A stretch of DNA of 64,000 nt from Carboxylicivirga sp. M1479 (GTDB lineage: Bacteria; Bacteroidota; Bacteroidia; Bacteroidales; Marinilabiliaceae): positions 1-64,000 of the forward strand of contig NZ_VKDE01000016.1 of assembly GCF_007097485.1 (NCBI RefSeq), in the 5' to 3' direction. Below are positions 1-64,000 of this stretch, in pieces. A program made the translations under genes and the position numbers. The notes beneath the pieces were generated by a model that was given only the letters and a program-made list of their open reading frames with translations, ran no database searches and was not told the DNA's origin. Positions within the stretch are counted from its first letter, which is position 1. Every line of letters begins with the position of its first letter.

Positions 1-12
1 GAAACCCCGTAT

Positions 13-236
13 ATGAAACTGACTTCAAACGCTAAGCACACAGGACTATTGCCTCGAGCATGAACATGAAAATTTAACTTCTTGGCGTTTACAACTTATT
101 TTGAAACAAACTCTATGTCAGAGAATAACAAAATTATAAACACATGAAACGAGCCATGAAAATAGCTTCTCTAACTGGAGCATGATTAATTTTGGCGAGT
201 TCCATGTGGCTAATAAAAACAAAATTTAAACACATG
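13..236 (+). repeat. Leader repeat in front of gnd (about two units)
   Basis: Two units of a dispersed leader element end on the gnd start codon. The near unit (144-236) holds a 13-codon ORF from ATG 144 whose stop (183-185) overlaps the next ATG (182) as ATGA; that second ORF of 15 codons ends at 229, five bases before the gnd ATG. CATGTG at 203-208 can pair with CACATG at 231-236, which contains the gnd start codon. The farther unit (13-143) is degenerate but keeps an ATG at 13, the CACACAGGA segment and a GCATGA junction. Close relatives are at 2968-3160 and 51800-52099 on the minus strand. The repeat is seen directly; its role as a translation leader is inference. Confidence 0.75.
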
Positions 237-1688
237 AAAAAGCTATCTGATATAGGATTAATAGGTTTGGCTGTTATGGGGGAAAACCTGGTACTCAATA
301 TGGAAAGTAAAGGGTATAGGGTCTCTGTGTACAATCGATCAACCGATAAAGTAGATAATTTTGTTAATGCGCGTGGAAAGAACAAGAACATTGTTGGTAC
401 ATACTCTTTGGAAGAATTGGTAAATTCCTTGGAACGCCCTCGTAAAGTGATGATGATGATAAAAGCAGGCGCAGCAGTTGATGCTACGATTGAAGCTTTG
501 TTACCCTTGTTAGAGTCTGGCGATGTAATTATTGATGGAGGAAATACACATTATCCTGATACAGAGCGTCGAGTTCAGAATGTTGAGAAAGAGGGTATAC
601 ATTATATTGGGGCTGGTGTTTCTGGAGGAGAAGAAGGTGCTTTATTAGGGCCTTCTATTATGCCAGGCGGCTCACAAGTAGCTTGGCCTTTGGTTAAACC
701 AATCTTCCAATCAATCGCTGCAAAGGTAGAGGATGGTTCTCCATGTTGCGATTGGGTCGGAGAAAGTGGAGCCGGACATTTTGTTAAGATGGTTCATAAC
801 GGTATTGAGTATGGAGATATGCAATTGATAAGTGAGGCTTATCATTTATTAAAAGACTATGTGGGTTTATCTGCCGATGAAATGCATGAGGTTTTTAAAC
901 AATGGAATGAAGAAGAACTTGATTCTTACTTGATTGAAATTACGCGCGATATATTAGCATTTAAAGATGAAGATGGCGAACCGCTTGTTGAAAAAATATT
1001 GGACAAAGCGGGGCAAAAGGGAACCGGTAAATGGACCGGCATTACAGCTTTGGATTTAGGCACGCCTTTGACATTGATTGGAGAAGCTGTTTTTTCGCGA
1101 TGCCTTTCGGCTATTAAAGACGAAAGAGTTAAAGCATCGAAAATATTATCGGGGCCAACACCTCAATTCGACGGAGATAAAGTGCAGTTTGTAAAAGCAG
1201 TTAAGGATGCATTATTTGCTTCAAAAATTGTGTCTTATGCTCAGGGGTATGCTTTAATGCGTGCTGCTGCAGAAGAGAAAGGCTGGCACTTAAACTATGG
1301 TGGAATTGCGTTAATGTGGCGAGGTGGATGCATTATTCGCTCTGCCTTTTTAGGTAAAATTAAGGAGGCCTTTGATAACGAGTCAGAGCTTAGCAATTTA
1401 TTATTAGACCCTTATTTTAAAGAGGCTGTAGAGAAAGCTCAGAATGGTTGGCGTCAAGTAGTGGCCGCAGGAGTTATAAATGGTATTCCAACACCTGCTT
1501 TTGCAACAGCACTAAGCTATTACGACGGTTATCGCTCAGAAAATTTACCTGCTAATTTGTTACAGGCTCAGCGTGACTATTTTGGTGCACATACATATGA
1601 ACGCATTGATAAACCCCGAGGAGAATTTTTTCATACCAATTGGACAGGACGAGGTGGAGTTACAGCAAGTACAACCTACAATGTATAA
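234..1688 (+). CDS. gnd: 6-phosphogluconate dehydrogenase, decarboxylating
   Basis: Oxidises 6-phosphogluconate to ribulose 5-phosphate and CO2 with NADP in the oxidative pentose phosphate pathway, in the cytosol. The 484-residue product has the nucleotide-binding start GLIGLAVMGENL (8-19), the substrate loop GGNTHYPD (102-109), GVSGGEEGA (128-136) and the catalytic region HFVKMVHNG with Lys185 and Asn189. Length fits the long, E. coli-like form. ATG 234 is chosen because the protein family starts there and the upstream bases belong to the leader repeat; an in-frame extension to 192 would only translate that repeat. It stands alone, followed by a strong terminator. Confidence 0.96.
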   Translation: MKKLSDIGLIGLAVMGENLVLNMESKGYRVSVYNRSTDKVDNFVNARGKNKNIVGTYSLEELVNSLERPRKVMMMIKAGAAVDATIEALLPLLESGDVIIDGGNTHYPDTERRVQNVEKEGIHYIGAGVSGGEEGALLGPSIMPGGSQVAWPLVKPIFQSIAAKVEDGSPCCDWVGESGAGHFVKMVHNGIEYGDMQLISEAYHLLKDYVGLSADEMHEVFKQWNEEELDSYLIEITRDILAFKDEDGEPLVEKILDKAGQKGTGKWTGITALDLGTPLTLIGEAVFSRCLSAIKDERVKASKILSGPTPQFDGDKVQFVKAVKDALFASKIVSYAQGYALMRAAAEEKGWHLNYGGIALMWRGGCIIRSAFLGKIKEAFDNESELSNLLLDPYFKEAVEKAQNGWRQVVAAGVINGIPTPAFATALSYYDGYRSENLPANLLQAQRDYFGAHTYERIDKPRGEFFHTNWTGRGGVTASTTYNV

Positions 1689-1711
1689 GTAATTAAAGTG
1701 ATAATATTATG

Positions 1712-1742
1712 AAAGCTCAGCTTGTAAATGCTGAGCTTTTTT
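1712..1742 (+). terminator. Terminator after gnd
   Basis: A ten-base-pair stem AAAGCTCAGC/GCTGAGCTTT with an eight-base loop is followed by a T run. It lies 24 bases after the gnd stop. Confidence 0.85.
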
Positions 1743-1905
1743 CATGTATAAAATTCATTACCGTATTTTTTTAAAGCCGAATGTTTGGTTGTGCTTTTCT
1801 CTTATAATACCAAAATATGCGCTAGTTAATTGATCCTTAAAAACACGCTTTCGTAACCTTATTTTTTCTTATACTTGTAATCTAAATTCTATTGGGGAAA
1901 TTGAA

Positions 1906-2496
1906 ATGATGCAATTAATTGTTGATAAAAGCATGCAGCGCAGTCTTTTGAAAGGAGATGAGCAATTGTATCGTGATATTTTTGAGGAACTTCAACCGGG
2001 ATTAGTCGTTTATGCTACAGAATATATCAATGATCTGGATATGTCTTGTAGTATTGTTCAGGAGGCATTTTTAAAGTTGTGGGAAAATAGGAAGAGTTTA
2101 AGAGAAGGGACGTATTTGAAAGCATACATGTACAAAGCAGTTCGTAATTTGTGCTTAAATTATTTGCGTCATCTTAAGGTAACAGGTAAATATGAAGATA
2201 GACAGCAGGCTTTGCAACTGAATTATGAGGCTTTAAAAGACAAAAGTGCAGAGCGCCTTTTAGAAGCTGAAATAATGGACCGTTTGCAAGTAGCTGTAGA
2301 TAAGATGACTCCTCAAGGTAAGCGCATATTTACGATGAGCCGATTTGAAGGAAAGACATATAAAGAAATTGCAAACGAACTTGGGATAGCTGAAAAAACA
2401 GTTGAAAACCAAATGGGTAAAGCTCTTAAAGTAGCACGTGCTGAGCTCCAAGAGTTCTTACCCATTAGCGTGTTTTTATACTCTATCTTGCACTAA
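1906..2496 (+). CDS. ECF-type RNA polymerase sigma factor
   Basis: A 196-residue sigma-70 family protein of the extracytoplasmic-function class. Region 2 is seen around SCSIVQEAFLKLWENR and the following Tyr/Leu-rich helix; region 4 is the helix-turn-helix at FEGKTYKEIANELGIAEKT followed by VENQMGKALKVAR. It resembles the large Bacteroidota sigma-factor expansion that often works with FecR-type anti-sigma factors and TonB receptors, but no anti-sigma gene follows here; the next gene is convergent with no gap. A second ATG one codon in (1909) is equally possible as start. Its regulon cannot be read from the window. Confidence 0.9.
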   Translation: MMQLIVDKSMQRSLLKGDEQLYRDIFEELQPGLVVYATEYINDLDMSCSIVQEAFLKLWENRKSLREGTYLKAYMYKAVRNLCLNYLRHLKVTGKYEDRQQALQLNYEALKDKSAERLLEAEIMDRLQVAVDKMTPQGKRIFTMSRFEGKTYKEIANELGIAEKTVENQMGKALKVARAELQEFLPISVFLYSILH

Positions 2497-2970
2497 TTAT
2501 TGTTTTTCTGGCCACATAGGCATTTCAGCTTCATCATCCCAGAATGGCCCCCACTGAATCTCAGTTAATATATCATGGTCAAAAAACAAATTGAGGCTAA
2601 AATCGGAATTGGCAGCTAATGATTGTTCAAGAAGAATCTCCGACGATAAATCTTCCATATCAAACTCACCAAGGTTAAAAACCTCCATTTGCTCCATTAC
2701 TTCGCCCTGGCTTAAACCAATTAAGTCAATGCCTTCAAAAAGTAATTCAGGAGATGCGGATGTAATCGATGTTAACTTCCAATTGCAATCTTCTTCAAAT
2801 GATAAAGAAAGATGCTGATCATCGTAGTGCCAAGCTTCCATTGCTCCAGAATCCTTGTCGCCATCCATTTTCTCAATTTCACTAGGCTCACCTATCAATT
2901 GACTTATTTCGTCTCTATTTAAACCAAAAATAATTTTACCTAATCCTTGTCCTAAGGTGATGTCTTTCAT
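2497..2970 (-). CDS. Unknown acidic protein behind a leader repeat
   Basis: I do not recognise this family. The product from ATG 2970 is 157 residues, acidic, without signal peptide or membrane segment, beginning MKDITLGQGLGKIIFGLNRD. The segment IIFGLNRDEISQLIGEPSEI resembles the short helix-plus-Gly-Glu-Pro motif seen in several small fold families, but that is weak. An in-frame ATG at 3021 would add 17 residues that are entirely leader-repeat sequence; because the same repeat is out of frame in front of gnd, I prefer 2970. Its 3' end abuts that of the sigma-factor gene. Confidence 0.65.
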   Translation of the reverse strand: MKDITLGQGLGKIIFGLNRDEISQLIGEPSEIEKMDGDKDSGAMEAWHYDDQHLSLSFEEDCNWKLTSITSASPELLFEGIDLIGLSQGEVMEQMEVFNLGEFDMEDLSSEILLEQSLAANSDFSLNLFFDHDILTEIQWGPFWDDEAEMPMWPEKQ

Positions 2971-3160
2971 GTGTTTAAGTTTTGTTTTTATTGCCACATG
3001 GAACTTGCCAAAATCAATCATTCTATTTGTGAAGTAATTCTCATGGCTTGTTTCATTTGTTTATAATTTCTAATCATTTGCCATATGGAACTCTCTAGTA
3101 AATTTATCATCTTTCTGTCTGAAAATCTAGATGTTAAGTTTACTTGGTAGCTTCATATAC
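2968..3160 (-). repeat. Leader repeat in front of the unknown gene (two units)
   Basis: Read on the minus strand, a 30-codon ORF from ATG 3110 ends in a TGA that overlaps ATG 3021 as ATGA; that ATG runs in frame into the gene. A more distant, degenerate unit has an ATG at 3156. CACATG (2995-3000) and CATGTG (2968-2973) can pair and enclose the ATG at 2970, as at gnd. The outer unit is of the CATATG subtype and is more decayed. Confidence 0.75.
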
Positions 3161-3221
3161 TATAAGTTTGTTTACTTATGTTTTTGTGTGGATGTTTTTT
3201 TACCTTATCCGTTATGATCTG

Positions 3222-3229
3222 CAAAAATA
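3222..3229 (-). promoter_or_regulatory. Possible -7 box for the unknown gene
   Basis: TATTTTTG on the minus strand fits the Bacteroidota consensus TAnnTTTG. It lies just beyond the arfB stop and about 250 bases ahead of ATG 2970, which would place the whole repeat array inside the transcript. No clear -33 TTG is seen. Confidence 0.35.
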
Positions 3230-3237
3230 GCGATTTG

Positions 3238-3654
3238 TTAATCAGTATAATAGCGCCTGTTGGCTTTTTTTGTGGCGTGTTGCTTTTTCTGTGTTAGGCG
3301 TTTTTCGATGGATGATCTGGTACGTTTGGTAGGTACACGTTTTTTCTCACGTTTTAAGGCCATTGATATTAGAGTGTAAAAACGTTCTATTACAATGGTT
3401 TTGTTGCGCATTTGAGAACGATTCTCCTGACAGCTTAAAATTAATTCGCCCTTGTCACTAATCTTGCTTGCCAGTTTTTTAGTTATTAAACTTTTCTCGA
3501 GGGCACTAAAAAGTTGTGAATTGTAAATATCAATCCTTAGTGTGACTTTAGAACTGACTTTATTTACATGTTGCCCGCCAGGCCCACTGCTTTTTGAAGT
3601 GCTGAAATCAGCTTCTGATATAATGTTGCGTCGTACTAATTCTTCCTTTGTCAT
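3238..3654 (-). CDS. arfB: Alternative ribosome-rescue factor ArfB (peptidyl-tRNA hydrolase)
   Basis: Releases nascent chains from ribosomes stalled on truncated mRNA by hydrolysing peptidyl-tRNA. The 138-residue product has the release-factor motif SSGPGGQHVNKV with GGQ at 26-28, then a compact domain and a strongly basic tail (KKRVPTKRTRSSIEKRL onward) that in this family inserts in the empty mRNA channel. It lacks the codon-recognition domains of RF1/RF2, so its length is typical. No tmRNA gene is visible here. Confidence 0.93.
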   Translation of the reverse strand: MTKEELVRRNIISEADFSTSKSSGPGGQHVNKVSSKVTLRIDIYNSQLFSALEKSLITKKLASKISDKGELILSCQENRSQMRNKTIVIERFYTLISMALKREKKRVPTKRTRSSIEKRLTQKKQHATKKANRRYYTD

Positions 3655-3743
3655 TAAGCATGAGTAAAAGTTTGCATAAAGTTATTTAATTAAGGCTTGA
3701 GTAAGAAGTATTTTCATTTATTTTGCACCATTAATATTAGCTA

Positions 3744-5093
3744 ATGAAAAGAATACTATTCGCGTTTATATATGTTTTGTTATCATTCACTGGAGTTCAA
3801 GGGCAGGAGTTTACGGGAGTTCATTCTAGTCCATATTTACCCTTTGTTGGAGTAAGTAATCAGCCGGCAGAATTAACACGCGATAATGCGAAGTGGAACA
3901 TAAATATGCTCGCCATAAATGCTACATTTTTAAATAATCAAAGTTTTGTGTCTTCCAATTTTTTGGATGCTATGGCGAAGTTTGGTTATAACGACTTAAA
4001 GTACTTATTAGGATCGGAGGAATCATTGGTTTATTTAAATGGTCGCATAATGGCACCATCAATTACATATAAGCTCAATGATAAACATAGTTTTGGTGTT
4101 ACTGTGGGAGTAAGAGCTGAGGGAATTTACAATTCGTCAAATGATGATTTGTTAAAATTATTTAGTGGTGGTAGCACAACAGATGATTTAAAGGATGAAC
4201 ACTTTAACTCTTTGGTTAATAGCTGGGTTGAATATGGTGTTATTTGGTCATCCACTTTATTAAAATCGGATAACCATTGGTTAACTGGGGGGGTAGTTAT
4301 TAAAGTGCTTAATGGATCCGGATCAGGCTATTTAGAGATGGATGGGATTGATATTAAGTATAATGATGAATATATTGAACATTTTAATATGAAATTTAGC
4401 TATGGTTTTAACGAAAGTTTGGGCAAAACCATTGATGGTGGTGATATTATTGAACCTTCTGGGGATGTGGGTATTGGATTAGATTTAGGTTTGAGTTATT
4501 CTCACTTGCCAGATCACTTGATTGGGGTTAAAGGAGTTCCTTATAAAGTAAAGTATGGTTTTGTTGTTTCAGATATTGGAAATATTACTCATAACAAAAC
4601 CCAGAATCAAGCATCGTATGATGTAACGATGAATGATGTTCCTTATAGTAGGTTTGAAGGTATTAGTACGCTTCAAGCTTTAAAGGATTCTATTGAAAAA
4701 TCAGTAGATTTTGTAAAAAATGAGAACGGAAGTTTTAAAACCAAACTTCCTATTTCTGTTGCTGGTAACATTGACTATTGCATTAGACCTAATTGGTTCA
4801 TTAATTCAACCCTTGTGTATAAAGCAAAATATTATAGAGATAGGGTTGATATGCTGAAAAATGATTTTTGGAAAGTGAACTTAACTGGACGATACGAAAC
4901 ACGAAAGATGGGGGTATATTTACCAATAAGCTTCTCTTCTATTTTAGGCTGGAGTATGGGTATATCAGGTCGGTATAGAAACTTTTTTATTGGCTCATCA
5001 ACTATATTATCGAATTTGATGGAAAGAGGAACTGGACATGGACTTTTATACTTCGGTATTTCAATTCCAATTAGTCCTTTGCCAAACCAGTGA
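3744..5093 (+). CDS. Exported outer-membrane beta-barrel protein, DUF5723-like
   Basis: A 449-residue protein with a signal peptide (about 1-20, MKRILFAFIYVLLSFTGVQG) followed by alternating short strands ending in aromatic residues, as in outer-membrane barrels. The opening after cleavage and the phrase about MAPSITYKLNDKHSFGV recall the Bacteroidota DUF5723 barrel family. Substrate and role are unknown. The last 23 bases overlap the 3' end of the convergent phosphatase gene. Confidence 0.7.
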   Translation: MKRILFAFIYVLLSFTGVQGQEFTGVHSSPYLPFVGVSNQPAELTRDNAKWNINMLAINATFLNNQSFVSSNFLDAMAKFGYNDLKYLLGSEESLVYLNGRIMAPSITYKLNDKHSFGVTVGVRAEGIYNSSNDDLLKLFSGGSTTDDLKDEHFNSLVNSWVEYGVIWSSTLLKSDNHWLTGGVVIKVLNGSGSGYLEMDGIDIKYNDEYIEHFNMKFSYGFNESLGKTIDGGDIIEPSGDVGIGLDLGLSYSHLPDHLIGVKGVPYKVKYGFVVSDIGNITHNKTQNQASYDVTMNDVPYSRFEGISTLQALKDSIEKSVDFVKNENGSFKTKLPISVAGNIDYCIRPNWFINSTLVYKAKYYRDRVDMLKNDFWKVNLTGRYETRKMGVYLPISFSSILGWSMGISGRYRNFFIGSSTILSNLMERGTGHGLLYFGISIPISPLPNQ

Positions 5094-5946
5094 TTAAGTA
5101 TTCACGCATTGAATTTGCCAAATGCTGATAAGAGGCATATAAGATACCTTTGTGGTTCATAAAAGTAGATTCAGCGCGATTTAAATCTAACTCCTCGCCA
5201 TTAAAGCTCTGCGCAAATGCACCTAATTCCTTAAAAATACATGCTGATGCTGCATAATCCCATAAGCTACCACCACCATTTGATGCCTTAGGAGGTTTTA
5301 AGTAAATGGCAGGGGCATTTTCCAGTACCCACATGGCGTTCATTGCAGCACCACCATGACTAATTAGCTGGTAATTATTTGAAGATTGATTTTTAATCAG
5401 GCTTATAATCTGATTGTACAAGGCATGATTGATCAGGCTGCGGTCGCACACTAACGTATGCTTCTTATCCGATGTTTTTAAGCGCCATTTTTGTCTGTTT
5501 TTATATGCTCCTTGTTTAATAATAGCATGGTAGAGGGTGTCGTCAACAGGATTGTAAATAACACCAATGTGTGGTTTTCCACTTTTATCTACCAGAGCAA
5601 TAGAAACAGAGTATCCATCTGTTTGTTCAATAAATGGCAAGGTACCATCCAATGGGTCGATGCACCAGAAATAATCTTTCTCAAAGCGACTCTTATTATC
5701 AACTGTTTCCTCGCTTAATAATGCCAAATCGTATTTATGTAAGCTTGGCTTTATGTGTTGGAGGATTATTTTTTCACTTGCCAAATCAATTTCGGTCAAT
5801 ACTTGCGATGCCAGATTTTCGCCACTCTGTTTTTTGTGAACTGCAAACTGTTTTTTGCTCTGCTTGGCAATGTAAATGCCTGCTTCAGAAGCTGCTTTAA
5901 TTGCTATTGTAGCTAGTTCATTGAGCTGTGAAGGGTTTAATTGCAT
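5071..5946 (-). CDS. cysQ: Inositol monophosphatase/CysQ-family phosphatase
   Basis: Probably removes the 3'-phosphate of PAP or a related phosphomonoester. The 291-residue product has the family's metal-binding residues: LLSEE (76-80), IDPLDGT (96-102) and a C-terminal SLWDYAASA. These are the hallmarks of the Mg-dependent, lithium-sensitive phosphatase superfamily; the CysQ subfamily is the most likely but cannot be separated from other members by reading. It is the last gene of a leftward group, eight bases after the kinase-like gene. Confidence 0.82.
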   Translation of the reverse strand: MQLNPSQLNELATIAIKAASEAGIYIAKQSKKQFAVHKKQSGENLASQVLTEIDLASEKIILQHIKPSLHKYDLALLSEETVDNKSRFEKDYFWCIDPLDGTLPFIEQTDGYSVSIALVDKSGKPHIGVIYNPVDDTLYHAIIKQGAYKNRQKWRLKTSDKKHTLVCDRSLINHALYNQIISLIKNQSSNNYQLISHGGAAMNAMWVLENAPAIYLKPPKASNGGGSLWDYAASACIFKELGAFAQSFNGEELDLNRAESTFMNHKGILYASYQHLANSMREYLITGLAKD

Positions 5947-5954
5947 AGCTAAGC

Positions 5955-6932
5955 TTATTTAGGTAATTGTGCCAGCACTTCACGAGTTAATCGCTCACTA
6001 TAACTGTTGATTTTCCAATGGTCGGGACTCCATCCTTTCAAAAAACGATGAAAATCGGTCCAGGCAAGCGGGTAGAGACGTCTCCAATCTTGCTCCAGTT
6101 CATCCATGTTAATTTCTGGTTTCTTTACCGAAACGACTTCTCGCAATGCCTTGAAGTAATAATCAAGTATCTGCTTTTCCATGGCTTCACAATCATCTTC
6201 GTATAAACAACTACCAACAAAATAGGCAACATCCTTCATGCCACAACCACCACCAATGTATTGGAAGTCAACAGCAGCTACCTGGTCGCCATTGGGCGAA
6301 AAGCAAAAGTTAGCCAGTTTAGCATCGCCATGTACCAAGGTTTGAAAAGGGCTTTGTCTTAACTGTTGATCAATAATGGGAGCCGCATTTTTTAAAGCCA
6401 TATCATCCATAATCTTTAACTCATCGGGGCGCGTATCTAGGTGCCAGTAGGTACCAACATCCCACAGTTTTTCCCTCGAAGCATTCATGAATGTTGCATG
6501 AAAGTTGGCTAACCAGTTTAAGCATGTTTTAATCTCGGTCCAGCCAACCGAAGCTAATCGTTCGGGAAATCCAGAAGCATCCAGATCTTCCATCACCATC
6601 AATACTTCGTCGCCAATGTGTTTAAGCGCCAGGCAATGTGGCGTTCTGCATGTATTGTCGCATTGTTGATTGTAAAACTCATACCAGGCAGTTTCTACTT
6701 GATACGATTTTAATTTGCGCAGGTGTGAAAAATCAGTGTTCCAACCCCGTGGATGATTATTGGTGTCGGGTAGTTTCACATGTTTTACAACCACGCTACT
6801 GATATCGCTTCCTTTGAGTGATACCCGAATGATTTTACCATAGCCACTCCAAAGGTTTTGAATAACTTCCTTCTCTTCTAAATCACTGGCCTTTGTAGCC
6901 TCCAATATAATGTCTTTGAATTGCTGATTCAT
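5955..6932 (-). CDS. Kinase-like phosphotransferase (ecdysteroid-kinase/APH fold)
   Basis: A 325-residue protein with the APH-type catalytic loop [11 protein letters not shown] (Asp203, Asn208) and the following metal-binding VDFQ (Asp222). It resembles bacterial relatives of the ecdysteroid-kinase-like family, whose substrate in bacteria is unknown. It sits between an acyltransferase/acyl-activating enzyme and a phosphatase on the same strand, so a small alcohol or lipid-derived substrate is possible but unproven. Confidence 0.75.
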
Positions 6933-6978
6933 TTTTGCTTTCTGTTAACGAGGATGCAAAGATAATAACAATTGGAGT

Positions 6979-9657
6979 TTACGCTTCTAACTGTGCTTTC
7001 AATACTTTGTAATCAGTTTTACCTGTCCCTAAAACAGGAATTTCATCAACTGGTATCACTTCGCGAAGCTTAGAAATTGGCGCAACACCATTTTTGATTA
7101 GGTATTCGTTGGCCTCTTTTAAATCGATGGTTTGTTTAGTGAAAAGGGCTATGCGAGGAGGGTTGCTCTTATCTGTTCCTTCAACCGCTAATACTTGCTC
7201 TTCAACACTACCGTATTTTTTTAATAGTATTTGCTCAATAAATGGTAAACTAATCATCTCGCCTGCGATTTTTATAAAACGCTTAAGTCGCCCTGTTATA
7301 AACAAATAGCCATCCTTATCTAAATATCCTAAGTCTCCAGTTTTGTAATATTTATCGCCTTCAATTACTTCAAAAGGTATCAGTTCAGGTTGGTTTAAGT
7401 ATCCTCCAAAAATATTAGGACCATTAACGTAAATCATGCCAGCTTGACCAGCTGAACAAGTTTGATTGCTTTCTAAGTCAATGATTTTTGCTGTAATACC
7501 TGGTAGAAATTGGCCAACACTGTTCTTTTTCTGTACGTGTTGTGGATTAATGGTTAAAACAGGCGCACATTCTGTAATACCATAACCTTCTAAAATTAAA
7601 CCATTATCGGTAACAGATTCAAACTGGTGTTTAAGTGTATCGGGCATTGCCTCGGCACCCGAGATAGCATATTTAACTGATTTAAAAGCGTATGCCGCAG
7701 TTGACCCTTCTGCTAGTAGTAGTTTTAAAAAGCCAGGTGTTCCAACTAGAATATTGGCCTGTATGTGTTTTAGGATGCGCAATACTTCGCGCGAATCAGT
7801 TGGATTAGGTGTGTAACCCACTTTAACTGCCGTTAATAAGGGCATAATGTTGAGTACGGTAAACCCAAAGCTGTGAAAAGGTGGTAAAAATGATAAGAAA
7901 GTGTGGTTATTATCAATGTTAATTTTTTCAAAGGTGGCGGCCATGTTATTCACAATGTTTTGGTGTGTTAGTGGCACCGCTTTGGGCAGCGCCTCGCTAC
8001 CTGATGTAAATAAGATAGCTGCGGTAGAAGGCTTATTAGCAGTAGAAATGAGTAGTTTAGGGAACTTCGATTTTAAGGCACCCTTTATTTTTGTTAATAT
8101 CGAAAGATTGGGCACTTTTTTCTCAAGCAGAATCAATTGATCGTTTATCTCATCTGGTAATTGTTCCTTTATCTTGTCTATAAAAGCGCCAGCTGAAAGA
8201 ATGGATTGCACACCTGCTGTTTCAATACAATGAAGCAACACTTTTTTTCCAACGGTCCAGTTAAGCATAACAGGCACTTTGCCTGCAATATAACAAGCTG
8301 CAATAAGCATTGTGGTGCTTTGGAGTGCAGGTAACATGATGCCTACATTTTCTGTTTTTACTTCTTTTTTCAGCAATTCAGCTACCACACAAGCCTTTAG
8401 AAAGAATTCCTTACGCGAGCTGGATCCCAACATGGCATCGTAAGAAAAAGGATCTTGTTGGTTTTGGCTAAATGAATTGACTAGCTGTTGTAGTATTGTC
8501 TTATCTCTATTTACACTTAAGGGTTTAATGTCACTTAAAGGCTTACTTAAAGTAGACGGTTTAAGATCGTTATCACTCTGAAATTTTCCCATTGCAACAA
8601 GACAAAGGTCTTGCACCGTTTTAATTTCGTTAATCTGTGGGGCAGAGAACGTTGTGAATTTATTTTCAACCTCTGAAATAATTTCTACAATATTTAAGGA
8701 GTCAGCACCCAAATCCAACTGTAAATAGCTGCTGGGTAAAATAGAGGTTATGTCGACCTCTAAAATACTGGCAATGCAAGTTTTCACTTGACTTAATACT
8801 TCAACAGGAATTGTTTGGTGCGTGTTGACCGTCTGATTTTTTAAAGCATCATCTGAACCTGCAATATTGTTAGGTAAGCTTCTTTTTAATTGAGGAGATA
8901 AAAAGTGGTATTTAATAAAACTAACTTGTTCTTCTCCATTAACATTGTAAACTTTTTCAAGGAATCGATTAAATTCGCTTTTGCCAATCTGGCTTTTATC
9001 CTTTGCCTCTTGAGTAATATCAACCACCTCAATAGTTAGCTTGCGACGTGGCATAAAAAACAATAAGTTACTAAGTACTATCCCCAACGTTTTTATCAGC
9101 GTAGGAACAAATGCCGGAGATTTGCCAATCCATGCTTTTGACCATCGGCTGCCCCAAAAACCAGAAATGCGTATGGCCAGAACCTTGCAGGTAGCAGGCA
9201 TATTTTGAACCACTTTCTGGGCACTTTGCTTATTAATAATTCGTTCGTATCCTTGCGCTGCTATTTGACCACTTGGGTATAACACTACGTTGTTATTCAT
9301 TTCAAGGCCTCTATCTACTGATGTTACTATTTGTTCAAGCACATTGGTGTTGCGGCTTCCTGCCTCCAAATCACTCACTCTAACGGCTCCCCAAGCCTTA
9401 AAAAGGTGCTTAACCACAGGCATGTCGTAGTACGATGACAAAATAACTGGCACTGCTGTGGTGTATTTGTGTAAATGTGCGAATAAAAGGATAGGATCCA
9501 TCAATGCCTGATGGTTGGGCAAAAATAGCTTTGTCTCATTGTTTTTGAGTAGGTCTGTGCCTTTAACCGTAACACGGTATCGAGCACTCAATACAAATCG
9601 CACGATTGCGAAAATAATTTTGGCTAAACCAATTATTATGGGGTGATGTTGTTTCAT
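6979..9657 (-). CDS. Three-domain acyltransferase / acyl carrier / acyl-activating enzyme (Aas-like)
   Basis: The 892-residue product carries three units. The N-terminal glycerolipid acyltransferase (about 30-210) has NHQALMD with His49 and Asp54 and a VLYPSGQIA loop. A carrier-protein domain follows (about 280-360) with LGADSL, Ser320 being the expected phosphopantetheine site. The C-terminal AMP-binding domain (about 390-890) has ILFTSGSEALPKAVPLTH (548-565), GYGITECAP and a KTGDLGYLDKDGYLFITGR stretch. E. coli Aas has the two outer units but no internal carrier. Next to an LplT-like exporter this points to re-acylation of lysophospholipid, with the fatty acid loaded on the protein's own carrier; that last step is inference. 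Confidence 0.88.
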   Translation of the reverse strand: MKQHHPIIIGLAKIIFAIVRFVLSARYRVTVKGTDLLKNNETKLFLPNHQALMDPILLFAHLHKYTTAVPVILSSYYDMPVVKHLFKAWGAVRVSDLEAGSRNTNVLEQIVTSVDRGLEMNNNVVLYPSGQIAAQGYERIINKQSAQKVVQNMPATCKVLAIRISGFWGSRWSKAWIGKSPAFVPTLIKTLGIVLSNLLFFMPRRKLTIEVVDITQEAKDKSQIGKSEFNRFLEKVYNVNGEEQVSFIKYHFLSPQLKRSLPNNIAGSDDALKNQTVNTHQTIPVEVLSQVKTCIASILEVDITSILPSSYLQLDLGADSLNIVEIISEVENKFTTFSAPQINEIKTVQDLCLVAMGKFQSDNDLKPSTLSKPLSDIKPLSVNRDKTILQQLVNSFSQNQQDPFSYDAMLGSSSRKEFFLKACVVAELLKKEVKTENVGIMLPALQSTTMLIAACYIAGKVPVMLNWTVGKKVLLHCIETAGVQSILSAGAFIDKIKEQLPDEINDQLILLEKKVPNLSILTKIKGALKSKFPKLLISTANKPSTAAILFTSGSEALPKAVPLTHQNIVNNMAATFEKINIDNNHTFLSFLPPFHSFGFTVLNIMPLLTAVKVGYTPNPTDSREVLRILKHIQANILVGTPGFLKLLLAEGSTAAYAFKSVKYAISGAEAMPDTLKHQFESVTDNGLILEGYGITECAPVLTINPQHVQKKNSVGQFLPGITAKIIDLESNQTCSAGQAGMIYVNGPNIFGGYLNQPELIPFEVIEGDKYYKTGDLGYLDKDGYLFITGRLKRFIKIAGEMISLPFIEQILLKKYGSVEEQVLAVEGTDKSNPPRIALFTKQTIDLKEANEYLIKNGVAPISKLREVIPVDEIPVLGTGKTDYKVLKAQLEA

Positions 9658-9793
9658 AATTACGACTTTAATGTGAGGAAGTAATACAATATTTTCTCAT
9701 AAAGCACCGGTGTTATGCCGTAACATCATCAATGTGTCTTTAGAAATGGAATGCATTAAAGGCTCTTTTTGATGAGTTAGCGGTATAATATGC

Positions 9794-11032
9794 TTAAGCT
9801 TTAATTTTTCCAGCGCCAGGAATACGTAGCCAGGCCACTATTGTAATAATGAGTGTTATAATGGCCACTGCGCCAAAAACCATTAAGGAGTTGGCCATTG
9901 TTTCCACAACACCAAAAACACCTGCTGATACAAGGATGAATGAAAACAGCATGAGGTTATTGTATGCTAGAATTAAACCTAATTTTCTTCCTTCAACACG
10001 TGACTGGATAAATGCATTGAGGGGTATTTTAAAAATACCAGCAAAAAAGGCAGTTGCGACAATTAAAATGGCAAATAAAGTAGCTGGCGGGTTCAGGATG
10101 AAAATTAAGCTAACACAAATGAGCATTCCCAAACCACCTATCGGTACCAGGTACATTTTTAGTTGTTTGTTAGAGATGACTCCCGTTATATAACAGCCAG
10201 CACCAATACCAATGGCAACCATCGCCATAATGGTACTTGTGGCTGTGTCCGAAAGGTTGAGCATGTTCCGACAATGAACGGTAATATTCATTTGAAGTAG
10301 TGAGCCAATGGCCCAAAACGTACCCAAACCTATAATTACACTATTTAATCCTCTTATTTGACGGCTCCATTTGTAGGAGTTGATTAAAAAGGTAATGGGA
10401 TTGAGAGTTGTTTCATCCTCATCGTCTGGCACTGTTTCTTTTGGCGCTATTTTTAAACTCAATAGCCAACCCAGAATAGCAAATAAAACCAATGCAACAC
10501 AAATAATAATAGTGCGATATGGAGCTAAGGAGTCAATTAAACTGATGTCGGATGTTACACCAGCAACATATGTTCCAATAAGCACGCCCATAAATGTTAA
10601 CATTTCCATGGCTCCAGTACCAAATGGAATGCCCTCTTTTCCTCCAATATCTCGGATGATACCGTATTTGGCTGGAGAAAACAAACAACTTTGCAAGCCC
10701 ATGAGAAAAATAGCAAACATGGTAATACTAATGCTTTGAAGAATAAAGCCGATTGATGCTATTAGCATGATAGGGATCTCAAATAACTTGGCTCGTTGAA
10801 TTATTTTTGCTTTGGCATGATCGCGAGCTAACTTACCTGCTATGGGCGAAAAAGCAATGTATGGAACAACAAAAAGGGCAGAAGCCAGCATGATAACGAT
10901 AGACTCCTTGTCTTTCATCATCCAGGTGGTTGAAATAAAAAATACAAGGTACTTTAAGTAATTGTCGTTTAATACACCCAGAAAATTAGTGATAAAAAGA
11001 GGTAGCCAATTGGCTTTTGTAGATTTGCTCAT
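9794..11032 (-). CDS. lplT: Major-facilitator transporter, LplT-like
   Basis: A 412-residue, very hydrophobic protein with about twelve predicted membrane segments and an opening (NWLPLFITNFLGVLNDNYLK) like LplT, the lysophospholipid flippase of the inner membrane. It precedes the acyltransferase/acyl-activating gene by 136 bases on the same strand, the same partnership as lplT-aas in enterobacteria. Acidic loop DDEDET lies near the middle. The symbol rests on this pairing more than on unique residues. Confidence 0.82.
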   Translation of the reverse strand: MSKSTKANWLPLFITNFLGVLNDNYLKYLVFFISTTWMMKDKESIVIMLASALFVVPYIAFSPIAGKLARDHAKAKIIQRAKLFEIPIMLIASIGFILQSISITMFAIFLMGLQSCLFSPAKYGIIRDIGGKEGIPFGTGAMEMLTFMGVLIGTYVAGVTSDISLIDSLAPYRTIIICVALVLFAILGWLLSLKIAPKETVPDDEDETTLNPITFLINSYKWSRQIRGLNSVIIGLGTFWAIGSLLQMNITVHCRNMLNLSDTATSTIMAMVAIGIGAGCYITGVISNKQLKMYLVPIGGLGMLICVSLIFILNPPATLFAILIVATAFFAGIFKIPLNAFIQSRVEGRKLGLILAYNNLMLFSFILVSAGVFGVVETMANSLMVFGAVAIITLIITIVAWLRIPGAGKIKA

Positions 11033-11067
11033 GGTTAATGTTTTATTTATTAAAGATGTACGAGATT

Positions 11068-11142
11068 AAAGAGTGATGATTGAGCGTAATCGAGAAGAGA
11101 CTAATTTGCCTCTTTCGACTTCGCTCAATGCCAATTCTCTTT
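11068..11142. repeat. Long imperfect hairpin containing a GAGCGAAGTCGA-type motif
   Basis: Two arms of about 32 bases, starting AAAGAG and ending CTCTTT, pair with few mismatches around a ten-base loop. The right arm contains TCGACTTCGCTCAA, a motif I recognise as a common intergenic palindrome in Bacteroidota. It lies between the DUF2339 gene and lplT and may terminate or protect transcripts. Confidence 0.65.
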
Positions 11143-11212
11143 AATGCTTTTGGCCACCTTTCATGCAAATATAAGGTAATCCAATAAGTAACACTTAGCT
11201 ACTGAACTAAGT

Positions 11213-12790
11213 TTAACCCTCTTGTATTGGTGTTTTTGTTTCTTCTTCTTTTTCCATCCATTTTTTATTAATGAAAGCAATGCTTAGTGTTAGTAAGCCA
11301 ATAATCATTAAAAATACCATTTTGCTAAGGCTGGCATCTCCTGAAATATCCCAGAAGAACACCTTTATTGACGTGAGGACAAGAACTACAGATCCTATAA
11401 TTCTGAAAAATATGCCTTTGGTATGGGCTCCCCATAAAAAGATGAGTAAAGCATAAACCAAATAGGATATTGAAATTGCCAAATCGCGACTCATAAATTC
11501 AATATTGTAGGCCATCCAAACGTTTTTTATTTGTATGGTTATTAAACCTCCAACAATTATATTGGCTGTAAGTGCTAATATATTTGACAAGCCAGTGTTA
11601 CTATGCTGTTCCTTTTTTGCAAGGTAAAATCCAAAAGCAGCCATAGCCATCCATGTTAATCCACCTGCATTAAGAAATGGTAAGTATTTAATGCCAAGTA
11701 TTTCTATCCATTCAACATCCCAAGCCACAGTTACCCAATAGATAATTAGTAAAAGCCAGGCTGCATAACTACCATAAATGAGTTCAAATGTTTTGGTAAA
11801 ACGGCCAATACCATAAATGCTAATCACTATTAAAAGCCACAGCATGGTGGTAACCACATACTCTAAACCAGGGAATAGCATTGGCTGAATATTGGCAGCT
11901 GAAATAGCAAAAAGTAACAGGCCAAAGCAGATATAGATAATTGATGGGAAATTTTGCTGTTCAGAAACAAAATAGATGAACACAGAAGCGACCATAAATG
12001 TGGCACCAACAACTAATAATGGAACGGTAAATGATATATTAAAACTACCAAGTATATAAATAGACCAGAAAATAAACAACATGGCATTGATTAAACTAAG
12101 GTAAAGGTTCCAACCAGTAAAGCGATCTTTTTCTTTGTGCGATGCGAAAATGATTCCAGCCATATAGCTTATGAATAATGCTGCTGCATAAAAGAATGGT
12201 CGTCCCCATGAAATAGGATCGAAATAGATGAAATACGAGGTGTAGATAAGAACTGTAATAGTAAATGTCATGGCTCTTAATTCGGCCCAACGCTTTGATA
12301 TACTAACATACAATGCGCCTATATTTAATATAAATACATAGGCAAACAATAACAGATCGTGGTGTGGTTCGGCTTTCATAAATAATGGAGACATCAAACC
12401 GCCTAGGATGCTGATAAATATTAAACCTCTTAAATTGTAACGATAACTTAAAAAAGTGGTTAAGCCAGTGAGGCTTAAAACTGAAATAAAAGTGACGTTA
12501 TAGGGCCAATGCAAGGTGTTGCTAAATGCCACATACGAAAAGGTAGCGTAGATTACGCTCATACCAGTTCCTGCTAAAAACTGACAGCTTGTTAATCTGT
12601 TTTTACGGTAATAATTGTAGCCCGCAAAAAGTAGAGTTGTTCCAATGGCAAAGCCAGAGAGTACCCTTAACTCAATTGGGAACCAGTTGTTATCAAACAC
12701 TATTTTTAAAAAATAAGTGAATGATGAAAACAAGAATAGGATACCCAAGGTTGTTATCCAGTGCTTTTTAATTAAATCAATCATGATCAT
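11213..12790 (-). CDS. DUF2339 family polytopic membrane protein
   Basis: About 525 residues, nearly all hydrophobic, with more than twelve predicted membrane segments; the opening IKKHWITTLGILFLF and the Gly-rich TGMSVIYATFSYVAF match the DUF2339 family, whose function is unknown. The first ATG is 12790; one reading frame extends one TTG codon further, which is not needed. ATG 12784 is an alternative start. Confidence 0.8.
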   Translation of the reverse strand: MIMIDLIKKHWITTLGILFLFSSFTYFLKIVFDNNWFPIELRVLSGFAIGTTLLFAGYNYYRKNRLTSCQFLAGTGMSVIYATFSYVAFSNTLHWPYNVTFISVLSLTGLTTFLSYRYNLRGLIFISILGGLMSPLFMKAEPHHDLLLFAYVFILNIGALYVSISKRWAELRAMTFTITVLIYTSYFIYFDPISWGRPFFYAAALFISYMAGIIFASHKEKDRFTGWNLYLSLINAMLFIFWSIYILGSFNISFTVPLLVVGATFMVASVFIYFVSEQQNFPSIIYICFGLLLFAISAANIQPMLFPGLEYVVTTMLWLLIVISIYGIGRFTKTFELIYGSYAAWLLLIIYWVTVAWDVEWIEILGIKYLPFLNAGGLTWMAMAAFGFYLAKKEQHSNTGLSNILALTANIIVGGLITIQIKNVWMAYNIEFMSRDLAISISYLVYALLIFLWGAHTKGIFFRIIGSVVLVLTSIKVFFWDISGDASLSKMVFLMIIGLLTLSIAFINKKWMEKEEETKTPIQEG

Positions 12791-12959
12791 CAATTTTGGG
12801 TTATACTTTTGTTATTGATGATGTAAAACTACGACTGAAAGACGAGGTAAATCAAACCAAAAAATGCAAAAAACGGACTTTTGAAATTGACTTTATATTT
12901 GATAAAATGTCATTTAATAGTACTTTTAGTGCTTATGAACTGACTTTTAGAAATATGAT

Positions 12960-14480
12960 ATGGATGCGCTTTCAAAGATTATAAGTACTTTTTCAAAGAG
13001 CGAAGCTTCTGAGTTTTCTGCTTTCATCAATCGGATAAAGCAAAAAAACAAGCGTAAGGATTTAGAGTTATTTACGCTTTTGTATAAGAACAGTGATTTG
13101 GGATCAGAGGCAATTATAAAGCGTTTGTATCCTGATAATAACAAGGTGGCTTACCATGCATTACGCAAAAAACTACTGAAGCATTTAAGCGATTTTATAT
13201 ATTTCAAGCAATTGCACCATGATGATACTGCCGAAACACAAGTGTCGGCATATGTTGCGTTGGCTCGGTATTTCAAAGAGTACGATATGATACTCTTGTC
13301 TTGGCGGTATTTGAAAAAAGCTGAACAACTGGCAGTTTATAACGAACAATATGCCATGGCTAATCAAATTACACGTTTGCAATTGGATATGCCACTGCTT
13401 GAGTTAAAGCAAGATATGGATGCGATTTTGACGGTTAAGAAAAAATACCTTGAATTGGCTATTGAAGATGATAAGGTGGATACGGCTTACAAAATAATCA
13501 AGCAGCACTTGCAAAAAGCAAAAACAAACATAGGTGGAGCCAGTTTACAGCAATTGATTGAAACAATCCTTGAAACTTACGAACTCACACATACTGTATC
13601 CAAAAGGCCATCAGTAATCTATCGCTTAATGTCTATAGCTCGTAGTGAGGCTAAATCGGTAAAGGATTATTATCGATTTGAGCCGCTCTTAATACAGTTT
13701 TATAATTCTATGCAAATTGAATCTGATGCCAATGAGCGTGATAAAGTTTATGTGGCACACTTGCAATACATGCTGGCACATACTTTATTTCGCAATAAAA
13801 AATTCTCTCAGGCTTTGGAATATGCTCAGCGTTTGCGCGAGCAGATAAGGATTATTTCAAAAACAGAGCAGGCGCGTTTTTTGCCTCGTCTAACCCAGTT
13901 ATACTGTGCCATTCGCTTCTTTACTGGCCATATTAACGAAGCAATTCGCATGGTGGATGCAACCTTTATGCAAAAGCTTCGCCTAAAGCCCGAAGAAGTA
14001 CTTAATCTTAAATTAAATAAAGCTATTTACCACTTTTACAATGAGGATTATAAAGTGGCTCTAAGTGAGTTGTTATCCATTGAGCATAGTAATAAGTGGT
14101 GCGCTAAAATTGCAGGTATTGAGTGGGTGCTTAAAAAGGATTTACTTGATGTGTTTATTCAATTTGAGTTGCATAAATTGGATATTGCGTCCAACAAAAT
14201 TAGGGCATTACTTCGTCAACGTGAGGTATTTGAACAATCGCCACAATTGCAACGGGTAAAGATTTTTCTACACTTAGTTAATCAAATAGTAGACGATCCA
14301 TCCATTGCATCAACTAAGCAGTTTGACGACCAGGTGGAGAAGGCATTTAATTGGATACCCATTGAACAGGAAGATTTGCATGCCAGCGTTTTTTATGCAT
14401 GGATGAAAGCAAAAATTGTGAAAGATGACGCTTATTCCGTTTTGCTCAATTTGATATCCATCGAAGATAAAATACTATAA
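12960..14480 (+). CDS. Helical-repeat protein of unknown function
   Basis: A 506-residue soluble protein made almost wholly of paired helices, with TPR-like turns such as ARYFKEYDMILLSWRYLKKA and ALEYAQRLREQIR. No signal peptide, membrane segment or catalytic motif is seen. Large proteins of this look are common in Bacteroidota and are usually unnamed; a scaffold role is a guess. Upstream, TATATTTG at 12894-12901 could be a -7 box. Confidence 0.65.
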   Translation: MDALSKIISTFSKSEASEFSAFINRIKQKNKRKDLELFTLLYKNSDLGSEAIIKRLYPDNNKVAYHALRKKLLKHLSDFIYFKQLHHDDTAETQVSAYVALARYFKEYDMILLSWRYLKKAEQLAVYNEQYAMANQITRLQLDMPLLELKQDMDAILTVKKKYLELAIEDDKVDTAYKIIKQHLQKAKTNIGGASLQQLIETILETYELTHTVSKRPSVIYRLMSIARSEAKSVKDYYRFEPLLIQFYNSMQIESDANERDKVYVAHLQYMLAHTLFRNKKFSQALEYAQRLREQIRIISKTEQARFLPRLTQLYCAIRFFTGHINEAIRMVDATFMQKLRLKPEEVLNLKLNKAIYHFYNEDYKVALSELLSIEHSNKWCAKIAGIEWVLKKDLLDVFIQFELHKLDIASNKIRALLRQREVFEQSPQLQRVKIFLHLVNQIVDDPSIASTKQFDDQVEKAFNWIPIEQEDLHASVFYAWMKAKIVKDDAYSVLLNLISIEDKIL

Positions 14481-14510
14481 TGAGCTTGTAAATTGTCGCT
14501 TAGATTATTT

Positions 14511-14518
14511 TACTTTTG
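14511..14518 (+). promoter_or_regulatory. -7 box ahead of the 86-residue unknown gene
   Basis: TACTTTTG matches TAnnTTTG exactly, with a TTG at 14493-14495 at roughly the expected -33 distance. It lies 17 bases before the start codon at 14535. Confidence 0.5.
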
Positions 14519-14534
14519 CATCAAACCAAAAAGC

Positions 14535-14795
14535 ATGATAACTGTTAAACTTACCGCACAAAACAGGACTGAAGAGCTTGAGATAGATCAAAAAGTAAAG
14601 CTCATTGAGCTAAAAGTTTCTCGTAAACAATGTAAAGATGTTTTGTTAGAAGTGATTGATGAGCAGGGTAATGCAAAAGGTAAACCTTTGGAGAAATATC
14701 TGCCGTGCATAAAACAAAAGGGAGTGAAGGGGCTTCGGTTTATGATGAATGATTTTAGCACCAAACCAATTGAAATATCTATTTCATGGAAATAA
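14535..14795 (+). CDS. Small unknown protein
   Basis: An 86-residue soluble protein starting MITVKLTAQNRTEELEIDQK. I do not recognise it. ATG 14535 is chosen because a promoter-like box lies just upstream, whereas a longer frame from 14493 would overlap that box. Its last ten bases overlap the next gene, which suggests translational coupling. Confidence 0.6.
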   Translation: MITVKLTAQNRTEELEIDQKVKLIELKVSRKQCKDVLLEVIDEQGNAKGKPLEKYLPCIKQKGVKGLRFMMNDFSTKPIEISISWK

Positions 14796-15427
14796 AACGA
14801 ATTGTATTTGCACCCATTATTTTAATCTTAATACTTATGGCTTGTAATAGTGACGAGCATAAAACTGATTTTCAAACGGGAGATATCTTGTTTAGAGGGC
14901 GTTTGGATAGTTCTCTTTCAAAGGCTATTGATGCGGTAACACAAACGGATGAGAAGCACCATTATACGCACATGGGAGTAGTTGAAGTGGTAAATGATAC
15001 TGTTTGGGTGTTGCATGCTGCGCCTGGTAAAGGCGTTTGTAAGGAGTTACTCTCTGAGCTTTACGAAGCCGAAGATTCGATGCTTGTTGTAGGACATTTT
15101 CGTATTAAAGAAATTAATCAAACAACTGTTGAAAAAGCTCTATTACTAGCGAATGAAAAGATGGGAGAGCCGTATAACTATTCATACATCATGGAGGATT
15201 CAGGCTATTACTGTTCTGAATATCTGTATGAAATTTATAAGGGTGATTCTGTTTTTCAATTGAATCCAATGACTTTTATTGACCCAGTAGTTGGAGATTT
15301 TCATGACGGATGGATTAAGCATTATAATGATTTGGGTATAAGCATTCCAGAAGGACAACCAGGATGTAATCCCAATGGAATGGCAGCCAATAAACGACTG
15401 GAGTTCTTGAGGTTGCTAAATGAGTAA
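14786..15427 (+). CDS. YiiX-like lipoprotein, permuted NlpC/P60 papain-fold hydrolase
   Basis: A 213-residue lipoprotein: a membrane-spanning start followed by the lipobox LMACN. The mature part opens with FQTGDILFRG, contains HYTHMGVVE and the later GYYCSEYLYE, which supply the His and Cys of the circularly permuted papain-like (YiiX/YebB, DUF830) family. Such enzymes cleave amide or ester bonds in cell-envelope substrates; the substrate here is unknown. Confidence 0.8.
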   Translation: MEIKRIVFAPIILILILMACNSDEHKTDFQTGDILFRGRLDSSLSKAIDAVTQTDEKHHYTHMGVVEVVNDTVWVLHAAPGKGVCKELLSELYEAEDSMLVVGHFRIKEINQTTVEKALLLANEKMGEPYNYSYIMEDSGYYCSEYLYEIYKGDSVFQLNPMTFIDPVVGDFHDGWIKHYNDLGISIPEGQPGCNPNGMAANKRLEFLRLLNE

Positions 15428-15475
15428 GTCCTCCGAGTAATGAAAAAATGTAATCGATATAAAAATTAATAAAGA

Positions 15476-15733
15476 ATGGGTATTCTACGAAATATTAAGA
15501 GTGAACATGAAATATATGAGAACCAAAGTTTAGAATGTTTGGTGGCCATTGATCGTGAAGTGTGTAAGCAAGTAAAAGCCTACCGTAAAAAGTATAAAGG
15601 AAAAACACCACAGCCAAGCGAAACCGTTGAAGGTTATAAGTTTGTTATGGATGAGGAATTTGATTCATTGAAAATTGATTTCTCCCAAAAGTTTCAATTC
15701 GAGATAAAAGACCTAATTAATGTAAAGGGTTAA
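15476..15733 (+). CDS. Small unknown protein
   Basis: An 85-residue charged soluble protein beginning MGILRNIKSEHEIYENQSLE. No family recognised. It stands between the lipoprotein and DUF423 genes on the same strand with short gaps, and the reading frame is full length with an ATG, so it is likely real. Confidence 0.5.
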   Translation: MGILRNIKSEHEIYENQSLECLVAIDREVCKQVKAYRKKYKGKTPQPSETVEGYKFVMDEEFDSLKIDFSQKFQFEIKDLINVKG

Positions 15734-15822
15734 ACTATTTGTGTTTAAACATGTTTGTTCTGGAGAGATGAATTGCTTGTTTTGTCAAGCAGCATTGATT
15801 CTTACTTTATATCTTGATTCTT

Positions 15823-16209
15823 ATGAAGCAATTGGTTTTGATAATGGCCTCCATTTATGGCGGCCTTTCAGTTATTTTAGGAGCAATGGGTGCACATGCC
15901 CTTAAAAAAGTACTTACAGAAGCACAATTACAGAGTTTTGAGGTGGGTGTGAAATATCAAATGTATCACGCCATTGTATTATTAGTACTAGGCTTTTTCC
16001 TGACCTTTGATACACGCCTTCAAACCATAATGGGGTGGAGTTATATTATTGGTACGCTCTTGTTTTCCTTGAGTATCTACCTTTTGTCCACTCAATCGCT
16101 TTTAGGCCTTAGTCTTAGGTTTTTAGGCCCAATTACACCTTTAGGTGGTTTGCTTTTGATTGTTGGCTGGTGTCTGTTGTTGGTTCATGTGATAAAAAAC
16201 AGCCACTAA
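15823..16209 (+). CDS. DUF423 (YgdD-like) inner-membrane protein
   Basis: 128 residues and four hydrophobic segments. The motif GGLSVILGAMGAHALKK near the N-terminus and FLGPITPLGGLLLIVGW near the end are typical of DUF423. Function is unknown. The ATG at 15823 is preferred to a TTG three codons upstream. It converges on uvrA with ten bases between the two stops. Confidence 0.85.
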   Translation: MKQLVLIMASIYGGLSVILGAMGAHALKKVLTEAQLQSFEVGVKYQMYHAIVLLVLGFFLTFDTRLQTIMGWSYIIGTLLFSLSIYLLSTQSLLGLSLRFLGPITPLGGLLLIVGWCLLLVHVIKNSH

Positions 16210-16219
16210 ACACAGCTTC

Positions 16220-19015
16220 TTATTTACTTAAATAAGGTTTTAAATACTTTCCTGTGTAAGACTTTTTGCATTTTACAAGCTGCTCGGGGGTGCCTTCAAA
16301 TATAATATGTCCGCCCTCATTGCCGCCTTCAGGGCCAAGGTCTATAATCCAATCGGCTGATTTTATAATGTCCATATTATGCTCTACAATAATTAGCGAG
16401 TGGCCTTTTTTAATTAATGCCGAAAAAGCATCAAGTAGCTTATTAATATCGTGAAAATGTAGCCCTGTGGTTGGTTCGTCAAAGATAAACAGCGTAGGCT
16501 GGCTTCTTTCGTTAGCAAGAAAAAATGCAAGCTTAACGCGCTGGCTTTCGCCACCACTTAAGGTGCTTGACGATTGGCCTAACTTAATGTAACCAAGCCC
16601 AACATCTTGCAAAGGCTTTAATTTTTTAACAATGCGTTTGGGAGTGCCTTTATCCTCTTGACTGAAAAAATCAATTGCTTCGTTAACCGTTAATTCAAGT
16701 ATGTCGTAAACATTTTTACCTTGGTATTTAACTTCTAATATATCGTCCTTAAAGCGCTGGCCTTTACAGTTTTCACATTGCAGAACAATGTCAGCCATAA
16801 ATTGCATCTCTACTTTTATAACCCCTTCTCCCTGGCATTCCTCACATCTTCCTCCATCAATATTAAAGGAGAAATGAGATGGTTTAAAACCATTGTTCTT
16901 AGCCGATTGTTGGTCGGCCATTAGTTTTCTTATTTCATCATAAGCCTTTAGGTAGGTAGCTGGATTTGAGCGAGAACTTTTACCTATTGGATTTTGATCA
17001 ACAAACTCCACCTCAGTAATTTTATTGAGTGAGCCTTGCATTAAATCAAAGGACCCAGTTTTGTCGGCATAACCTCCCAAATGTTTTTTAATGGCAGGGT
17101 AAAGAATGCTTTTTATGAGTGATGACTTTCCGCTACCAGAAACACCTGTAACAACGGTCATAACATTGAGAGGGAACTTGGTTGATATGTTTTTTAGGTT
17201 GTTTTCGCAGGCTCCTGTTATTTCAATGTAATCATTATGAGGTCTTCTGGATGCCGAAACTGGTATGCTTAGTTCGCCGCTCAGGTATTTGGTTGTAAGG
17301 CTTTTGTCTGATGCTTCCAACTCTCTAAAATCCCCTTGGAATACCAATTCTCCTCCTAAACGCCCCGCATGCGGACCAATGTCAATGATGGTGTCGCCCG
17401 ATCGAATAATGTCTTCATCGTGCTCAACAACAATAACCGTATTACCAACTTTTTGCAGGTTTTTAAGAACGTTTATTAACAATTCAGTGTCTTTGGAGTG
17501 CAGACCAATACTCGGTTCATCAAGTATGTATAACGAACCAACAAGGCTACTGCCAAGGCTTGTTGCAAGGTTAATGCGTTGACTTTCTCCGCCAGAAAGA
17601 GTTGAGGATAAACGATTGAGTGTTAAATATCCCAATCCTACATTACACAAGAAACTTAAACGTGTTTGTATTTCGTGTAATATGCGTTTTGAAACCTCTA
17701 TTTCATGTTCGTTTAACTTAATGTTGGTAAACAAAGTTTGCAGCTTATCTATGGGCATTACAACTAATTCGTGAATGCTTTTATCACTTACTTTAACCCA
17801 ACTGGCTTCTTTTTTAAGGCGCGTGCCATTACACGATGGGCAAACCGTTTTACCACGATATCGCGAGAGCATCACACGAAATTGGATTTTGTATTGCTTT
17901 TCTTCGAGGTGCTTAAAGAATTGGTTTAAACCTTTAAAGTGTTTATTACCGCTCCACAACAAGCTTCTCTCAGCTTCTGATAATTCAAAATAAGGTTTGT
18001 GAACTGGAAAATTAAAATGATGGGCATTATGAATTAATTGTTCTTTCCATGCTTTCATTTTGTCGCCCTTCCAACATACCACAGCTTCTTCAAAAATAGA
18101 TAAGCTTTTGTTGGGTATAACCAAGTCTTCGTCAATGCCAATCACATTGCCAAACCCTTCGCATTGAGGGCAGGCTCCAACGGGGTTATTAAAAGTAAAC
18201 ATGTGTTCGCTTGGAACCTCAAATTCAATATCATCCAACTCAAATTTATTCGAGAAAGTTTGAATCTGGGGAGTATCGCCTTCGTATATTTTTAACAAAC
18301 ACTCACCTTTACCCTCGTAAAAGGCCGTTTGTACCGAATCAGCTAAACGACTGAGTGTATCTTCATCATCAGCGGCCGATAGGCGGTCGATTACTAAAAA
18401 TATTTCGGTGCAGGTTTTAGCTATTTCTGATGTGTCATCTAAAAGTTCGTCAATGCGTAGGAATGAATTATCAACTTCAACACGACTAAACCCTTGCTTT
18501 AGTAATACTTGTAAATGTTCTTTACACGTGCGATCATCTGAAATAGAAATGGGGGATAGGATGGCTAGTTTGGTTCCCGTCGCCATGTTTTTAACCACTT
18601 CAACAACATCACTGGTGTAATGTCTTTTAACTTCATTACCACTAATAGGTGATATGGTTCTGCCTATTCGTGCATAAAGTAATTTAATGTAATCATATAT
18701 TTCTGTACTTGTGCCAACTGTTGAGCGTGGGTTACGTGTATTAACTTTTTGCTCAATGGCTATGGCAGGCGGTATTCCTTTAATAAAGTCTACATCAGGC
18801 TTATCCAATCGCCCTAAAAATTGTCTGGCATAGGAACTAAGGCTCTCTACATACCTGCGCTGTCCCTCGGCGTACAAAGTATCAAAAGCTAACGATGACT
18901 TGCCGCTGCCTGAAACACCTGTAATTACAATAAATTGATTACGTGGTATTTCAATGTCAATATTTTTTAGGTTATGTACACGTGCCCCTTTGACTTTAAT
19001 TACTTTATCCTGCAT
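16220..19015 (-). CDS. uvrA: Excinuclease ABC subunit A
   Basis: DNA-damage sensor of nucleotide excision repair; a 931-residue tandem ABC ATPase. First Walker A GVSGSGKSS (33-41), two LSGGESQR signatures, a second Walker A near TVVTGVSGSGKSSLIKS, and the C-terminal zinc module GGRCEECQGEG with CENCKGQRF. Oddly, the first zinc module shows only its second half (ACPQCEGFG); the usual preceding Cys-x2-Cys pair is replaced by FSNKFELDD. I believe this is a recurrent form in Bacteroidota, so it is probably still functional. Confidence 0.95.
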   Translation of the reverse strand: MQDKVIKVKGARVHNLKNIDIEIPRNQFIVITGVSGSGKSSLAFDTLYAEGQRRYVESLSSYARQFLGRLDKPDVDFIKGIPPAIAIEQKVNTRNPRSTVGTSTEIYDYIKLLYARIGRTISPISGNEVKRHYTSDVVEVVKNMATGTKLAILSPISISDDRTCKEHLQVLLKQGFSRVEVDNSFLRIDELLDDTSEIAKTCTEIFLVIDRLSAADDEDTLSRLADSVQTAFYEGKGECLLKIYEGDTPQIQTFSNKFELDDIEFEVPSEHMFTFNNPVGACPQCEGFGNVIGIDEDLVIPNKSLSIFEEAVVCWKGDKMKAWKEQLIHNAHHFNFPVHKPYFELSEAERSLLWSGNKHFKGLNQFFKHLEEKQYKIQFRVMLSRYRGKTVCPSCNGTRLKKEASWVKVSDKSIHELVVMPIDKLQTLFTNIKLNEHEIEVSKRILHEIQTRLSFLCNVGLGYLTLNRLSSTLSGGESQRINLATSLGSSLVGSLYILDEPSIGLHSKDTELLINVLKNLQKVGNTVIVVEHDEDIIRSGDTIIDIGPHAGRLGGELVFQGDFRELEASDKSLTTKYLSGELSIPVSASRRPHNDYIEITGACENNLKNISTKFPLNVMTVVTGVSGSGKSSLIKSILYPAIKKHLGGYADKTGSFDLMQGSLNKITEVEFVDQNPIGKSSRSNPATYLKAYDEIRKLMADQQSAKNNGFKPSHFSFNIDGGRCEECQGEGVIKVEMQFMADIVLQCENCKGQRFKDDILEVKYQGKNVYDILELTVNEAIDFFSQEDKGTPKRIVKKLKPLQDVGLGYIKLGQSSSTLSGGESQRVKLAFFLANERSQPTLFIFDEPTTGLHFHDINKLLDAFSALIKKGHSLIIVEHNMDIIKSADWIIDLGPEGGNEGGHIIFEGTPEQLVKCKKSYTGKYLKPYLSK

Positions 19016-19223
19016 GCAATTTGAAATATATGATTGGCATCAAAGATAAATATAGAGGATAAGTTTTGAAACAAAAGCGTCATCTTATCGTAAGCTAAGT
19101 TGTGATATTTTGTTTTTAAACAATTTTTTACTTTTTTTGCATACGAAAACAATTTTAGTTTACACTCCATAAAAAAGAAATTGCCTATAGAAGACTTTTA
19201 CTAGATGTTTAAAATTTAATAGT

Positions 19224-19817
19224 ATGGAAAAGCAAATAGTGCTTTCTGACGAGCAACTTGTAAAAGACTTTATTGCTGGTAATAACAACTCGATCGATAA
19301 ATTGATTGAGCGTCATCAGGCAAAAATCCTATCTTATATTTTAATGTGCGTTAAGCAACAAGAATTAGCGCAAGATATATTCCAAGAATCTTTTATCCGT
19401 GTTGTCAGAACGCTTAAACGAGGACGATATGCTGATAATGGTAAGTTTTCATCATGGGTAATGCGAATTGCTCATAATTTGATTATTGACCATTACCGAA
19501 AGCAGAAGAATCAATCGGTAATTTCAAACGATAACTATGAATACGATTTGTTTAACTCAAGTCAGTTTTCCGATCGATCTATAGAAGATCAAATGGTTAA
19601 GGATCAGGTGTTGAGTGATGTGGGTATGTTGGTGAAATTATTACCCGATAATCAGCGTGAGGTAGTTGAAATGCGTCATTATCGTGATTTGAGCTTTAAA
19701 GAAATAGCAGAAGAAACCAACGTAAGTATTAATACAGCGTTAGGTAGAATGCGTTATGCTTTGATGAATCTACGTCGATTAGCTGAAGAGCGTAATATTT
19801 CCTTAACATTATCATAA
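19224..19817 (+). CDS. ECF-type RNA polymerase sigma factor
   Basis: 197 residues. Region 2 covers DKLIERHQAKILSYILMCVK to SSWVMRIAHNLIIDHYRK; region 4 is LSFKEIAEETNVSINTALGR. The family directs RNA polymerase to stress or envelope genes. A 67-residue protein follows on the same strand 61 bases later; it could be a partner, but does not look like a membrane anti-sigma factor. Confidence 0.92.
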   Translation: MEKQIVLSDEQLVKDFIAGNNNSIDKLIERHQAKILSYILMCVKQQELAQDIFQESFIRVVRTLKRGRYADNGKFSSWVMRIAHNLIIDHYRKQKNQSVISNDNYEYDLFNSSQFSDRSIEDQMVKDQVLSDVGMLVKLLPDNQREVVEMRHYRDLSFKEIAEETNVSINTALGRMRYALMNLRRLAEERNISLTLS

Positions 19818-19878
19818 GTAGTACAATATTTTTGTAGGCATTTCGTTTAGCTTAGAGTATAATCTAATAAAAGTGCCT

Positions 19879-20082
19879 ATGAATAACATTACTACTTTTG
19901 ATTTAAATGCTCGCGAAGAAGAGTCGAGTTATTGGCTGTCAGTGTTTGATAGCTTGCCAGATACCACTTTTACTAGAAGTGATATAAAAGCGCATGCCTT
20001 TGTTGTTTCAAATATAAAGGCATTTGCTCGTGCTTATCATCCTATCGATAGCATTTGTTGCGATGGGGTAATAATCAATTAA
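19879..20082 (+). CDS. Small unknown protein downstream of the sigma factor
   Basis: 67 residues from ATG 19879, beginning MNNITTFDLNAREEES. No family recognised. Position directly after an ECF sigma gene suggests co-transcription. The last four bases overlap the convergent glycosyltransferase gene. A GTG at 19873 would add two residues. Confidence 0.5.
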   Translation: MNNITTFDLNAREEESSYWLSVFDSLPDTTFTRSDIKAHAFVVSNIKAFARAYHPIDSICCDGVIIN

Positions 20083-21074
20083 TCGTAAAAAGATTTGGCA
20101 AAGCTGTGGAAAGCACCTTTTCTTTTGATTATTCTTACCCAAAAGGCGCTAATAAATCCTGTGCCATAACCGATTAGTTGTATTAGCGATGCCCAGGTGC
20201 TTAACAAAGACACGTAAAAGCTTTTTGTGCGTTTTAGGGCATCTAAGAATATGACTAGTGGAAAAAGCATAAATAGAGCTAGAAACCATTTTGAAAAGAA
20301 CAGGCCTAGAATCAATAATATTGGATATGCTATTGTGAAGAGCGATGGAAGTAAGTGAACTGGTTTTAATGTTCCAGCATGCAACATTGATAGATCAATT
20401 CGTGCAATTCCTGAATTGAACACTTGCTTAAAAAATGCTCTGAAGTGTGTGCGACGCTTATGGTAAACGTTAGCTTCTTTAATTAAGCCTACAGAATAGT
20501 TGCTTTTCATAGTTCGCATGCTCAAATCGAGGTCTTCCCCAAATCGCATGTCGGAAAAGCCATTCAGGGCTTCGAATACACCTTTTTTAATTCCAAGGTT
20601 AAAACTACGAGGATAGAATTTATCCATTTTTTTACCGCCACCTCTTATACCTCCAGTTGTAATAGGGGATGTCATAGAGTAACTTATTGCTTTTTGTATC
20701 GGGGTGAAAAACGGATGAGCTTCATCAGGACCGCCAAAACAGTCAAGTGGTTGAATATCCAAGTGTTCTAAAACATGATTAAAATAATTGGATGGAATAA
20801 TGCAGTCGCTGTCAAAAAAGATAAGATAATCACCTTTTGCTTTTTTAGCACCATGATTACGTGCTGGCCCAGGACCTGTATTGTCTTGGGTATAATAATG
20901 AAGATCTATTTGATTGAAGTAAGGTTCAATGACGTCCTTGCATGACATGTTGGAGCCATCTTCAATAATGATCACTTCAAAAACAGATTGTGCCGATTGT
21001 AAAGTTAGAGACTCAAGTAGCTCTATAATCTCATCGGGACGGTTATAAATTGGAATAATAACAGAAAAATGCAT
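20079..21074 (-). CDS. Family 2 glycosyltransferase with C-terminal membrane segments
   Basis: 331 residues. The GT-A nucleotide-sugar domain starts MHFSVIIPIYNRPDEI, with VIIIEDGS and the metal-binding FFDSDC; the acceptor-side GFSDMRFGEDLDLSMR follows. Two or three membrane segments near the C-terminus (about 240-315) anchor it at the inner membrane. Acceptor and sugar are unknown, and no polysaccharide cluster surrounds it. Confidence 0.85.
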   Translation of the reverse strand: MHFSVIIPIYNRPDEIIELLESLTLQSAQSVFEVIIIEDGSNMSCKDVIEPYFNQIDLHYYTQDNTGPGPARNHGAKKAKGDYLIFFDSDCIIPSNYFNHVLEHLDIQPLDCFGGPDEAHPFFTPIQKAISYSMTSPITTGGIRGGGKKMDKFYPRSFNLGIKKGVFEALNGFSDMRFGEDLDLSMRTMKSNYSVGLIKEANVYHKRRTHFRAFFKQVFNSGIARIDLSMLHAGTLKPVHLLPSLFTIAYPILLILGLFFSKWFLALFMLFPLVIFLDALKRTKSFYVSLLSTWASLIQLIGYGTGFISAFWVRIIKRKGAFHSFAKSFYD

Positions 21075-21169
21075 GCAGGTTCATTTATTGAATCCAAATA
21101 TAGGAATTATTAGTGTTCTAAAAGCTTATAGAAAGTTAAAGACACGATTGTTTTGCATGAAACATTTTC

Positions 21170-22387
21170 TTATTCGCGTGTAAGAATTAACATTGGGTCT
21201 CCGATAATATTGGAATAAATAGGGCGGTAACGATTGGTATCATAAAACTTATGGACGTTTACTTTTTTTGAGCTTTCGCCATTTTCATCTTTTTTAACTG
21301 CTTCAATGGATATGTGATCATATTTTCCATCTTTAATACAAACCATCTGACCTGATATACCTTGGATAATTAAATCCATTGCTAAATTAGCATAAGCTGT
21401 AGGTACAATTGAGTCCAGTGCGTCAGGTTCGCCTGATCGTACTAAATAGCCTAGTTTTTGGTTAATGATATTTATTGCTTTGCCATTATTGAATTTGGGT
21501 GAAAGACGTTTAAGTTGCTGTCCTATATCTTCACCAATCCCACCTAATTTCTTATGCCCAAATGCATCGGTTTCGTGGCTCGAATATTGGATGTTACCAC
21601 CTTCATAACTAGCTCCTTCAGAAACTAACACAACAGAGTATTTACTTGGGTTGTTTTGTCTATCTTCTACCATTAATGCTGTTAATTGTTCTATGTTAAT
21701 TGGATGTTCGGGAATAACGCATCTGTCGGCGGCACCACCCACAGTTGGTAGTAATGCTGAAAAGCCAGCATTTCGCCCAAACACTTCTAAAACTAAAAAA
21801 CGCTCATGGGAGCCTGCACATGTGCGTAATGCATGTGTCAATTCTATGGTTCGAGTGATGCAGGTGCTAAATCCTATGCAATATTCGGTGCCTGGAACAT
21901 CGCCATCCATAGTTTTGGGTATACCAATGGTTCTAACGCCCTCGTGGTGCAATCTAACCGCGTAACTTAAAGTATCATCACCGCCAATAGGAATTAAATA
22001 ATCAATCCCTAGATGTTTGAGGTTTTTAACTGCTTCAGGTGTTAAGTCATTAAATTCGTTCTTATAAATATCTTTTAAATGCGTTGGAATATCTTTCAAA
22101 GGTACTTTGTCGGCTTTGGTACGGCTTGAGTGTAAGAATGTTCCGCCTGTTCTTCCTAATCGATTTACGGTATGATCGTTTAATACCATACAATAATCCT
22201 GTTCTTCTATTGGAAGAGATGGATTTATTGAAATTACACCTTTCCAACCGTTTTTAATACCAATTATATTGTAACCCTCGCGACTAGCACGAATGGTTAT
22301 GGCTCGAATTGCAGGATTTAAACCTGGGACATCACCACCACCTGTTAGAATTGCAATGGTCTTAGGTGTATGTTTCTTAATTGTCAT
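21170..22387 (-). CDS. 6-phosphofructokinase, probably PPi-dependent
   Basis: 405 residues of the PfkA superfamily: GGGDVPGLN (16-24), IPIGGDDTL (GGDDT 135-139), PKTMDGD (157-163) and ERFLVLEVFGRNAG. In this family Asp in place of Gly in GGD(D/G) and Lys in PKT(M/I)D mark use of pyrophosphate rather than ATP, so I call it PPi-dependent. It is divergent from a second, longer enzyme of the same type across a 326-base gap. Phosphorylates fructose 6-phosphate, reversibly if PPi is used. Confidence 0.87.
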   Translation of the reverse strand: MTIKKHTPKTIAILTGGGDVPGLNPAIRAITIRASREGYNIIGIKNGWKGVISINPSLPIEEQDYCMVLNDHTVNRLGRTGGTFLHSSRTKADKVPLKDIPTHLKDIYKNEFNDLTPEAVKNLKHLGIDYLIPIGGDDTLSYAVRLHHEGVRTIGIPKTMDGDVPGTEYCIGFSTCITRTIELTHALRTCAGSHERFLVLEVFGRNAGFSALLPTVGGAADRCVIPEHPINIEQLTALMVEDRQNNPSKYSVVLVSEGASYEGGNIQYSSHETDAFGHKKLGGIGEDIGQQLKRLSPKFNNGKAINIINQKLGYLVRSGEPDALDSIVPTAYANLAMDLIIQGISGQMVCIKDGKYDHISIEAVKKDENGESSKKVNVHKFYDTNRYRPIYSNIIGDPMLILTRE

Positions 22388-22642
22388 AATTTTCGTATCA
22401 AAGTGTAAGCTGAATATTTAGACCTGATACAAGTTATTATCTAAAAAGCTGCAAATCAACCTTAAGTATTAAAAGTTTGTAAAAATATCATATTACAGCT
22501 TAATAGAATTGGTGACTGTTGAAATGTAAATGTTTATGGCAGAAAACTGCATACATTAAAAAAAATCACTCTAAATAAGTTAAAGATTGTAAATTGTTAA
22601 TGGGGTGTCTTCCTGATTTGAAAAAATATGAGCAAATTTGCA

Positions 22643-22651
22643 TACCTTTTG
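22643..22651 (+). promoter_or_regulatory. Possible -7 box for the long phosphofructokinase
   Basis: TACCTTTTG is one base longer than TAnnTTTG. It lies about 63 bases ahead of ATG 22714 and, if used, rules out the longer reading frame starting at 22594. Confidence 0.3.
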
Positions 22652-22713
22652 TAAAAAGGTGTTGTAAAACATATTTAGAAGAATATCCGAATAAAAAAAC
22701 AATACAAGACAGT

Positions 22714-24360
22714 ATGATGATTAAGAGTCCACTTCAGATTGCACGCGAGAATTATGTGCCAAAAATGCCATCTTCATTAAAAGGAGGCGTTAAAATTGTT
22801 GAAGGAAATGTAACTGAGTCGGTAGCCGATCAGGATGATATTAAACGCATTTTCCCTCATACTTATGGAATGCCTGTTTTAAATTTTGAAGCTGGTGAAG
22901 AAAAGACTTACGAAGTACAAAATGTAGGTGTTATTTTATCTGGTGGTCAGGCACCAGGTGGTCATAATGTTATTTCAGGACTTTATGACGGATTGAAAAA
23001 ACTAAATGCTGATAATAAACTATTTGGTTTCCTAGGTGGACCTGGTGGTTTGGTTGACAATCAGTACATTGAACTAACAGCTGATATTGTTGATCACTAT
23101 AGAAATACTGGTGGTTTTGATATTATTGGTTCTGGTCGTACTAAATTGGAAGAAGAAGCGCAGTACGAGAAAGCATTGGTTAACTGTAAGGAGCTTAACA
23201 TTACATCATTGGTAATTATTGGTGGAGATGACTCAAATACCAACGCTTGTGTATTAGCTGAATATTATAAGAATAATAATGCTGGAGTTCAGGTAATTGG
23301 GGTGCCAAAAACCATTGATGGTGACCTTAAAAATGAGATGATTGAAACTTCATTTGGTTTTGATACAGCTTGTAAGGTTTATAGTGAGTTGATTGGAAAT
23401 ATTCAACGTGATGCTAACTCGGCAAAAAAATACTGGCACTTTATTAAGTTAATGGGGCGCTCAGCTTCTCACATTGCCTTAGAGTGTGCATTGCAAACAC
23501 AAGCAAATGTTACTATCGTATCGGAAGAAGTAGAAGCAAAGCAACAAACATTGGATGATGTTGTGACTTATATTGCTTCTATTGTTGCCAAGCGTGCAGA
23601 TAATGGCGATAACTTTGGTACTGTATTGATACCTGAAGGTTTAGTTGAGTTCATTCCAGCAATGAAAAAACTAATTGCTGAGCTTAACGACTTTTTAGCA
23701 CATAACGAAGATGCAGTTAATGCTCTGGAAGGAAATAAAGAGAAGCGTGAGTTTGTAGCAGGTCGTATATCTGCCGAGTCACGTGAAGTGTTTGTTTCTT
23801 TACCAAATTCAATTGCCAACCAATTGATGTTAGATCGTGATCCTCATGGTAATGTTCAGGTTTCTTTAATCGAAACTGAGAAGATGTTGATTGACATGGT
23901 GAAAGCTAAATTGAAGAAGATGAAAAAGGCCGGTGAATTTAAAGGTAAGTTCAAAGGACAGCCTCACTTCTTCGGATATGAAGGTCGTTGTGCTGCTCCA
24001 TCAAACTTTGATGCAGATTATTGCTATTCTTTAGGAAACACTGCATCAATGTTAATTGGTGAAGGTAAAACGGGTTATATGGCCTCTGTTCGTAACCTAA
24101 CAGCTCCATCTAATGAGTGGATTGCTGGTGGTGTACCAGTTACAATGATGATGAATATGGAAAAGCGTCATGGTGAAATGAAGCCAGTGATTCAAAAGGC
24201 ACTTGTACTATTAAATGGTGCACCTTTCCAAAAGTTAGTTGAAAATCGCGAAGAGTGGGCAATTAACACTAACTACGTATATCCAGGTCCAATTCAGTAT
24301 TTCGGACCATCAGAGGTGTGCGACATCACTACAAAGACAATAAAGTACGAAAAAGCGTAA
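22714..24360 (+). CDS. pfp: Pyrophosphate-fructose-6-phosphate 1-phosphotransferase, long form
   Basis: 548 residues from ATG 22714, the usual length of the long PPi-PFK of plants, spirochaetes and Bacteroidota. Motifs: [15 protein letters not shown] (71-85), IIGGDDSN (GGDDS 170-174), PKTIDGD (198-204) and a C-terminal [10 protein letters not shown]. The GGDD/PKTID pair indicates PPi as phosphoryl donor. The frame is open to 22594, but the extra 40 residues are Cys-rich and unlike the family and cover a promoter-like box. Confidence 0.93.
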
Positions 24361-24376
24361 TAAAATTGTGATAGTA

Positions 24377-24408
24377 AAGTCCGTAACTTGCGTTGCGGGC
24401 TTTTTTTT
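24377..24408 (+). terminator. Terminator after pfp
   Basis: An eleven-base-pair stem AAGTCCGTAAC/GTTGCGGGCTT with two G-T pairs, a four-base loop, then a run of T. Confidence 0.85.
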
Positions 24409-24409
24409 A

Positions 24410-24417
24410 TATTTTTG
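24410..24417 (+). promoter_or_regulatory. -7 box for the Rrf2 gene
   Basis: TATTTTTG fits TAnnTTTG, about 45 bases before the Rrf2 start codon and directly after the pfp terminator. Confidence 0.45.
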
Positions 24418-24461
24418 CTCAAACTGTTATTTGAGTATTCAATTTCCTATTTATATCGAAT

Positions 24462-24860
24462 ATGTCTAAAATCGTCACACTTTCCGAAGCTGCATCTATA
24501 GCATTGCATTCAATGGTATTAATCGCACGCAGTGAAACAAAACTAAATGTTAATCAAATATCTGAAGCCATTGAGAGCTCTAAGCATCATGTGGCTAAAG
24601 TTATGCAGCGATTAGCAAAAGAAGATTTTGTATCATCTAATAGAGGACCTAGCGGCGGTTTTGTTTTGAAACAGGAGGCAAGTGAAATTTCACTGTTGAT
24701 GATTTATGAAGCCATTGAAGGTCGTGTGGCTATTCAATCTTGCCCTGGAGATAAGCGTTCGTGTATTATTGGCGCTTGTATGTTAGGTGATTTATCGCGT
24801 AATATGACGAAAGAATTTAAAGAATATATGGAAAGTCACTTTTTAAATGAATACATCTAA
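24462..24860 (+). CDS. Rrf2-family transcription regulator with three cysteines
   Basis: 132 residues: an N-terminal winged helix-turn-helix with NVNQISEAIESSKHHVAKVM and the wing SSNRGPSGGFVL, typical of Rrf2. Cys94, Cys101 and Cys106 (spacing x6 and x4) could hold an iron-sulfur cluster as in NsrR and IscR, where spacing is nearer x5/x5 to x7. A redox or nitric-oxide sensing role is plausible given nrfHA and hcp elsewhere in the window, but the link is inference. Confidence 0.88.
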   Translation: MSKIVTLSEAASIALHSMVLIARSETKLNVNQISEAIESSKHHVAKVMQRLAKEDFVSSNRGPSGGFVLKQEASEISLLMIYEAIEGRVAIQSCPGDKRSCIIGACMLGDLSRNMTKEFKEYMESHFLNEYI

Positions 24861-26194
24861 AGACTTTCTTTTTTAAGCCATTTGTTATTGTGCTTAATCT
24901 TAAGACCTTGCTGGAGTAATAAACGCTCCAGCTTTTTTATGCTTGTAGGTGAAATATAAAGCGAGAGTTGCTTTTGTTTGATACTTTCCTGTTCAAAATA
25001 GCTAATGTTTGTTTTGTAATACGTGAGCATGTAAGTGAACTCAATATTAACAATGTTATTAAGGTGGACTGTAAAACGCCTATTCCTAAGCAAGAAATTC
25101 CACGACAATAAATGCTTGGTAGTTATACAGATTGCTTTAGCCTTTTTATTGTAGATCAGAGCTAAATATATTAGGTATATGAAAATCCAAATCGATAAAT
25201 GTACGATAGACCAGGAATGGAAAAGTATTTTAAGTATTGGAAGAGTAGTGAAGTAGATTACTGAAAATAGGATAAATGGAATAGCAATGTGGTTATTGGG
25301 GTTTAGCACAATCTGAGGTTTGCTAAAATCTAGCTGTCTAGTAGTGAAATTATTATTGTATTGGTTGTTATGTGGGTTTTTATAGCTTTTGTATAGTTTA
25401 TTACATGGATCTTGGTTTAAGAGTTGGCACATCTCAAGATATAGTTCAGGCAGCTTTTGACTAAACTCGCATGATGCTTCAAAAAAATGCTCTACCGCAA
25501 CAGAGAAAAATTCGTGCTGATTGGAGGCTCCGTATGAACGAAAGAAGCGATTCGAATTTTGTCTCATGGCGAGCATTTCTTCAAGTGCTGAGTGTTGAAA
25601 CTTTTCCCTTATCCGTTGCATATTATAATGGCGTCCTTGCGATAATTGCACTACAAGGTCTAAAGCATGTGCCATTTCATGTAAGCCCAGGTTAATTTTG
25701 TCGTTATCAATGGCGTATCCTTGTTCAAAGTACTTCCACGATAAAACAATAAGTCCGGCATGATTCACTTCGCCTCGGTGGTATTGTTTTGTGCTTTTAT
25801 TGTAATATGCATCATCGTATAAAAGAATGGTTTTAAAGCGACCAAAACCAAAGTTTTGCAAGCCAAATGTTAATTGAATGGCAGAGGCTGATACCAAAGT
25901 CTTTTGTCGAAGCGTAATTTCAGACTGCACTGGAGATAGCCATTTACATGTGCGCATAAACTGGATGGTGCGAAGGCTGAATTCAGTTTTTAAGTTCTCA
26001 GGTAAATTTTTATAATAGTTGAATTCTTCGGATAAGATGCTGTTCATCTTTTTCCATTCGGGCAGGTGTTTGGCTATACTAAGTTTGAGGTGCTTTGATT
26101 GAATAAATTGTATATAAGCTCTGGCAATAGCAATGAGTGCTATTAACATACCAAACAGAAATATCCCAATAATATAAATATGTTCCTTACTCAT
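24857..26194 (-). CDS. mtfA: MtfA-like zinc peptidase (M90) with C-terminal membrane extension
   Basis: 445 residues. An N-terminal membrane anchor (about 8-30), then an MtfA-type domain with LHEMAHALD (His172, Glu173, His176) and NQHEFFSVAVEHFFE supplying the further ligand. MtfA of E. coli is only about 265 residues; here a second part (about 300-445) adds two hydrophobic segments and a strand-rich end. The start overlaps the rsmE stop by eight bases, so the two are co-transcribed. Confidence 0.85.
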   Translation of the reverse strand: MSKEHIYIIGIFLFGMLIALIAIARAYIQFIQSKHLKLSIAKHLPEWKKMNSILSEEFNYYKNLPENLKTEFSLRTIQFMRTCKWLSPVQSEITLRQKTLVSASAIQLTFGLQNFGFGRFKTILLYDDAYYNKSTKQYHRGEVNHAGLIVLSWKYFEQGYAIDNDKINLGLHEMAHALDLVVQLSQGRHYNMQRIREKFQHSALEEMLAMRQNSNRFFRSYGASNQHEFFSVAVEHFFEASCEFSQKLPELYLEMCQLLNQDPCNKLYKSYKNPHNNQYNNNFTTRQLDFSKPQIVLNPNNHIAIPFILFSVIYFTTLPILKILFHSWSIVHLSIWIFIYLIYLALIYNKKAKAICITTKHLLSWNFLLRNRRFTVHLNNIVNIEFTYMLTYYKTNISYFEQESIKQKQLSLYISPTSIKKLERLLLQQGLKIKHNNKWLKKESL

Positions 26195-26882
26195 TCAGCA
26201 AGTGGATAGTATGGCAAGCAACAACACCTGCGGTTTCGGTTCTTAAACGACTTGTTCCTAATGAAACAGGGTGATAACCCAACTGTATAGCATCATAAAC
26301 TTCTTTTTCAGAGAAATCGCCTTCTGGCCCTATGCATAAGGTGCAATCTTGTCCTGCTTGGTAAGCTATTTTGAGTGGCTTTTTATCTGTATCATAGCAA
26401 TGTGCAATAAAATTATCGTCACATTTATTTTGTTTAAGAAATCGGTCAAATGGGGTTAGTTCATTAATAATTGGCATGTAGGCTTTTAACGATTGCTTCA
26501 TGGCTGCTACTACCACGCGTTCAATGCGGTCTGTTCTAATTTTTTTTCTCTCTGAATGATGGCTTAATAAGGGAGTTAATTCAGTAATACCTAATTCCAT
26601 TGCCTTTTCAATCAACCATTCAAAACGGTCAATGCTTTTGGTAGGGACAACAGCTAGGTGTAATTTAAAATCAGGCGCTTTAAAGTGTTTTTTTTCTACA
26701 AGTTTTAATTCGCAACGTTTATGGTGAGCGTTGATAATTGTGCAGGTGTAATAATAGCCTTTACCATCGCTAACGGTTATTGTATCTCCGGTTTTATGTC
26801 GTAATACGTTCACGCAATGTTTACTCTCATTCTCACTTAAGATACCATTCCCGTTAAAGCCAGGATCGAAAAATAACTCCAT
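26187..26882 (-). CDS. rsmE: 16S rRNA (uracil1498-N3)-methyltransferase
   Basis: 231 residues from ATG 26882 (the frame continues to a TTG at 26888). N-terminal PUA-like part with FDPGFNG, then the SPOUT knot: CIGPEGDFSEKEV and SLGTSRLRTETA, the SAM-binding signatures of RsmE. Modifies U1498 of 16S rRNA. It overlaps the downstream mtfA-like gene. Confidence 0.94.
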   Translation of the reverse strand: MELFFDPGFNGNGILSENESKHCVNVLRHKTGDTITVSDGKGYYYTCTIINAHHKRCELKLVEKKHFKAPDFKLHLAVVPTKSIDRFEWLIEKAMELGITELTPLLSHHSERKKIRTDRIERVVVAAMKQSLKAYMPIINELTPFDRFLKQNKCDDNFIAHCYDTDKKPLKIAYQAGQDCTLCIGPEGDFSEKEVYDAIQLGYHPVSLGTSRLRTETAGVVACHTIHLLNE

Positions 26883-26921
26883 ATTCAATATTTTGCCACA
26901 AAGATAATAAAGGTCGCCTTT

Positions 26922-29189
26922 TTAAGATGATGCCACAGGTGTTAATGTGTTTGAGTTGGTTTTAATGGGCACCTGTACTGTAAATGTAGAGCCACTTTTA
27001 GGTTTCGAAAGTAAGGTAATGTGACCATTCATAAGGCCAACAAGACTTTTGGTGATGGATAATCCCAAGCCTGTTCCACCATGTTTCTTAATTGTCGATT
27101 CATCAACTTGTCGAAAGCGATCGAATATTAATTCGCGATCTTTTGGCGATATACCAGGCCCCGTATCTTTAACGCAAAGCTCCAGTTTTTCATCTGGTGT
27201 AACTTGGTAGCTTACTTCAACAAATCCCTTATCAGTAAACTTAATAGCATTCGATAATAAGTTGATCAATATTTGATAAATACGTAGGGGATCGGAGTAT
27301 ATTATTTGATTTTTGTTTGTTGAGTCGGTAAACTTTAAGTCTATGTTTTTACCAAGGCTATTGCATAGACTATTGGCAACCTGATGAATTTCATCAAATA
27401 GCTCATTTAATATTATCTTTTCTTCCGATATCTTTAGTTCGCCTGATTCAATTTTACTAATATCAATAATGTCATTAATAAGTGAGAGTAGGTTTTCTCC
27501 ACTACGCTTAATCATGTTTAAGTAATCTTCCTGTTCTGTATTCTTTAGGTTGCCAAAAATTAATAAGTCGGTAAAACCCAAAATAGCATTCATTGGGGTG
27601 CGAATCTCATGCGACATATTTGCTAAAAAAGAAGACTTTAAACGATCGCTTTCTTCAGCTTTTTCCTTTGCTTTTTGAAGCTCGTTTTCAAAAGCCTTTT
27701 GGTTATGTATATCAAGTATAATACCTGTTATGCGAGTAGGTTCTTGGTTAAAACGTTCTGTAATTTTACCATGAATAGAAAACCAAACTGGTGTTTTGTC
27801 CTTTTTTAGTAAACGGGCTTCACATTGGAAAGCATTAGTTTTACCGGTCATATGCAGATTGTAGGCTTCTTTAACTTGCTCAATATCCTGAGGTAGAATG
27901 TATTTCTGCCAATTGTTAAGTTTTAAATTAAGTTCATTACTACTATTATAAGATAAAAGGTTGGCAAATTGCTTGTTAACGTATATGTTATTTTGGTCTA
28001 AATTAACATCCCACAATCCCTCGTTGGCTCCGTTAATCGCTAATTCAAGCCGTTTTTCGCTATTTATAAAATTAATTTCAACACTTTTTCTCTTAATAAT
28101 ATCACTTACTAGAAGCAAAATGATAAATATGAAAACGATTAAGATGATTAAAATGATAATTAACTCTTTCTTATGCCTTTCAATAAAACTGCCTTGTTTG
28201 TTGATGAATAAAAAATTCCCGCTAATATTTTCTGCAGTTAATAAATTGGCGTTTAGCAATTCAAAATCGATAATAGTATGTTGGGGAGGATGATTATGAA
28301 AGTTGTTATCTTCTTTAGATATTAACTTCTGTATTAGTTGGGCAGACATGAGACCTTGGTCACTAGCTTTTAGAATTTTACCACCAGTCAATAGCTTCGG
28401 CATTAGAAAATCCCAGTTACTATAAATCGGAATTTTAATGCCATCAAAAAAATATCGACTCTCAGCAATCATTTCATTGGGTATGCCATTGTAATTGGTA
28501 TACAGACTCATTAAATAGATTGCTTTGTTTTTAGTATCTATTTTATTGAGGGCTGCTTTAAGTTTTTCGGGTTGTGTATTGTTAATTATCTGGTACGAAT
28601 ATGGGCGTTGCTTTCGATCGAAAGCAGTAATAAACTGGTTTAAAAAAATATTACCTGATAGTGTTTCATCAGAAACAACAACCACTTCTTCCAACATTGG
28701 TTGCAATTCGTATATAAGTTCCAGTGTGCCATCAATATCAATTTGTTCATACACAATGGCGTGTTTTTTAACATCAAGCAGATGTAGTTGTTCATCGATA
28801 TTGTTTACCCCGCAAAAAACGGCTGGAATATCTCCCCATATTTCGCTACCGTGTTCTAAAAAAAAGTCAAAGGCCCTGTTGTCTGAGCATATAATACCAT
28901 CAATTGGGTGATGCTTGTATTTTAAAACGTATTGCTTTTTAAGATTGTCAAAATAAGCGTCAGAATGAAACCGTTTACTATCCATGAATTCGCTGAAAAT
29001 GCGCGTAGTTTCTTCATCCTCAAAATGTTGAACAATGGTATTGTTGATATCTGATGTCCATTTAAAACCATGGTGGTATGAGTTTAGAATAAGAATATCT
29101 TTTAACTCATGGGCTTTTGCAGTACAGCTAAATAAATGCAAGGCAATAACCGAGCTGATGTATAAAAGTAAGGTGTATTTTGAATTCAT
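26922..29189 (-). CDS. Sensor histidine kinase with periplasmic ABC-substrate-binding-like domain and PAS
   Basis: 755 residues from ATG 29189, chosen because a signal-peptide-like start follows (MNSKYTLLLYISSVIALH). A periplasmic part (about 25-335) resembles the ABC-sub-bind fold (ILILNSYHHGFKWTSD, GIICSDNRAF). One membrane segment (about 342-365), a PAS domain (about 377-497), then HisKA with FLANMSHEIRTPMNAILGF (phospho-acceptor His527) and HATPase with KDTGPGIS and HGGTGLGLSI. No receiver domain or cognate regulator is adjacent. Confidence 0.92.
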   Translation of the reverse strand: MNSKYTLLLYISSVIALHLFSCTAKAHELKDILILNSYHHGFKWTSDINNTIVQHFEDEETTRIFSEFMDSKRFHSDAYFDNLKKQYVLKYKHHPIDGIICSDNRAFDFFLEHGSEIWGDIPAVFCGVNNIDEQLHLLDVKKHAIVYEQIDIDGTLELIYELQPMLEEVVVVSDETLSGNIFLNQFITAFDRKQRPYSYQIINNTQPEKLKAALNKIDTKNKAIYLMSLYTNYNGIPNEMIAESRYFFDGIKIPIYSNWDFLMPKLLTGGKILKASDQGLMSAQLIQKLISKEDNNFHNHPPQHTIIDFELLNANLLTAENISGNFLFINKQGSFIERHKKELIIILIILIVFIFIILLLVSDIIKRKSVEINFINSEKRLELAINGANEGLWDVNLDQNNIYVNKQFANLLSYNSSNELNLKLNNWQKYILPQDIEQVKEAYNLHMTGKTNAFQCEARLLKKDKTPVWFSIHGKITERFNQEPTRITGIILDIHNQKAFENELQKAKEKAEESDRLKSSFLANMSHEIRTPMNAILGFTDLLIFGNLKNTEQEDYLNMIKRSGENLLSLINDIIDISKIESGELKISEEKIILNELFDEIHQVANSLCNSLGKNIDLKFTDSTNKNQIIYSDPLRIYQILINLLSNAIKFTDKGFVEVSYQVTPDEKLELCVKDTGPGISPKDRELIFDRFRQVDESTIKKHGGTGLGLSITKSLVGLMNGHITLLSKPKSGSTFTVQVPIKTNSNTLTPVASS

Positions 29190-29270
29190 GGATTTGGCAA
29201 CTATTGTATCATAAAGATAAAGAAACAATTTTAATACACTAATCCTTTGTTCATCTTCACACTAATAGTG

Positions 29271-29543
29271 TAATAACCCGGGTTCGATTAAAATTAAACA
29301 GCACAGATTTTATTAAATGACTGATATACAATATAAATTTTTGAAGCATAGCGAGCTATGGTGATGAAATTTAGAGAAGTAGATCAGTTATTGAATAAAA
29401 AGCCTGACTTTCCACTTGTAAACAACTGTTTTCTTCGTCATATTTACTTACCATAGCCCGCCATGCCTTCGAAAAGATTCCTTGAAACCAAATATTTACA
29501 AGCGGTCTGAGCTATTAATTTTATGTCGAACTCGGGTTAATAG
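29271..29543. mobile_element. MITE-like fold-back element without coding capacity
   Basis: Imperfect terminal inverted repeats: the left arm TAATAACCCGGGTTCGA (29271 on) pairs with the right arm TCGAACTCGGGTTAATAG ending at 29543. A second inner pair, around GAAGCATAGCGAGCTATGG and CCATAGCCCGCCATGCCTTC, makes almost the whole element a long palindrome. TAATAGT occurs at 29263-29269 and 29538-29544, a possible but overlapping target duplication. No transposase reading frame is present. Confidence 0.6.
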
Positions 29544-29621
29544 TAACAAGGGATAATCGTTTAGAAATTCTTAAATATATTATAACTTAGTTGACTATAA
29601 CCAAATTTAAATAGCATAACT

Positions 29622-30308
29622 ATGAAAATTGTATTATTGAGTTTTGCTTTCATCCTGTTGGCAAGCATAACGCGAGCCCAGGAGTGTAAAGCATTTATCC
29701 CTTATGAGAAAGGTACTACAACAGAATTAACAAACTATGACAAGAAAGGGAAAGAGCTTGGTACTGTGCGGCAAGAGCTAATTGATGTTGTGCACAACGG
29801 CAATACTTCCTCGTATACAATGCATCAGGTTATTGAAGATGCAAAAGGTAAAAACGAGCCAATGGAAGCTAATTTGACATTTAAGTGTGTTGATGGGGTT
29901 TTTTATATGGATATGAGTGGCTATTTGGATCAGCAACAAATGAATGCCTATGAAGGCATGGAAGTTAAGGTGTCGATGAAAGAAATTGATATACCTGCAA
30001 GCTACCAAGTGGGGCAAAATTTAAAAGATGGATATGTTAAGGCGGATATTACAGGGTCGCCAATTCCTATGTCTTTTACTGTTAACGTGGTTAATCGTTT
30101 GGTTGAAGCTGAGGAAGAGCTTACAACACCTGCTGGTACTTTTAAATGTGTTAAAATCTCTCAGGAGGTTAATACAAAATCCATTATTAATATGACAATT
30201 AATACGGTTGAGTGGTATGCCGAAGGTGTTGGTGCTGTGCGTACCGAAACGTATAAGAAAGGCAAGCTGATGGGATATAGTGAGTTAACTAAGTTTACAA
30301 AGCCCTAA
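29622..30308 (+). CDS. Exported TapB/DUF3108-like protein
   Basis: 228 residues with a signal peptide (MKIVLLSFAFILLASITRA, cleavage before QEC). The mature part is strand-rich; GTFKCVKISQEV, EWYAEGVGAVRTETY and the closing KGKLMGYSEL match the TapB-like family of Bacteroidota. Function unknown; periplasmic or cell-surface location expected. Confidence 0.75.
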   Translation: MKIVLLSFAFILLASITRAQECKAFIPYEKGTTTELTNYDKKGKELGTVRQELIDVVHNGNTSSYTMHQVIEDAKGKNEPMEANLTFKCVDGVFYMDMSGYLDQQQMNAYEGMEVKVSMKEIDIPASYQVGQNLKDGYVKADITGSPIPMSFTVNVVNRLVEAEEELTTPAGTFKCVKISQEVNTKSIINMTINTVEWYAEGVGAVRTETYKKGKLMGYSELTKFTKP

Positions 30309-30335
30309 TTAGCCCTATGAACTGATTATTGATCG

Positions 30336-30366
30336 GATGTGTTGAAAGATGCATCCAATTTTTTTA
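30336..30366 (+). terminator. Weak terminator after the TapB-like gene
   Basis: A six-base-pair stem GGATGT/GCATCC followed by AATTTTTTT. Confidence 0.5.
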
Positions 30367-30388
30367 TTTAAACTATCAGCTTTTTGAA

Positions 30389-30396
30389 TACTTTTG
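30389..30396 (+). promoter_or_regulatory. -7 box for prmA
   Basis: TACTTTTG matches TAnnTTTG exactly and ends 13 bases before the prmA start codon, implying a very short leader. Confidence 0.5.
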
Positions 30397-30408
30397 TAAA
30401 AAAAATAC

Positions 30409-31248
30409 ATGGAATACACAAAGGTAGAAGTTCAGGTAATGCCTCCTAATCAGGTTGTTAATGAATTGGTGATTGCTCAAATGGGCGAACTTGGTTTCGA
30501 TAGTTTTGAAGATGTAGAGACGGGTTTTAATGCCTATATTCCTAGTAAAGAATTTATTGCCGTTAATTTAGATGATATAGTTTGTCCTATAGAGGGTATT
30601 GAGCTAAGCTACAAAACGCAAATTATACCCGACGAAAATTGGAATCAGGTATGGGAAGATAATTTCTTTCAGCCAATTACTATAGGAAATGCTTGTGTAA
30701 TACATAGTTCAAACCATCAGGTAGATAAAAAGTATCAATACGACATAGTTATTAACCCGCGTATGGCTTTTGGATCTGGTCATCACGAAACAACAGGTTT
30801 AATTGTTCAGCATATTCTTGATAACGAAATGCGTGATAAGAAAGTGTTGGATATGGGCTGTGGTACAGCTATTCTTGGTATGCTATGCGCCATGAAAGAA
30901 GCTAAGCATGTTACAGGTGTTGATATTGACGAATGGGCCTATAACAATGCTTTGGAAAATATTAAGCTTAATAATGTATCAACCATGGATGTGTTACTGG
31001 GCGGTGCTGAATTATTAAGTGCGATGAGTTTTGATTTGGTATTAGCCAATATTAACCGTAATATTTTGCTGAACGATATGGTCAAATATGTGCATGTTCT
31101 CAGGAAAGGCGGCACAATTGTATTTAGTGGATTTTATACCGAAGACATTTCAATTATTGATCAGGAAGCAAAGAAGCAAGGTTTAACGTTTTTATCTCAA
31201 AAAACAGATAACAATTGGGCGGCTGTTGCGTATATAAAGGCCGAGTAA
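30409..31248 (+). CDS. prmA: Ribosomal protein L11 methyltransferase
   Basis: 279 residues of the PrmA family: NPRMAFGSGHHETTGL ahead of the SAM-binding KVLDMGCGTAILGMLCA, then GVDIDEWAYNNALENI and the NPPY-equivalent LVLANINRNIL. Trimethylates L11 of the large ribosomal subunit. The large exported protein gene follows after 41 bases. Confidence 0.95.
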   Translation: MEYTKVEVQVMPPNQVVNELVIAQMGELGFDSFEDVETGFNAYIPSKEFIAVNLDDIVCPIEGIELSYKTQIIPDENWNQVWEDNFFQPITIGNACVIHSSNHQVDKKYQYDIVINPRMAFGSGHHETTGLIVQHILDNEMRDKKVLDMGCGTAILGMLCAMKEAKHVTGVDIDEWAYNNALENIKLNNVSTMDVLLGGAELLSAMSFDLVLANINRNILLNDMVKYVHVLRKGGTIVFSGFYTEDISIIDQEAKKQGLTFLSQKTDNNWAAVAYIKAE

Positions 31249-31289
31249 GATAAATAAAAGACTCAACGCAATAGATTAACCTGAATTAT

Positions 31290-34200
31290 ATGCTAAAAAG
31301 ATTACCGGCTTTTTTATTACTAATATGCTGTATTGGTATTGAATGTATTAATGCACAAAGCAAGTTTAGTGGCCAGCCTGAGTTATTTGTTAATGAAATG
31401 GAGGAGGTGTTTAAGGGTGGCACCGATAAGAAGGCAGCTAAAGAGTTTATTACTCAGTTGGAGGAGTTTTGGCTCTTGCAAAATGATGAATTAAAGGATG
31501 TAATGATGGAGACGTGTATTCAAATGGCACGTAAAAAAGCACGCCCATATCCCGATTATCACACCTATATTACTACCATTCAGTCTTTCGTAAATAGTGA
31601 GCATCCGCAAGCCAGTTTTAAGAATTGGCACAATGCTGTCAGCGATTTGTTGGTAAAGCCACGTTATGCCTTACGACACCTTAAGTCTTTTTTAGTCATT
31701 AGTAAAAATATGGTCGATAGTAAGGCCATATATACTACGCCTGCTCATAGTTGGTTTGCACACAATAGTAATTTAAGTTACGAATACACAGATAAGGTTT
31801 TGAGTGTTAATGTTGGCCAAGGTGATTTAGTTTGTGTATCAAAAAACGACAGTATCGTTGTTTATAATACTTCAGGAGTCTTGTATCCATTAGAAAAAAA
31901 GTGGGAGGGTACAAAAGGAAAAGTAACCTGGGAACGATCTGGTTTTGAGAGTTCAATGGTGTATGCTACATTTGGTAAGTATCAATTGCAAATGGATAAG
32001 TCAAGTTTTGAGCTTGATAGTGTTGATTTTTATAATCGTCATTATTTCGACTACCCTTTAAAAGGAACTTTAAGTCATAAGGTAATGCAAATAACATCAG
32101 CTGGCTCAACCATTTATCCCAAATTTGTTACGAGTGAGCAGCGCTTTAAAATTGATAAAATTCACCCTAATATTGATTATGAGGGTGGTTTTGCTCAAAA
32201 TGGTGCCAAATTTTTGGGAGCTGGAACTCATGAAAACCCAGCCACAATCACAATTTCTCGTAACGACACCACTTTTATTACTGCCAAATCCTTATATTTT
32301 GCCTTGCGTAAAGATCAAATTCTTAGTAACGATACCGAGGTTTCCATTGTGATGAATAGAGGGTTTATTTATCACCCAGGCCTTATTTTTAAGTACATGG
32401 CTGACTTGGAGGAAATTCATTTAATACGTAATGGCGAGGGCTTAGCTCTAAGTCCGTACTTTAATACGTTTCATAACATTAGCATGGATGTGGAATTAAT
32501 CAGGTGGAAATTGGGAGATCAATTTATTGATTTACGCATGCTAACAGGTGCGGCGCAAAATCAGGCCTTTTTTGAGTCATTAAGTTATTTTCGCGAAGAG
32601 TTTTATAACCGCTTGCAAGGGATGGATGCTATTCATCCGCTTCAAGGTTTAAGAAACTGCAGTAAATATTACGAAGGGCTACCTTTTACGGCTGTCGAAT
32701 ATGCCAAATACATGGGTTTTCCTTTAAGTCCTGTTCGTCAGCAGATTATTCAGTTGTCGTTTTATGGCTTTATAGGGTATAATGTTAATACCGACGAGAT
32801 AACCATCCGACAGCGCTTAAGAGATTATCTTGATTTTAGACTTGGAAAAAAGGACTTTGATGTAATTCGCTTTACTTCATTAACAGAAAGTGAAACAGCC
32901 AACGCCCGTATCGACCTCCTGAATTTTGATTTGGATTTAAATGGCGTGGAAACCATATCTATATGTGATCATCAGAATGTCGTTTTCTTCCCTCGAAATA
33001 AAAAAATCATCCTGAAAGAGAACCGTAATTTTGTATTTAATGGAACCATTAATGCTGGTATGTTAACACTCTCTGGTGATGGTTTTAAGTTTTTGTACGA
33101 TGATTTCAGAATTGATATGAGTAACATCGACTCACTTAAGATGAAGGTACAATCAGGTGAAAATGATTATTTTGGAATGCCTGTTCTTACCGATGTGGGA
33201 AATACTATTTCACAATTATCGGGCTACTTACAAATTGATGAACCAGATAATAAATCTGGTGCGAGAAGCAATCCGCAATATCCGGTAATTAATAGTAAAA
33301 TTGCTTCGTATGTGTATTTTGACAATAAAGCCATTCAAGGAGGAGCCTACCATAAGGATGAATTCTTTTTTACGCTTGACCCATTTGAAATGGACAGTAT
33401 AAACACCCTGAAGCGAAATAACTTTGACTTTAGTGGAGAGTTTGAGTCCAATATTTTCCCAACATTCCGTCAGAACCTGACCATACGACCTGATTTTTCC
33501 TTAGGTTTTAAACGTCAAACGCCCGAAAATGGATATCCGGTATACGGCGGAAAAGCCAACTTTACTAATACTATTGATATGAGTAATGCTGGCTTAAAAG
33601 GTAACGGAAAGCTTGAATATCAAACTAGTGTATCGCACTCAGAAGATTTTACTTTTTTACCAAATATGGTGAAAGGGCAGGTGCATGACTTTACGGTAGG
33701 CAAACAAGTTGATAGTCCGCAATATCCAGATGTAACATCGCAATATATTTATGTGGAGTACTTGCCTCAGCAAGAGCAATTTCATGCCACTAGCCAGGAA
33801 GAAAACTTTACAATGTACAATAAGGAAGCTCAATTACAAGGTAAGTTAAAAATAACACCTTATGGTATGACAGGAGGTGGTACTTTTTACATGAGTAGAG
33901 CAAATATCGTATCGAAAGACATTGATTTTGGCGACCACACAGTATTGGCCGATTCGTCAGATTTTAACTTGACTGGTGCTGAAGTTGAAGGGGTAAGCTT
34001 CTCTACAACCAACTTAATATCTAGTATTGATTTTGAAACGCGTCAAGGAACATTCCAGTCACGTAGTGGTGGTAGTAGGGTTGACTTTACCGAAAATAGG
34101 TACATTTCTTTCATTAGTGAGTTCTCATGGGATATGGATAAGAATGATATCTATATGGGAGCGAGAGGTTCAAAAGGTAACCGTTTTATATCTACCCATC

Positions 34201-35762
34201 GCCGACAAGATTCCTTATCGTTTTATGTGCCAATGGCAATGTATGATGTTGAAACGCAAACAATATTTGCTGAGGAAGTTAAAAACATAGAAGTGGGTGA
34301 TGCCAATTTACTACTAAACGATGGTTTCGTAACTATTCGTGAAGATGCCGCTTTAGATCCTTTGGATAGTGTTCGAATTGTATTGGATAAAGATTCATTG
34401 GTAAAGCATAGCTTATACGATGCCCGTGTAAATGTAACGGGTAAATACGCCTATAAAGGTTATGGTAAATATGATTACTATAATGGAGATGGTAAATTAC
34501 TAACCCTTAACATGCACAATATTGAGTATGGTAAAGATGAGATGACCATTGCCGAAAGTAAAATAGTACCAAAGGACATGTTTACTTTTGATTCTCATTT
34601 TGCTTATCAGGGTAAGGCCAAGCTTAGTGCCAAAGAGCAATTGTTATCCTTTGATGGTGGTGTTCAAATGCTACACCGTTGCTCAAGGGGGCCGCAAACA
34701 TATATTCATTTTGAGGCACCTATAGATCCATCCAATGTAAAAATACCGATAGGAGAAGAGTTGCAAAATCATAAGTATGAGAATATTTATAAAGATTTCT
34801 TTATCACTAAAGACAGCACGCATGTATACTCGTCTTTTGTAGAGGATAGAAACGATTATAGCGATATACCAATGATTAATGCCCATGGTTATCTGGTATA
34901 TAACGATGAAGAAAAGTCATTTGATATTGCTTCGGAAAGTAAGTTAGCTAATCCGGATTCAATAGGAAATCTAATGCGATTCTCAGAAGCGGCCTGTAAT
35001 ATTCAAGGACATGGAAATATTGATTTGGGTGTAGGACTCGATCAGGTAAAAACCAAGTTAAGTGGTTCCATCATTGATGACAGGGATAAGAAAAAAATAC
35101 TTTTATCAAGCATGATGGGTATCGATTTCTTCTTTGTAAATGAAGCGCAAGATGTGCTATACAGTTCTATTATTCAGTCATCAGCTAAAACATCAAAACT
35201 AAGTAAGGAAACATTTGAAACTCGATTGGCTGAATGGCTTGGTAGCAAAGCTAAAGCAACTAAAGCAGAAGCTGAGCGTGGTAAAACAGGAGAAGGACAA
35301 GGGATTCCTCTTGAATTACAGCAAATGTTTTTGTTTAGTAATATAGATTTTGAATGGGATACTAAAAAACGTGCATTTGTTGCAGAAGGAACGGCAGATT
35401 TAGCCTATATAAAGCAATTTGTGGTGAATAGAGAGGTGGAAGTTTTAGCTGAAATTACACGTAAACGCAGCGGGAATTCAATAGAGATGTATTTGGAGTT
35501 TGACGCTGATACCTGGGTGTATTTCGTATACAAGAATAGTATGATGCAAACCTTTTCATCCAATAAAAACTACAATAGTATTGTGCAGGAGCTTAAACCA
35601 GAAGAGCGCAAGCAAAAAGTTAGTTTAGGTGAGAAAGGATATACATTTATCATGTCTCCTGAAAGCAAAAAGAAGAAGTTTGTAGCCAAATTTAAAAAGG
35701 CAAAAGAGGCTAAGGAGGCAGAAAAAGCTGTTGATGCGGTTGCTTCAGAAGCTGCTCAATAG
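31290..35762 (+). CDS. Very large exported protein of unknown function
   Basis: 1490 residues with a signal peptide (MLKRLPAFLLLICCIGIECI). An N-terminal helical part (about 25-150) is followed by more than 1200 residues of short strands with repeated 'YFDNKAIQGGAYH'- and 'FEMDSINTLKR'-like turns, suggestive of a long beta-solenoid or OstA/LptA-like stack. The end (about 1460-1490) is Lys/Ala/Glu-rich. No catalytic motif, sorting signal or membrane segment is seen. I think it is a conserved but unnamed Bacteroidota family. Confidence 0.65.
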   Translation: MLKRLPAFLLLICCIGIECINAQSKFSGQPELFVNEMEEVFKGGTDKKAAKEFITQLEEFWLLQNDELKDVMMETCIQMARKKARPYPDYHTYITTIQSFVNSEHPQASFKNWHNAVSDLLVKPRYALRHLKSFLVISKNMVDSKAIYTTPAHSWFAHNSNLSYEYTDKVLSVNVGQGDLVCVSKNDSIVVYNTSGVLYPLEKKWEGTKGKVTWERSGFESSMVYATFGKYQLQMDKSSFELDSVDFYNRHYFDYPLKGTLSHKVMQITSAGSTIYPKFVTSEQRFKIDKIHPNIDYEGGFAQNGAKFLGAGTHENPATITISRNDTTFITAKSLYFALRKDQILSNDTEVSIVMNRGFIYHPGLIFKYMADLEEIHLIRNGEGLALSPYFNTFHNISMDVELIRWKLGDQFIDLRMLTGAAQNQAFFESLSYFREEFYNRLQGMDAIHPLQGLRNCSKYYEGLPFTAVEYAKYMGFPLSPVRQQIIQLSFYGFIGYNVNTDEITIRQRLRDYLDFRLGKKDFDVIRFTSLTESETANARIDLLNFDLDLNGVETISICDHQNVVFFPRNKKIILKENRNFVFNGTINAGMLTLSGDGFKFLYDDFRIDMSNIDSLKMKVQSGENDYFGMPVLTDVGNTISQLSGYLQIDEPDNKSGARSNPQYPVINSKIASYVYFDNKAIQGGAYHKDEFFFTLDPFEMDSINTLKRNNFDFSGEFESNIFPTFRQNLTIRPDFSLGFKRQTPENGYPVYGGKANFTNTIDMSNAGLKGNGKLEYQTSVSHSEDFTFLPNMVKGQVHDFTVGKQVDSPQYPDVTSQYIYVEYLPQQEQFHATSQEENFTMYNKEAQLQGKLKITPYGMTGGGTFYMSRANIVSKDIDFGDHTVLADSSDFNLTGAEVEGVSFSTTNLISSIDFETRQGTFQSRSGGSRVDFTENRYISFISEFSWDMDKNDIYMGARGSKGNRFISTHRRQDSLSFYVPMAMYDVETQTIFAEEVKNIEVGDANLLLNDGFVTIREDAALDPLDSVRIVLDKDSLVKHSLYDARVNVTGKYAYKGYGKYDYYNGDGKLLTLNMHNIEYGKDEMTIAESKIVPKDMFTFDSHFAYQGKAKLSAKEQLLSFDGGVQMLHRCSRGPQTYIHFEAPIDPSNVKIPIGEELQNHKYENIYKDFFITKDSTHVYSSFVEDRNDYSDIPMINAHGYLVYNDEEKSFDIASESKLANPDSIGNLMRFSEAACNIQGHGNIDLGVGLDQVKTKLSGSIIDDRDKKKILLSSMMGIDFFFVNEAQDVLYSSIIQSSAKTSKLSKETFETRLAEWLGSKAKATKAEAERGKTGEGQGIPLELQQMFLFSNIDFEWDTKKRAFVAEGTADLAYIKQFVVNREVEVLAEITRKRSGNSIEMYLEFDADTWVYFVYKNSMMQTFSSNKNYNSIVQELKPEERKQKVSLGEKGYTFIMSPESKKKKFVAKFKKAKEAKEAEKAVDAVASEAAQ

Positions 35763-35778
35763 GTTATATATTATAAAA

Positions 35779-35819
35779 AAAGCAGCGTATGATTGTTTGA
35801 TGACATCATACGCTGCTTT
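35779..35819 (+). terminator. Terminator after the large exported protein gene
   Basis: A perfect fifteen-base-pair stem, AAAGCAGCGTATGAT with its complement, around an eleven-base loop. It is nearly symmetrical and may act both ways. Confidence 0.85.
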
Positions 35820-35975
35820 GTTGTTTCATTTGGAATAATACCATTTCGATTATGAAATTAACACTCGGTATAATGCCGATCGATTAATGACAGTGTTATA
35901 CGCAAAGCAAGTTTAACGCTAAGGTCATTAACTAATCGGTATAACTGTTTCAAGTGGTAAATATTTTTTGCAAAG
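35820..35975. repeat. Inverted repeat ahead of the 21-bp array
   Basis: Within a gene-free stretch, the arm near 35869-35891 (with GCCGATCGATTAATGAC) pairs imperfectly with 35924-35945 (GTCATTAACTAATCGGTATA). The small palindrome CGGTATAATGCCG (35866-35878) lies at its left edge. The inner loop repeats GTTATACGC and GTTTAACGC directly. Confidence 0.5.
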
Positions 35976-36186
35976 TGCACTTGAAGGTTGGCAAAATGTA
36001 CTTGAAGGCTGGCGAAATGCACTTAAAAGACGACAAAGTGTAGCGCATAGGGAGATTTGTGTACAGCATAGGCAGCAATGTGCACTTGAAAGGGAACAGA
36101 GCCTACTTGAAAGACAGCAAGGCCTACCTGATAGTCAGAAATACGTACTTGTAAGGGATCAATTGTATACTTGCCACTTGAATTAA
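35976..36186. repeat. Degenerate tandem array, 21-bp unit, about ten copies
   Basis: Units start at 35976, 35997, 36018, 36039, 36060, 36081, 36102, 36123 and 36144, exactly 21 bases apart, then at 36166. The conserved half reads TGYACTTGAARG; the other half varies widely. Because 21 is a multiple of three, an ORF of heptad-like peptides stays open across it on the plus strand, but the codon pattern gives no reason to call a gene. Confidence 0.8.
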
Positions 36187-36206
36187 TAAAATATTCCAAA
36201 TCATAT

Positions 36207-36252
36207 CTGGATCGCATCTTGAAGTAAAGACGCACATCAAGATGCGATCCAG
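36207..36252. repeat. REP-like hairpin
   Basis: A perfect sixteen-base-pair stem CTGGATCGCATCTTGA with complement, fourteen-base loop. The size and GGATnnCATCT core recall hairpins at 53901-53947 and 61030-61076. Confidence 0.7.
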
Positions 36253-36440
36253 TGCAATAGGCCAGAGGCTTTGTTATACCAAATGAATAACAAAATGATT
36301 GATAAAGCATTTTGCTTATATCATGGATGCCGAAACAGAATCACAGATTGATCTTTTATCAATCGTTTTGATTCGGTGTTATTTGAAAGCGGCTCTTGTT
36401 ATATTAATGACTTTTACTTTTGTGTTTGAACTCTAAGCGA
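36253..36440. repeat. Gene-free stretch with scattered short hairpins
   Basis: TTTGTTAT/ATAACAAA at 36270-36294 and GATTGAT/ATCAATC at 36346-36364 form clear hairpins; another weaker one is near 36303-36322. No gene or promoter box is evident. Confidence 0.45.
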
Positions 36441-36652
36441 CAGAGAAAATACCATTTGCTTAGTTAAGCGAAGACTATCAGGTGCAAAGAATAAGTATTG
36501 CTGACTGAAGCAAAGCTTGTTGGTTGTAATAAAGGCCGTTTGCTTAGATAAGCAAACGGTGTTCGACGCAAAAAACAGACTTTACTCATCTAAGCAAAGC
36601 GTGTTTTCTGTAAAAAATGGCTATTGCTTACTTAAGTAAGGTCTGTTTTTTT
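36441..36652. repeat. Palindromic tandem array, 42-bp unit, five copies
   Basis: Five palindromes of the type TTTGCTTAnnTAAGCAAA have centres near 36463, 36505, 36547, 36589 and 36633, so 42, 42, 42 and 44 bases apart. The third (36536-36559) is perfect except for its centre; the fifth contains CTTACTTAAGTAAG. Between palindromes, A-rich and TGTT-rich segments recur. The last palindrome is followed by a T run and could end transcripts. Confidence 0.8.
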
Positions 36653-36708
36653 CAAAAAGTGATATGTACAAAAAATACTATAACACAACTCTATTGTAAC
36701 TATTCTAA

Positions 36709-37989
36709 TTAGTTATTTTTTGATTCAAATATGGTTGGTTTGAATGTTAGCATTACCCACGCCCAGTTGTTTGCGGCATCGTTATTTGCAACATTCTTAA
36801 CATCATAAAGACCGTCGCCTGCAAACATGTGCGAGTACCCAAAGTCTAATTGAACTTTTCCCTTGTGTGAGTATCCACAGAATAAGTCAAGCTCGGTACC
36901 CAAGCCTTGATTGCCAGTTGCAACTTCGCCATGGGCACTAAAAAAATGAAGTGCTGCATTAAACTTTACTTTACCCGGCTTCGCATTGGCTTTTACATAA
37001 ATATCATGCAAACCTACATTGTCAATATGGTTTCCAACAAAGAAATAATCCATTAAACCATTGAATTTATGGTTAGTACCAAAAAATGGGTTGAATGAGT
37101 TGTTGTCATTTAGTTCTGACTGATCAGTACCGGATAATAATTCATAGCCACCACCAACATTGAATTTATCACCAAGAGGAGCCATAGCATCAACAGAAAT
37201 ATTCATCGCCGAAACATCTTTTCCAGCCACGTCTTCACCAAATTGGTAATAGAAATTACCTGCCAAATTAATGCCTGCTAATTTTGTTTTGATGTGTGTA
37301 CCTGCTGTGCGCGTACAACGAACGCCCTGTTCTGTCATCTCAACATTCTCCCAATAAGGACGACCAACACTCATAAACAAGAAACTTGCTGAGTAGGAAT
37401 CGCCTTTACGATTTAACCACAGGTACTGCATGCGTTTGTAATAATCATCGCCTACATAAATATTGCTATTTGTGTATGAGTTGTTATATGCCAAACCCAA
37501 ATGTACATTAAAGTTACCTGTGTACTTAAAAACGGCTACATCGTGAGAGCGTGCTTGCTGAGCCCAGCCAACACTACCAAGCATTCTGTGATCATCATAA
37601 ACTAACTGTTGCCGCCCTGCTTTTAATGAGAACTTTTGACTCATAAACCATTCAGCCCATGCTTGATGAAGGTAAGTGAAATTGCTGCCGTTCGATTTCT
37701 CAAGATCATATTTATTTAAAGTACCAGTTACTAGTTGTGGTTCGGCTCCCCAATTACGTACATCTTGCATTACAACACCAATGGCAAAAGCTTCGTTTTT
37801 GAAATCGAAATTTAAACGCGTACGCTGACTTGTGATTAATGAGCCGTCTGTAGCATCTGTAGCAGGTGTTTTAACACCGTGACTGTACTCTGTACGGGGA
37901 CGTACTTCTGCAGATATTTTTACCTGAGCATACAAGGAACTGCTTGCCAGTAGTAGTACTGCAAGGAGTAATATGTTTTTAATCTTCAT
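36709..37989 (-). CDS. Alginate-export-like outer-membrane porin
   Basis: 426 residues: signal peptide (MKIKNILLLAVLLLASSSLYA) then amphipathic strands with SAEVRPRTEY, WAEWFMSQKFSLKAGRQQL and DFGYSHMFAGDGLYDV, as in AlgE-type barrels of Bacteroidota. Downstream of nrfA, separated by a terminator, it could admit nitrite or another anion to the periplasm; that role is inference from position only. Confidence 0.78.
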   Translation of the reverse strand: MKIKNILLLAVLLLASSSLYAQVKISAEVRPRTEYSHGVKTPATDATDGSLITSQRTRLNFDFKNEAFAIGVVMQDVRNWGAEPQLVTGTLNKYDLEKSNGSNFTYLHQAWAEWFMSQKFSLKAGRQQLVYDDHRMLGSVGWAQQARSHDVAVFKYTGNFNVHLGLAYNNSYTNSNIYVGDDYYKRMQYLWLNRKGDSYSASFLFMSVGRPYWENVEMTEQGVRCTRTAGTHIKTKLAGINLAGNFYYQFGEDVAGKDVSAMNISVDAMAPLGDKFNVGGGYELLSGTDQSELNDNNSFNPFFGTNHKFNGLMDYFFVGNHIDNVGLHDIYVKANAKPGKVKFNAALHFFSAHGEVATGNQGLGTELDLFCGYSHKGKVQLDFGYSHMFAGDGLYDVKNVANNDAANNWAWVMLTFKPTIFESKNN

Positions 37990-38004
37990 AATTTTTGATT
38001 TAGA

Positions 38005-38056
38005 ATAAAAAAGCCCTAGCCAGTAATTATTAGGAGTATTGCACTGGCTAGAGCTT
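38005..38056 (-). terminator. Terminator of the nrfHA transcript
   Basis: A stem AAGCCCTAGCCAGT against ACTGGCTAGAGCTT (one two-base mismatch), with a T run beyond it when read on the minus strand. It lies between nrfA and the porin gene. Confidence 0.75.
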
Positions 38057-38068
38057 TATATACTGATA

Positions 38069-39583
38069 TTATTTCATTGAAGTAGTATAACCAGCTTCAC
38101 GCTGCTTAGCTTCTTCTTTCCATTTTGGAAGAAGTGTTTTTAAGAATTCATCTTTTTCAGCTTGAAGTTTTTCAACTGGTAATCCAATGTATTCCTGAGC
38201 TTTTGCTTTTGTAGAAATATCCGGATAAGGAACTTCTTCGTTATGACCCAGATCGGCCAATAAACGACTTAATTTTAAACGTCCTTCCTGAGCAACAGTA
38301 ATACCTGTTGAAATAACTCGACCAGTTTCAACAGGCGAGTGGAATGATCCACCATGACTAGCTGCTGCATAATCCCAGCGCCACTGTGCATGACGAATAT
38401 CCATTAAAATATCCTCCATTTGTTTTTCTGTAGCACCAAGATCCCAAGCTAATTTGGCTTCAACGTGTGCACGAACAACTAACTCTTCAAGCTTATCACG
38501 GTTTTCAATAATTCTGTCCTGACGCTCATATACGTCTTCAATCAAACTAGCCGTTTCTTCGCGGTGACAAACCTGACATGAATTAGCTACGTTGTTAAGT
38601 GGACTTTGAATGTGGTGATCGGTGAATTTTGTTCCGCCTTCGCTCTTATAAGGCATGTGACAATCGGCACAAGAAACACCGCGTTTAGCATGTACACCTG
38701 TAAGGTATACTTCGTAACCTGGGTGTTGCGCCTTAAGCATTGGCGCACGACTTAACTTATGTGTCCAGTCTGCAAAACCAATTTCATCGTAGTATTCTTC
38801 CATATCTTCAACTGACATACCTTTATCCCAAGGGAATGTTAGATATGGAGAACCAGGATTAGATTTTTTATCGAAATAATACTCAACATGGCACTGAGCA
38901 CATACTAATGAACGCATTTCCTGATGAGAAGCATCGTTAATGTCTTTACCCATTCTTTCGAAAGCTTCAACCAAAGCAGGGCGTGTAATTTTCAGGTTCA
39001 TTGTTTCTGAATCGTGACAGTCAGCACAACCAATGTTGTTCATAACTTCATGTCCCTTTTCGTCCCATTTACCTTTGTAAAACTCTGCTGGTCCCATTTC
39101 TTTCATTAAGCGAGGTACATCAGGACTTTTACAAGTCCAACATGTATTTGGCATCGGACTGTGTTCTTCTTCCGTTGGTGCACCAGTACGTAATGTTTTT
39201 TGAATATCTTCAATTGCATACATATGACCACGTCCTTGGTTGTAATCCTTTGCAAAGCCATAACCAGCCCAAAGTACAACCAATCGAGGGTCTACCTCCA
39301 ACATATCAATCATGGCACTACCATTGTATTTACTAGCAAACGCAGTATCTTTGGTGTTCATGTATGACTGGTATTGTTTCGGAAAGTTCTGTCCCCAAAC
39401 TTCGTTGCGAGGCTCCGTTGGAGCGTGTTTCACTTTTGGCGTATAGGCAAATACTGCTTCAGCTCTTCTCTCCATAACTGAAGATGCTAATAGTCCCAGT
39501 AAAAAAACAGCAACTATTGTTACCAAGAAAATTCCCCAGCCTAATAAGGGTTTGTCTTTTATTTGTTCACGAATAGGTTTCAT
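38069..39583 (-). CDS. nrfA: Ammonia-forming cytochrome c nitrite reductase, catalytic subunit
   Basis: Six-electron reduction of nitrite (and NO, hydroxylamine) to ammonia in the periplasm. 504 residues, N-terminal membrane segment or signal anchor (about 15-35), and five haem motifs: CWTCK (148-152), the Lys-ligated active-site haem, then CADCH (186), CAQCH (228), CADCH (305) and CQVCH (336). The partner NrfH is 18 bases upstream. All expected haems are present. Confidence 0.97.
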   Translation of the reverse strand: MKPIREQIKDKPLLGWGIFLVTIVAVFLLGLLASSVMERRAEAVFAYTPKVKHAPTEPRNEVWGQNFPKQYQSYMNTKDTAFASKYNGSAMIDMLEVDPRLVVLWAGYGFAKDYNQGRGHMYAIEDIQKTLRTGAPTEEEHSPMPNTCWTCKSPDVPRLMKEMGPAEFYKGKWDEKGHEVMNNIGCADCHDSETMNLKITRPALVEAFERMGKDINDASHQEMRSLVCAQCHVEYYFDKKSNPGSPYLTFPWDKGMSVEDMEEYYDEIGFADWTHKLSRAPMLKAQHPGYEVYLTGVHAKRGVSCADCHMPYKSEGGTKFTDHHIQSPLNNVANSCQVCHREETASLIEDVYERQDRIIENRDKLEELVVRAHVEAKLAWDLGATEKQMEDILMDIRHAQWRWDYAAASHGGSFHSPVETGRVISTGITVAQEGRLKLSRLLADLGHNEEVPYPDISTKAKAQEYIGLPVEKLQAEKDEFLKTLLPKWKEEAKQREAGYTTSMK

Positions 39584-39601
39584 ATTATTCTTTGATTTAG
39601 G

Positions 39602-40186
39602 TTATTTACTATTTAAATCTTTAATCCAGTCGGGCAGAGGACTCTCTGGTACTGGTATGCGCGCGTCAGGCACACTTGATAAACTGTTAACACGACCATG
39701 AGGTGTTTCTCGATGACATTCCCAACAAAAACGATCATCAATATTTTGATGTACATCAGGAACTTGCGCTAACACTTTATCATTGGTAATTAATTGCGTG
39801 TGACAACGTACACAGTTTTGCTGAACAACATGTTGTCCCTCTTCTTTAATAAATATTACTTGTGGCTCGGCTCTTAATGTAAACATGGTTGCATGGCGCA
39901 TACCATCCTTAGCCTTAAAGTAGTAGGTGTTAAAAACATTGTCGTGCGGTACATGACAATCATTACACGTAGCTGCTTCCCTATGGGCACTGTGGTTCCA
40001 AGTGGCATACTGCGGTCCCATAATGTGACAGTTAACGCATGTTTTTGGGTCATCGGACAAATAGGAATGTGCCCTTGAAACGTAAAATACGTAAAAGCCT
40101 AAACCCACAAACACACCAGCAGCCAATAAAACTGGAACTTTCCAATGCTCAGGAGGCTTGAGGAAATCAATTAGTTTTTTACTCAT
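39602..40186 (-). CDS. nrfH: Cytochrome c nitrite reductase small subunit (quinol oxidase)
   Basis: 194 residues: one N-terminal membrane segment (about 17-37) and four haem motifs, CVNCH (50-54), CNDCH (74), CVRCH (125) and CWECH (154). Takes electrons from menaquinol and passes them to NrfA. First gene of the nrfHA pair. Confidence 0.96.
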   Translation of the reverse strand: MSKKLIDFLKPPEHWKVPVLLAAGVFVGLGFYVFYVSRAHSYLSDDPKTCVNCHIMGPQYATWNHSAHREAATCNDCHVPHDNVFNTYYFKAKDGMRHATMFTLRAEPQVIFIKEEGQHVVQQNCVRCHTQLITNDKVLAQVPDVHQNIDDRFCWECHRETPHGRVNSLSSVPDARIPVPESPLPDWIKDLNSK

Positions 40187-40212
40187 ACAAGATTTAATTT
40201 AGATTAGTGATA

Positions 40213-40245
40213 GAAAGATAATTGTTTTCGCTGTTTTTTAACAAA
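40213..40245 (-). promoter_or_regulatory. Possible nrfH promoter
   Basis: On the minus strand TTTG (40245-40242) and TATCTTTC (40220-40213) are 21 bases apart, close to the Bacteroidota TTTG/TAnnTTTG pattern. The nrfH ATG is at 40186. No copy of the palindrome found at 43165 lies here. Confidence 0.4.
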
Positions 40246-40313
40246 TATTCAGGCATTTAAATACTTATTAATACTTATTCTAAATAGCTAACAGATAAGG
40301 TCTTGTGATGCAT

Positions 40314-40349
40314 AAAAGCCTGCACCTCATAAGAGAGATGCAGGATTTT
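40314..40349 (-). terminator. Terminator after hcp
   Basis: Near-perfect fifteen-base-pair hairpin AAAAGCCTGCACCTC with GAGATGCAGGATTTT, ending in TTTT on either strand, between hcp and nrfH. Confidence 0.75.
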
Positions 40350-40378
40350 AATATTATATTTTATAAGCTTAACAAGTT

Positions 40379-42010
40379 CTAATTAATCCACTTTGCGATA
40401 TCTTCTTTTGGTGTGCTAATGCTACCAATACCAAAGGTATTGACTAAAATATTAGCCACATTTGGAGATAAAAATGCAGGTAATGTAGGTCCTAAGTTGA
40501 TGTTTTTAACACCTAAGTGAAGTAATGCTAATAACACAATAACAGCCTTTTGCTCATACCATGCGATGTTATATACAATTGGTAAGTCATTAATATCATC
40601 TAGCTCAAATACTTCTTTTAGTTTAAGAGCAGTAACGGCTAAGCTGTATGAGTCATTACATTGTCCTGCATCCAATACGCGAGGAATACCACCAATATCG
40701 CCCAATGGCAATTTGTTGTAACGGTATTTTGCACATCCTGCAGTTAGGATTACTGTATCCTTTGGAAGTTCATTGGCAAAGTCTGTATAGTAGTTACGGT
40801 CATTCATACGACCATCACAACCTGCCATCACAACAAATTTCTTAATGGCACCACCTTTAACAGCCTCAACTACTTTGTCTGCTAACTGCAATACCTGATT
40901 GTGTGCAAAACCACCCACAATTTCGCCAGTTTCTATTTCAGTTGGTGCAGCGCATTTTTTTGCATGCTCAATAATAGCTGAGAAATCTTTTGGCTGACCG
41001 TTAACGCGATCTGGGAAGTGTGTGCATCCATCAAATCCTGATGCTCCTGTAGTGTATACACGTTCTTTGTAAGATGCTTTTGGAGGAACAATACAGTTAG
41101 TTGTAAATAATATAGGGCCGTTGAAAGATTCAAATTCAGTTGTTTGTTTCCACCAGGCACTACCGTAGTTTCCTACAAAGTTTTCGTATTTCTTAAATTT
41201 AGGATAATAATGAGCTGGTAACATTTCACTGTGAGTATATACATCAACACCAGTTCCTTGTGTTTGGTCCAACAGTTCTTCTAAATCCTTTAAGTCGTGT
41301 CCACTAATTAAGATGGCAGGGTTGTTTTTTACACCGATGTTAACTGATGTAATTTCAGGATTACCAAATGATTCTGTATTGGCTTTATCCAATAGTGCCA
41401 TTACATCAACCCCAAATTTACCACACTCTAAAACTAAACCGACTAGTTCATCGGCAGAAATTGTTTCTGAAATTGTAGCAACTAAAGCTTTTTTAGCAAA
41501 GCTATAGATTTCTTCATTTTCATATCCAAGGTTCCAGGCGTGCTCACCATAAGCAGCCATACCTTTTAATCCATATGTTAATAGCTCTTTTAACGAACGA
41601 ATATCTTCGTTTTCAATAGATAAAATACCTATCAATAAAGCCTTTGATTCCATTGCATTTTCATCAGCTGCTCTGTATGTGGCGCAGTCGTGAAGATCAG
41701 CACTTGTTCCCAGCTGAGACTTAATTTCATCTTGGATAGCATAACCTTCTTTGATTTTTGCGGCAATTTTATTGCGATCGAAGTTGGCATTAGTAATGGT
41801 AATAAACATCGAATCGATGATGTATTTATTAGCTTGAGCTTGCTCAATTCCTTTTTCGTCAGCTAACTGGCTTAACACCGCTACTCCTTTTGCTGTGTAT
41901 AATAAAAGATCTTGCAAATTAGCCACATCTGAAGTTTTTCCACAAACTCCTTTAATTTCACAACCTGTTCCTTTGGCTGCTTCCTGACATTGGTAACAAA
42001 ACATACTCAT
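40379..42010 (-). CDS. hcp: Hybrid-cluster protein (hydroxylamine/NO reductase)
   Basis: 543 residues. The N-terminal Cys motif [14 protein letters not shown] then GVC (Cys5, 8, 17, 23) binds the cubane cluster; later [23 protein letters not shown] and [20 protein letters not shown] carry ligands of the hybrid 4Fe-2O-2S cluster. Detoxifies NO and hydroxylamine in the cytosol. Its likely electron donor is the ferredoxin encoded just upstream. Confidence 0.96.
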
Positions 42011-42060
42011 GATTATCGGTCTTTTAGTTATTGATTTAATTTGTGAAGAGTTAATTTAAA

Positions 42061-42126
42061 GAAGTGAGAAATGTCTTATGAGGTAAGTACCCCAGGTAAT
42101 TGGACGGTTGAGACATTCCCCACTTC
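42061..42126 (-). promoter_or_regulatory. Long hairpin in the hcp leader
   Basis: GAAGTG and AATGTCT on one side pair with AGACATT and CACTTC on the other, interrupted by a symmetric three-base bulge and closed by a 34-base loop. It lies between ferredoxin and hcp, about 50 bases ahead of the hcp start. Beside it (42123-42171) CTTCG/CGAAG and ACCTAA/TTAGGT offer competing pairings. Possible leader regulation; not matched to a known riboswitch. Confidence 0.5.
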
Positions 42127-42171
42127 GCTACCTAACCCAATATTTTAATGGTATAAACGAAGCTTTAGGTT

Positions 42172-42201
42172 AAGGCAGAAGAACCTAAGTTTTTCTGCCT
42201 T
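42172..42201. terminator. Hairpin after the ferredoxin gene
   Basis: AAGGCAGAA/TTTCTGCCTT stem right after the ferredoxin stop. The T run on the minus strand is weak, so it may attenuate rather than stop transcription into hcp. Confidence 0.5.
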
Positions 42202-42219
42202 ATTTTCCCTTTACCCAAT

Positions 42220-43104
42220 CTACACCCATTCCTCTTTAAGTATTTCACCTTCAATTGAAATCATTGCCAATTTTAAAGGTATTTTTCTACTGGCTTTTTC
42301 AACGGCCATTTTTGCTTGTTGTAATAAACCACCACAGCAAGGTACTTGCATAATAGCCACTGTCATCGTGTTGATTTTGGCCTGATCAATCATTTGAACC
42401 AATTTGTCAACGTACACCTCTTGATTACTGTCTAATTTAGGACACGCAATGCCAACGCTACGACCTTTTAAAAACTTGCTATGGAAATTACCCATTGCAA
42501 AAGCTACACAGTCGGCAGCCAGCACCATATCTGAATCTCTGAAATAAGGAGCCATTGGGTTTACCAAATGCATCTGCACTGGCCATTGCCTCAGTTCTGA
42601 AGCAGCATCGCCATTGTTATTTGAAACTTCTGGTGTTGATGTTGGGCGTTCAATTGATCGAGCGGCCGAGCCTGGGCATCCACCACCCACATGTCCTTGT
42701 TGCATAACTGATACTTTAGGTTTATGTACTTGACGAATAACATCATCTACTTTAAAGTTAAGTTGGCTTTCATTTTCCTTAAGCCAATTAACTGCTTGTT
42801 TCAAAAATGTAACTTCGTTATGTTCCTTTAAATGTTTTAAGTGAGCCACCACAGTATTGATACCTTTGTCAACCATAATTTCCATCACTTTAATTTCGTC
42901 GTATGGTTCTGCTTCACGTTTCTCTATCTCCATGGCATCTTGTGGGCAATGATTTAAACAGGCGCCTAATCCGTCGCACATAAGATCACTAATTAAACGA
43001 GCTTTACCATCAATAATTTGCAGGGCACCTTCGTGGCAAGAAGGAATACATACTCCACATCCATTACATTTATCTTCGTCTATTTTAACTACGTCTCTTA
43101 TCAT
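42220..43104 (-). CDS. Ferredoxin-like 4Fe-4S protein paired with Hcp
   Basis: 294 residues. First cluster site CNGCGVCIPSC (Cys13, 16, 19, 23); second site is the unusual spacing CDGLGACLNHCP. The C-terminal part contains VMQQGHVGGGCPGSAARS and MQVPCCGGLLQQA, further conserved cysteines. Genes of this kind commonly sit beside hcp and are assumed to reduce it. Transcribed away from the Crp/Fnr gene. Confidence 0.88.
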   Translation of the reverse strand: MIRDVVKIDEDKCNGCGVCIPSCHEGALQIIDGKARLISDLMCDGLGACLNHCPQDAMEIEKREAEPYDEIKVMEIMVDKGINTVVAHLKHLKEHNEVTFLKQAVNWLKENESQLNFKVDDVIRQVHKPKVSVMQQGHVGGGCPGSAARSIERPTSTPEVSNNNGDAASELRQWPVQMHLVNPMAPYFRDSDMVLAADCVAFAMGNFHSKFLKGRSVGIACPKLDSNQEVYVDKLVQMIDQAKINTMTVAIMQVPCCGGLLQQAKMAVEKASRKIPLKLAMISIEGEILKEEWV

Positions 43105-43135
43105 TGCTTTCTTGTTTTAATCTTTTTTACATTGG

Positions 43136-43143
43136 CAAATGTA
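43136..43143 (-). promoter_or_regulatory. -7 box of the ferredoxin promoter
   Basis: TACATTTG on the minus strand fits TAnnTTTG. The palindrome centred at 43172.5 is then near position -41.5 relative to the expected start, the classic place for an activating Crp/Fnr protein. Confidence 0.55.
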
Positions 43144-43164
43144 TATCGACTTTGCAATTGACGC

Positions 43165-43180
43165 TGTAACATATGTTACA
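43165..43180. promoter_or_regulatory. Operator palindrome for a Crp/Fnr regulator
   Basis: TGTAACATATGTTACA is a perfect sixteen-base palindrome between the divergent ferredoxin-hcp and Crp/Fnr genes. Such half sites are typical of Crp/Fnr/HcpR proteins. Confidence 0.7.
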
Positions 43181-43223
43181 AAATCAGAAATAATTTATAA
43201 TTTGGTACAAAATTACTTAATAC

Positions 43224-43889
43224 ATGGAAGTACTAGCAAAATGCCCATTATTTAAAGGTATTGATAATGAGGGTATAAGTCAATTGTTAAATGAGATACC
43301 CTATCAGATAAAAAAATATGAAAAAGGGCACATGATAGCGCAAAGTGGTGAGGAGTGCCGTTCATTGATGATCATGTTAAAAGGAAGTGTAAAGGGGGAG
43401 ATGATGGATTATTCGGGCAAAGCCATTAAAATTGAAGATATTGAACCACCAAAACCTTTAGCCATTGCCTTTTTGTTTGGCGAAAACAATTCTTGCCCTG
43501 TTAATATAGTTGCCAATAATTCTGTTGAGATACTGCATTTACCCAAAAAGTCAGTGATAGAATTAATGCAGATGAGTTCACATGTGCTTAAAAATATCAT
43601 GAACATCATTTCGAGCAAGACACAGTTCTTATCGGATAAAATACGTTTTCTTTCTTTTCAAACAATCAGAGGGAAGATTGCACATTACTTATTACAATTG
43701 ACTGGGCCTGTTAATGGTGAAATGATTTTAACAAAAAGTCAGGAGGAATTAGCTAATATGTTTGGCGTCACTCGGCCATCTTTAGGAAGAGCATTGCGTG
43801 ACTTACACAATGAAAATATTATTGAAGCAAAGGGTAAAAGTGTGAAAATAATTAATCGTGAATTACTCGTTAAGCAATTAAAAAAGTAA
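43224..43889 (+). CDS. hcpR: Crp/Fnr-family regulator, HcpR-like
   Basis: 221 residues: an N-terminal cyclic-nucleotide-type effector barrel (about 10-120) and a C-terminal winged helix with SQEELANMFGVTRPSLGRAL. No Fnr-type N-terminal Cys cluster. Divergent from ferredoxin-hcp with a palindromic site between, as known for HcpR in Bacteroidota and delta-proteobacteria, which senses nitrosative stress. The symbol is by context and domain. Confidence 0.78.
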   Translation: MEVLAKCPLFKGIDNEGISQLLNEIPYQIKKYEKGHMIAQSGEECRSLMIMLKGSVKGEMMDYSGKAIKIEDIEPPKPLAIAFLFGENNSCPVNIVANNSVEILHLPKKSVIELMQMSSHVLKNIMNIISSKTQFLSDKIRFLSFQTIRGKIAHYLLQLTGPVNGEMILTKSQEELANMFGVTRPSLGRALRDLHNENIIEAKGKSVKIINRELLVKQLKK

Positions 43890-43890
43890 T

Positions 43891-44598
43891 ATGAGTCATC
43901 GAACAAAGATGGTGGTATTGAGCTGCGAGCATGGGGGCAATGAGGTGCCAGAAAAGTACCGGAATTTGTTTAAAAATGCTGTTTCAGCTTTAAATTCTCA
44001 TCGTGGATACGATATTGGAGCCAAGGAGTTGTTTGATTTGATGAATTTTGCCTACATAGCACATAGACAGTGTGCTACGACTAGTCGTTTGCTTGTGGAC
44101 ATAAATCGTTCGCTACATCGTCGCACCTTGTTTTCAGAGTTTACAAAGAACTTAGCAAAAGAGGAAAAGAAGCTGATATTGGAGAACTACTATTACGCTT
44201 TTCGCAAGCCTTTTGATTTGAAAATACAAAAGCTTTGGAGTCAGAATAAAACAGTTTTGCATCTTTCTGTTCATTCGTTTACCCCAATGCTCAATAATAA
44301 AATTCGACAGACTGATTTTGGCATTTTATATAACCCTGAGAGAAAAGAGGAGAAGCACTTTGCCAAACTGTGGAAAGACAAAATAAATGAAATACTTCCA
44401 GACTATCGGGTGCGATTCAATTACCCCTTTCGAGGAAAACCCGATGGTCATGTTCGTTATTTTAGGGATAGGGAGCAGGAGAAATACCTGGGCATTGAAT
44501 TTGAGATGAATCAAAAATATGCACACGACCAAGTATTGCTGCAGAAAATAGCAAGATCCTTTAATCGGGCAGTGGAAGTTTGGATGACTGAGTCATAG
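43891..44598 (+). CDS. N-formylglutamate amidohydrolase family protein
   Basis: 235 residues with VVLSCEHGGNEVPEKY and LHLSVHSFTPML, the metal-ligand motifs of the FGase family, and RGYDIGAKEL. It starts one base after the hcpR stop and so is probably co-transcribed. No histidine-degradation genes surround it, so the true substrate is open. Confidence 0.85.
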   Translation: MSHRTKMVVLSCEHGGNEVPEKYRNLFKNAVSALNSHRGYDIGAKELFDLMNFAYIAHRQCATTSRLLVDINRSLHRRTLFSEFTKNLAKEEKKLILENYYYAFRKPFDLKIQKLWSQNKTVLHLSVHSFTPMLNNKIRQTDFGILYNPERKEEKHFAKLWKDKINEILPDYRVRFNYPFRGKPDGHVRYFRDREQEKYLGIEFEMNQKYAHDQVLLQKIARSFNRAVEVWMTES

Positions 44599-44613
44599 TT
44601 ATTGATGCATGAT

Positions 44614-44621
44614 TATCTTTG
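44614..44621 (+). promoter_or_regulatory. Possible -7 box
   Basis: TATCTTTG matches TAnnTTTG, 26 bases ahead of the next gene's first ATG. Confidence 0.4.
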
Positions 44622-44647
44622 CATTTCGGTTTCCATGAAAACTAATA

Positions 44648-45016
44648 ATGATGGCTAAGATTAAATTAAACAAGAAATCTCTCATACGCTGGAAAATATA
44701 CATCGATAGAGCAAGGATGTATATTGGTTATATTCAATTTTTAATGATTGGCTTTGTCTTTCTTCAATCATTTGAAGAGACCAATTGGGGAGCTTTGATT
44801 TTCGATAATTTATTATATTCTATCCCACTATTATTTATGCTTTTTATTGTGCTTCAGTTGGTGCTTGGACGCATTGATACAGTATTGGGTTTAAGGGAAG
44901 AGGAAATGAGGAATGCATCGACATCAAACCCTGTAATGAGAGAGTTGCTAACGAATATTCAGGACTTGAAATTAGAAGTCAAACAACTATCAGAACAAAT
45001 TAAAGAAACTAAATAG
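44648..45016 (+). CDS. Small membrane protein with C-terminal coiled coil
   Basis: 122 residues, two membrane segments (about 27-46 and 55-77) followed by a helical, charged tail (MRELLTNIQDLKLEVKQLSE) likely to form a coiled coil. Not recognised. A second ATG at 44651 is possible. Five bases separate it from the protease gene, so an operon is likely. Confidence 0.6.
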   Translation: MMAKIKLNKKSLIRWKIYIDRARMYIGYIQFLMIGFVFLQSFEETNWGALIFDNLLYSIPLLFMLFIVLQLVLGRIDTVLGLREEEMRNASTSNPVMRELLTNIQDLKLEVKQLSEQIKETK

Positions 45017-45021
45017 TTACA

Positions 45022-46257
45022 ATGAACGCAGAACAGATTTTTCATACCATTATCGGCATTTTAACAGCGCAGTTTATTTTCGATCAATGGCTCGATTACT
45101 TGAATCATAAAACCGTTAAGAGTAACATACCATCGGAATTAAAAGGTGTTTATGATGAAGAAAAATATAAAAAGCAACAAGAATATAAAAAAGCTAATTA
45201 CAGCTTTGGTGTATTAAGCGAATGTGTAAGCTTTATTGCCATTGTATTAGTCTTGTTTTTAGGTGGGTTTGCATTTGTAAATGAGTTAAGTGCTGCAGTA
45301 AGTAGCAACAGCATTATTCAAGCCTTAATATTTTTTGTTATCATAGGGTTCGCTTCTTCCATCATGAGCCTGCCCTTTAGTATTTATGGAACCTTTGTTA
45401 TTGAACAACGGTTTGGGTTTAATAAAACAACACCTAAAATATTTGCATTGGATTTATTAAAATCAATGCTATTATCGGTTTTAATTGGCGGGCCGCTAAT
45501 GGCCTTGGTCATTTGGATTTATGGTATTGCGGGGGAGTATTTTTGGCTGTATGCCTGGTTGCTTATTAGTAGTTTTACTGTATTGATGACCATGTTTTAC
45601 ACTTCGCTAATTTTACCACTTTTTAACAAGCAAACGCCGCTTGAGGAGGGGGACTTAAGAAGTGCCATTGAAGCATTCTCCGTGAAAGCTGGTTTTAAGC
45701 TCGACAATGTTTTTGTAATGGATGGCTCAAAAAGAAGTACTAAGGCCAATGCTTTCTTTAGTGGTTTAGGAAGTCGCAAACGCATTGTTTTATACGATAC
45801 CTTAATTAACGATTTAAACACCGATGAAATTGTAGCTGTTTTGGCCCATGAAATTGGTCACTATAAATTAAAGCACACCTTGTGGGGTACCATAACAGGC
45901 GTGTTGCAAATGGGCTTTGTGCTATTTATTTTTGGTTTAGTAGTTAACTCTCCATTGCTTTCAAATGCCTTGGGTGTTGAAGAGCCTAATTTTCATATTG
46001 GAATTTTGGTATTTGGTATGCTTTACTCTCCAATTTCTTTCGTTACAGGTATTTTCATGACTATTTTATCGCGTAAAAACGAATATGCAGCTGATGCCTA
46101 TGCAAATAGTTTTGGCCTAGGAGAAGCGCTTATTAGTGGTTTAAAAACCATATCATCGAATGCCTTAAGCAATTTAACTCCTCATCGTTTGTATGTTTTC
46201 TTTCATTATTCACATCCTCCTTTATTGCAGAGGATAAGGGCTATTAATCAAAACTAA
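45022..46257 (+). CDS. M48 metallopeptidase, Ste24/CAAX-protease-like
   Basis: 411 residues, several membrane segments, zinc motif VLAHEIGHYKLKHT and the third ligand in RKNEYAADAYA. The order of segments matches Ste24-type CAAX prenyl protease 1. In bacteria, which lack prenylated CAAX proteins, it probably acts in membrane-protein quality control, like HtpX. Confidence 0.9.
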   Translation: MNAEQIFHTIIGILTAQFIFDQWLDYLNHKTVKSNIPSELKGVYDEEKYKKQQEYKKANYSFGVLSECVSFIAIVLVLFLGGFAFVNELSAAVSSNSIIQALIFFVIIGFASSIMSLPFSIYGTFVIEQRFGFNKTTPKIFALDLLKSMLLSVLIGGPLMALVIWIYGIAGEYFWLYAWLLISSFTVLMTMFYTSLILPLFNKQTPLEEGDLRSAIEAFSVKAGFKLDNVFVMDGSKRSTKANAFFSGLGSRKRIVLYDTLINDLNTDEIVAVLAHEIGHYKLKHTLWGTITGVLQMGFVLFIFGLVVNSPLLSNALGVEEPNFHIGILVFGMLYSPISFVTGIFMTILSRKNEYAADAYANSFGLGEALISGLKTISSNALSNLTPHRLYVFFHYSHPPLLQRIRAINQN

Positions 46258-46269
46258 AAGTTGTAGGTA

Positions 46270-47508
46270 ATGAATGTTGAAATTATAACAATTGGTAATG
46301 AACTGCTCATTGGTCAGGTCATCGATACCAATTCGGCCTGGATGGGGCAGGAATTAAATAAAGCTGGCTTTGATGTGTCTCGTATAACTTCAATTCAGGA
46401 TACTGCCAGTGAAATATCATCGACATTGAATGAGGCTATGTTGCGGGCTGATATTATTCTATTAACAGGAGGATTGGGGCCAACCAAAGATGATATTACC
46501 AAAGAAACACTTGCAAAGCTATTTGACAGTGAGTTGGTTTTTAATCAGGAGGCTTACGATAACATGGCAAACTTTATTAAAGGGCGCGTAAAATCAATTA
46601 ATAAATTAAATCGTGGACAGGCGTACATTCCAGCATGTTGCGAGCTTATTAATAATCCAGTTGGTACAGCTCCCGTTATGTGGTTTAATCAAAATGGAAA
46701 AATAATCGTTTCGATGCCTGGCGTTCCTGGAGAGATGAAAACTGCCATGAAAGATTCCATTATTCCACGTTTACAGGATAAGTTTGTAACTGGTCATATT
46801 TTACATAAAACAATTCAGGTTTTTAACATTCCTGAAGCGGTATTGGCCGAACAGCTTGAAGAATGGGAGAGTAGCATACCTGCTTTTATATCTTTAGCTT
46901 ATTTGCCAGGACCAGGTAAAATACGCTTACGTTTATCAGCTAAAACAAACGATAAACAGTTGGCAATGCAGGCGTTTGAGCGTTTAACTCTTCAATTACA
47001 TGAATTGATTGGTGCCCATATTTTTGCCGAAGAGGATCAGCCAACCCATGTATTAATTAGTGAAGTGTTCAAGTTATCAGGTAAAACCCTAGCTACAGCA
47101 GAAAGTTGTACAGGTGGCCTAATTAGCCATTTACTTACCAGTGTGCCTGGTAGTTCGGCCTATTTCAGAGGCGCAGTGGTGGCTTACGAGAATGAAATTA
47201 AAAAAGCTGTATTGGGTGTGCCATCTCAAAAACTAGAAGAACATGGCGCCGTTAGCCAAGAGGTGGTTGAGGCAATGGCTTTGGGAGTTAAAAAGCTGAT
47301 GCAAACGAATTATGCCATTGCTACATCGGGTATTGCAGGACCAACTGGAGGAAGCGACGAAAAGCCTGTTGGAACAGTTTGGATTGCCATAGCTGGCGAT
47401 TTTGGTGTCATCAGTAAAAAGTATAATTTTGGGCAGATAAGAGGGCGTAATATTCAGCGATCAGCCGACAGTGCATTAATTATGCTTTTACAGCAATTAA
47501 AGCATTAA
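46270..47508 (+). CDS. cinA: CinA-family protein (NMN amidohydrolase / COG1058)
   Basis: 412 residues. N-terminal MoaB-like domain: ITIGNELLIGQVIDTNSAW and LTGGLGPTKDDITKETLA; C-terminal amidase domain: TAESCTGGLISHLLTSVPGSS then TSGIAGPTGGSDEKPVGTVW. Recycles nicotinamide mononucleotide. Twelve bases after the protease gene. Confidence 0.95.
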   Translation: MNVEIITIGNELLIGQVIDTNSAWMGQELNKAGFDVSRITSIQDTASEISSTLNEAMLRADIILLTGGLGPTKDDITKETLAKLFDSELVFNQEAYDNMANFIKGRVKSINKLNRGQAYIPACCELINNPVGTAPVMWFNQNGKIIVSMPGVPGEMKTAMKDSIIPRLQDKFVTGHILHKTIQVFNIPEAVLAEQLEEWESSIPAFISLAYLPGPGKIRLRLSAKTNDKQLAMQAFERLTLQLHELIGAHIFAEEDQPTHVLISEVFKLSGKTLATAESCTGGLISHLLTSVPGSSAYFRGAVVAYENEIKKAVLGVPSQKLEEHGAVSQEVVEAMALGVKKLMQTNYAIATSGIAGPTGGSDEKPVGTVWIAIAGDFGVISKKYNFGQIRGRNIQRSADSALIMLLQQLKH

Positions 47509-47606
47509 AATACCTAAAGGAATTAGCTATAAAAAGGGCTAATTTGAGGTAAATTGCTATTAAAGTTGAAAAAAATGAAAAATCAACTGAATTATAGAAG
47601 CAAGTA

Positions 47607-47639
47607 TTTGTATTATCCGAGAAAAATGCCTTATTTTGC
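47607..47639 (+). promoter_or_regulatory. Possible promoter of the L28-L33-DUF4295 group
   Basis: TTTG at 47607-47610 and TTATTTTG near 47631-47638 are about 20 bases apart, approximating the Bacteroidota pattern. A small hairpin TTAGC/GCTAA upstream (about 47522-47543) may end cinA transcripts. Confidence 0.4.
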
Positions 47640-47680
47640 GCTCTGTTTGAAAAATGTATCCGAAAAAAAACTGTTGAGCG

Positions 47681-47923
47681 ATGTCAAGAGTATGTCAAAT
47701 AACTGGTAAATCATTCATGGTGGGAAACAATGTTTCTCACTCAAAGAGAAGAACCAAGAGAAGATTCGATATCAATCTTTTCAAGAAGAAATTTTTCTTA
47801 CCTGAGGAAGATCGTTGGGTAAATATTAGAGTATCTGCAGCAGGTTTGCGTATGATCAACAAAGTTGGTCTTGCAGCAGCCTTAAAAGGTGCTAAGGAAA
47901 AAGGATTTATTGCTAACTATTAA
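47681..47923 (+). CDS. rpmB: 50S ribosomal protein L28
   Basis: 80 residues, [20 protein letters not shown] with [13 protein letters not shown]; the standard bL28 sequence. First of three small ribosomal-type genes with gaps of about 12 bases. Confidence 0.97.
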
Positions 47924-47935
47924 TAAGGAGTAGAA

Positions 47936-48124
47936 ATGGCAAAGAAAGCAAAAGGTAATCGCGTTCAGGTTATTTTGGAGTGCACTGAGCACAAAGAAAG
48001 CGGACAACCAGGAACAAGCCGATATATTACCATCAAAAACAGAAAAAATACTCCTGATCGTATGGAGTTAAAGAAGTATAATCCGATTTTGAAGCGTGTT
48101 ACTTTACACCGCGAAATCAAATAA
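47936..48124 (+). CDS. rpmG: 50S ribosomal protein L33
   Basis: 62 residues with [14 protein letters not shown] and [20 protein letters not shown], typical of bL33. It lacks the paired zinc-binding cysteines (only one Cys), so it is the zinc-free form. Confidence 0.96.
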
Positions 48125-48136
48125 AACTGATTAACG

Positions 48137-48289
48137 ATGGCAAAGAAAGCAGTAGCATCATTGCAAAAAGGTGAAGGTAAAGGTCACACTAAAGTGATTA
48201 AAATGGTTAAGTCTCCTAAAAGTGGAGCTTACACTTTCCGTGAAGAAATCGTTCCAAACGAAATGGCAAAAGATTATTTCAAGAAGTAA
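48137..48289 (+). CDS. DUF4295 small basic protein
   Basis: A 50-residue basic protein, starting MAKKAVASLQKGEGKGHTKV and ending NEMAKDYFKK. It follows L33 by 12 bases and is followed by a terminator, so it belongs to the ribosomal operon. The DUF4295 family is confined to Bacteroidota; position and charge suggest a ribosome-associated protein. Confidence 0.88.
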   Translation: MAKKAVASLQKGEGKGHTKVIKMVKSPKSGAYTFREEIVPNEMAKDYFKK

Positions 48290-48313
48290 TTTTTGAAATT
48301 CAAGATAACTAAG

Positions 48314-48343
48314 AAGCTTCCTTATTTTTAAGGGAGCTTTTTT
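48314..48343 (+). terminator. Terminator after the ribosomal-protein group
   Basis: Ten-base-pair stem AAGCTTCCTT/AAGGGAGCTT, short loop, T run. Confidence 0.85.
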
Positions 48344-48477
48344 GTTGTTATACAGTAGCTTATAAGACTCTTTTGTATACCAGTGAAAGTTTGTTGCTAA
48401 TTCGCTTCCTTACTGTTTGCTTTTATACAGAGTCTTGTATCTTTTTTATATCTTTAAGCCCTTAAAAATTAATATAC

Positions 48478-49428
48478 ATGGGTTTATTCGGCAGCTTTAC
48501 AAAAGCGAAGAAAGAAAGTCTGGATAAAGGACTGGCCAAAACAAAAGAGAGCGTATTAAAAAAGTTAACGCGTGCCGTTGTTGGTAAAACAAAGGTTGAC
48601 GATGACGTGCTTGATGAATTGGAAGAAGTATTGATCACATCCGATGTGGGTGTTGATACTACTTTGAAGATTATTGAGCGCATAGAAGAGCGCGTTTCTC
48701 AAGATAAATTTCTGAGTACTTCAGAGCTGAACGATATTCTGCGTCAGGAAATTGCCAAATTACTAGCAGAAAACAAATCGGGCGATGAGAGTCAGTTTGA
48801 ATTACCCAAAAGCGATCTTCCATATGTAATAATGGTTGTTGGTGTTAATGGTGTTGGTAAAACAACTACCATTGGTAAATTGGCTAACAAATTCAAACAA
48901 GCGGGTAAGAAGGTTGTGTTAGGAGCCGCTGATACCTTTCGTGCTGCCGCTATTGACCAATTAGTTGTTTGGTCTGAGCGCGTTGATGTTCCAATTGTGA
49001 AGCAAAGCATGGGATCAGATCCTGCTTCAGTGGCCTTTGATACACTAGAATCTGCCAGGAATCAGAATGCTGATGTTGTTATTATTGATACGGCTGGTCG
49101 TTTACATAACAAGGTAAACTTGATGAACGAGCTGACTAAGGTAAAGCGCGTGATGCAAAAGATTGTGCCTAATGCACCTAATGAGGTATTGTTAGTGTTA
49201 GACGGATCTACTGGTCAGAATGCTTTTGAGCAGGCTAAGCAATTTACCCTAGCAACCGAGGTTTCGTCATTGGCCATTACTAAGTTGGACGGAACAGCCA
49301 AAGGTGGTGTTGTAATTGGTGTTTCTGATCAATTTAGTATCCCTGTTAAATACATTGGTATTGGTGAAGGAGTTGATGATTTGCAGGTGTTTAACCGCGA
49401 TGAATTTGTTGACTCTTTATTTAGATAA
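48478..49428 (+). CDS. ftsY: Signal-recognition-particle receptor FtsY
   Basis: 316 residues. Short N-terminal region then the NG domain: VGVNGVGKTTTIGKLANKF, GAADTFRAAAIDQL, IIDTAGRLHNK and TKLDGTAKGG. Guides ribosome-SRP complexes to the Sec translocon. The long acidic A domain of E. coli is absent, as in most Bacteroidota. Confidence 0.96.
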   Translation: MGLFGSFTKAKKESLDKGLAKTKESVLKKLTRAVVGKTKVDDDVLDELEEVLITSDVGVDTTLKIIERIEERVSQDKFLSTSELNDILRQEIAKLLAENKSGDESQFELPKSDLPYVIMVVGVNGVGKTTTIGKLANKFKQAGKKVVLGAADTFRAAAIDQLVVWSERVDVPIVKQSMGSDPASVAFDTLESARNQNADVVIIDTAGRLHNKVNLMNELTKVKRVMQKIVPNAPNEVLLVLDGSTGQNAFEQAKQFTLATEVSSLAITKLDGTAKGGVVIGVSDQFSIPVKYIGIGEGVDDLQVFNRDEFVDSLFR

Positions 49429-49438
49429 AATTAAAATT

Positions 49439-49466
49439 AAGCTGTTTTTGTAGGACAGCTTTTTTT
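49439..49466 (+). terminator. Terminator after ftsY
   Basis: Stem AAGCTGT/ACAGCTT with a nine-base loop and a T run. Confidence 0.8.
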
Positions 49467-49504
49467 GAGCGATATTAAAACATTAAAGTACTTAAATTAA
49501 TAAT

Positions 49505-50815
49505 ATGTCTGTGCCAAAAGGAAAGAAAGTAGATGTTGTAACTCTTGGTTGTTCTAAGAATTTGGTGGATAGTGAGTTTCTTATTCGTCAGTTTAAAGCC
49601 AATGGGATTGAGGTAGCACATGATTCAGAATCACCCGATGGCGAGGTAGCCATTATTAATACCTGTGGTTTTATTGCCGATGCAAAGGAAGAGTCTATTG
49701 ATACGATATTAGATTTTACCGAAGCTAAGAAGCGGGGTGATATTAAAAAGTTGTATGTCATGGGCTGCTTGTCGGAGCGTTACCCAGGTCAGCTTAAAAA
49801 AGAACTACCTGAAGTAGATAAGTTCTATGGTAAATTCGACTGGAAAGATATTGTGAGTGAGATAGGAGCTACTTATCGTCGCGATTTAATGAATGAGCGC
49901 TCGTTAACCACGCCTAATCATTATGCTTATTTAAAAATATCGGAAGGCTGTAACCGAACTTGTAGTTATTGTGCTATTCCGCTTATTACTGGTAAGCATG
50001 TGAGTCGTCCAATGGATGATTTACTGGATGAAGCAAAGCGCCTGCGCGATTCGGGAGTTAAAGAACTACAAGTTATTGCCCAGGATTTATCCTTTTATGG
50101 TTATGACTTATACAAGTCGTATAAACTACCTCACTTAGTGGATGAACTCGCTAAGATAGATGGTTTGGAATGGATCCGTTTGCATTACGCCTATCCAGCT
50201 GGTTTTCCTCTGGATGTATTAAAAGTGATGCACGATAATCCTAAAGTTTGTAATTACCTGGATATTGCTTTGCAGCACATTAGTGATCCGATGTTGGAAA
50301 TTATGCGACGCAACGTACGTAAAAACCAAACGTATCGTTTGATTGAGGAAATGCGGACGCAGGTGCCAGATATTCACTTGCGCACCACTTTTATAACAGG
50401 TCATCCTGGAGAGACAGAAAAAGATTTTGCAGAGATGGAGCAATTTGTGAAAGATGCCCGTTTCGAACGCTTAGGTGTTTTCCCTTATTCTCATGAGGAT
50501 GATACCTATGCCCATAAAAAATACCAGGATGACATACCTGAGGAAGTGAAGCAGGAGCGTGCAGATCGCATCATGGAAATTCAAAATGGTATTGCCAAGG
50601 AGCAAAATGCCGAGAAAGTAGGCAAGACCTTAAAAGTAGTTGTTGACCGGGAAGAGGGGGATTATTTTATTGGCCGTACAGAGTACGATTCTCCAGAAGT
50701 GGATCAGGAAGTGTTGATGCACAAAGATGATAACAAAGAGCTGACCATTGGGGATTTTTACCAGGTTGAAATAACAGATTCTGAAGACTATGATTTATTT
50801 GGAATAGCCAAGTAA
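49505..50815 (+). CDS. rimO: Ribosomal protein S12 methylthiotransferase
   Basis: 436 residues: N-terminal UPF0004 domain with VVTLGCSKNLVDSE, radical-SAM motif CNRTCSYCAIP, HLRTTFITGHPGE, and a C-terminal TRAM domain ending in YDLFGIAK. Adds a methylthio group to an Asp of S12. Confidence 0.96.
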   Translation: MSVPKGKKVDVVTLGCSKNLVDSEFLIRQFKANGIEVAHDSESPDGEVAIINTCGFIADAKEESIDTILDFTEAKKRGDIKKLYVMGCLSERYPGQLKKELPEVDKFYGKFDWKDIVSEIGATYRRDLMNERSLTTPNHYAYLKISEGCNRTCSYCAIPLITGKHVSRPMDDLLDEAKRLRDSGVKELQVIAQDLSFYGYDLYKSYKLPHLVDELAKIDGLEWIRLHYAYPAGFPLDVLKVMHDNPKVCNYLDIALQHISDPMLEIMRRNVRKNQTYRLIEEMRTQVPDIHLRTTFITGHPGETEKDFAEMEQFVKDARFERLGVFPYSHEDDTYAHKKYQDDIPEEVKQERADRIMEIQNGIAKEQNAEKVGKTLKVVVDREEGDYFIGRTEYDSPEVDQEVLMHKDDNKELTIGDFYQVEITDSEDYDLFGIAK

Positions 50816-50840
50816 AAGAATTTTAGTTTTACAATATTCG

Positions 50841-50873
50841 AAGCCTGCATTAAGAATTTAGTGCGGGCTTTTA
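50841..50873 (+). terminator. Terminator after rimO
   Basis: AAGCCTGCA/TGCGGGCTT stem followed by TTTATTT, between convergent rimO and the SDR gene. Confidence 0.75.
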
Positions 50874-50932
50874 TTTATTAAGCTGCCTTGTAATCCTTAA
50901 AAATGATTTTGATGTGGCTTATAACCTTAAAA

Positions 50933-51790
50933 TTAAGATTGATTACTAAGTTTAAACTCCTTAATCATTTCATTCACTGATTTATGAGGGCGCTTGCTAA
51001 TTGTTAAAAAGTCCGATGCCACATCGTTTGCACCATTTCTAATGCCTTCATAAATTCCCCCAATAATGGTTCCTAAAAATTCGCCTAATGCAGTTTGCCT
51101 TTGCAGTATATAGGCATCAACAGGAATGTTTTTGAATGTCAATTTGGTGTTAAAGCCAAGATTAATGGCATCCGCCAACTCTTGTTGGGTTATTGGTACA
51201 CCGCATAAATTGTATGTTTTACCCTGTAGTTCATCATTCATGAGTAAACGGGTATAAGCAAAGGCTAATTCCTGTCGTGATGTATATGCACACTTACCAT
51301 CAGCCGCACAGTTTATTATAGCACCTTCTTGTTTGTAAATCTCAATGTATTCCAAATCTGGTTCAATGTAAATGCCATTTCGTCCAATGGCCCATTGCAA
51401 ACCCGACTGTCGAATATCCTCTTCGGTTTGCCTGTTACTGGCAACAATAGCACTAAAAGCATTGCCTTTTTCAGCACCAATAATACTGGTATAAACAATT
51501 TTTTTCACAGCAGTATTTTTAGCAGCCTCAATAACATTACGGTGTTGCTCAATGCGTTTGTCAGGATGATCCATGCCTGAGACTAAAAGCACGGCATCAA
51601 CATCTTTTAAGGCCAGATTAAAATCGGCTTGAACATTGTAGTCGCCCTTTCGTACTTCTACGCCAAGATGTTTAGCATTTTCGGCTGTGCGAGCAATACC
51701 TATAATATCCCTTGCATCCAATTCTTGCTTTAATTGATTGATGACTGCAGATCCAAGATTCCCGCTGGCTGACGTGACCGCTATTTTCAT
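50933..51790 (-). CDS. NmrA-like / SDR-family NAD(P)-binding oxidoreductase
   Basis: 285 residues from ATG 51790: MKIAVTSASGNLGSAVINQL is the Rossmann glycine-rich start (Gly-x2-Gly-x2), followed by GDYNVQADFNLALKDVDAVL and KKIVYTSIIGAE. Resembles NmrA/QorB-type NAD(P)H:quinone oxidoreductases. An in-frame ATG at 51823 adds eleven residues that are leader repeat; ATG 51802 lies inside the repeat stem. Substrate unknown. Confidence 0.83.
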   Translation of the reverse strand: MKIAVTSASGNLGSAVINQLKQELDARDIIGIARTAENAKHLGVEVRKGDYNVQADFNLALKDVDAVLLVSGMDHPDKRIEQHRNVIEAAKNTAVKKIVYTSIIGAEKGNAFSAIVASNRQTEEDIRQSGLQWAIGRNGIYIEPDLEYIEIYKQEGAIINCAADGKCAYTSRQELAFAYTRLLMNDELQGKTYNLCGVPITQQELADAINLGFNTKLTFKNIPVDAYILQRQTALGEFLGTIIGGIYEGIRNGANDVASDFLTISKRPHKSVNEMIKEFKLSNQS

Positions 51791-51799
51791 GGCTCGTTT

Positions 51800-52099
51800 C
51801 ATATGATTATAATTTGCTTTCATTTGCCATATGGAACTCTCAAGTAAATTTTATCATCCTCCTGTGTGAAAATTTGGATAATCAAATTTACATGGTCGTT
51901 TCATATGATTATAATTTGCTTTCATTTGCCATATGGAACTCTCAAGTAAATTTTATCATCCCCCTGTGTGAAAATTTGGATAATCAAATTTACATGGTCG
52001 TTTCATGTGTTTAAATTTTGTTTTTTATTGCCACATGGAACTCGCCAAAATTAATCATGCTCCTGTGTGAGAAACTAATCTCATGGCTCGTTTCATATT
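51800..52099 (-). repeat. Tandem leader-repeat array in front of the SDR gene (three units)
   Basis: Start codons at repeat ends lie at 52096, 52006, 51904 and 51802, giving units of 90, 102 and 102 bases. The two 102-base copies (51800-51901 and 51902-52003) differ at one position, T at 51860 against C at 51962. Each unit contains a short ORF whose TGA overlaps the next ATG (at 52058, 51959, 51857). The outer unit is the CATGTG/CACATG subtype; the inner two are CATATG/CATATG. CCATATGG is at 51827-51834. Confidence 0.9.
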
Positions 52100-52303
52100 A
52101 CAAATATTTTATGCATCAATAACTGAGATATTTATATAAGATGCAATAGCTTTGGTAGGATAAAACAAGTGTTGTACCAATGTAAGTCACATTCATTTGG
52201 CACTTGAAGGTATAGCAATGCCAACTATAAGGTTAAAAATTGTAGGAAACCTCGTAAAAAGCCTCTTGAATTTTATACACAACAAGCATGATGAAAAGTA
52301 AAT
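52100..52303. other. Gene-free stretch upstream of the leader array
   Basis: No gene is visible. It should contain the minus-strand promoter for the SDR gene, but I found no exact TAnnTTTG box in the right direction. Confidence 0.4.
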
Positions 52304-52341
52304 GGGCTTGTTCAGCCATTGTGTAAACGCTAAACAAGCCC
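52304..52341 (-). terminator. Hairpin after the opine dehydrogenase gene
   Basis: Nine-base-pair stem GGGCTTGTT/AACAAGCCC about 30 bases past the opine dehydrogenase stop, followed on the minus strand by ATTTACTTTTC. Confidence 0.6.
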
Positions 52342-52371
52342 AGGTAGCTTATCAATTAATTGGAATGTTTT

Positions 52372-53586
52372 TTATCCCAGTATGTCCTCTATTGTATTAA
52401 TGCCATACACAGGAGGAATGCCAGACATGAACTTTGTTGTCAGGCTTTCGCTGTTCAAGAGTAATTTATCTCCGTCAATAATTTTTTCATTACGCAATTG
52501 TTGAGCCCAGTTGATGATGTCATCAATGGTGCGTACTTCCAAATCCAGTTGGTCGGCAATCCATTTGGCAATACACAAGCCATAATGAATATCGTCAGTG
52601 AAAAAACGATGATCCTTATCAATTACCCATTCTCCGCTCTCCAATTGAACGGTTGGAGGCTTTATAGCACCCAAAGTGCTGGAGCTGGTGAAAGATTCAC
52701 GTATATCGGTATTAGCCGATTGATACGAAAGACGCTCAAGACTAAGGTAATCAAGCATAAATTGGAACTTGTGGTCAGGATACTTGCTTTTGATAGCTTC
52801 TCTTATTTTAGAGTAGTCATCATCCAAGGCCTGAAGAAGGTCGGCTGACTTTTGGTCATAATCGCGGTAAAAATAGGGGATATCTTCTTTGTTAGTCCAC
52901 TGACCGCCATCCTTAAGAAACAAGCCATAGCAGCGCGATGGATGGATGATTTGGTTGTCGACAGATAGTGTTAAGGATAAGAAATTATCAGCTTGTTGAA
53001 ATTGTCCTTTTTTCAACCAACGCTCACAAATATTGCTCAATAATAATTGGTTGAGCACAGGAAAACGGTTGGGTGGTGAAACGGCTACCACATTAACTTC
53101 CTTACATCCGTATGTAACACCTACTTTACCATATTCAATAATACGGCATATCCAAGGAATCAATCCAATGGCAAAACAAGTGATGTTATTCAAATTGTAT
53201 TTTAGGGTAATTTCATCAACCATCCAGTTGAAACCTGCCTGACCATATATGGTACCTACAAACACCTCATTATTCTTATCTAAATGCGGAGCTAAAGCAT
53301 CTAATGCAACCCGATATTTATTCACTGGCATGCATAATATAACAAAGTTTGCCTGCGGAATAACATCAGCGGGATCGTTGCTTATTGAGCTTAGGTTACC
53401 GCTGAACACCTCTTGCAATTCTCCATCAATGGACTGCAATTGGAGATCAATTTTAGACGACCACTCCTCGGGTCTTCGCGTTAATATATTGACTGTAAAG
53501 CCAGCGCCAGAGAGAAAGGGAATTAGAATATGAGCACTGCTGCCACCGCCTACAATGGTTACTACTTTTTTTTCTTGATTAGTCAT
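52372..53586 (-). CDS. Opine (octopine/nopaline) dehydrogenase family protein
   Basis: 404 residues: Rossmann start VTIVGGGSSAHILIPFL (about 9-25), then the C-terminal octopine-dehydrogenase helical domain with DNFLSLTLSVDNQIIHPSR, where the His is the expected catalytic residue. Family enzymes condense an amino acid with an alpha-keto acid using NAD(P)H. Some bacterial members make opine metallophores, but no nicotianamine-synthase-like gene or transporter is adjacent. Single gene, leftward. Confidence 0.82.
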   Translation of the reverse strand: MTNQEKKVVTIVGGGSSAHILIPFLSGAGFTVNILTRRPEEWSSKIDLQLQSIDGELQEVFSGNLSSISNDPADVIPQANFVILCMPVNKYRVALDALAPHLDKNNEVFVGTIYGQAGFNWMVDEITLKYNLNNITCFAIGLIPWICRIIEYGKVGVTYGCKEVNVVAVSPPNRFPVLNQLLLSNICERWLKKGQFQQADNFLSLTLSVDNQIIHPSRCYGLFLKDGGQWTNKEDIPYFYRDYDQKSADLLQALDDDYSKIREAIKSKYPDHKFQFMLDYLSLERLSYQSANTDIRESFTSSSTLGAIKPPTVQLESGEWVIDKDHRFFTDDIHYGLCIAKWIADQLDLEVRTIDDIINWAQQLRNEKIIDGDKLLLNSESLTTKFMSGIPPVYGINTIEDILG

Positions 53587-53900
53587 GCCTCTGATTTATT
53601 GGTAAGATTTATACCTTAAAATGAATGTGTGAATACGTTTAAAAAGAATTGTTCACCTTTGGCTATCTGAGGCATTTTAGATTTGCGATGGGTTATGTTT
53701 GACCGAAAAGGCAAACAATAAGTGCAGGAATCTTCACAACCAAAATTAGTAAACCTTGCAATGCTATATTGCGTTTTGAGCGTGCTTAGCATTAGCACGA
53801 GTACAATGTACTTAAAATAATACAGACTATGCTATAAACTCGCACCAAGCTGTAATCAGCTTTTCTTCTGGAAAGCATTTATTTATCTGCTGTAAAAGAA
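53587..53900. other. Gene-free stretch with small hairpins
   Basis: No gene is seen. CGTGCT/AGCACG at 53781-53799 and AGTAC/GTACT at 53800-53812 form consecutive hairpins; AGCTG/CAGCT lies near 53847-53860. Confidence 0.45.
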
Positions 53901-53947
53901 TGGATGACATCTATTATTTTCAAGATGCTAACATAGATGTCATCCGT
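53901..53947. repeat. REP-like hairpin
   Basis: TGGATGACATCTAT pairs with ATAGATGTCATCC across an 18-base loop. Nearly identical arms occur at 61030-61076. Confidence 0.7.
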
Positions 53948-54020
53948 TTATAGTTATCTAGTATTGTACTTGTTAATACCCATGAAGCTATGCTTAATTT
54001 CAGCAAGCTGCTCATCATTT

Positions 54021-54090
54021 CCCTCCTGAATTTTAGGAGGGGTCCCGCAGGCGCGGTGGTTAAGTCACTACCTCGTAATTCTCCTAGTAT
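54021..54090. repeat. Bacteroidota intergenic repeat fragment
   Basis: CCCTCCTgaattttAGGAGGG hairpin (54021-54041) followed by a GC-rich segment with GCGCGGTGGTTAAGTCACTA and a closing ATTCTCCTAG. I recognise this layout as a repeat common in Bacteroidota genomes. GC is much higher than in the flanks. Confidence 0.5.
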
Positions 54091-54174
54091 AAAAAGAAGA
54101 GTGCTTGGCATGATACATGAAGTATTGTAGATCTTTGCGTTATATCATACGAGTAATAATTTTATCCGTTTATG

Positions 54175-54753
54175 TTACTTGCTAACAGTTAACTTCATAA
54201 AATAGATGCTAAGGTCGGCATAGGGATGTTTCATTTGATGGTACTCTGTAAAACTAAGACTTTTGTATAGCAAATAAATTCTGGGATTGGTGGTTTCAAT
54301 GTACACAGGCATGTTGGCACGCTCAACAAGTTTTAGAAAGTCGCTTTTAAGTTCATGTCTGGTTTGCCAGGTATATTGGCCCTTTTTTAGCCCTAATACA
54401 GCACCGTATAAACCTGTTTGAGGTCGGTGCTGGCGCTTGATCTTATTTAGCTTTATAAGCTGTACGCTTTTTTTTAAACCGATGACAAATAGAATGAGAT
54501 AGATTTTTCTAAAAAGATTGATTAACGTAAAGCTGTGTGCCTTTAAGTTGTATAGGAGTAATACACCATTATTGTTGGAAGTAAGGTAAGCACCATTTTT
54601 ATTTATAGCATCTTCAACCAATACCCGAAAAAAACAACTGAAATTCTTATGGTTGAGAGCAAACATCCAGTTAAGATTAGGAGCATCGGCATAGGCTTCT
54701 GCTAAAATTGCACTGGCGATTATGGCATCTTCTTTATTACTTATTAATTTCAT
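54175..54753 (-). CDS. GNAT-like N-acetyltransferase
   Basis: 192 residues. The layout of an N-terminal helix pair, central strands around TSNNNGVLLLYNL, and a C-terminal VYIETTNPRIYLLYKSLSF (the late GNAT motif: Asn before a Tyr-containing helix) supports the fold, although the pyrophosphate loop is unclear. Substrate unknown. A stand-alone gene between accessory genes. Confidence 0.65.
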   Translation of the reverse strand: MKLISNKEDAIIASAILAEAYADAPNLNWMFALNHKNFSCFFRVLVEDAINKNGAYLTSNNNGVLLLYNLKAHSFTLINLFRKIYLILFVIGLKKSVQLIKLNKIKRQHRPQTGLYGAVLGLKKGQYTWQTRHELKSDFLKLVERANMPVYIETTNPRIYLLYKSLSFTEYHQMKHPYADLSIYFMKLTVSK

Positions 54754-54809
54754 TTTGCTGTCTCGTCACTTTGGCAGCAAGGTACAAATACTTATGCTGT
54801 TTTAATCTT

Positions 54810-55376
54810 TTAATAGTACTTGTCAATGCCTCCAAAGCCTTTAATCTGTTTATTTGCTTTTGTTTTATCAATGAAGTTTTTTAATCGCTTTTCAAATTCA
54901 TCAGGCCTTTTTCTTGCACTATTTATGTAGGCAATTCGTATTCGTTTATAGGGCTCTGAAAAGTGTTCGAAGTTCCTCCAAACAGTTTCTTCCCGCTTTA
55001 AGCGATCTATTATGTCATCCGGAAAAATGAATTCTTGTTGTATTATTTCTTGAACTTCATTACTAATGGACGCATGGATGAGTTGGTTCTCAAAGAGCCA
55101 CTTTAATCGTTCTATATTCGGCTGTGAGTAAGTTGACTTTGCTCTTCTTCTGCAAAAACGTTGAATGGATGTCTCTTCATTTAACGATTTAACGGTGCTA
55201 TCGATCCAACCAAAACAAAGGGCTTCTTCAACAGCATCGTTATACAACAGACGTTTTTTACCCGTTTTCTTTAATGGATATTCCAGCCAAATATCATCTT
55301 CGGCCTCAAAATTAGTTTCAAGCCATTTTCTCCATTCGTTTCGCTTTGTAAAATACAGGGTGTTAATTGCATTCAT
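54810..55376 (-). CDS. YdeI/OmpD-associated family protein
   Basis: 188 residues with WRKWLETNFEAEDDIWLEY, DAVEEALCFGWIDSTV and the late RIRIAYINSARKRPDEFEKR, signatures of the YdeI/OmdA family linked to bacteriocin tolerance in some bacteria. Molecular activity is unknown. Confidence 0.85.
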   Translation of the reverse strand: MNAINTLYFTKRNEWRKWLETNFEAEDDIWLEYPLKKTGKKRLLYNDAVEEALCFGWIDSTVKSLNEETSIQRFCRRRAKSTYSQPNIERLKWLFENQLIHASISNEVQEIIQQEFIFPDDIIDRLKREETVWRNFEHFSEPYKRIRIAYINSARKRPDEFEKRLKNFIDKTKANKQIKGFGGIDKYY

Positions 55377-55513
55377 TCTTGTGAATTATTCGTAAGGATA
55401 AGGTTCAAATTAGAGTTGGTATTTTGGCGGACAAACGTAGTAAATTACTACGGTTTATATTCAGTTCATTCGCCCTTAAACTAGCCAGTTTGCGAAAACT
55501 TGATAGGCTTTGT

Positions 55514-56422
55514 TTATTTTGCTTTGGGCTCTTTCAATTTGCTGTTCATTAGATTTAATCCATCAATATTTCGATTTAGTACAATTTGTACATCTTCGTT
55601 TTTAAGATGACCTAGAATGCCCCAGGGGCCATTATATCCTTGCTGCAGGAGCTGATTGATCATTTCAAATTCAGAATCGCCCTGACCGATTGGTAAAATT
55701 TCAGGGCCTTCCTTTTTTACCCCATTTAAATTGACATGGGATAAATAGGGTTTAATCTTTTTTACAATTGCAGGAAACTCATCGATGTACTCATGAGCAT
55801 GATGAAAATTGTATACGATTGAGATGGAGTCGTGGTTTAGTTTTTCCAAAATTTCGACCTGATTAAACGGATTACCAAACCAACCACGATGATTGTAAAG
55901 GGCAAGTTTACATCCTACTTCATCCGCTTTGGATTTGATAAAGTCAATCATTTTAATTGATAATTCAATTGACTGCTCTTGATTAAGATCTTCAAAAAAA
56001 TTATTGCTAAAACTTAACCATATAGTCGGCTTATTATCTATTTCGGCTAAGTTGCTCAGCAATTCCTGATTCATTGGACTCAATTTGCCAATGCTATCTC
56101 TTTTAGTATTTAACCGCAAAAAGATGGAGATGATTTCAATATTATTTTCTTTAGCGAGCTTGAATTCATCCTTCATAAAACTCAAATCTCCCTTTCCTTT
56201 TTCAAATCCATATTTTGTAAAACCCATTTGCTTTAACATGTCAATCCGCTGTTCTGGAGTCCTGTTTAAAGAATCAAAGCCGATTATACACCAGGGTGAT
56301 ACTTCATCAATAGAGAAAAGAGCCTTGTTCTCTTTGTGAGTACAAGTACAAACGAATCCCATAAGAACTAGTATTGTAGCTAGTCTAAAGATGTTGTTCT
56401 TCAATCTATTATTTACTTTCAT
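55514..56422 (-). CDS. Lipoprotein with sugar-phosphate isomerase/epimerase TIM barrel
   Basis: 302 residues from ATG 56422 (a TTG at 56437 would add five). Lipoprotein-type start with VLMGFVCTC, then an AP-endonuclease-2-type barrel: QMGFTKYGFEKGK, KLALYNHRGWFGNP, SIVYNFHHAHEY and LSHVNLNGVKKEG, which carry the usual metal-binding His/Glu positions. Probable sugar isomerase or lyase at the cell envelope. Confidence 0.8.
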   Translation of the reverse strand: MKVNNRLKNNIFRLATILVLMGFVCTCTHKENKALFSIDEVSPWCIIGFDSLNRTPEQRIDMLKQMGFTKYGFEKGKGDLSFMKDEFKLAKENNIEIISIFLRLNTKRDSIGKLSPMNQELLSNLAEIDNKPTIWLSFSNNFFEDLNQEQSIELSIKMIDFIKSKADEVGCKLALYNHRGWFGNPFNQVEILEKLNHDSISIVYNFHHAHEYIDEFPAIVKKIKPYLSHVNLNGVKKEGPEILPIGQGDSEFEMINQLLQQGYNGPWGILGHLKNEDVQIVLNRNIDGLNLMNSKLKEPKAK

Positions 56423-56746
56423 ACACTGGGATTTCAAATGGTTTCAACATTAGCGATCGGTAGTAGTATGATACGCTTAAGTTGGCTTTCTTTTTATAGC
56501 CTACAAACAAAAATAAGTAATAATAAGGTCTTGGTCTAGTTATCATTGATAATAAAGACTAAATCAACCGCTTCTGTTCGTCATCATTGTAGAGGCTTAA
56601 ATTGGCTCCTAAAACCTTATGTAACTAGGAAGCTATATAGGTATAAGTGAGAGTACAAGTAGTTTTGGTGAGGTTTTAATATGGACAAACGTTTGATCAC
56701 ACGCGGAAAATGTTTTTGAGTATCTATACTATTGTACCCTTGTACT
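56423..56746. other. Gene-free stretch
   Basis: About 320 bases between two leftward genes. I see no RNA gene or strong repeat; the right part should hold the terminator of the AlkD-like gene and the left part the promoter of the lipoprotein gene, but neither is obvious. Confidence 0.4.
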
Positions 56747-57469
56747 TTACTTCCTTTTCCTAAATTTCTTTCGATACTCCTTATCCATTTTTTCGGTGGA
56801 ATATTGCACGATTAAGCGTGCACACTGGTCTTTCCTTTTCAATAGAAAATCCTCAATATCTGCAGGGTGTTTTTTCCAAAGGCCACGTAATAATGTTCCA
56901 ATGCCTTTTTGAACATATTCTGATTTATCGAGCATTAAAGGCTCTATTAATTCAAGTGAATCAATAGGGTTTAGGCATTTTGTTAATTTATCTAACTCAA
57001 CAAGGGCGACAGGAATCGCTCTTCGCTGCCATTCAGAGCCAGAATCAATCCATGCTTTTAAGTCTTCAAACCCTATCACTTTATCGTGTAACATACCTGA
57101 TAAAACCAGCATGCATAGCACATCTGTTGTTGCCCAATTATTAATGCCATAAGCAAACCAATTGCTCACCCTGTCAAATGTATGCTTTGAGAAATCGCTT
57201 CTACTTGCTGTTATAATACTAATAGCAACATGCTTTTCCTCAAAGCGCCCATTTTTCATTAGTTCATCGCCTAAATCAAGGTAGCTTTCAATGGTCATTT
57301 CGTCTTTCCATTGTTCCAACCAAATCTCAATTTGACCTTTAAATGCTTTATCATCTATGCCGTAACCATCGTAACCTTCCTTAAAATATTTCTGGTATTT
57401 TTTTATAATCTCAGGGTCGGAGTTTGCTTTACAGAAGTCCCTTATAGCTTTGGTTTTAGTATCTGTCAT
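56747..57469 (-). CDS. DNA alkylation repair protein (AlkD/HEAT-like)
   Basis: 240 residues of helical HEAT-like repeats: YQKYFKEGYDGYGIDDKAF near the start and WQRRAIPVALVEL, SEYVQKGIGTLLRGLWKKHP later, as in the AlkC/AlkD family of base glycosylases that act on bulky or cationic adducts. It precedes nothing on the same strand for about 320 bases and follows the PIN-like gene by 43 bases. Confidence 0.85.
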   Translation of the reverse strand: MTDTKTKAIRDFCKANSDPEIIKKYQKYFKEGYDGYGIDDKAFKGQIEIWLEQWKDEMTIESYLDLGDELMKNGRFEEKHVAISIITASRSDFSKHTFDRVSNWFAYGINNWATTDVLCMLVLSGMLHDKVIGFEDLKAWIDSGSEWQRRAIPVALVELDKLTKCLNPIDSLELIEPLMLDKSEYVQKGIGTLLRGLWKKHPADIEDFLLKRKDQCARLIVQYSTEKMDKEYRKKFRKRK

Positions 57470-57512
57470 GGCATTTTTGTTTTCCGGTTAGATAGTTTAT
57501 TATTAGGGCAAG

Positions 57513-59438
57513 TTATTTGTACTTCTTTACTATTCTTGATGAATACCAATTAACAAATTTCTCCTTATTCAATTTATAAATCCAAACAAAACCGCCCCAA
57601 ATCAAAAGTTCAAATAAAAATAAAACCCCTTCAATTTTTCCCCAGTTTTCCTCGTCCATATATGTCAAGGGATTAAGAATCTCCATTGCAGGATTTAATA
57701 TAAGAAAAATCAGATATGTTAATGATAATACAGGTAAAGCAAATATAAAAAGTGAAAAAATGATACCTGCATCTCTATTTGACTTTTTAATTATATTAGA
57801 AACAATTCCAGAATATTTTGTCTCAATAACAGCTTCATTTGCATCGTTAAACATTTCAATTAAAGCTGCGTTTTTCTCCTTTTCATCACTAATACTTCTA
57901 AGTCTTTTTTGAATGTCTTCAAAACTTGTTTGTTCAAGTAGGTTTGAAATTAAAGTGTCAGTATCATGATTCGCAGTATCTGTAGATTCAACCATTGCAG
58001 CAATCTTTTCAATGGTCTGAATATCCTCTTCGCTATAAGATTCTTTAAATACTTTTGACTTTAAAATAAACTTTTTGAATACTTTAATGTGCTCGTCAGT
58101 AACTTCCCCTACGCCATCTATAGTTCGAATTAATTCTGTAGGTAAAATACAAACACTCTTAATCGGAGAATCTCCATTCTCGGCAATATCATGGTCTATA
58201 TTTAAGGTTTTAGCATCAGTTGTAATTAGCCAATGATTTATTTCGAAAGGATTGTAGTTATTACCACCTCTTAGATGCTCAATATGACAAATAATTCTAA
58301 TTATATGTTTGATACGAGACTTCGATTTATCTGTAACTTGAAACTTTTCAAAAAGTTGACTAGACTTTGTTCTATCAACCTTTATTTTGTCTTCTATTTT
58401 AATATAATTGGTTGATGAGAAAATCCGCCTTAGCAACCCATTAATATTACTATAATAAAGTAGAAAGTCTTTTGCATTATTCACAACTCCTTGAGCCTTT
58501 AACCTATAAAATAGCTGAACTGTATCTGATTCTTTCGCAGGGATATATTTGGTTATAGATTTTATTATTTTTTCAGTCCTATTAATAATATTGGTTGAGT
58601 GTCCAATTATTTCTTTTATCCTAAACTGAGCTTCATTTAGAGTTTCCGAATGGACACAAAACTGAATACCGTCAATTTGTTTTAGAATATTTATCAAATG
58701 AATGGCTCTTTGTTCACGGAATTCGTTATCAAAACCAAGGAGTCTAAGAATAAATGAGCTGTCTAAATAATATACTTTTCCATTGAATGCTTTGTCTAAT
58801 GTTTCTTTATGTTTAGGATTGTAATACAACGACAGAAAGTCAAACATTTTCAGTATGATAACCTTTAATATTTCATCAAACTCATCATCTGACTCAAGAA
58901 TTAGTTCGTTATAGTATTGACAATCCTTTCTCGATAGTTTCTCGTGTTTACCATTAAATTTTAATTCGTCTTTTAGGTCAATTTCGTCTTTTACGGTTAG
59001 GATTTTCTTAAGAAATTCGATATTTCTTGAAAAAATAACCTCAAGTAGAATTTCTATGATATTATCAGACCTCTTTTTAGGATAACCTTTTGAGCCAAGA
59101 AATTTCACAACATATTTGTCTAAGAGAGTCAGATAGTCATTGTAATTGTTTAAAGTCTCATATACTTTAGGTTTAATTCTGAAGGCTTTATTGTAATCCC
59201 CTTCGACATCATATTCATCAAATACATCTGCATAATTTGAAAGATTCAAAGCTGTTTGAATTGATTCAGGATTGAAATTCAAATTCTGTTTTTCTATCAG
59301 AAGTTTTGATATTTCCATTAAAGAGGAATGTCCATTTTTATTCGTCAGGAAAAAGTCAACAATCAAACCGTAGATAACTCTATCACTTTGATTGGATGAC
59401 ATTTTTGAAAACAGAAAATATATCTTTTTATCTTTCAT
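57513..59438 (-). CDS. PIN-like nuclease domain protein with C-terminal membrane segments
   Basis: 641 residues, notably AT-rich compared with its neighbours. I do not recognise the whole protein. The N-terminus (about 15-75) looks like a winged helix. A PIN-like core is suggested by VYYLDSSFILRLLG (Asp226), CVHSETLNEA (Glu265, Glu269) and NHWLITTDAKTLNID (Asp408, Asp415), the spaced acidic residues of PIN nucleases. The C-terminus has two membrane segments (about 558-582 and 603-622). Such a layout fits a membrane-associated RNase, perhaps in phage defence; that is inference. Confidence 0.6.
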   Translation of the reverse strand: MKDKKIYFLFSKMSSNQSDRVIYGLIVDFFLTNKNGHSSLMEISKLLIEKQNLNFNPESIQTALNLSNYADVFDEYDVEGDYNKAFRIKPKVYETLNNYNDYLTLLDKYVVKFLGSKGYPKKRSDNIIEILLEVIFSRNIEFLKKILTVKDEIDLKDELKFNGKHEKLSRKDCQYYNELILESDDEFDEILKVIILKMFDFLSLYYNPKHKETLDKAFNGKVYYLDSSFILRLLGFDNEFREQRAIHLINILKQIDGIQFCVHSETLNEAQFRIKEIIGHSTNIINRTEKIIKSITKYIPAKESDTVQLFYRLKAQGVVNNAKDFLLYYSNINGLLRRIFSSTNYIKIEDKIKVDRTKSSQLFEKFQVTDKSKSRIKHIIRIICHIEHLRGGNNYNPFEINHWLITTDAKTLNIDHDIAENGDSPIKSVCILPTELIRTIDGVGEVTDEHIKVFKKFILKSKVFKESYSEEDIQTIEKIAAMVESTDTANHDTDTLISNLLEQTSFEDIQKRLRSISDEKEKNAALIEMFNDANEAVIETKYSGIVSNIIKKSNRDAGIIFSLFIFALPVLSLTYLIFLILNPAMEILNPLTYMDEENWGKIEGVLFLFELLIWGGFVWIYKLNKEKFVNWYSSRIVKKYK

Positions 59439-59715
59439 GTCAATGTTGTGTTGGTGGTCTGTGCTTAATTAGCCCTAACTAATTCATCTCTCCACCTCAA
59501 TTCCCAATTGTTATACTATGTCTTTTACAAAACGTAGCGATACCTTATTGCTCATTATGCAAATCCCTTAAGAACCATGTTAAAAGGGGAGAGGTGACTT
59601 ATTTCGGTTTAGCAGTTACTAAAATAGCTATTTTGGTATATTAAACATCATTATGTTGATAAAAACACCTTTTTTGTTCAACAAACATAAGTAGGTATAA
59701 ATGCCATTGGATTGT
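59439..59715. other. Gene-free stretch left of the 21-bp array
   Basis: Nothing coding. It includes the upstream region of the PIN-like gene. Confidence 0.4.
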
Positions 59716-59890
59716 CCTGCGCTACTTTTGTGTGAGCTGCACAGGGGTGATAGTCCCCTGCGGTGCTTTTTAGTGGCCCTGCGCCGTCTACTAATAGTCC
59801 AGCGCTCATTAGGCTTTGACCTGCGCCAGTATTTACTTGTCCTGCGGCTATTTGAGTGCACCCTGTGGAGGAATTGTTCTTTCAGCGCCA
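59716..59890. repeat. Degenerate tandem array, 21-bp unit, about nine copies
   Basis: A CCTGC-type core recurs on the plus strand at 59716, 59736, 59757, 59778, 59799, 59820, 59841, 59862 and 59883, that is at 20 then 21-base steps. On the minus strand the unit is GCAGGACnnnTAAnnACnGGC with a variable middle. Frames stay open on both strands because the period is seven codons. Confidence 0.8.
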
Positions 59891-59978
59891 AATTAGGGTT
59901 AGTCTGCGTGTTGCCAAATGTAAAAGGGGCATGCCTAAGCATTCTTAGTGGCAGAATACCCCTTTTAAAGTTTATTTT

Positions 59979-60689
59979 TTATCCTCTGTTTTGCCTGTTA
60001 TACTGGCTGGCATAACCTTTAACACGCTTGCTGTCGCGCCAAAATACAAACTTACCACAGGCACGTACTTCGTCTACCAGGGTTTTTAATTGGGTATACA
60101 TGCGGTTACGAATGTCTAAATACTCATTACCACTATGTTTTTCACCATTGGAGCGTGCTCGCAGTAGTCCCATGTCATCCGACATGGTGGCCGCCTTATT
60201 CATATCCTCAATACTTATACCTGCCTTTTGAATCAGCTCCGGATTGTCTATCCCCAGCACCGATAAGTCACTCAGGTCTTGCACCATGTCGGCATCAGAG
60301 TTGCCTTCGTCTATTTCGGCCAATAGAGCCAGTAAGTTAGGATGCTTGCGAAAGGCGTATCGTAAGCCATGCAGTAATTGGTTTCGGAAATCGTAGGCAA
60401 GGGGGCTCTTGGTGGCCCATTCCTCCTCAGCCTCCTTCTGGCTTTTCTTTTCCTTCATCCATAAGGATTGGGCATGGTGTGTGGCGCCCGACCATATGTT
60501 AAGGTCGGTAATTATTGTTTCGGATAATCCGGCAGCAGCTAATTGGGCTAAGTCATGCGTGGCCCAAACAGCCAAATCTTCTGCTTCCTGACAATACACG
60601 CTAATGGGCATGTAAGGATACAATACTTGATCGTTGGCTAATGCTTTCGCCTCTTCCAGTTTTTGGGTGTAATCGTCCAAATGTGGCAT
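59979..60689 (-). CDS. Unknown protein with higher GC than its surroundings
   Basis: 236 residues, soluble and helical, beginning MPHLDDYTQKLEEAKALAND and containing RNQLLHGLRYAFRKHPNLLA and RACGKFVFWRDSKRVKGYAS. I cannot name the family. GC content is clearly above that of the adjacent PIN-like gene, suggesting different origin. The 21-bp array begins about 90 bases past its stop. Confidence 0.6.
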   Translation of the reverse strand: MPHLDDYTQKLEEAKALANDQVLYPYMPISVYCQEAEDLAVWATHDLAQLAAAGLSETIITDLNIWSGATHHAQSLWMKEKKSQKEAEEEWATKSPLAYDFRNQLLHGLRYAFRKHPNLLALLAEIDEGNSDADMVQDLSDLSVLGIDNPELIQKAGISIEDMNKAATMSDDMGLLRARSNGEKHSGNEYLDIRNRMYTQLKTLVDEVRACGKFVFWRDSKRVKGYASQYNRQNRG

Positions 60690-60714
60690 AATTTATTAAT
60701 TTTGAGTTGTTACT

Positions 60715-60788
60715 AGCAGGTACCAGTCTCTTTTGCATGCGTCTCGCCAAAGTTGCTTACAACAAGAGGCCTGGTTACCTGTTTTTTT
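60715..60788 (+). terminator. Complex hairpin with T run upstream of the unknown gene
   Basis: AGCAGGTACCAGTCTCTT (60715-60732) pairs imperfectly with AAGAGGCCTGGTTACCTGTT (60764-60783), then TTTTTT. An inner GTTG/CAAC pairing fits the loop. It points right, yet no rightward gene lies before it, so it may end an antisense or small RNA. Confidence 0.45.
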
Positions 60789-61029
60789 GTCAATTTAAAA
60801 CTAGCAACTGTTACTCAGATACAGATAGTCAGATTTTATTTTTGAATGAAATTTTGACGAGTGAATAAATGTTTATGCTTAGTAGAATAATTCTTCAGGT
60901 TAAGTGACGATTCTTTTAGATGAATGTATTAGGAAGTGTAAGTCTTTCTTTCCTATTAAATAAAATAATTGGATTGGGATAATAGGACTTTTGTCATGAT
61001 TTGGTGAGTTTTTACCATAGCATCCAAAA
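60789..61029. other. Gene-free stretch
   Basis: AT-rich, no gene or strong repeat seen. Confidence 0.4.
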
Positions 61030-61076
61030 ACGGATGACATCTATATTTGCATAACGGGTACATAGATGCCATCCGT
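61030..61076. repeat. REP-like hairpin
   Basis: ACGGATGACATCTAT pairs with ATAGATGCCATCCGT (one G-T pair) across a 17-base loop; the arms match those at 53901-53947 almost base for base. Confidence 0.75.
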
Positions 61077-61286
61077 AAAAAGCCATATCGTGCTGGCATA
61101 CTCATAAAAACGAGGTACAAAAAGCCATTTAAAGTATAAGCACTTTGCACTTACAGACCATAGTTCACAATCAATACTTTGCACTTTGTACAAGGCTATT
61201 CTTGTACCATCCTTTCAGGTTTTTTGGCATTGTTTGATACCTGCTTGTGAGTATAGCAAGGAGGTAATGTAATTTGAATAAGCGCA
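61077..61286. other. Gene-free stretch
   Basis: No gene or RNA recognised. Copies of ACTTTGCACTT-like words occur near 61140-61190. Confidence 0.35.
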
Positions 61287-61350
61287 GATGCAATCTGTGC
61301 ATCCTAGTCAATGACTATTGAATCCTGATTGGATTCAACTTTTCTTTTTT
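61287..61350 (+). repeat. Three consecutive small hairpins
   Basis: GATGCA/TGCATC (61287-61303), TAGTCAATGACTA (61305-61317) and TTGAATCC/GGATTCAA (61318-61338) follow one another; the last is followed by TTTTCTTTTTT and could be a terminator. Confidence 0.55.
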
Positions 61351-61599
61351 TACGCTTTGTCAATGATTTTCTTAAGGCCTTTACATGGAGGTGGATTATA
61401 AATTGCTTGAACGACACATTACGTTGGTAGGATACTTTACAATACCCAATTTGCCTGTATTATTTGTATTTTTTGTTAGGTTTTCGTGCATTGAATCATA
61501 AGGACAAAATACTTAACCAATAAGGGTATATGGCTAACCTCAAAGCATTAGTGAAGTAGCAATAGTAAGCCATTAATTAGATAATGCAAATTATTAGAG
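61351..61599. other. Gene-free stretch upstream of the head-group genes
   Basis: No gene is recognised; a promoter box follows at 61600. Confidence 0.35.
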
Positions 61600-61607
61600 T
61601 ACCTTTG
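61600..61607 (+). promoter_or_regulatory. Possible -7 box for the head-group genes
   Basis: TACCTTTG matches TAnnTTTG exactly, about 215 bases upstream of the first gene; use would imply a long leader. Confidence 0.4.
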
Positions 61608-61821
61608 CAAACGGATTACATATCTTTTGATATCAATCATTTACTATCATTTTTGTTGATGAGCTTCTAAAGCAATCTATCATCACATTGGCAGACTTCA
61701 TACTTAGATAGTTGAGTTATCAGTAACCAGTCCAAGCATCAAAGTACTAAAAATTAGTGCGCCTAAGTGCTTTTAAAAGAGCGGTTATGTTTCTTTTTGA
61801 TGACACCAATTTTAATAATGT

Positions 61822-62619
61822 ATGAATAGTAATTCAGAAAATTATTATGGTGACAATCGTATTTCTACTGCGCTACTTCTTGCAGCTGGAACCGGTAGTC
61901 GTCTATTTCCACTAACAAAAAAATCCCCAAAGTGCCTAACACTAGTCAATGAAAAGTCAATCTTAGAACGGCTTGTAAGCAATCTCAAGAAACAAGGGTT
62001 TAAAAAGCTTATCATTGTTACGGGTCATGAAAAGGAGTGTATCATGGATTTTCTGGGAAGAAGATCTGGTAATCTATCCATTGAATATATACATAGTCCA
62101 CTCTACAGAACTACAAATAACATTTATTCGCTTTGGATGGCTCGTGAAATCATTAATGAACCATTTGTATTATTTGAAAGTGATTTAGTTTTAAATACAT
62201 CCTTGCTCAATGAAATGGTTTATCCTGATAGAATGGCTGTTGCTAAGATGCAACCGTGGCTCAATGGTACAACGGTAACACTGAACAAAAAGAATGAAAT
62301 CATTCAATTTCAAAAAGGAACAACAGAAGCCTATTCTGATACCCGATATAAAACAGTTAATATCTACAGTTTTTCTCTTACATCGTGGCAAGCCATTGTC
62401 CGTAAACTAAATCAATATATTTCCGAAGGGAATGTGAATTGTTATTATGAGTCTGTTTTTGCCGAAATGATTGAAGATAAAAGTTTATCACTTGAATCTG
62501 TATCATTCGACCACAAGCCATGGTACGAAATTGATACTATTGACGATTTAGCTGAAGCTGAAAAACTCTTTCCAATAGTTAAGCATGAAAAAGAAAATTA
62601 CGCAACAGTTATTGCATAG
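61822..62619 (+). CDS. Sugar/choline-type nucleotidyltransferase (probably CTP-dependent)
   Basis: 265 residues of the NTP-transferase fold: LLAAGTGSRLFPLTKKSPKC (about 20-39, nucleotide loop), VTGHEKECIM, LFESDLVL with the metal Asp, and WYEIDTIDDLAEAEKLF, as in LicC-like and aminoethylphosphonate cytidylyltransferases. Activates a phospho-amino-alcohol or phosphonate as its CMP derivative. The PLP enzyme gene follows after 18 bases. Confidence 0.85.
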   Translation: MNSNSENYYGDNRISTALLLAAGTGSRLFPLTKKSPKCLTLVNEKSILERLVSNLKKQGFKKLIIVTGHEKECIMDFLGRRSGNLSIEYIHSPLYRTTNNIYSLWMAREIINEPFVLFESDLVLNTSLLNEMVYPDRMAVAKMQPWLNGTTVTLNKKNEIIQFQKGTTEAYSDTRYKTVNIYSFSLTSWQAIVRKLNQYISEGNVNCYYESVFAEMIEDKSLSLESVSFDHKPWYEIDTIDDLAEAEKLFPIVKHEKENYATVIA

Positions 62620-62637
62620 GTATCAATCAACAAAAAT

Positions 62638-63738
62638 ATGATGGGCGATAAATATAATACTCCAGAAGAAAAATACGAATACATCTCAAAGCAACATGGT
62701 GGCTATTATCGTCATGATTTTACTGACCATGCTTATTTATACAATCTTTATTTTCCGCCAAAGGCAGTATTTAAACACCTAAAGGAGAATATTGAAGATT
62801 TGGTTTTGAACTATCCTATGGCGCAAGATGCACTTGCCAGTCTGGTATCAAAAATTACCGATCAAGCAACAGAAAGAATTGTTGTTGGTAATGGTGCTGC
62901 AGAAATTATTAAGATACTATCCGGGCATTTAGCTAAAAAAATAATTGTTCCTGTACCTTCATTCAATGAATATGTTAATGCCGCACCTAAGGGTAGGGCA
63001 GTAGAGTTTCCACTCGAATTTCCATCTTTTCAGCTCGATGTAGATAAGTTTTCAGCAGAGGCTTTAAAAGAGGGAGCAGATATGGCAGTTGTTGTAACGC
63101 CTAACAATCCTACATCGCTGGTAGTGCCTAAAGCAGATTTAATACGGTTGGCACAAAAGCTTGAAAAACAGAATTGCATGCTTATTGTTGATGAATCATT
63201 TCTTGATTTTACCGACAATAAAGAACAGATAAGCCTGGAACAAGAAATTCACAAATATCCAAATATGGCCATACTCAAAAGCATGAGCAAAGCCTTTGGG
63301 ATTTGCGGAATCCGAATAGGATACATGCTTACGGCTAATCTGGAATTTGCCAAAGCGGTTCGAAATGAAATTCATATTTGGAATATTAATGGATTTGCAG
63401 AAGAGTTTTTACGCATACTACCTCAGTATTTGAGTGAGTTTAAAGCTAGCTGTGAAATTGTTAAAAAAGACCGGGATATATTCTATAAAAATCTGTGTGC
63501 CATTGAAGGGATGACGGTTTATAAGCCCGATGCAAACTATATTTTCTGTCGCCTACCTGATGCAGCTTTGAGTGGACCAGAAGTAACCAAGCGCCTTTTT
63601 ATAAAATACAATATTTACATAAAGGATAGCGGGGGAAAAACTCAACCCGATGCCGAGCGGTATATTCGTATTGCCAGCAGAACACAAGAAGAAAACAATA
63701 AACTTATTGCTGCACTAAAGGAGGTTATGTATGAATAG
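62638..63738 (+). CDS. Fold-type I PLP enzyme (HisC/CobD-like aminotransferase or decarboxylase)
   Basis: 366 residues: VGNGAAEIIKILSG, VTPNNPTS (154-159), VDESFLDF (Asp185), the PLP lysine in SMSKAFGICGIRIGY (Lys218) and late RIASRTQEENNKL with the substrate-carboxylate Arg. The start KQHGGYYRHDF resembles CobD-like threonine-/serine-phosphate decarboxylases, but aminoethylphosphonate transaminases are also possible. It overlaps the next gene by eight bases. Confidence 0.82.
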   Translation: MMGDKYNTPEEKYEYISKQHGGYYRHDFTDHAYLYNLYFPPKAVFKHLKENIEDLVLNYPMAQDALASLVSKITDQATERIVVGNGAAEIIKILSGHLAKKIIVPVPSFNEYVNAAPKGRAVEFPLEFPSFQLDVDKFSAEALKEGADMAVVVTPNNPTSLVVPKADLIRLAQKLEKQNCMLIVDESFLDFTDNKEQISLEQEIHKYPNMAILKSMSKAFGICGIRIGYMLTANLEFAKAVRNEIHIWNINGFAEEFLRILPQYLSEFKASCEIVKKDRDIFYKNLCAIEGMTVYKPDANYIFCRLPDAALSGPEVTKRLFIKYNIYIKDSGGKTQPDAERYIRIASRTQEENNKLIAALKEVMYE

Positions 63739-64000
63739 TATCAAACAAAAAAGTGTTTTTAACTTTGTTAAAGATTTGCCAAATATTTGTTCGCTTTTAG
63801 GTCTATTAAGTGCAGTAATAGGAATCTATTTTGCCATACAAGGGAATTTTCCGGCAGCAATTATTGGAGTTTTGTGGGCTGTGCTGTTCGATTGGTATGA
63901 CGGTATTATTGCTCGAAAACTGAAAGGACGAACCAAGATTCAAGGAGAATTTGGTGCTCAGCTTGATTCAATGATTGATATTGTAAGCTTTGGTATCTTA
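63731..64000 (+). CDS. CDP-alcohol phosphatidyltransferase family protein (cut by window end)
   Basis: The first 90 residues only. The family signature is present: DWYDGIIAR (Asp54, Asp57, Gly58, Ala61, Arg62) then GAQLDSMIDIVSFG (Gly75, Asp79, Asp83). The gap between Ala-Arg and Gly is twelve residues against eight in the textbook motif. The DSMIDIVSFG ending recalls phosphatidylserine-synthase-like members. It overlaps the PLP gene, so the three genes form one operon. Confidence 0.85.
   Translation, partial: MNSIKQKSVFNFVKDLPNICSLLGLLSAVIGIYFAIQGNFPAAIIGVLWAVLFDWYDGIIARKLKGRTKIQGEFGAQLDSMIDIVSFGIL

What the first reader, a model, noticed from the sequence alone, without database searches (positions are those of the whole stretch)
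51800..52099. Tandem array of a dispersed leader element ending on a gene's start codon
Three units of 90, 102 and 102 bases stand directly before an SDR gene, and the two 102-base units differ at one base, so duplication is recent. Units of the same family stand in front of gnd (13-236) and an unknown gene (2968-3160). In all three the last unit runs into the start codon. A repeat that mobilises or duplicates as a ready-made 5' leader for unrelated genes would be a new kind of regulatory element.
Basis: partly seen in the sequence, partly recalled or inferred. Interest (0 to 1): 0.8.

Follow-up and report, generated by a model that had tools for sequence, protein, structure and literature searches.

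The report
Guide-carrying mini-elements inserted at start codons
Short 90-102 base pieces of DNA have inserted themselves, the same way round, exactly onto the start codons of dozens of bacterial genes, and each piece seems to carry its own small guide sequence, related to the guide RNAs of a known kind of jumping gene.

Summary
The host genome (Bacteroidota, inferred) holds 64 strict copies; 14 genomes of its genus hold 219, none in the reversed-pattern control. Of 143 terminal units, 130 end exactly at the ATGAA start of an ORF of at least 50 codons. Relatives show empty sites: at dxs and folK the unit lies exactly between native leader and ATG.

The unit folds into a conserved hairpin. Its internal motif GTTCCATNTG covaries with its own last base, just before ATGAA, in 164 of 174 units (62 expected), with 19 concordant tree changes. 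Two IS110-family transposons (the bridge-RNA/seekRNA family) use the same site. One (ISa) has a left end like the unit's 5' half and a guide-like base equal to its own last base in 6 of 6 elements.

Best reading: protein-less, guide-carrying mini-elements moved in trans by IS110-like enzymes. Against: most unit-bearing relatives checked lack a detectable IS110 transposase; strand and enzyme are unproven; no expression effect was tested. At the finding's own locus a 12-base scar separates the array from the native start.

The parts
52007..52096 (-). unit of the short class (90 nt), first of the array; guide motif GTTCCATGTG at 52032-52041, last base 52007
   Evidence: guide base complements last base
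51905..52006 (-). unit of the long class (102 nt), second of the array; guide motif GTTCCATATG at 51930-51939
51803..51904 (-). unit of the long class (102 nt), third of the array; guide motif GTTCCATATG at 51828-51837
   Evidence: one difference from the previous unit
51791..51802 (-). 12-nt sequence ATGAAACGAGCC equal to the first 12 nt of a short-class unit, in frame with the gene; probable scar
50936..51802 (-). SDR-type NAD(P)H-binding gene (native start probably 51790)
   Evidence: Pfam NAD_binding_10; start codon of relatives
1..143 (+). right end and non-coding region of an IS110-family transposon (ISa)
   Evidence: same sequence type as the ISa right end in L086
144..233 (+). unit of the short class (90 nt) abutting gnd; guide motif 199-208
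234..1685 (+). gnd (6-phosphogluconate dehydrogenase)
   Evidence: Pfam 6PGD
3057..3156 (-). degenerate long-class unit (100 nt); its guide base does not complement its last base
2971..3056 (-). short-class unit (86 nt) abutting a 157-aa ORF; guide motif 2995-3004
2500..2970 (-). 157-aa ORF of unknown function
   Evidence: no Pfam match

Best explanation
Each unit is a mobile mini-element of about 90 or 102 bp without a protein gene. It inserts exactly at ATGAA, most often the start of a gene, in the sense orientation (shown by census and empty sites). In the folded strand its first bases AUGAAAC pair with GUUCCAU and the next three bases NUG pair with its last three bases CAN' (shown by comparative folding and covariation). 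The contiguous motif GTTCCATNTG is therefore complementary to the junction CAN'|ATGAAAC that an excised circle or a tandem array would have. I infer that the unit is a guide-bearing, non-autonomous relative of IS110-family transposons: an IS110-type DEDD recombinase acting in trans would use the unit's RNA (seekRNA or bridge-RNA logic) to recombine the circle junction with ATGAA targets. Because the element begins and ends at ATGAA, the gene keeps its start codon and frame, while its native leader is pushed 90-102 bp upstream and replaced by the unit's A-rich tail. New units land on the ATGAAAC of old ones and give tandem arrays. The concentration on start codons is partly tolerance (hits inside genes are purged) and partly an extra preference or selective retention of unknown cause.
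For: Census: 64 strict copies in the host, 219 in 14 genus genomes, 0 in the reversed control; matches in 58 of 149 genomes searched, host included. Position: 130 of 143 terminal units (33 of 36 own) open an ORF of at least 50 codons, against 846 of 2969 for all ATGAA sites in the same loci; in the window 20 of the 59 ATGAA sites outside gene bodies are start-like. Genes behind units are real: 8 of 9 tested have Pfam matches, among them gnd, dxs, HPPK and YcsF. Empty sites: of 76 orthologous starts of 7 genes in relatives 74 have no abutting unit; dxs and folK show the exact junction. Guide: base N complements the unit's own last base in 164 of 174, 61.8 expected; 19 concordant complementary changes on a tree, mutual information 1.24 bits against at most 0.33 at the other positions tested; the left-flank base matches in only 35 of 174. 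Structure: 67 double-change cells against a shuffle maximum of 26 (long class), 47 against 24 (short class). Recent movement: 22 of 58 host units have another host unit within 5 edits; two identical 102-mers at different loci. IS110 link: ISa has PF01548 and PF02371; its left end matches unit 5' halves (median scores 23 and 22 against shuffled maxima 15 and 14); in 6 loci of other taxa its right end abuts ATGAA of an ORF of 179 codons or more; its NATGAAAATTTAA-type motif has N equal to its own last base in 6 of 6 elements that have the motif (read by eye). ISb, with PF01548, sits at the same junctions and has TTAAACAGAT and GTTTCAT in its upstream non-coding region.
Against: No PF01548 match in 6 of 10 unit-bearing genomes and PF02371 in only 3 of 13. 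G013, without either, has 4 of 9 held units within 5 edits of another, whereas G005 (PF01548) has 0 of 4 and G011 (PF02371) 0 of 6. ISa's right end is hardly more like the units than shuffles (15 against maximum 17; 18 against 17), and a cross control (left end against unit 3' halves) also reached its shuffle maximum (15). ISa shows no subterminal inverted repeat beyond chance. The guide-end covariation in the units could be intramolecular pairing only. The folded strand is unresolved: G-U over A-C cells favour the sense strand in the long class (108 to 20) but hardly in the short (41 to 33), the antisense consensus energy is lower in both classes, and single-sequence energies do not differ. 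By eye, the Salegentibacter ISa does not follow the unit's complement rule. 13 of 143 terminal units face no long ORF.
Confidence: 0.68

Rival explanations
1. The unit is a single-strand DNA element of the IS200/IS605 or REP/RAYT kind: the antisense strand folds, the internal CAN'ATGGAAC acts as guide for the cleavage site TTTCAT, and a Y1 transposase moves it.
For: On the antisense strand the guide pairs with GTTTCAT with one G-T wobble instead of an A-C mismatch, and the consensus energy is lower (-23.2 against -19.5; -25.3 against -22.9). The host has five Y1_Tnp matches.
Against: None of the five Y1_Tnp loci contains GTTCCATNTG. Conserved tandem GA motifs and long-class G-U wobbles favour the sense strand. 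The transposons found at the same sites are of the IS110 family.
Confidence: 0.12
2. The unit is a true cis-regulatory leader RNA kept by selection, spread mainly by recombination, and its internal pairing is ordinary RNA structure.
For: Conserved structure with compensatory changes; position at start codons in sense orientation beyond what simple tolerance predicts.
Against: 74 of 76 orthologous starts lack it, so it is not kept with a gene; the genes are unrelated; the array sites and identical copies look like mobile DNA. ISa shows same-strand identity between a motif and its end, which internal pairing does not explain.
Confidence: 0.1
3. The units are old relics: an IS110-like system moved them in the past, and today they change only by homologous recombination, duplication within arrays and decay.
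For: IS110 domains not found in most unit-bearing relatives checked; few near-identical copies in G003 (2 of 24), G012 (0 of 18) and G006 (0 of 9).
Against: In the host 22 of 58 units have near-identical copies elsewhere, and ISa and ISb are present.
Confidence: 0.1

Closest known systems
IS1111/IS110-family insertion sequences with seekRNA or bridge RNA (PMC11187229, PMC11208160)
   Same: Site- and orientation-specific insertion without added bases. A short non-coding RNA (82-96 nt main peaks for three IS1111 members) carries target-matching segments. The non-coding region is downstream of tnp in ISa (IS1111 layout) and upstream in ISb (IS110 layout). RNA supplied in trans works in the published assays.
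   Different: The units have no transposase gene, are 84-106 bp long and sit at start codons. ISa lacks a detectable subterminal inverted repeat.
IS900 of Mycobacterium avium subsp. paratuberculosis (IS110 family)
   Same: Reported to target translation initiation signals (title of Doran et al. 1997, seen only in the reference list of PMC8141618).
   Different: IS900 is a full transposon with its own transposase; the passages read mention no short protein-less derivative.
QMITE2 of Coxiella burnetii, a target of IS1111 (PMC5896051)
   Same: A short dispersed repeat into which an IS1111-group element inserts; in the window's genome ISa and ISb likewise sit next to units.
   Different: QMITE2 has terminal inverted repeats and variable direct repeats and lies mainly in 3' UTRs and intergenic regions (passages). 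No inverted repeats were found around the array, the units sit at start codons, and their 5' half resembles the left end of ISa.
REP/RAYT and IS200/IS605 mini-elements
   Same: Short hairpin elements with guide-to-end base pairing and no target duplication (recalled).
   Different: No Y1 transposase locus of the host carries the unit motif, and the associated transposons are of the IS110 family.

Membership tests
IS110/IS1111-family element | own DEDD transposase (PF01548 with PF02371) | tested here: not met
   A unit of 84-106 bp has no room for one. ISa meets it; ISb matches PF01548 over the cut-off.
IS110/IS1111-family element | precise, orientation-specific insertion without added bases at a fixed short target | tested here: met
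   Filled and empty sites at dxs and folK; ATGAA follows in 69 of 74 core hits of the host, 4 others are followed by ISb and 1 is spurious (the finder looked for ATGAA 22-50 nt behind the motif).
IS110/IS1111-family element | non-coding RNA with segments matching the element's end and target | tested here: inconclusive
   The sequence signature is there: 164 of 174 with 19 concordant tree changes and TGAAA in the unit tail in 83 of 174 against a shuffle maximum of 25. No RNA was observed, and internal pairing could also give the unit covariation.
IS110/IS1111-family element | ends homologous to a known member | tested here: inconclusive
   Left end clearly (23 and 22 against shuffle maxima 15 and 14), right end at the border of chance.
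IS110/IS1111-family element | circular intermediate with abutted ends | not testable with these tools
   Needs PCR or long reads; tandem arrays show the expected junction sequence.
IS1111 group (for ISa) | subterminal inverted repeats of 7-17 bp | tested here: not met
   Longest left/right inverted match 5 nt in both ISa copies tested, not above shuffles.
MITE | terminal inverted repeats | tested here: not met
   0 inverted repeat pairs in window 51500-52300.
MITE | duplication of varied target sites | tested here: not met
   The flanking repeat is ATGAA at the sites compared, explained by a shared core.
IS200/IS605 or REP/RAYT | association with a Y1 transposase | tested here: not met
   0 of 5 Y1_Tnp loci of the host contain the motif.
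Known Rfam RNA | match above the gathering score | tested here: not met
   0 matches in the window.

The most novel reading that the evidence does not exclude
Bacteroidota carry a class of protein-less, RNA-guided mobile 5' leaders: guide-only mini-elements of 90-102 bp, programmed to the sequence of a start codon, that swap the leader of dozens of unrelated genes without touching the coding frame. They reprogram themselves by paired changes of guide base and end base (all four Watson-Crick pairs are seen) and serve as landing pads for full IS110-family transposons.
Probability: 0.45. Interest if true: 0.9.

Novelty: new variant of a known kind. Interest (0 to 1): 0.82.

Why it matters
If right, these are natural RNA-guided mobile elements of the IS110 kind cut down to a guide and two ends, moved by a recombinase from elsewhere. 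They give a natural record of well over a hundred guide and end pairs with matched changes, useful for learning how bridge RNAs recognise donor and target. A transposition system that is aimed at a start codon and leaves the reading frame intact also means that many annotated 5' leaders in this lineage are mobile DNA, so leader exchange between genes becomes directly testable.

Tried and rejected
Known RNA families: no Rfam match in the window. Inverted repeats of a classical MITE: none around the array. Y1 transposase as parent: five host loci, no motif. Pairing of the guide with the base left of the insertion: 35 of 174. The base before ATGAAACTGAC in ISa as the covarying base: it equals the right-end base in only 2 of 6 elements (G000 and Salegentibacter). 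Small ORF from the unit's own ATG as a leader peptide: 128 of 174 end within 20 codons, 40 within 21-33, 6 show no stop in the stretch read; not pursued. Promoters in the unit were not tested.

Rows dropped before counts. The 174 units come from the loci held, not from all 219 strict copies. Units not followed by ATGAA, with a tail outside 31-38 nt, a length outside 84-112 nt, or with a hairpin inserted in the guide motif were left out, as were loci L139-L157. The left-flank logo used 130 of 174 rows chosen by a rule of thumb. The folds used 77 and 76 unique units of two length classes. The nearest-neighbour test covers genomes with at least 4 held units. In one search the two rows of one G006 locus (gt) are counted once, and some orthologues are distant (ycsF in G004 and G006, 55-57%). 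Of 8 loci with the ISa non-coding motif, 6 abut a gene, L156 runs into a second ISa left end, and the right end of L146 was not recognisable.

Literature seen. PMC11187229: outline, sections 6, 9, 13 and passages. PMC11208160: passages and section 12. PMC9769881, PMC8141618, PMC5896051, PMC10969869: passages only. Others: listings only. The paper searches listed nothing that I recognised as this element, in an open-licence library that lacks most subscription papers.

Full report
What is there. On the minus strand before an SDR-type gene the window holds three head-to-tail units: 52007-52096 (90 nt), 51905-52006 and 51803-51904 (102 nt each, one difference). Then come 12 nt, ATGAAACGAGCC, identical to the first 12 nt of a 90-nt unit, and the likely native start ATGAAAATAGC. 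Relatives G006, G009 and G011 begin at the equivalent ATGAARATAGC; G005 begins 9 nt earlier. Two other window genes carry units: gnd (unit 144-233, preceded at 1-143 by the right end of a transposon) and a 157-aa ORF (units 3057-3156 and 2971-3056).

Census. A pattern for a whole unit (ATGAAAC, gap, AGTTCCATNTG, gap, ATGAA) finds 64 copies in the host genome and 219 in 14 genomes of its genus, host included, with 0 matches for the reversed pattern in each of the 14. A DNA search found matches at E up to 0.001 in 58 of 149 genomes, host included, some of them weak and in other families of the order. Among 74 core hits examined in the host, 69 are followed by ATGAA, 4 by the left end of a second transposon, and 1 is spurious.

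Position. I took 174 distinct units from the loci held (58 host, 116 relatives). 31 are followed by another unit or a transposon end, and 143 are terminal. From the ATG that abuts the terminal unit, 130 of 143 open an ORF of at least 50 codons on the same strand (33 of 36 in the host). All ATGAA sites in the same loci, real starts included, do so in 846 of 2969 cases. In the window, rough gene models give 283 ATGAA sites: 20 start-like, 224 elsewhere in genes, 39 intergenic. If insertions in genes are purged, about 20 of 59 (34%) would be expected at starts; the observed 91% is far above that (binomial p about 4e-46 for all, 7e-13 for the host alone). Of nine genes behind units that I scanned, eight have Pfam matches and are unrelated: gnd, the SDR, dxs, HPPK (folK), YcsF, a sigma-54 response regulator, an alcohol dehydrogenase and a YfiR-like protein.

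Mobility. For seven host genes with a unit I read the 130 nt before the start of the orthologues in genus relatives. Of 76 such starts, 74 have no abutting unit; the exceptions are gnd in G012 and fah in G013, each with a different unit. At dxs the host reads ...cagctcacagagttaagagt | unit | ATGAAAGAAGGC and G006 reads ...cagctcacggagttaagcat | ATGAAGGAAGGC. folK shows the same. Insertion is exact, and ATGAA is the only sequence repeated. For the SDR gene four closer orthologues (G005, G006, G009, G011) have no unit at the start. In the host 22 of 58 units have another host unit within 5 edits, tandem neighbours included. The figures are 2 of 24 in G003, 0 of 18 in G012, 0 of 9 in G006, 2 of 6 in G009, 4 of 9 in G013, and 0 of 4 to 0 of 6 in G004, G005, G007, G010 and G011. 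Two identical 102-mers occur at different host loci.

Anatomy. Comparative folding gives the same plan in both length classes: AUG.AAC at the 5' end pairs with GUU.CAU inside, a hairpin lies between them, and the next bases NUG pair with the last three bases CAN'. In the long class (77 sequences, 23 pairs) 94.5% of cells are canonical, with 67 double changes (shuffles: 90.4% on average, at most 26 double changes; slid versions 26-45% canonical). In the short class (76 sequences, 19 pairs) the figures are 92.6% and 47 (shuffles 89.5% and at most 24; slid 16-49%). These structures were predicted on the same alignments and so lean towards themselves. The guide-end covariation needs no fold: base N of GTTCCATNTG complements the unit's own last base in 164 of 174 (54 of 58 and 110 of 116), 61.8 expected by composition, with all four pair types present, and only 35 of 174 match the base left of the unit. 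On a tree built without the two bases, guide changes fall on 34 branches, end changes on 41, both on 23, and 19 of these are concordant and complementary. Mutual information with the last base is 1.24 bits; the next best of the positions tested has 0.33. The unit tail also contains TGAAA in 83 of 174 (shuffle maximum 25), a possible second, same-sense match to the target.

The transposons. L086 holds an IS110-family element, here called ISa: left end ATGAAACATCC...CACACAGGGGGATGAT, a transposase with PF01548 and PF02371, then about 230 nt of non-coding sequence that ends ...AAATAC | ATGAAA. This copy lies in a scaffold stretch with N and a repeated segment. Relatives of its transposase are in 19 named loci, among them a Salegentibacter MAG (three copies), a Saccharicrinis MAG and a Saprospiraceae MAG. 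Eight of these loci show the non-coding motif: in six the right end abuts ATGAAA of an ORF of 179 codons or more, one runs into a second ISa, one was not recognisable. ISa's left end is like the 5' half of units (median scores 23 and 22 against shuffle maxima of 15 and 14), its right end only marginally like their 3' half (15 against 17, and 18 against 17). Within its non-coding region the motif NATGAAAATTTAA (NATGAAATTTTAA in L156) has N equal to the element's own last base in 6 of 6 distinct elements that have it (C, T, G, T, C, G; read by eye). This is same-strand identity, which internal pairing does not explain. A second element, ISb, with PF01548 (six copies in G043 that agree over at least the first 578 bases; also in G005 and at four host contig ends), begins at ...CA[TG]AT | CGTTAGTTTGTGG. 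The one right end that I read (L340) ends ...TTAGAGTAT | ATGAA of a gene, and the same end type stands left of units at host contigs C50, C67 and C98. Its upstream non-coding region contains TTAAACAGAT and GTTTCAT, matching the left and right halves of the junction.

How it most likely works. Steps shown: sense-oriented, exact insertion at ATGAA, mostly at start codons; covariation between an internal motif and the element's own end; IS110-family elements at the same sites. Steps inferred: transcription of the unit; binding by an IS110-type recombinase in trans; circle formation; recombination of the circle junction with ATGAA. Published work reports that seekRNA or bridge RNA can act in trans and that a mini-IS without transposase moves when transposase and RNA are supplied (PMC11187229 passages; PMC11208160 passages), so the inferred steps have precedents.

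What speaks against it. Six of ten unit-bearing genomes show no PF01548 match, and ten of thirteen no PF02371 match. Their units must be relics, or be moved by another enzyme, or the transposase is missing from draft assemblies; G002, a single contig, has one strict copy and no PF02371 match. Young-looking copies do not follow the presence of IS110 domains cleanly. Strand evidence is mixed: conserved tandem GA motifs (AACGA in 157 of 174, GAGTTCCAT in 160 of 174) and long-class wobbles favour the sense strand, while the antisense consensus energy is lower and single-sequence energies do not differ. By eye the Salegentibacter ISa does not follow the unit's complement rule. 13 of 143 terminal units do not face a long ORF.

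Known relatives. It works like a non-autonomous IS110/IS1111 element, but I do not file it as a member: it has no transposase, and ISa, its closest transposon, shows no subterminal inverted repeat. It is not a classical MITE (no inverted repeats). Targeting of translation starts by an IS110-family element has a precedent in IS900 (title of Doran 1997, seen in a reference list), and an IS1111 element landing in a dispersed repeat has one in Coxiella (passages). I found no description of protein-less, guide-bearing units at start codons in the searches made.

Noticed in passing
L340, L344, L345, L347-L349 (G043); L341 (G005); host contig ends C41, C44, C51, C74; right ends at C50, C67, C98: A second IS110-family transposon (ISb) inserts between AT and GAA at unit or gene junctions; the seven left flanks read all end in an A-rich stretch plus CA[TG]AT.
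   Followed up: partly
L002, L008, L010 and the fah upstream region of G013 (L199): Some units carry an extra hairpin (CCCGATAAATCGGGACAAGTA or similar) exactly between CAT and NTG of the guide motif.
   Followed up: no
window 1 and several host contig ends: Several breaks of the draft assembly lie in ISa or ISb beside a unit. The host ISa ends that I read were next to units, while in the Salegentibacter MAG ISa lies directly at genes.
   Followed up: partly
L140-L142 (CP051246.1): Three copies of ISa in a chromosome record named Salegentibacter sp. oa5 (MAG), each directly before an ORF starting ATGAAA.
   Followed up: partly
window 35970-36024: A 21-bp tandem repeat of 2.6 copies.
   Followed up: no
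window 2500-2970: A 157-aa ORF with no Pfam match, behind two units.
   Followed up: no
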